Positions 1 through 12,682 of a stretch of DNA of 12,682 bases are shown here, piece by piece (the stretch's first letter is position 1; every line of letters begins with the position of its first letter). The translations under genes were made by a program, and so were the position numbers. Below the pieces are notes generated by a model, which was given only the letters and a program-made list of their open reading frames with translations, made no database searches and was not told the DNA's origin. Origin of the DNA: Jimgerdemannia flammicorona (Eukaryota; Mucoromycota; Endogonomycetes; Endogonales; Endogonaceae); contig RBNI01005360.1 in the NCBI GenBank assembly GCA_003990745.1, forward strand, positions 1 through 12,682. The letters are read 5' to 3'.

Positions 1-62
1 GGGGGGAGGGGTGGGGGCGGGAGGTGGGGGGACGTGCGCCATTGTGTGCAAGTGTTTGACAG

Positions 63-185
63 ATGTTTACGTACCTTTCGAGAGAGGCAGCTTACGAGAG
101 AGAGAAAAACCAATCACTCGAGCCTGACACTTTCGCTCTAGAAACTCAACACATTACATCGCGCTCCCCTCCAAACCCGAAATAG
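63..185 (+). CDS. Possible terminal exon of an unidentified gene (partial, left edge)
   Basis: After a possible splice acceptor (gacag at 58-62) the frame starting at 63 stays open for 40 codons and ends at TAG 183-185. The peptide starts MFTYLSREAAYERE and ends SRSPPNPK; it is polar and reads more like protein than the other two frames, which stop early. An AATAAA poly(A) signal follows at 192-197. The G-rich stretch 1-33 would then lie in the preceding intron. I recognise no family. The exon could also be fortuitous, because on the opposite strand the same region shows a donor-like GTACGT (74-69) and a pyrimidine-rich stretch. Confidence 0.3.
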   Translation: MFTYLSREAAYEREKNQSLEPDTFALETQHITSRSPPNPK

Positions 186-191
186 CATATA

Positions 192-197
192 AATAAA
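192..197 (+). promoter_or_regulatory. Poly(A) signal AATAAA, possible end of the left-edge gene
   Basis: A canonical AATAAA hexamer lies 7 nt after the TAG that closes the candidate terminal exon at 63-185, inside an AT-rich stretch (187-204). It is the only support, apart from the open frame, for a plus-strand gene ending here. Confidence 0.35.
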
Positions 198-741
198 TAA
201 TAACATGTAAACAAAACATCAATTGCAAGGAATATTTTCAAAGTGGAATAGGTGTATAAAGAAACCGTCATAGTTGGGCACGATAGGCGGTGATTCAAAG
301 ACAGAGAGGAACATACCTAATAGAACACTTCTCTAGCACTTTCAATTTCTATTTACACGTGATCAGAAACTTTGCTTACAAATTTTGTTTATTGCCTGAA
401 TGGACGTGTTCCTGTCGTTTTATTTCCTTTCTTTGAACGGCAACTTTTGTGCGACAGCATTTTGGGAAACCAGGATCGCCTTTGTTTAATTGGCGAAAGG
501 TTGCAGAGATTTGAAATATTGTGAATGACAGAAGAACGGGTGTCCTTGATTTCTTTAAAGAAAAAAGGTGAAATTTCTGTCTGCATAGAAACTAATGTTT
601 GCCAGCGTAGGTGGCATTGTATCAGAGCCGTGATAGCTATCATGATATATTGATCATCCTATCATCAGCCTTCACGTCCAAGCAGGGAAGTAATGAACCA
701 TGACATATAATAAACCAACAAACGCTCACATACACGAAAGA
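198..741. other. Intergenic stretch between convergent genes
   Basis: No convincing exon was found on either strand. The open frames here have no recognisable domain and no consistent splice sites. The stretch is AT-rich and contains a CACGTG hexamer at 356-361 of unknown meaning. It probably holds the 3' ends of the left-edge plus-strand gene and of the minus-strand reductase gene. Confidence 0.5.
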
Positions 742-747
742 TTTATT
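742..747 (-). promoter_or_regulatory. Poly(A) signal AATAAA for the glyoxylate reductase gene
   Basis: Read on the minus strand this is AATAAA, 77 nt beyond the TAA stop codon at 826-824. Position and sequence fit a cleavage/polyadenylation signal for the reductase mRNA. Confidence 0.5.
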
Positions 748-823
748 TCTAATTCCTTCCAAGATTCCTAATCCACAAGTGGACCATCCATATCCATCTT
801 CGGTAACCATTAGATGATCAAAT

Positions 824-2913
824 TTAGAAGGGCGCATGTGGCAGTGTCTCGCCCTTGAGCCCAGCAAGCAGATTGGCGACCGCCATATGGCCCATCTCGT
901 CGCGGGTCTCGGTCGTCGCGCTGCCTATGGCACATGAGGATACGGCAGAAAAACAAAAGAGGAAGGAAACAGAAATATTGAGGTCTACGATATTTGACAG
1001 AATAACAAACATACGAGCCTTGTGGCTCAACTCACCGATGTGTGGCACGACGATGCAGTTCTTAAAGCCTAGTAGCGGACTGTCGGTTGGTAGGGGCTCT
1101 GGGGTTGTTACATCCAAACCTGCGGCTGCGATGAGGTTCTCTTGGAGAGCGCGGGCTTGTGGGGCAAGGCGGGGGGTGGGGGGCAGGGGCAGTGCCAAAA
1201 TGAGGAGTTAGGGGTGGGAGAATATTGAAATCTGTGTCATGCAACAATCACCAAATCCGGATCATTACAAGAATAATAAAAATGTTGGAAGCAAATCTTA
1301 AAGTCGGCTATAAACCTAGATCATCTTGGACGACATGTCCTCCTCTTGCCGTATTCACGAAGATCTATAATTGATCATCGAAATTACGTTACCGTATGAG
1401 AACACATCACAGCCATACATTTGCAAGCATCCGTCTCCCCGTCCGTCTCATCTCCAATTCCTTACACCAACTGTCCCACCCATTACGTACGATCCCTCCC
1501 CTATCTCTCCACCCAGCACCATCCACCATCTGTTTCTGCCGCTACCCACCGCGCTACTTTTCATTCTCCTGAACGCGTCGTAATTGAACATGCCCTTCGT
1601 CTCCTCTGTTAGCGCGCAGCACACCACGATAAAATCCGATTTCGCAAGTAGGTCGTGGAACGGCACATGTAGCGCTCCACCCAGTCGCGCCGCGGCCTCG
1701 TGCTTAGTACCCCGCCCGGAGTATAAAACTCGCGATATCCCGAAGGCGCGTAGTCGGTGCGCAACGGCCTCACCGATGCGGCCGAGGCCGACCACGCCAA
1801 GGGTTTTGGAGGTAAACTGGACACCTGGGATGAAATTCGATTGAGAAAAGATGTGGCGGGACACAGTAGCCATGAGGCAGAAGGCTGGAAAAGCGAGATT
1901 CCATCACGACGATAAGTAAAACGGTTTACCGCATAGCCAGTTAGGACCCCACTCTCTCCACTGGGTAGGATCGTTGTGACAGGTTACGTTCAGATCTTTG
2001 TGATTATTTATGCGGTACGTATTCTTGTTTGGACTGGCTTACCTCTCCATCCTCCACAGCTCTGATGCTCTGAGAATGTGAATAAGAACACGGGAATCGA
2101 CATCAATCTCGTAAATATCGCATCAGTTCCAGTGTTGCATATTCAACATCTACAATCTTCTCGAGCTCAATCCACCCTGCCACCTGACTACGCCATACAC
2201 GCCGCACGTCCTGGGCGAAAGCACATACATACCTCCTTCAATCGCCGAGCAGCCGCAAGGAGCAACATTACGGTGGTGTCCGCGGTCGCATCCGTGAGCA
2301 CGTCGGGCGTATATCCGAGTTTGATACCGCGCTGTTTGAGCTCCGCCGTATCTACGTGATCGAAACCGACGCTCATAGTGGACACCACCTTAAGTTTTGG
2401 GCCTGATGCGGCACGCAAACCAATGTGACGATAATCAGATCAATATGGGAGCATGGACCACAAGGAATCGTTTTACGCGGACTTTGTCGGATAAGTAACC
2501 TACCTGCAACTTTGAATAGCTCCTGGTCCACCTTGTCGGTTAACATGCACAGCAACCCATCAGCACCTGTTTGTTTTTGAATGTTCGATTAATGGAATCC
2601 GGATCAAATTTGACCGCGTTCGCAAAGTCTCGTGAAAAGCGTGAAGCTCGGATCGCATAATAAAAATACCTTTAATACTGTTTAGCAACAAGTCGCGTGG
2701 CATATTGCGGTCCTCTTTCCACTGCACCATCTCGACATTCGACAGTTTCTCCAGCGCCGCTTGCGAAGTGGGAGGCAGAACGCGGGTAACGACAATGCGC
2801 GGGATACTCATTCTCGCAGCGGTCAAGGAAAGGTGGCGGACTGTTTGCGGGGGGAAGAGAGAAGGTGCAAAGGGAGTTGCGAAGAGGGTTGAACCGAGGA
2901 CTCGCCGCGACAT
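824..2913 (-). CDS. GRHPR: Glyoxylate/hydroxypyruvate reductase (D-isomer-specific 2-hydroxyacid dehydrogenase), nine exons
   Basis: Reduces glyoxylate to glycolate and hydroxypyruvate to D-glycerate with NAD(P)H. Minus-strand exons: 2913-2670, 2566-2504, 2402-2233, 2069-2043, 1960-1930, 1824-1550, 1364-1316, 1155-1036, 924-824. They sum to 1080 nt, giving 359 residues, and all junctions are GT-AG and in phase. Residues 83-160 carry the substrate-domain motif STMSVGFDHVD. The Rossmann motif GLGRIG is at 191-196, followed by S-G-R (214-216), where Arg suggests NADPH preference as in the animal enzyme. The catalytic triad is present: Arg277 in TARG, Glu306 in TPEPLP and His325 in PHIG. The sequence aligns closely with animal GRHPR through to the C-terminus. 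The start ATG at 2913 gives a basic, Ser/Ala/Leu-rich presequence suggesting mitochondrial import. A second Met at residue 35 (2811) begins the catalytic domain and could give a cytosolic form. The frame is also open to an ATG at 3003. Exons 4 and 5 are microexons. Confidence 0.93.
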
Positions 2914-3328
2914 GATATACGAAAAGGATGCGAGCCGACGCGTCCACACATTTGGGTTTAAAGTCACGTTACCTTGGACGGGTTTCCAGCTTGACGGCTC
3001 CACCTGGCAAACGATGTCTTTTCCACCTTGTAATGAATACGCTCATCGATCGTAGACTGTGTTTGGTGTTGTCGTATCAACCATATACAACATACACAAA
3101 TTGTTCCATCCTCTGACGCTTCTCTTTCTCAATATCGGTCGATCGCGTGATTGGCGCAATAAGCATGGGAACCCTATCATCGAAGAACATACTTATCTGA
3201 AACCAAATCTAGATAGGCTGATTGCCGACCTGGCCGAAGTTCGGCGGATGAGCACACTTCTACAATTTAACCTACAGGCACGGCTTCGATATCCGATAGC
3301 AAACGCGATGACAATATAAACGTAAACA

Positions 3329-3457
3329 ATGATCAAAAACGATGGACCAGGAATCAACGCGGTTGGCCAAATTCCTCAAATGGAGGACTTCCAGTTGACA
3401 CAACCTTTCCAACATTCGGATTATCACGGGAGAAATGATCCAACATGCGCACGTTGA
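3329..3457 (+). CDS. Small open frame of uncertain status upstream of a hypothetical gene
   Basis: The frame ATG 3329 to TGA 3455-3457 encodes 42 residues containing GQIPQMEDFQLTQPF and HSDYHGRNDP. It looks like plausible protein but matches nothing I know. It overlaps, in a different frame, the first 23 nt of the next candidate exon (ATG 3435). It could be the true N-terminal exon of that gene joined by a splice I could not resolve, an upstream ORF, or chance. Further upstream, 3161-3319 is another open helix-like stretch (NLDRLIADLAEVRRM) ending at TAA, also unassigned. Confidence 0.25.
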   Translation: MIKNDGPGINAVGQIPQMEDFQLTQPFQHSDYHGRNDPTCAR

Positions 3458-4285
3458 ACAAGGAAACACAATTGAATGGGACGAATCGTGGCAACGACTA
3501 AATGGCGCGCACGAAAAATTGTGTGGGGATACGGGTTTCTGCCGAGGTGGTACGTAATTATCTCATTCATACAAATGAACGTGTGACCATTGCAACATTG
3601 CCACCAGGCATGGCACAAACTAGAAGACCGCCTCTCGTACAACTATGAACAGCTGCAATGCGCGCGACTCAACAGGATCAAGCTTATAGCGAGCGGCGCG
3701 TCCGAGGCTCAGATTGAGAGGGCCGATTATGAGGTAGACGTCGCAGAAGCTTGCGTGGCAGAGACGACGGTTGAGATGGAAAGGTGTGGGACCACGGAGC
3801 CGGTAATCCATTGCGATTCGAGTGGCTATGAAGAGCCGAGCTGGGGTTTCGGCGAAATGGATAGGTGGAATGTCGTTGCGTTGGAGCTTGCGATACAAAG
3901 TATACTAATGAGAATGCCGTTATATTCAAGGTTTTTTTAATTTTATTTTTTTATTTTTAATCCATTCATTTAACCTTCTGCATTACCAACAGAAAGAGAC
4001 ATGAAAAACATACTGTGGGCTTTGAAAAAACACCTCCACCATCTCAACCCCACCACGGTCCAGTCGATAGACCCACGTCGCCATATGGAGTTCCTGCTGC
4101 CCGCGCGCGACACCGCTGCGTCGATAGTGGCTTCCGCTCGAGCCTACAGCATACCGGAGCCTTTGATCCGGCCGTATATCGATGGTGTCGCCAACCTAGG
4201 ACGGTGCATCGCAGAGGTGAGAAGCAATACATCCGAGCCCAGCAGAGAACCGACTCAAGAGTCGCTTGGGGAGGTGGGCGGGTGA
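3435..4285 (+). CDS. Hypothetical helical protein, three exons, 5' end uncertain
   Basis: No family recognised. Proposed exons: 3435-3549 (contains WDESWQRLNGAHEKLCGDT, donor GTACGT), then 3624-3899 (acceptor aactag, keeps phase) or less likely 3608-3899, then 3993-4285. The second intron is well supported: donor GTATAC at 3900, acceptor caacag at 3991-3992, phase 1, with a T-rich interior. It joins VALELAIQ to KRDMKNILWALKKH. The product is charged and mostly helical. It includes LEDRL or EDRL followed by a long Glu/Ala-rich helix, a Cys/Trp-containing acidic loop, and a C-terminal helix with IPEPLIRPYIDGVANLGRC. It ends at TGA 4283-4285, only 104 nt before the next start. Likely lineage-specific; the exon 1 to exon 2 junction and the true start need transcript data. 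Confidence 0.45.
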
Positions 4286-4389
4286 CTCAAACAATACGCG
4301 GAACGTTTGGTTTATAATCTTCGAAGATATGTGTTGGAAAATCCGGTGCCTGGTGAGTTTACCTGAAATCATATTAAGATTGTTGCAAA

Positions 4390-4827
4390 ATGACAGACGA
4401 AAGAACATTCTTAATCAGTTCTGGTCCCTTTGGTTTTCCGCGCCCAAACCATGTCGTTGTCACTGAAGTTGAAGTGCCTCCCAAACGTTGCCTCGAGGAG
4501 CGCCTCCAATGGCTCGAAATCGCCCTAAGGGAAGCACAGTACTCATCCAGATTACAGCAAGAAAAGGACTCCGGGAAGCCCAGAGATTATTACAAGATTC
4601 GGTACTGGAAAGGGGAGGTCGATAATTGCGACCGAACTTTGTTGGACACAAGGTCGAAACTGGCAAACATCGATGTCGATTGCGAAGGTTCAAAACTAGA
4701 AGAGAAGACCGAGGGACCATCGATGAAGCTCAGGTTTGAGAGGCCGACGTCCCACCAACACATCGCATGGCCAGACAAAGTGGATGTACCAAAGATGGGT
4801 GCAGCGGCATGCTACGTTGTGATGTGA
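4390..4827 (+). CDS. Hypothetical protein, single exon, 145 residues
   Basis: ATG 4390 to TGA 4825-4827, no intron needed. An N-terminal, possibly extended segment (ISSGPFGFPRPNHVVV) is followed by a charged helical region from LEERLQWLEIALREAQ (about residues 37-52) to DNCDRTLLDTRSKLANID (about 80-97), then a polar tail. No catalytic motif or membrane segment is seen. The LEERL helix followed by an SG step and a V-D-x-C pattern weakly recalls the LEDRL, SG and EVDVAEAC run of the preceding gene, so the two could be diverged tandem paralogues; this is a tentative reading by eye. AATAAA signals follow at 4971. It may alternatively be a last exon of the preceding gene. Confidence 0.5.
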   Translation: MTDERTFLISSGPFGFPRPNHVVVTEVEVPPKRCLEERLQWLEIALREAQYSSRLQQEKDSGKPRDYYKIRYWKGEVDNCDRTLLDTRSKLANIDVDCEGSKLEEKTEGPSMKLRFERPTSHQHIAWPDKVDVPKMGAAACYVVM

Positions 4828-4970
4828 CCTGGATGCTGTTCTCACGTTTGGCACGGTTACGAAATCTGGTCGATCTGGTAATATTTTTTTAAAATCTATT
4901 CGTTCAATCTTTTCGTACTACAAATGCGAGTAACATCATTCCTAAAATAATTGTCATGAATTAAACTCGA

Positions 4971-5000
4971 AATAAAATAAAATAAATAAAACGATAATAA
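4971..5000 (+). promoter_or_regulatory. AATAAA cluster, poly(A) signal for the hypothetical gene
   Basis: AATAAA occurs at 4971-4976 and again just after, in an A/T-rich run about 145 nt past the TGA at 4827. It is a likely plus-strand polyadenylation site. Confidence 0.45.
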
Positions 5001-5695
5001 TTTCCGTCTCATGGGTCACCTATCCATGCACAATCTCCGCCATCATCCTGGCCGTTATACGAGCGGCGTGTATTTATTTGTTTGTTTATTTATTTCTTCG
5101 AATCTATCGAAACCAAAAGAATCGGAGGAGATAGGGCAGGGGTGTGGAAACCCGAAAAAGATGTAGGACACAAAGCATTTAACTGCAAGCTCTCGATCAC
5201 AGCGTGGAGGAAAGGATTATGAAAGGAGGGAGCGAGTTGATGTTATAAATGCAACATGTAGAAAAACAAGAAAAAGAAGCTGAACGAGCAGACAGTTGGT
5301 CATGGCGTCAAGCACACGTTGATCTGTGTGAAAATGCTTGGGAGACTTGACAGGTCTCAAATTTGGTGAAGCTGCTGATAACAATTCTGCTAAATAATCC
5401 AACGTCGTATAGTGGGTGAAGTAACATGGATACGTATTTAGTTATCATGCGCTGGTGACAATTGCACAATGGCATGGGCGCCGAAACTCGGTTCGGAAGG
5501 CAAAAGATGAATCTAGTAGCCGTAGTAAGGGAGGGGGTGACCATTCAGCAATTTTTAATTACCCCCTGTGGATATGACCAGTTTGACGGCCTCTATTTTG
5601 GGATCATTGCTTCCTGAGGCGAATCGCCCAGGCAACACTCACGACAACCCTACAAAAGTACGACACCCTTTTAATCAAACTCCCTCCTACCTACC
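5001..5695. other. Intergenic stretch between convergent genes
   Basis: No supported gene. The minus-strand open frames here (for example 5308-5544) show no domain, splice pattern or codon character like the neighbours. A T-rich run at 5071-5097 contains AATAAA on the minus strand but is about 600 nt beyond the GTPase stop, so its role is unclear. I saw no tRNA-like cloverleaf. Confidence 0.5.
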
Positions 5696-6906
5696 CTATT
5701 CTCGATCCTCGACCTCGCACGCCTTCACAACCGCCCATCTGACCCTCTCTACTCCCTCACCCTTCTGATTTATACCGACTATAGGCTTATCTATCTGCTT
5801 CTCGAAATTTCTCCGTATCTTGTCATATTTCTCGGCCGACATCAGATCCGTCTTGGTCAGCACAATCTGGTATGGCAATTCTTTGGCGTTGAGCATGTCG
5901 ATGGCGTCGCGGTCGCGTGGTTTCAGGCCGTGTAACGGATTCAGAAGGAGAAAGATACAGCGTAGTCTGTAGAAAAAGGCGAAAGAAGGGGGGGAGGGAT
6001 AAGGAGAGGGCGTGGTGTGTGAGGGAGGGCAGGAAAAGAATGGACGTACGGGTCGCGACGGACAAAGTAGTCGAGGATCATGACGCCCCATTCGTTGCGG
6101 CTGCGGAAGCCATAGCCAGGCATGTCTACCAGGATGAGGCGATCGCCGATATTAAAGAAGTTCATGAGGCGCGTATGGCCCTGGTGAGAAAGGAAGGCGG
6201 AGATGACATGTTTTAGTTATTGACGGTTAGGTTGCTATGGCCCATACAGGGGAACACGAGTACTTACCGGATTTTTGGCCGTTTTGACAAGGCGCTTATT
6301 ATCCGTCAGGAGGTTTATTAGGGTCGATTTCTGAATACCGGGAATCAAGGAGAATTAGACACGAGAAAGTAAGGGTTCGGAACAAAAACACGAATGGATA
6401 TCGATTAGAAGATGTGACCCGACTAACCCCGACGTTACTTCGCCCAATAAACGCGACCTATCAAGGAACAACTTAATTTACCATCACAAAAATATGCAAA
6501 TTCAACTTCATCATACATCCAATCCCAAATCCCAAATCACTCGTCAACCCGAATTTCGCACCTCGGGCAACTTCGTCTTGGGCACCTGCTCGAATTTGGC
6601 CGCCGACTTGATAAACACGGCGGGCTTGGAAAAGATACTGTTTGCAAGCTTCAGCTGCGCCGGCGTCGGCTCCAATGGCGGGTCTTGGCTTGGCTCCTTG
6701 AGATTGGGTTTGACTGCGCTCTTCGCTGGCGGATCAGCATCTTTCGAGATCAACGGGGCTGGCGAAACTGAAGGGGATGCGGGTGCAGATGCCGGTCGTA
6801 AACGGGAATAGGCACGCGTGTGTGTGGTAGAAAGGGTGTGTGTGCTTCGAGTATATGATGGGAGGAGTGCGAAAAGGCGCGTGCGAGCAGGGATAATGGA
6901 GTTCAT
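5696..6906 (-). CDS. Mitochondrial EngB/YihA-type GTP-binding protein (GTPBP8-like), five exons
   Basis: TRAFAC GTPase of the EngB family, which acts in large ribosomal subunit assembly; eukaryotic members work in mitochondria. Minus-strand exons: 6906-6562, 6457-6428, 6330-6268, 6180-6050, 5966-5696. They sum to 840 nt (279 residues) with GT-AG introns in phase. Residues 1-40 form a basic, Ser/Thr/Leu-rich presequence without acidic residues, typical of mitochondrial import. A Pro/Lys-rich linker follows, then the GTPase domain from about 95. Motifs: G1 GRSNVGKS at 120-127, switch Thr in PGHT (149), G3 DMPG at 165-168 followed by the family-typical GYGF, G4 TKTD at 227-230, and a G5-like segment near 253. 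The start was chosen at 6906 because the longer frame upstream (to 6975) adds residues unlike a presequence. Transcribed divergently from the selenoprotein W gene. Confidence 0.92.
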
Positions 6907-7035
6907 GGTTTCGAGAAGATATAAGCCACCAGCCCTCGACCAAGCCACGAGATCAGCTGGCGTGCACGTGATCATTCAGGTCCAAATTCAAATCCAACAT
7001 TCCGCACATCTGCACATTCTCATCTCACAAGCAAC
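6907..7035. promoter_or_regulatory. Shared 129-bp divergent promoter interval with a CACGTG box
   Basis: The ATGs of the EngB-like gene (minus) and the selenoprotein W gene (plus) are 129 bp apart, so both promoters and 5' UTRs must lie here. A palindromic CACGTG is at 6965-6970; on the minus strand it reads TCACGTG, the core bound by bHLH factors such as Cbf1 in yeasts. No TATA box is evident. Function is inferred from position and motif only. Confidence 0.35.
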
Positions 7036-7611
7036 ATGTCTGGCGACGCTAAAGTCATTGTCCTCATCGGTTTTTGGTGAGCATCTCATTGATATTTGCT
7101 TTGTCCCGCTCATTTCCTTGTCTCTCACAGTCGATGGAACACTCTCTTAGCGGCGGGTGAGGCTACGCCCCCCGATCTCGTGCCATCCGGAAGGAGATCG
7201 AGACCAAATTCGGCGACAAGGTGTCGGTGGTGAGTTTCCCTCTGTTTCCTATACCCCGTATCCTCTGGGCCTGTCTATTCTCACAACAGGATAATCATAA
7301 TTTGCCCCACTACCAATGACACCACCTCATTTTCCGGTACAAAGACGGAGCGCGCGTCCCGCACCATCACGGGCGAGCTCGAAGTCTTCGTCGACGGCGC
7401 GCTCATCCACTCCAAGTTGAACGGGCAGGGCTACGTCGACTCCCGTATGAAGGTTGGCGACTTGGTATCGGTTTTCTGTCGCCATCGATCCGGAATTCCC
7501 TAACGCAAACCCGCCTTCTTCACAACCTCGCGCATATAGCTCGACAAGATCCTCGACGCCATCTTGTCCGCCCTCCCGGCGGACGTCGAGGAGGATTCGG
7601 GGTCGACTTGA
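7036..7611 (+). CDS. SELENOW: Selenoprotein W (SelW/Rdx family) with in-frame TGA selenocysteine, four exons
   Basis: Small thioredoxin-fold redox protein. Exons: 7036-7076, 7151-7229, 7345-7452, 7540-7611; introns are GT-AG and in phase; 99 residues. The first splice makes Cys14 from TG plus C, giving C14-G-G-U17 followed by GYAPRSRAIRK. U17 is TGA at 7158-7160. Downstream, TGELEVFVDG and HSKLNGQGYVDS match the animal SelW core in order and spacing, and the C-terminal helix LDKILDAILSALP aligns without gaps. The TGA sits exactly at the Sec position of CxxU, and homology continues past it, so it is not a terminator. The GGGTGAGG context mimics a splice donor, so gene finders may cut here. A SECIS-like hairpin follows in the 3' UTR. 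The start ATG has A at -3 and gives a normal family N-terminus. The gene ends at TGA 7609-7611. It likely acts in cytosolic thiol redox chemistry; the substrate is unknown. Confidence 0.9.
7158..7160 (+). other. TGA codon read as selenocysteine (U17)
   Basis: In-frame TGA inside exon 2, three residues after Cys14, at the Sec position of the CxxU redox motif. Strong family similarity on the 3' side and a SECIS-like structure in the 3' UTR support recoding rather than termination. Confidence 0.88.
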
Positions 7612-7674
7612 ACCCCTTATTTCGATTTCTCTCTTCTCATCCGTGGCACAATAACTCCAAACGCTCATCCCTCC

Positions 7675-7731
7675 CCACATGACGACCGTCGACGAAATCG
7701 GCGGTACCCGGTGTCGACGGCCCGAAGCTGG
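7675..7731 (+). promoter_or_regulatory. Type 2 SECIS element in the selenoprotein W 3' UTR
   Basis: The core begins with AUGA (7679-7682) and closes with GA (7724-7725). This allows the non-Watson-Crick quartet U7680-A7726, G7681-A7725, A7682-G7724, C7683-C7723. Helix II: G7684-C7722, one A-C mismatch, then eight perfect pairs of CCGTCGAC (7686-7693) with GTCGACGG (7713-7720), plus a G-U at 7694/7712. Twelve nt separate AUGA from the unpaired AAA (7695-7697), the canonical distance. A mini-stem CGG/CCG (7699-7701 with 7708-7710) with a 6-nt loop makes it type 2. Only a weak 3-bp helix I (7675-7677 with 7729-7731) is visible. It starts 67 nt after the stop codon. It is expected to bind SBP2 and direct Sec insertion. 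Confidence 0.85.
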
Positions 7732-8118
7732 ACTCCTAAATAGAGAGGTTCTTGGATTCGGGGGGATTCGAGGTTGGGGCTGAGTGCCTTTACTTATTTG
7801 TTTATGTATTATTATTGAGCTTTTTGTCTTGAAAAAATGACCGATTTGAAATGATTTTAAAAATACCGGGATGGACTGAGAAATTGATTGCGTAAAGTCG
7901 TACGATGGTCGCTAGGATACACGAACTTTAATCCATCCAACGCCAACATCATGAACAACGAGAAAAAACTCGAACCCAGGCACTTTCATATCAACCTCAA
8001 GTGATCTACAGCCGACGTATAAAGCACCTAACTCAGGAATTCTTTATGCAGATCAAACTCTATTCAAAAGACGCCCTCAAGGATCACACACTCCGATAGC
8101 AAAAACGCACAGACCACC
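7732..8118. other. 3' UTR and intergenic stretch between convergent genes
   Basis: This holds the rest of the selenoprotein W 3' UTR and the 3' flank of the convergent minus-strand gene. No further exon is supported. T-rich and A-rich tracts (7790-7860) could hold non-canonical poly(A) signals; no AATAAA was seen on the plus strand. Confidence 0.45.
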
Positions 8119-8135
8119 AAAAAAAAAAAAAAAAA
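8119..8135. repeat. 17-nt poly(A) homopolymer
   Basis: An uninterrupted run of A just downstream of the minus-strand gene's stop codon. It may be a simple homopolymer or a relic of polyadenylated insertion; no target duplication was evident. Confidence 0.8.
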
Positions 8136-8192
8136 GCTCTAATGACTAAGTACATTCTAGTAACAGACTGGCGACACCGCACTTCTTCAAAT

Positions 8193-11147
8193 TTACCTCG
8201 CCGCCGACCCCATCCTCTCTCCTCCACCCCCCTTTCCATCCGCTGTCGCTGTCGTTTCGGTCCTAGCACCTGTACCACTCCCTCCAACCCCGCCGAACAC
8301 ATCGCTCAACCTCCTCCCCCGCACCACCGCGGCCGCCCCCTCTCCACCCCCGACAATCCCCAACCCAACCAACCCTGGCGCCCCCCCCCTCCCCCTATAC
8401 TCAAAATAGCCCTCGACGGCCTCCCTCTTGAAATTCTCCAATTCCCTCTTCAATGCCTCGCCGAACCTCGCTTCCTCCTCCCATGTCCCCCTCGACGCCG
8501 CACACCTAGCCTCCAACCTGTCCACCTCACCTCTAATTCTGTCTTCCTCCTCTCTCCCAACCTCGGTCTCCTCGCTCCTAACCCTAGCTTCATCTCTCCT
8601 CCTTTCCAATCTAGCCGTCCTAGCCCTCTCAACTCCAACAGCCCTCTCCGTATCCGCCATTCTCCCCGCCACATTCGGCCCCTCCATCCTTTCGACTCGC
8701 TGCACCGTTGCCGTGACCTCCGCATACTGCCCGTCCAGCTCCGCCATCCTCGCTTCCGTCACCATCATTGCTGAGCGCACCACCGTCCCAGAGCGAGAGG
8801 ACACGCGCTCGGACCGCTTGTGCTGCAGTCGGAGTGCCGTGTGCGTCTTGGCGAGGTCGTCGAGGCGGCGCGCGAGCGAAACCTGGGCGTCGTGGGCCGA
8901 GTGCGCGCGGTCCGCGAGCGAAAGGGTATCGACGTTAAGACGCGAGATCTGGTCCTCGAGCTGGTGGCCGCGTGCCTCGTTGCGCGCTTGATCTGTGGCA
9001 GAGGCTGGGGAGCGAGTGAAGGACCGGCGGAGGGATTCGGTTTCGGAGCGGAGTTGGGATTCGGAGCGGTTGAGGTCACGCCGAAGTTTCTTGAGAGAGG
9101 TTTGGGCATCCTTTTTGAGTTGCCGCTCGTGTTCTAGGGTCGAGTGAAGTTGGCGGTAGAGTTGGTCGGCGGCGAGAGGATCGGGGAGGGGCGGGGCGAG
9201 GGTAGTGTCGGGGTTGGTTGGAAGTGATGGAGAGGTAGGAGTTGGAGACGGGGGTGAGGATTGGGGTTGAGATGGCAGGTGTGCGTTTGTGCCGTGAAGG
9301 TGATCTGGACAGGGATATAAAAGAGATCGCATGTTAAAATTAAGCGCATTCACATGTAAGGGGGGTGGGGAGAGGAATAAATAATCCATGGGCCTAAAAC
9401 AGAGAAGGAAACCTCGCCCGAATTCGAAATAACCACTCGGCACCCCGAAGGTAACCCGTATTTGACAGTGTACCCACGGGGGACCCCAGCGTCACCTCAA
9501 GCCAAACCAATCAACCAACTGAACCTACTCAGAATACCCACCATCCTTGCTCGACGCCGTACACAGCCTGGCCCTTCCACACCACCTCCCGCTCTTCCCT
9601 CTCCCCCCGACGACGACCTCGACCATGTACTCCGTCTCCGGTTGCAGCCCTCCCACAACGACGGTGCGCTCATCGTCGTGCTCCACCAACGGGAATAGGT
9701 CGACCTGCGTCCAAGTGACGCCATCGACGCGCACGAGCACGCCCTCGGTTCGATGGCGTGTTGGGCGTGGGAGCTCGTCCGAATCGGACGAGTCGGAGGA
9801 TGATGATGACGACGGGGGTGGGGGAGACCAGGCAAATGTGGCGGCAGTGGGGGCGATGTCCGTCACGCAGAGGTCGGTAGTCGGATGCGGCGGTTTGAGA
9901 CAGCGGTGGTGTAGACGGGGGTTGTCTAGGGAGGAGGAGGAGGAGGAGGAGGAGGAGGAGGAGGAGGAGGAGGAAGAGGAGGAAGTGATGGAGGAAAGGA
10001 GGGAGGAGGATACCGACGAAAAAGAGTGTGGCTTCGTGCCGTTCGCTTCTTTGCCCTGTCGCGACAGGCTTCCTCCCTTAATTGCCAGCCCGGGTAACCG
10101 CCCCACTGCCGTCCGTAAACTAGTGTGTGTCATCCTCGCCGACCTCACCCTCCGGCTCTCACCGGCTCCCTTCATCTTCAACGCCCATGCCACGACCTCG
10201 GCATTCGCATATATCCCATAACTGATCGCATGGGTGGCCAGCCACGTTGCCCACGGGTCCTCCCTCCTCTCAACTTCCCTGCCGACATGCGACGCACCGG
10301 CCGGCGGACGCGCCCAAACATCGACTCCCGCGAACGCACCCCATACTACCCAGCTCGCGGCATCACCCCACCCGCGCACGAGCGAGACCATGTACAGATA
10401 CACCAGTGCGTTTCCAACGTGGGACGCCCATGCGGCGCCCCAGGAGGTTCTTGTGGCGAGGTAGAAGACGCTGAGGTCGAGGATGGCCATGAACGTTGCG
10501 AATGCGAGGAAGATACGGGTGGAAGTGCGGTATGCGCGTGTGTATGTCTCGATGGAGAGGAGACAGAAAAGGAGGTGCTCGATACAGGGGGCCGGAGTGG
10601 CGGTGTAGTGGGTGGGCATGAGGGCGGTGTTAAGGGCGAGGAGGACGAAGTAGAGGGCGAGAAGATCCAGGAGTTTGTAGTGCGAGAAGAGGTCCTCGAT
10701 GCGGTGCCAGTGTGGTTTTGCAGACATCGTAGTAGTTACAGCAGTCTCGGAGGCGGGGTAGGAGAGCGAGGCAGAGGAGGCAGAGGAGTCGCTGGAGTCG
10801 TTATCGTCCGCGAGGGACGGTGCGGGGGTCGGGGTGGAGGTGGCGAGGACGCGTATGTCGGGACGGTGGGAGGGATGGGACATGGATGGGGTGTTGGGGT
10901 GGGGCAGTTGTGGTGGGGTTAGGGTTGGGGTGGTGGTTGGAGTTGTAGTGGTATGCTTGCGCAGGGTGGCATTCGCCTGCGGACGCTCCTGCATATTTGT
11001 TGGTGTATAGAGAGTCCTGGCTTTGTAGGAGGATGTGACAGGCTTTTGGAGGATTTTTTTTACCGTCGATGCCTTTTTCTTCAGAGCCCCCATTTGCCCC
11101 TTTTGTTGACTGGTCCTCGCAAACTGCCGCAGTCTGTCACAAGACAA
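8193..11147 (-). CDS. Multi-pass membrane protein with poly-Ser tract, fibronectin III domain and long coiled coil (two exons)
   Basis: I read two large minus-strand frames as one gene: exon 11147-9542, intron 9541-9305 (donor GTGGGT, acceptor tgtccag), exon 9304-8193. The junction is phase 1 on both sides, giving GAT (Asp), and the joined protein is 905 residues. Order: Thr/Pro/Ser-rich N-terminus (1-140), four to six hydrophobic segments (about 158-178, 188-201, 211-231, 241-258, 263-278, 300-323), poly-Ser (about 385-408), and FN3-like domain (about 425-530; VTDIAPTAATFAWSPP, then VRVDGVTWTQV and LQPETEYMVEV). Then come a Pro/Ser linker, a coiled coil (about 584-834) and a Gly-rich tail. 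Filamentous fungi have proteins with N-terminal membrane anchor, FN3 and coiled coil, which supports the join; their function is not established here. Start is uncertain (Met19 at 11093 is another choice). A donor-like GTAAAT overlaps the stop codon, so a small extra exon is possible. It may instead be two genes. Confidence 0.6.
9931..9986. repeat. GAG/CTC trinucleotide microsatellite encoding poly-serine
   Basis: Near-perfect tandem GAG triplets (interrupted by GAA near 9972 and 9981) lie inside the minus-strand FN3/membrane gene. In the coding frame they read as TCC/TCT serine codons. A looser GAG-rich tail runs to about 10010. Confidence 0.85.
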
Positions 11148-11302
11148 ACATATCTATTCCACTGCCATACTAACTTATCCTTTGATTTATTGTTCGTGTT
11201 TAAAAATTTCTTGGAACCAAAAACAATGCTTTACCACTATTATAAAGCATCCCAAAGGTCCATCTATAAAATCTTTATATTACCCCCCCCCCCACCTCAG
11301 CC
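11148..11302. other. Short intergenic region: 3' UTR of E1 beta gene and promoter of the FN3 gene
   Basis: 155 bp separate the E1 beta stop (11303) from the ATG of the downstream minus-strand gene. The region holds AATAAA on the minus strand at 11191-11186 (112 nt past the stop, a likely poly(A) signal), an 8-bp inverted repeat at 11226-11250, and a C-run at 11283-11294. Confidence 0.5.
11226..11250. repeat. Inverted repeat (hairpin) in the E1 beta 3' UTR
   Basis: ATGCTTTA (11226-11233) and TAAAGCAT (11243-11250) are perfect 8-bp complements around a 9-nt loop. It lies between stop and poly(A) signal of the E1 beta gene. It is AT-rich and short, so it could be chance. Confidence 0.45.
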
Positions 11303-12649
11303 TCAATACTCGACGACCTTTTTAATCCCCTCAAAGCACCTTATAATATCCGGCATATAAAACTTCTCGAAAACCAGCGGGAACGGCGTGTCCCACCCGC
11401 ACACCCTCTGCACGGGCGCCTCGAGTCTGAGGAAGCACCGCTGCGTGATTTCGGCCGCGATCTCGGCCGCGAACCCCTGCGTGCGTGGGGCCTCATGCGC
11501 GACCACCAGCCGGCCTGTCCGGTTCACCGACGCTGCAATCGTCTCCGCGTCCCACGGCAGGATGCTACGCAGGTCGATCAGCTCGCAGCTCAGCCCGGGG
11601 ATCCGCTTCTCCGCCATTTGGATCGCGTTCTCCAAGACATACATCTGAGAGCCCCATCCGACCACGGTCACGTCCTTGCCCTTTTTGACAATTTCGGCCT
11701 TACCAAGCGGAAGCTCGTAGTCGCCGACGGGGACTTGCTCAACTATTTTCGAGAATTAGACAAATAATTTGAAGATTCAGACGTAGAATGGTTAATAAAG
11801 TTTGGGTAACGTTCCAGGGCCTCAATCCAACCAGGCCAATATCTCGTCACCCACCCCCAAACTCACCCGCGGACCGATACAAAATCTTAGGCTCAAAGAA
11901 CACGACGGGGTTCCTATCCCTAATCGACGCCAGCAACAACCCCTTCGCCTGAATCGGGCCACGCGGGATCACGACCTATCCCGACAAAACAATTTACATC
12001 AGCATACTGTTAACTCCCCGACACGCAAATTCATCCAGACACAAACCTTGATGCCAGGTGTATGTGCAAAGTAGGCTTCGGGGCTCTGAGAATGGTAGTG
12101 GGCGCCGTGGCCGACAGCCGAGCAGGGCGATCGAAGGGTCAGCCCCCCTACATTGAAGATGCCGCCGGAGCGGTAACGGTACTTGGCGGCCTCGTTGACA
12201 ATCTGTTGAGGTTGGTGGGATGAAGATATGAATTAACTGCATACGCTTGAAGAAATTAAGCTGTACTGTACATAAAAATGCTCCTTCACTCTATCTAGAC
12301 TCACACCAATCGCCCCTCCCGCCCACCCAACCTCCCCTCCTTCCCCTCCCCCCCAAAAAACACCCTACCTGATCAAACGCCGGGAATATATAATCCGCAA
12401 ACTGAATCTCCGCAATGGCAGTATGCCCTACAGATGCCATACCAATCCCGAACCCGGCAATCCCCTGCTCAGTCAGTGGTGTATTGAACACGCGGTCACG
12501 GCCAAAGGTCTCGGCCAGCCCTGTGGTGCAACGGAACACACCACCAAAGGCCACATCCTCGCCAAAGATTACCGCCGTCTCGTCTGTCGCCAGCGCAATT
12601 GCCATCGCGTCGTTCACAGCCTGGAACAGATTCATTTTGCGAGTTTCGC
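11303..12649 (-). CDS. BCKDHB: Branched-chain 2-oxoacid dehydrogenase E1 beta subunit, partial (5' end beyond right edge)
   Basis: Beta subunit of the thiamine-diphosphate-dependent E1 component that oxidatively decarboxylates the 2-oxoacids of Val, Leu and Ile in the mitochondrial matrix. Minus-strand exons: 12649-12369, 12202-12047, 11975-11867, 11742-11303; all introns are GT-AG and in phase, giving 327 complete residues to the stop. The first exon shown opens with [10 protein letters not shown] after the acceptor cctag (12654-12650), so upstream exon(s) with the mitochondrial presequence lie outside. Family landmarks: [32 protein letters not shown] (Glu of the ThDP site), [28 protein letters not shown] with conserved His, FFEPKILYR, and the C-terminal [10 protein letters not shown] and VCGWDTPFP. 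The sequence follows animal BCKDHB closely along its length. FRCT and the EPKILYR segment favour BCKDH over pyruvate dehydrogenase E1 beta. Confidence 0.94.
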
Positions 12650-12682
12650 CTAGGAAGCAGAAAGTGAGGGTGAGTTTTTTTT

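What the first reader, a model, noticed from the sequence alone, without database searches (positions are those of the whole stretch)
7036..7611. Selenoprotein W gene with an in-frame TGA in a probable fungus
Seen: an in-phase four-exon model gives C14-G-G-U17 with the TGA at 7158-7160 as U, and family-like sequence continues for 80 residues after it. Known: this is the CxxU motif of SelW/Rdx proteins. Sec use is absent from Dikarya and has been reported only in a few early-diverging fungal lineages. Inferred: this organism keeps the Sec machinery (tRNA-Sec, EFSec, SBP2, SPS2), and automatic annotation would have truncated or misspliced the gene.
Basis: partly seen in the sequence, partly recalled or inferred. 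Interest (0 to 1): 0.9.

Follow-up and report, generated by a model that had tools for sequence, protein, structure and literature searches.

The report
Selenoprotein W gene in Endogonales fungus
A soil fungus carries a small gene whose internal stop codon very probably encodes selenocysteine, the 21st amino acid, and its genome holds nearly all of the machinery needed to read it that way, adding a species to the few fungi known to use it.

Summary
Four exons (7036-7611) with GT-AG introns give a 99-residue selenoprotein W (Pfam Rdx 45.3 bits, cut-off 22.6) whose only internal stop is TGA 7158-7160 at the family's Sec position (CGGU). Fifty-seven bases after the stop codon, 7669-7735 resembles a SECIS element: 20.1 bits, under Rfam's cut-off of 35, yet the only Rfam match at E<=10 in the window. 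The same assembly holds a tRNA-Sec (anticodon TCA), EFSec, SecS, an SBP2 domain, and an SPS2 gene with its own in-frame TGA. PSTK was not found, by a search that found no clear Kti12 either. The SPS2 contig identifies the organism as Jimgerdemannia flammicorona (Mucoromycota, Endogonales). Its public SPS2 protein starts after the TGA and the protein search returned no SelW, so annotation seems to hide both. Sec use in fungi is known, including Bifiguratus adelaidae of the same order. This is a new member of a known kind; the near-canonical fungal SECIS adds interest. There is no transcript or protein evidence.

The parts
7036..7076 (+). SelW exon 1 (start codon to TG of Cys14)
   Evidence: GT donor at 7077
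7151..7229 (+). SelW exon 2, holding the CGGU motif
   Evidence: one search match with 1 TGA inside
7158..7160 (+). In-frame TGA, read as selenocysteine (U17)
   Evidence: at the Sec position of SelW
7345..7452 (+). SelW exon 3
7540..7611 (+). SelW exon 4 with the terminal TGA stop (7609-7611)
7669..7735 (+). [quoted passage not shown]
   Evidence: Rfam SECIS_1 20.1 bits, below the cut-off of 35; the only Rfam match at E<=10 in the window

Best explanation
The locus is a selenoprotein W gene of the fungus Jimgerdemannia flammicorona. UGA 7158-7160 is decoded as selenocysteine: SPS2 makes selenophosphate, SecS makes Sec on tRNA-Sec, EFSec delivers it, and SBP2 bound to a SECIS in the 3' UTR (7669-7735) directs it. 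The product is a small redox protein with the active site Cys-Gly-Gly-Sec. Shown: gene model, TGA position, homology on both sides, machinery genes except PSTK, and a second TGA-bearing selenoprotein gene (SPS2). Inferred: that UGA is decoded as Sec in the cell, that the 3' element is the working SECIS, and the redox role, taken from the family.
For: Rdx 45.3 bits over cut-off 22.6; SelW best PDB match; one internal stop, at the Sec position; no in-frame splice around it from the same donor. SECIS_1 match 57 bases after the stop, the only Rfam match at E<=10 in the window and no SECIS_1 match in three other stretches, 27.9 kb. tRNA-Sec 72.8 bits, cut-off 47, anticodon TCA. EFSec 378 bits against 164 for archaeal SelB. 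SecS 398 bits. SBP2 E 7.8e-23, next L7Ae-type protein 0.0083. SPS2 of 12 exons with one in-frame TGA in LKG-U-GCK.
Against: No transcript or protein evidence. PSTK not found. SECIS_1 score under the Rfam cut-off; genome-wide SECIS_1 search listed nothing, this site included; the stretch folds no better than shuffles (z -0.60) and the SECIS-like fold I evaluated (-15.5 kcal/mol) is less stable than the best fold (-21.5). SPS2 has no SECIS_1 match. The GPx search found no third selenoprotein.
Confidence: 0.92

Rival explanations
1. The TGA is a sequencing or assembly error, or a nonsense mutation, in a Cys-type SelW gene or pseudogene.
For: Single copy in one draft contig, no reads seen.
Against: The change would have to fall on the family's Sec codon, and a second gene, SPS2, has its only in-frame TGA at its own Sec codon. 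Frames, GT-AG introns and the rest of the protein are intact. Sec machinery is present.
Confidence: 0.04
2. The gene is a selenoprotein, but 7669-7735 is a chance match and Sec insertion uses another, non-canonical RNA signal.
For: Below Rfam's cut-off; weak fold statistics; SPS2 has no SECIS_1 match. From recall, not from a call: the 2019 study says most fungal selenoproteins lack consensus SECIS elements.
Against: Only Rfam match at E<=10 in the window, right strand, 57 bases past the stop; ATGA and AAA at the usual spacing; a similar ATGACG...CGAA hairpin 223 bases after the SPS2 stop.
Confidence: 0.2
3. The Sec genes come from another eukaryote contaminating the assembly.
For: Draft assembly of 7754 contigs; only SPS2 was placed in a tree; the SelW contig itself was not.
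Against: SPS2 groups with Endogone at 100/99 support and is identical to the public J. flammicorona protein, though that protein may come from the same assembly; Endogone is an independent genome.
Confidence: 0.03

Closest known systems
Selenoprotein W (SELENOW; Pfam PF10262 Rdx), mouse SelW PDB 2npb
   Same: Rdx domain, CxxU at the N-terminal end, Sec codon TGA, similar length (36% identity to the aligned mouse fragment)
   Different: CGGU where the mammalian motif is CGAU (mammalian U recalled; the collections write C); longer acidic C-terminal end; fungal host
Sec-using fungi reported by Mariotti et al. 2019 (paper not held; outline from passages in PMC10386755, PMC11378755, PMC7988114)
   Same: Sec machinery and selenoproteins in early-branching fungi; Bifiguratus adelaidae is in Endogonales like this organism
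   Different: J. flammicorona is not among the six species names that PMC7988114 prints for the nine. A near-canonical SECIS is present. Whether SelW was among the earlier fungal selenoproteins could not be checked.
Eukaryotic SECIS element (Rfam RF00031 SECIS_1)
   Same: ATGA quartet, helix, AAA in the apical loop, GA on the 3' side
   Different: 3' quartet reads CGA instead of the consensus TGA; 20.1 bits, under the cut-off of 35

Membership tests
Selenoprotein W | Rdx domain | tested here: met
   45.3 bits, cut-off 22.6; best PDB match SelW 2npb
Selenoprotein W | CxxU with TGA at the Sec codon | tested here: met
   C14-G-G-U17, TGA 7158-7160; aligned with CGA[U/C] of mammalian SelW
Selenoprotein W | Selenium in the protein | not testable with these tools
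   Needs 75Se labelling or mass spectrometry
Eukaryotic SECIS element | Rfam SECIS_1 over the gathering score | tested here: not met
   20.1 bits against 35
Eukaryotic SECIS element | ATGA / NGA core, helix, apical AA, in the 3' UTR | tested here: met
   descriptors were written after seeing the element
Eukaryotic Sec-decoding trait | tRNA-Sec with TCA anticodon | tested here: met
   72.8 bits, cut-off 47; ARAGORN
Eukaryotic Sec-decoding trait | EFSec | tested here: met
   PF21208 70.2 bits; eEFSec 378 bits in PDB for exons joined by eye
Eukaryotic Sec-decoding trait | SecS | tested here: met
   PF05889; 3hl2 398 bits for exons joined by eye
Eukaryotic Sec-decoding trait | SPS2 | tested here: met
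   12 exons, in-frame TGA; 3fd5 397 bits. Single exons were under the TIGR00476 cut-off
Eukaryotic Sec-decoding trait | SBP2 | tested here: met
   7zjw_B SBP2 E 7.8e-23 for an L7Ae-domain piece joined by eye; the rest of the protein was not traced
Eukaryotic Sec-decoding trait | PSTK | tested here: inconclusive
   No match with TIGR03575; four weak PF08433 hits, none clearly PSTK or Kti12

The most novel reading that the evidence does not exclude
Endogonales keep the ancestral eukaryotic Sec system, with a near-canonical SECIS and SBP2, so that fungal Sec insertion need not be mechanistically altered; and Sec use is wider in fungi than reported, hidden because annotated SPS proteins (Endogone, Polychytrium, Paraphysoderma) lack the Sec region.
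Probability: 0.55. Interest if true: 0.62.

Novelty: new member of a known kind. Interest (0 to 1): 0.5.

Why it matters
Fungi were long held to lack selenocysteine; nine species were reported in 2019, and a 2021 proteome survey (PMC7988114, passages) still concluded that fungi do not encode it because no annotated protein held U. This genome shows how that conclusion can arise: the public SPS2 protein begins after the Sec codon and no SelW protein was returned. A second Endogonales genus with the trait fits inheritance within the order. A fungal 3' UTR with an almost standard SECIS gives a concrete element for testing how fungi insert Sec.

Tried and rejected
The Rdx HMM on the unspliced assembly found nothing; the spliced protein found its own exons 2-4 only. 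SelW alone gave 4 candidates and no match in the protein collection. The genome-wide SECIS_1 search listed nothing. Glutathione peroxidase, tried as a third selenoprotein, gave nothing; such searches are weak for intron-rich genes. The 18S search did not complete twice, so the species rests on SPS2. Of the four weaker tRNA-Sec candidates, ARAGORN called a tRNA-Ser or tRNA-Leu at three and no tRNA at one. The PSTK search with KTI12 gave four weak hits; the best scores exactly at the KTI12 cut-off when scanned alone (22.0) but runs into what looks by eye like a dCMP deaminase, so neither PSTK nor Kti12 is clear.

Chance SECIS: my loose descriptor (8 or more pairs, one mismatch) hits 25 times in 145,388 strand-bases, 3 of them with 10 or more pairs as here; some loci overlap, and the SPS2 element is included. 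Of 2000 shuffled UTRs, 138 have some hit. The stricter form (8 or more contiguous pairs) hits 5 times in 125,588 strand-bases and once in 24,864 elsewhere in the window. Both were written after seeing the elements. No count was made on the shuffles at 10 or more pairs.

Full report
The observation. The translation has one internal stop, TGA 7158-7160, at residue 17 in C14-G-G-U17. With C for U the protein is a Pfam Rdx member (45.3 bits, cut-off 22.6), and its best PDB match is selenoprotein W (2npb, E 4.5e-13; 36% identity to the aligned fragment). From the exon 1 donor the only AG in 7091-7229 that keeps the frame is the one before 7151. A search of the assembly (134.8 Mb, 7754 contigs) with the spliced protein found exons 2-4 on this contig and nothing else.

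The 3' UTR. The stop codon, itself TGA (7609-7611), is followed after 57 bases by a match to Rfam SECIS_1, 7669-7735, plus strand, 20.1 bits. This is under the gathering score of 35. But with the whole window against all 4227 families it is the only match at E<=10 (E 7.6), and stretches of three other contigs, 27.9 kb, gave no SECIS_1 match. It has ATGA, an 8-bp helix, AAA twelve bases after the quartet, and CGA on the 3' side. Against it: no stronger fold than shuffles (z -0.60), a competing fold that is more stable, and no listing in the genome-wide search. A similar ATGACG...CGAA hairpin stands 223 bases after the SPS2 stop, but Rfam does not see it. I take 7669-7735 as the probable SECIS, not as shown.

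The machinery. tRNA-Sec: one locus over the cut-off, 72.8 bits, anticodon TCA. SecS: exons on C622; best PDB match 3hl2, 398 bits. EFSec: C934; eEFSec 378 bits, archaeal SelB 164, EF-Tu 124. SBP2: C2088; 7zjw_B SBP2 E 7.8e-23, the next three E about 0.008. SPS2: twelve exons on C4700, 11 introns all GT-AG, one in-frame TGA in LKG-U-GCK; 3fd5, 397 bits. PSTK: nothing with TIGR03575; four weak PF08433 hits, none clearly PSTK or Kti12. Since Kti12 should be in every fungus (recalled), that search says little.

The organism. The best relative of SPS2 is a J. flammicorona protein whose longest contig, 13,600, equals C4700 in length. The two are identical over 310 columns, and with Endogone they form a group of support 100/99. 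J. flammicorona and Bifiguratus adelaidae are both in Endogonales. The public protein starts at MDSAVMN, after the Sec codon, and keeps an intron. The Endogone and Polychytrium proteins start at the same place, the Paraphysoderma one lacks the Sec region, and the Gonapodya one reads SWGCKVPQ there. Hidden UGA codons are the likely reason, not tested on DNA.

Literature. The 2019 report of Sec in nine early-branching fungi is not held. Passages in PMC10386755, PMC11378755 and PMC7988114 give its outline: seven of nine in Harpellales, with Bifiguratus adelaidae and Gonapodya prolifera among the names. PMC7988114 argues that fungi lack Sec because annotated proteins hold no U; the SPS2 annotation here shows why that test can fail. 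PMC12611240 (passages) reports expressed selenoproteins and machinery in Zancudomyces. A search for two or more of Jimgerdemannia, Endogonales, selenoprotein and selenocysteine found 3,335 papers, 20 listed. One, PMC10386755, held all four, and its passages do not link them; papers with just two of the terms were not all seen. PMC12574304, on an Endogonales-related genome, has no word beginning with 'selen' in its main text. That most fungal selenoproteins lack consensus SECIS elements is recalled.

Verdict. A genuine selenoprotein W gene in a fungus, in a genome with every searched part of the Sec machinery except PSTK. The species and gene look new to the literature that I could search; the kind is known. 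The near-canonical SECIS and the hidden annotation are what a specialist would follow.

Noticed in passing
window 7609-7743, + strand: The SelW stop codon is itself TGA, and the same frame stays open for 43 codons after it, through the SECIS-like element, to a TAG. Probably chance.
   Followed up: partly
L018 (G000:C4700) 3659-5830: SPS2 gene of 12 exons with in-frame TGA at 3833-3835 and an 8-nt micro-exon (3933-3940) coding part of VPQ; the public protein P0001 starts after both.
   Followed up: yes
P0002, P0003, P0010, P0118: Public SPS proteins of Endogone, Paraphysoderma, Polychytrium and Gonapodya lack or garble the Sec region, which suggests hidden UGA codons and wider fungal Sec use.
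   Followed up: partly
window 1448-2439, - strand: D-isomer specific 2-hydroxyacid dehydrogenase gene in several exons (Pfam 2-Hacid_dh_C 86 bits and 2-Hacid_dh 51 bits).
   Followed up: no
window 5696-6975, - strand: By eye an EngB-like GTPase gene, divergent from SelW; Pfam found nothing in the two ORFs tested.
   Followed up: no
window 11303-12682, - strand: Transketolase C-terminal domain (120 bits); by eye a branched-chain 2-oxoacid dehydrogenase E1 beta gene cut by the contig end.
   Followed up: no
window 9525-11153, - strand: 542-codon open frame with membrane-like segments by eye and a sub-threshold fn3 match (20.3 bits, cut-off 25).
   Followed up: no
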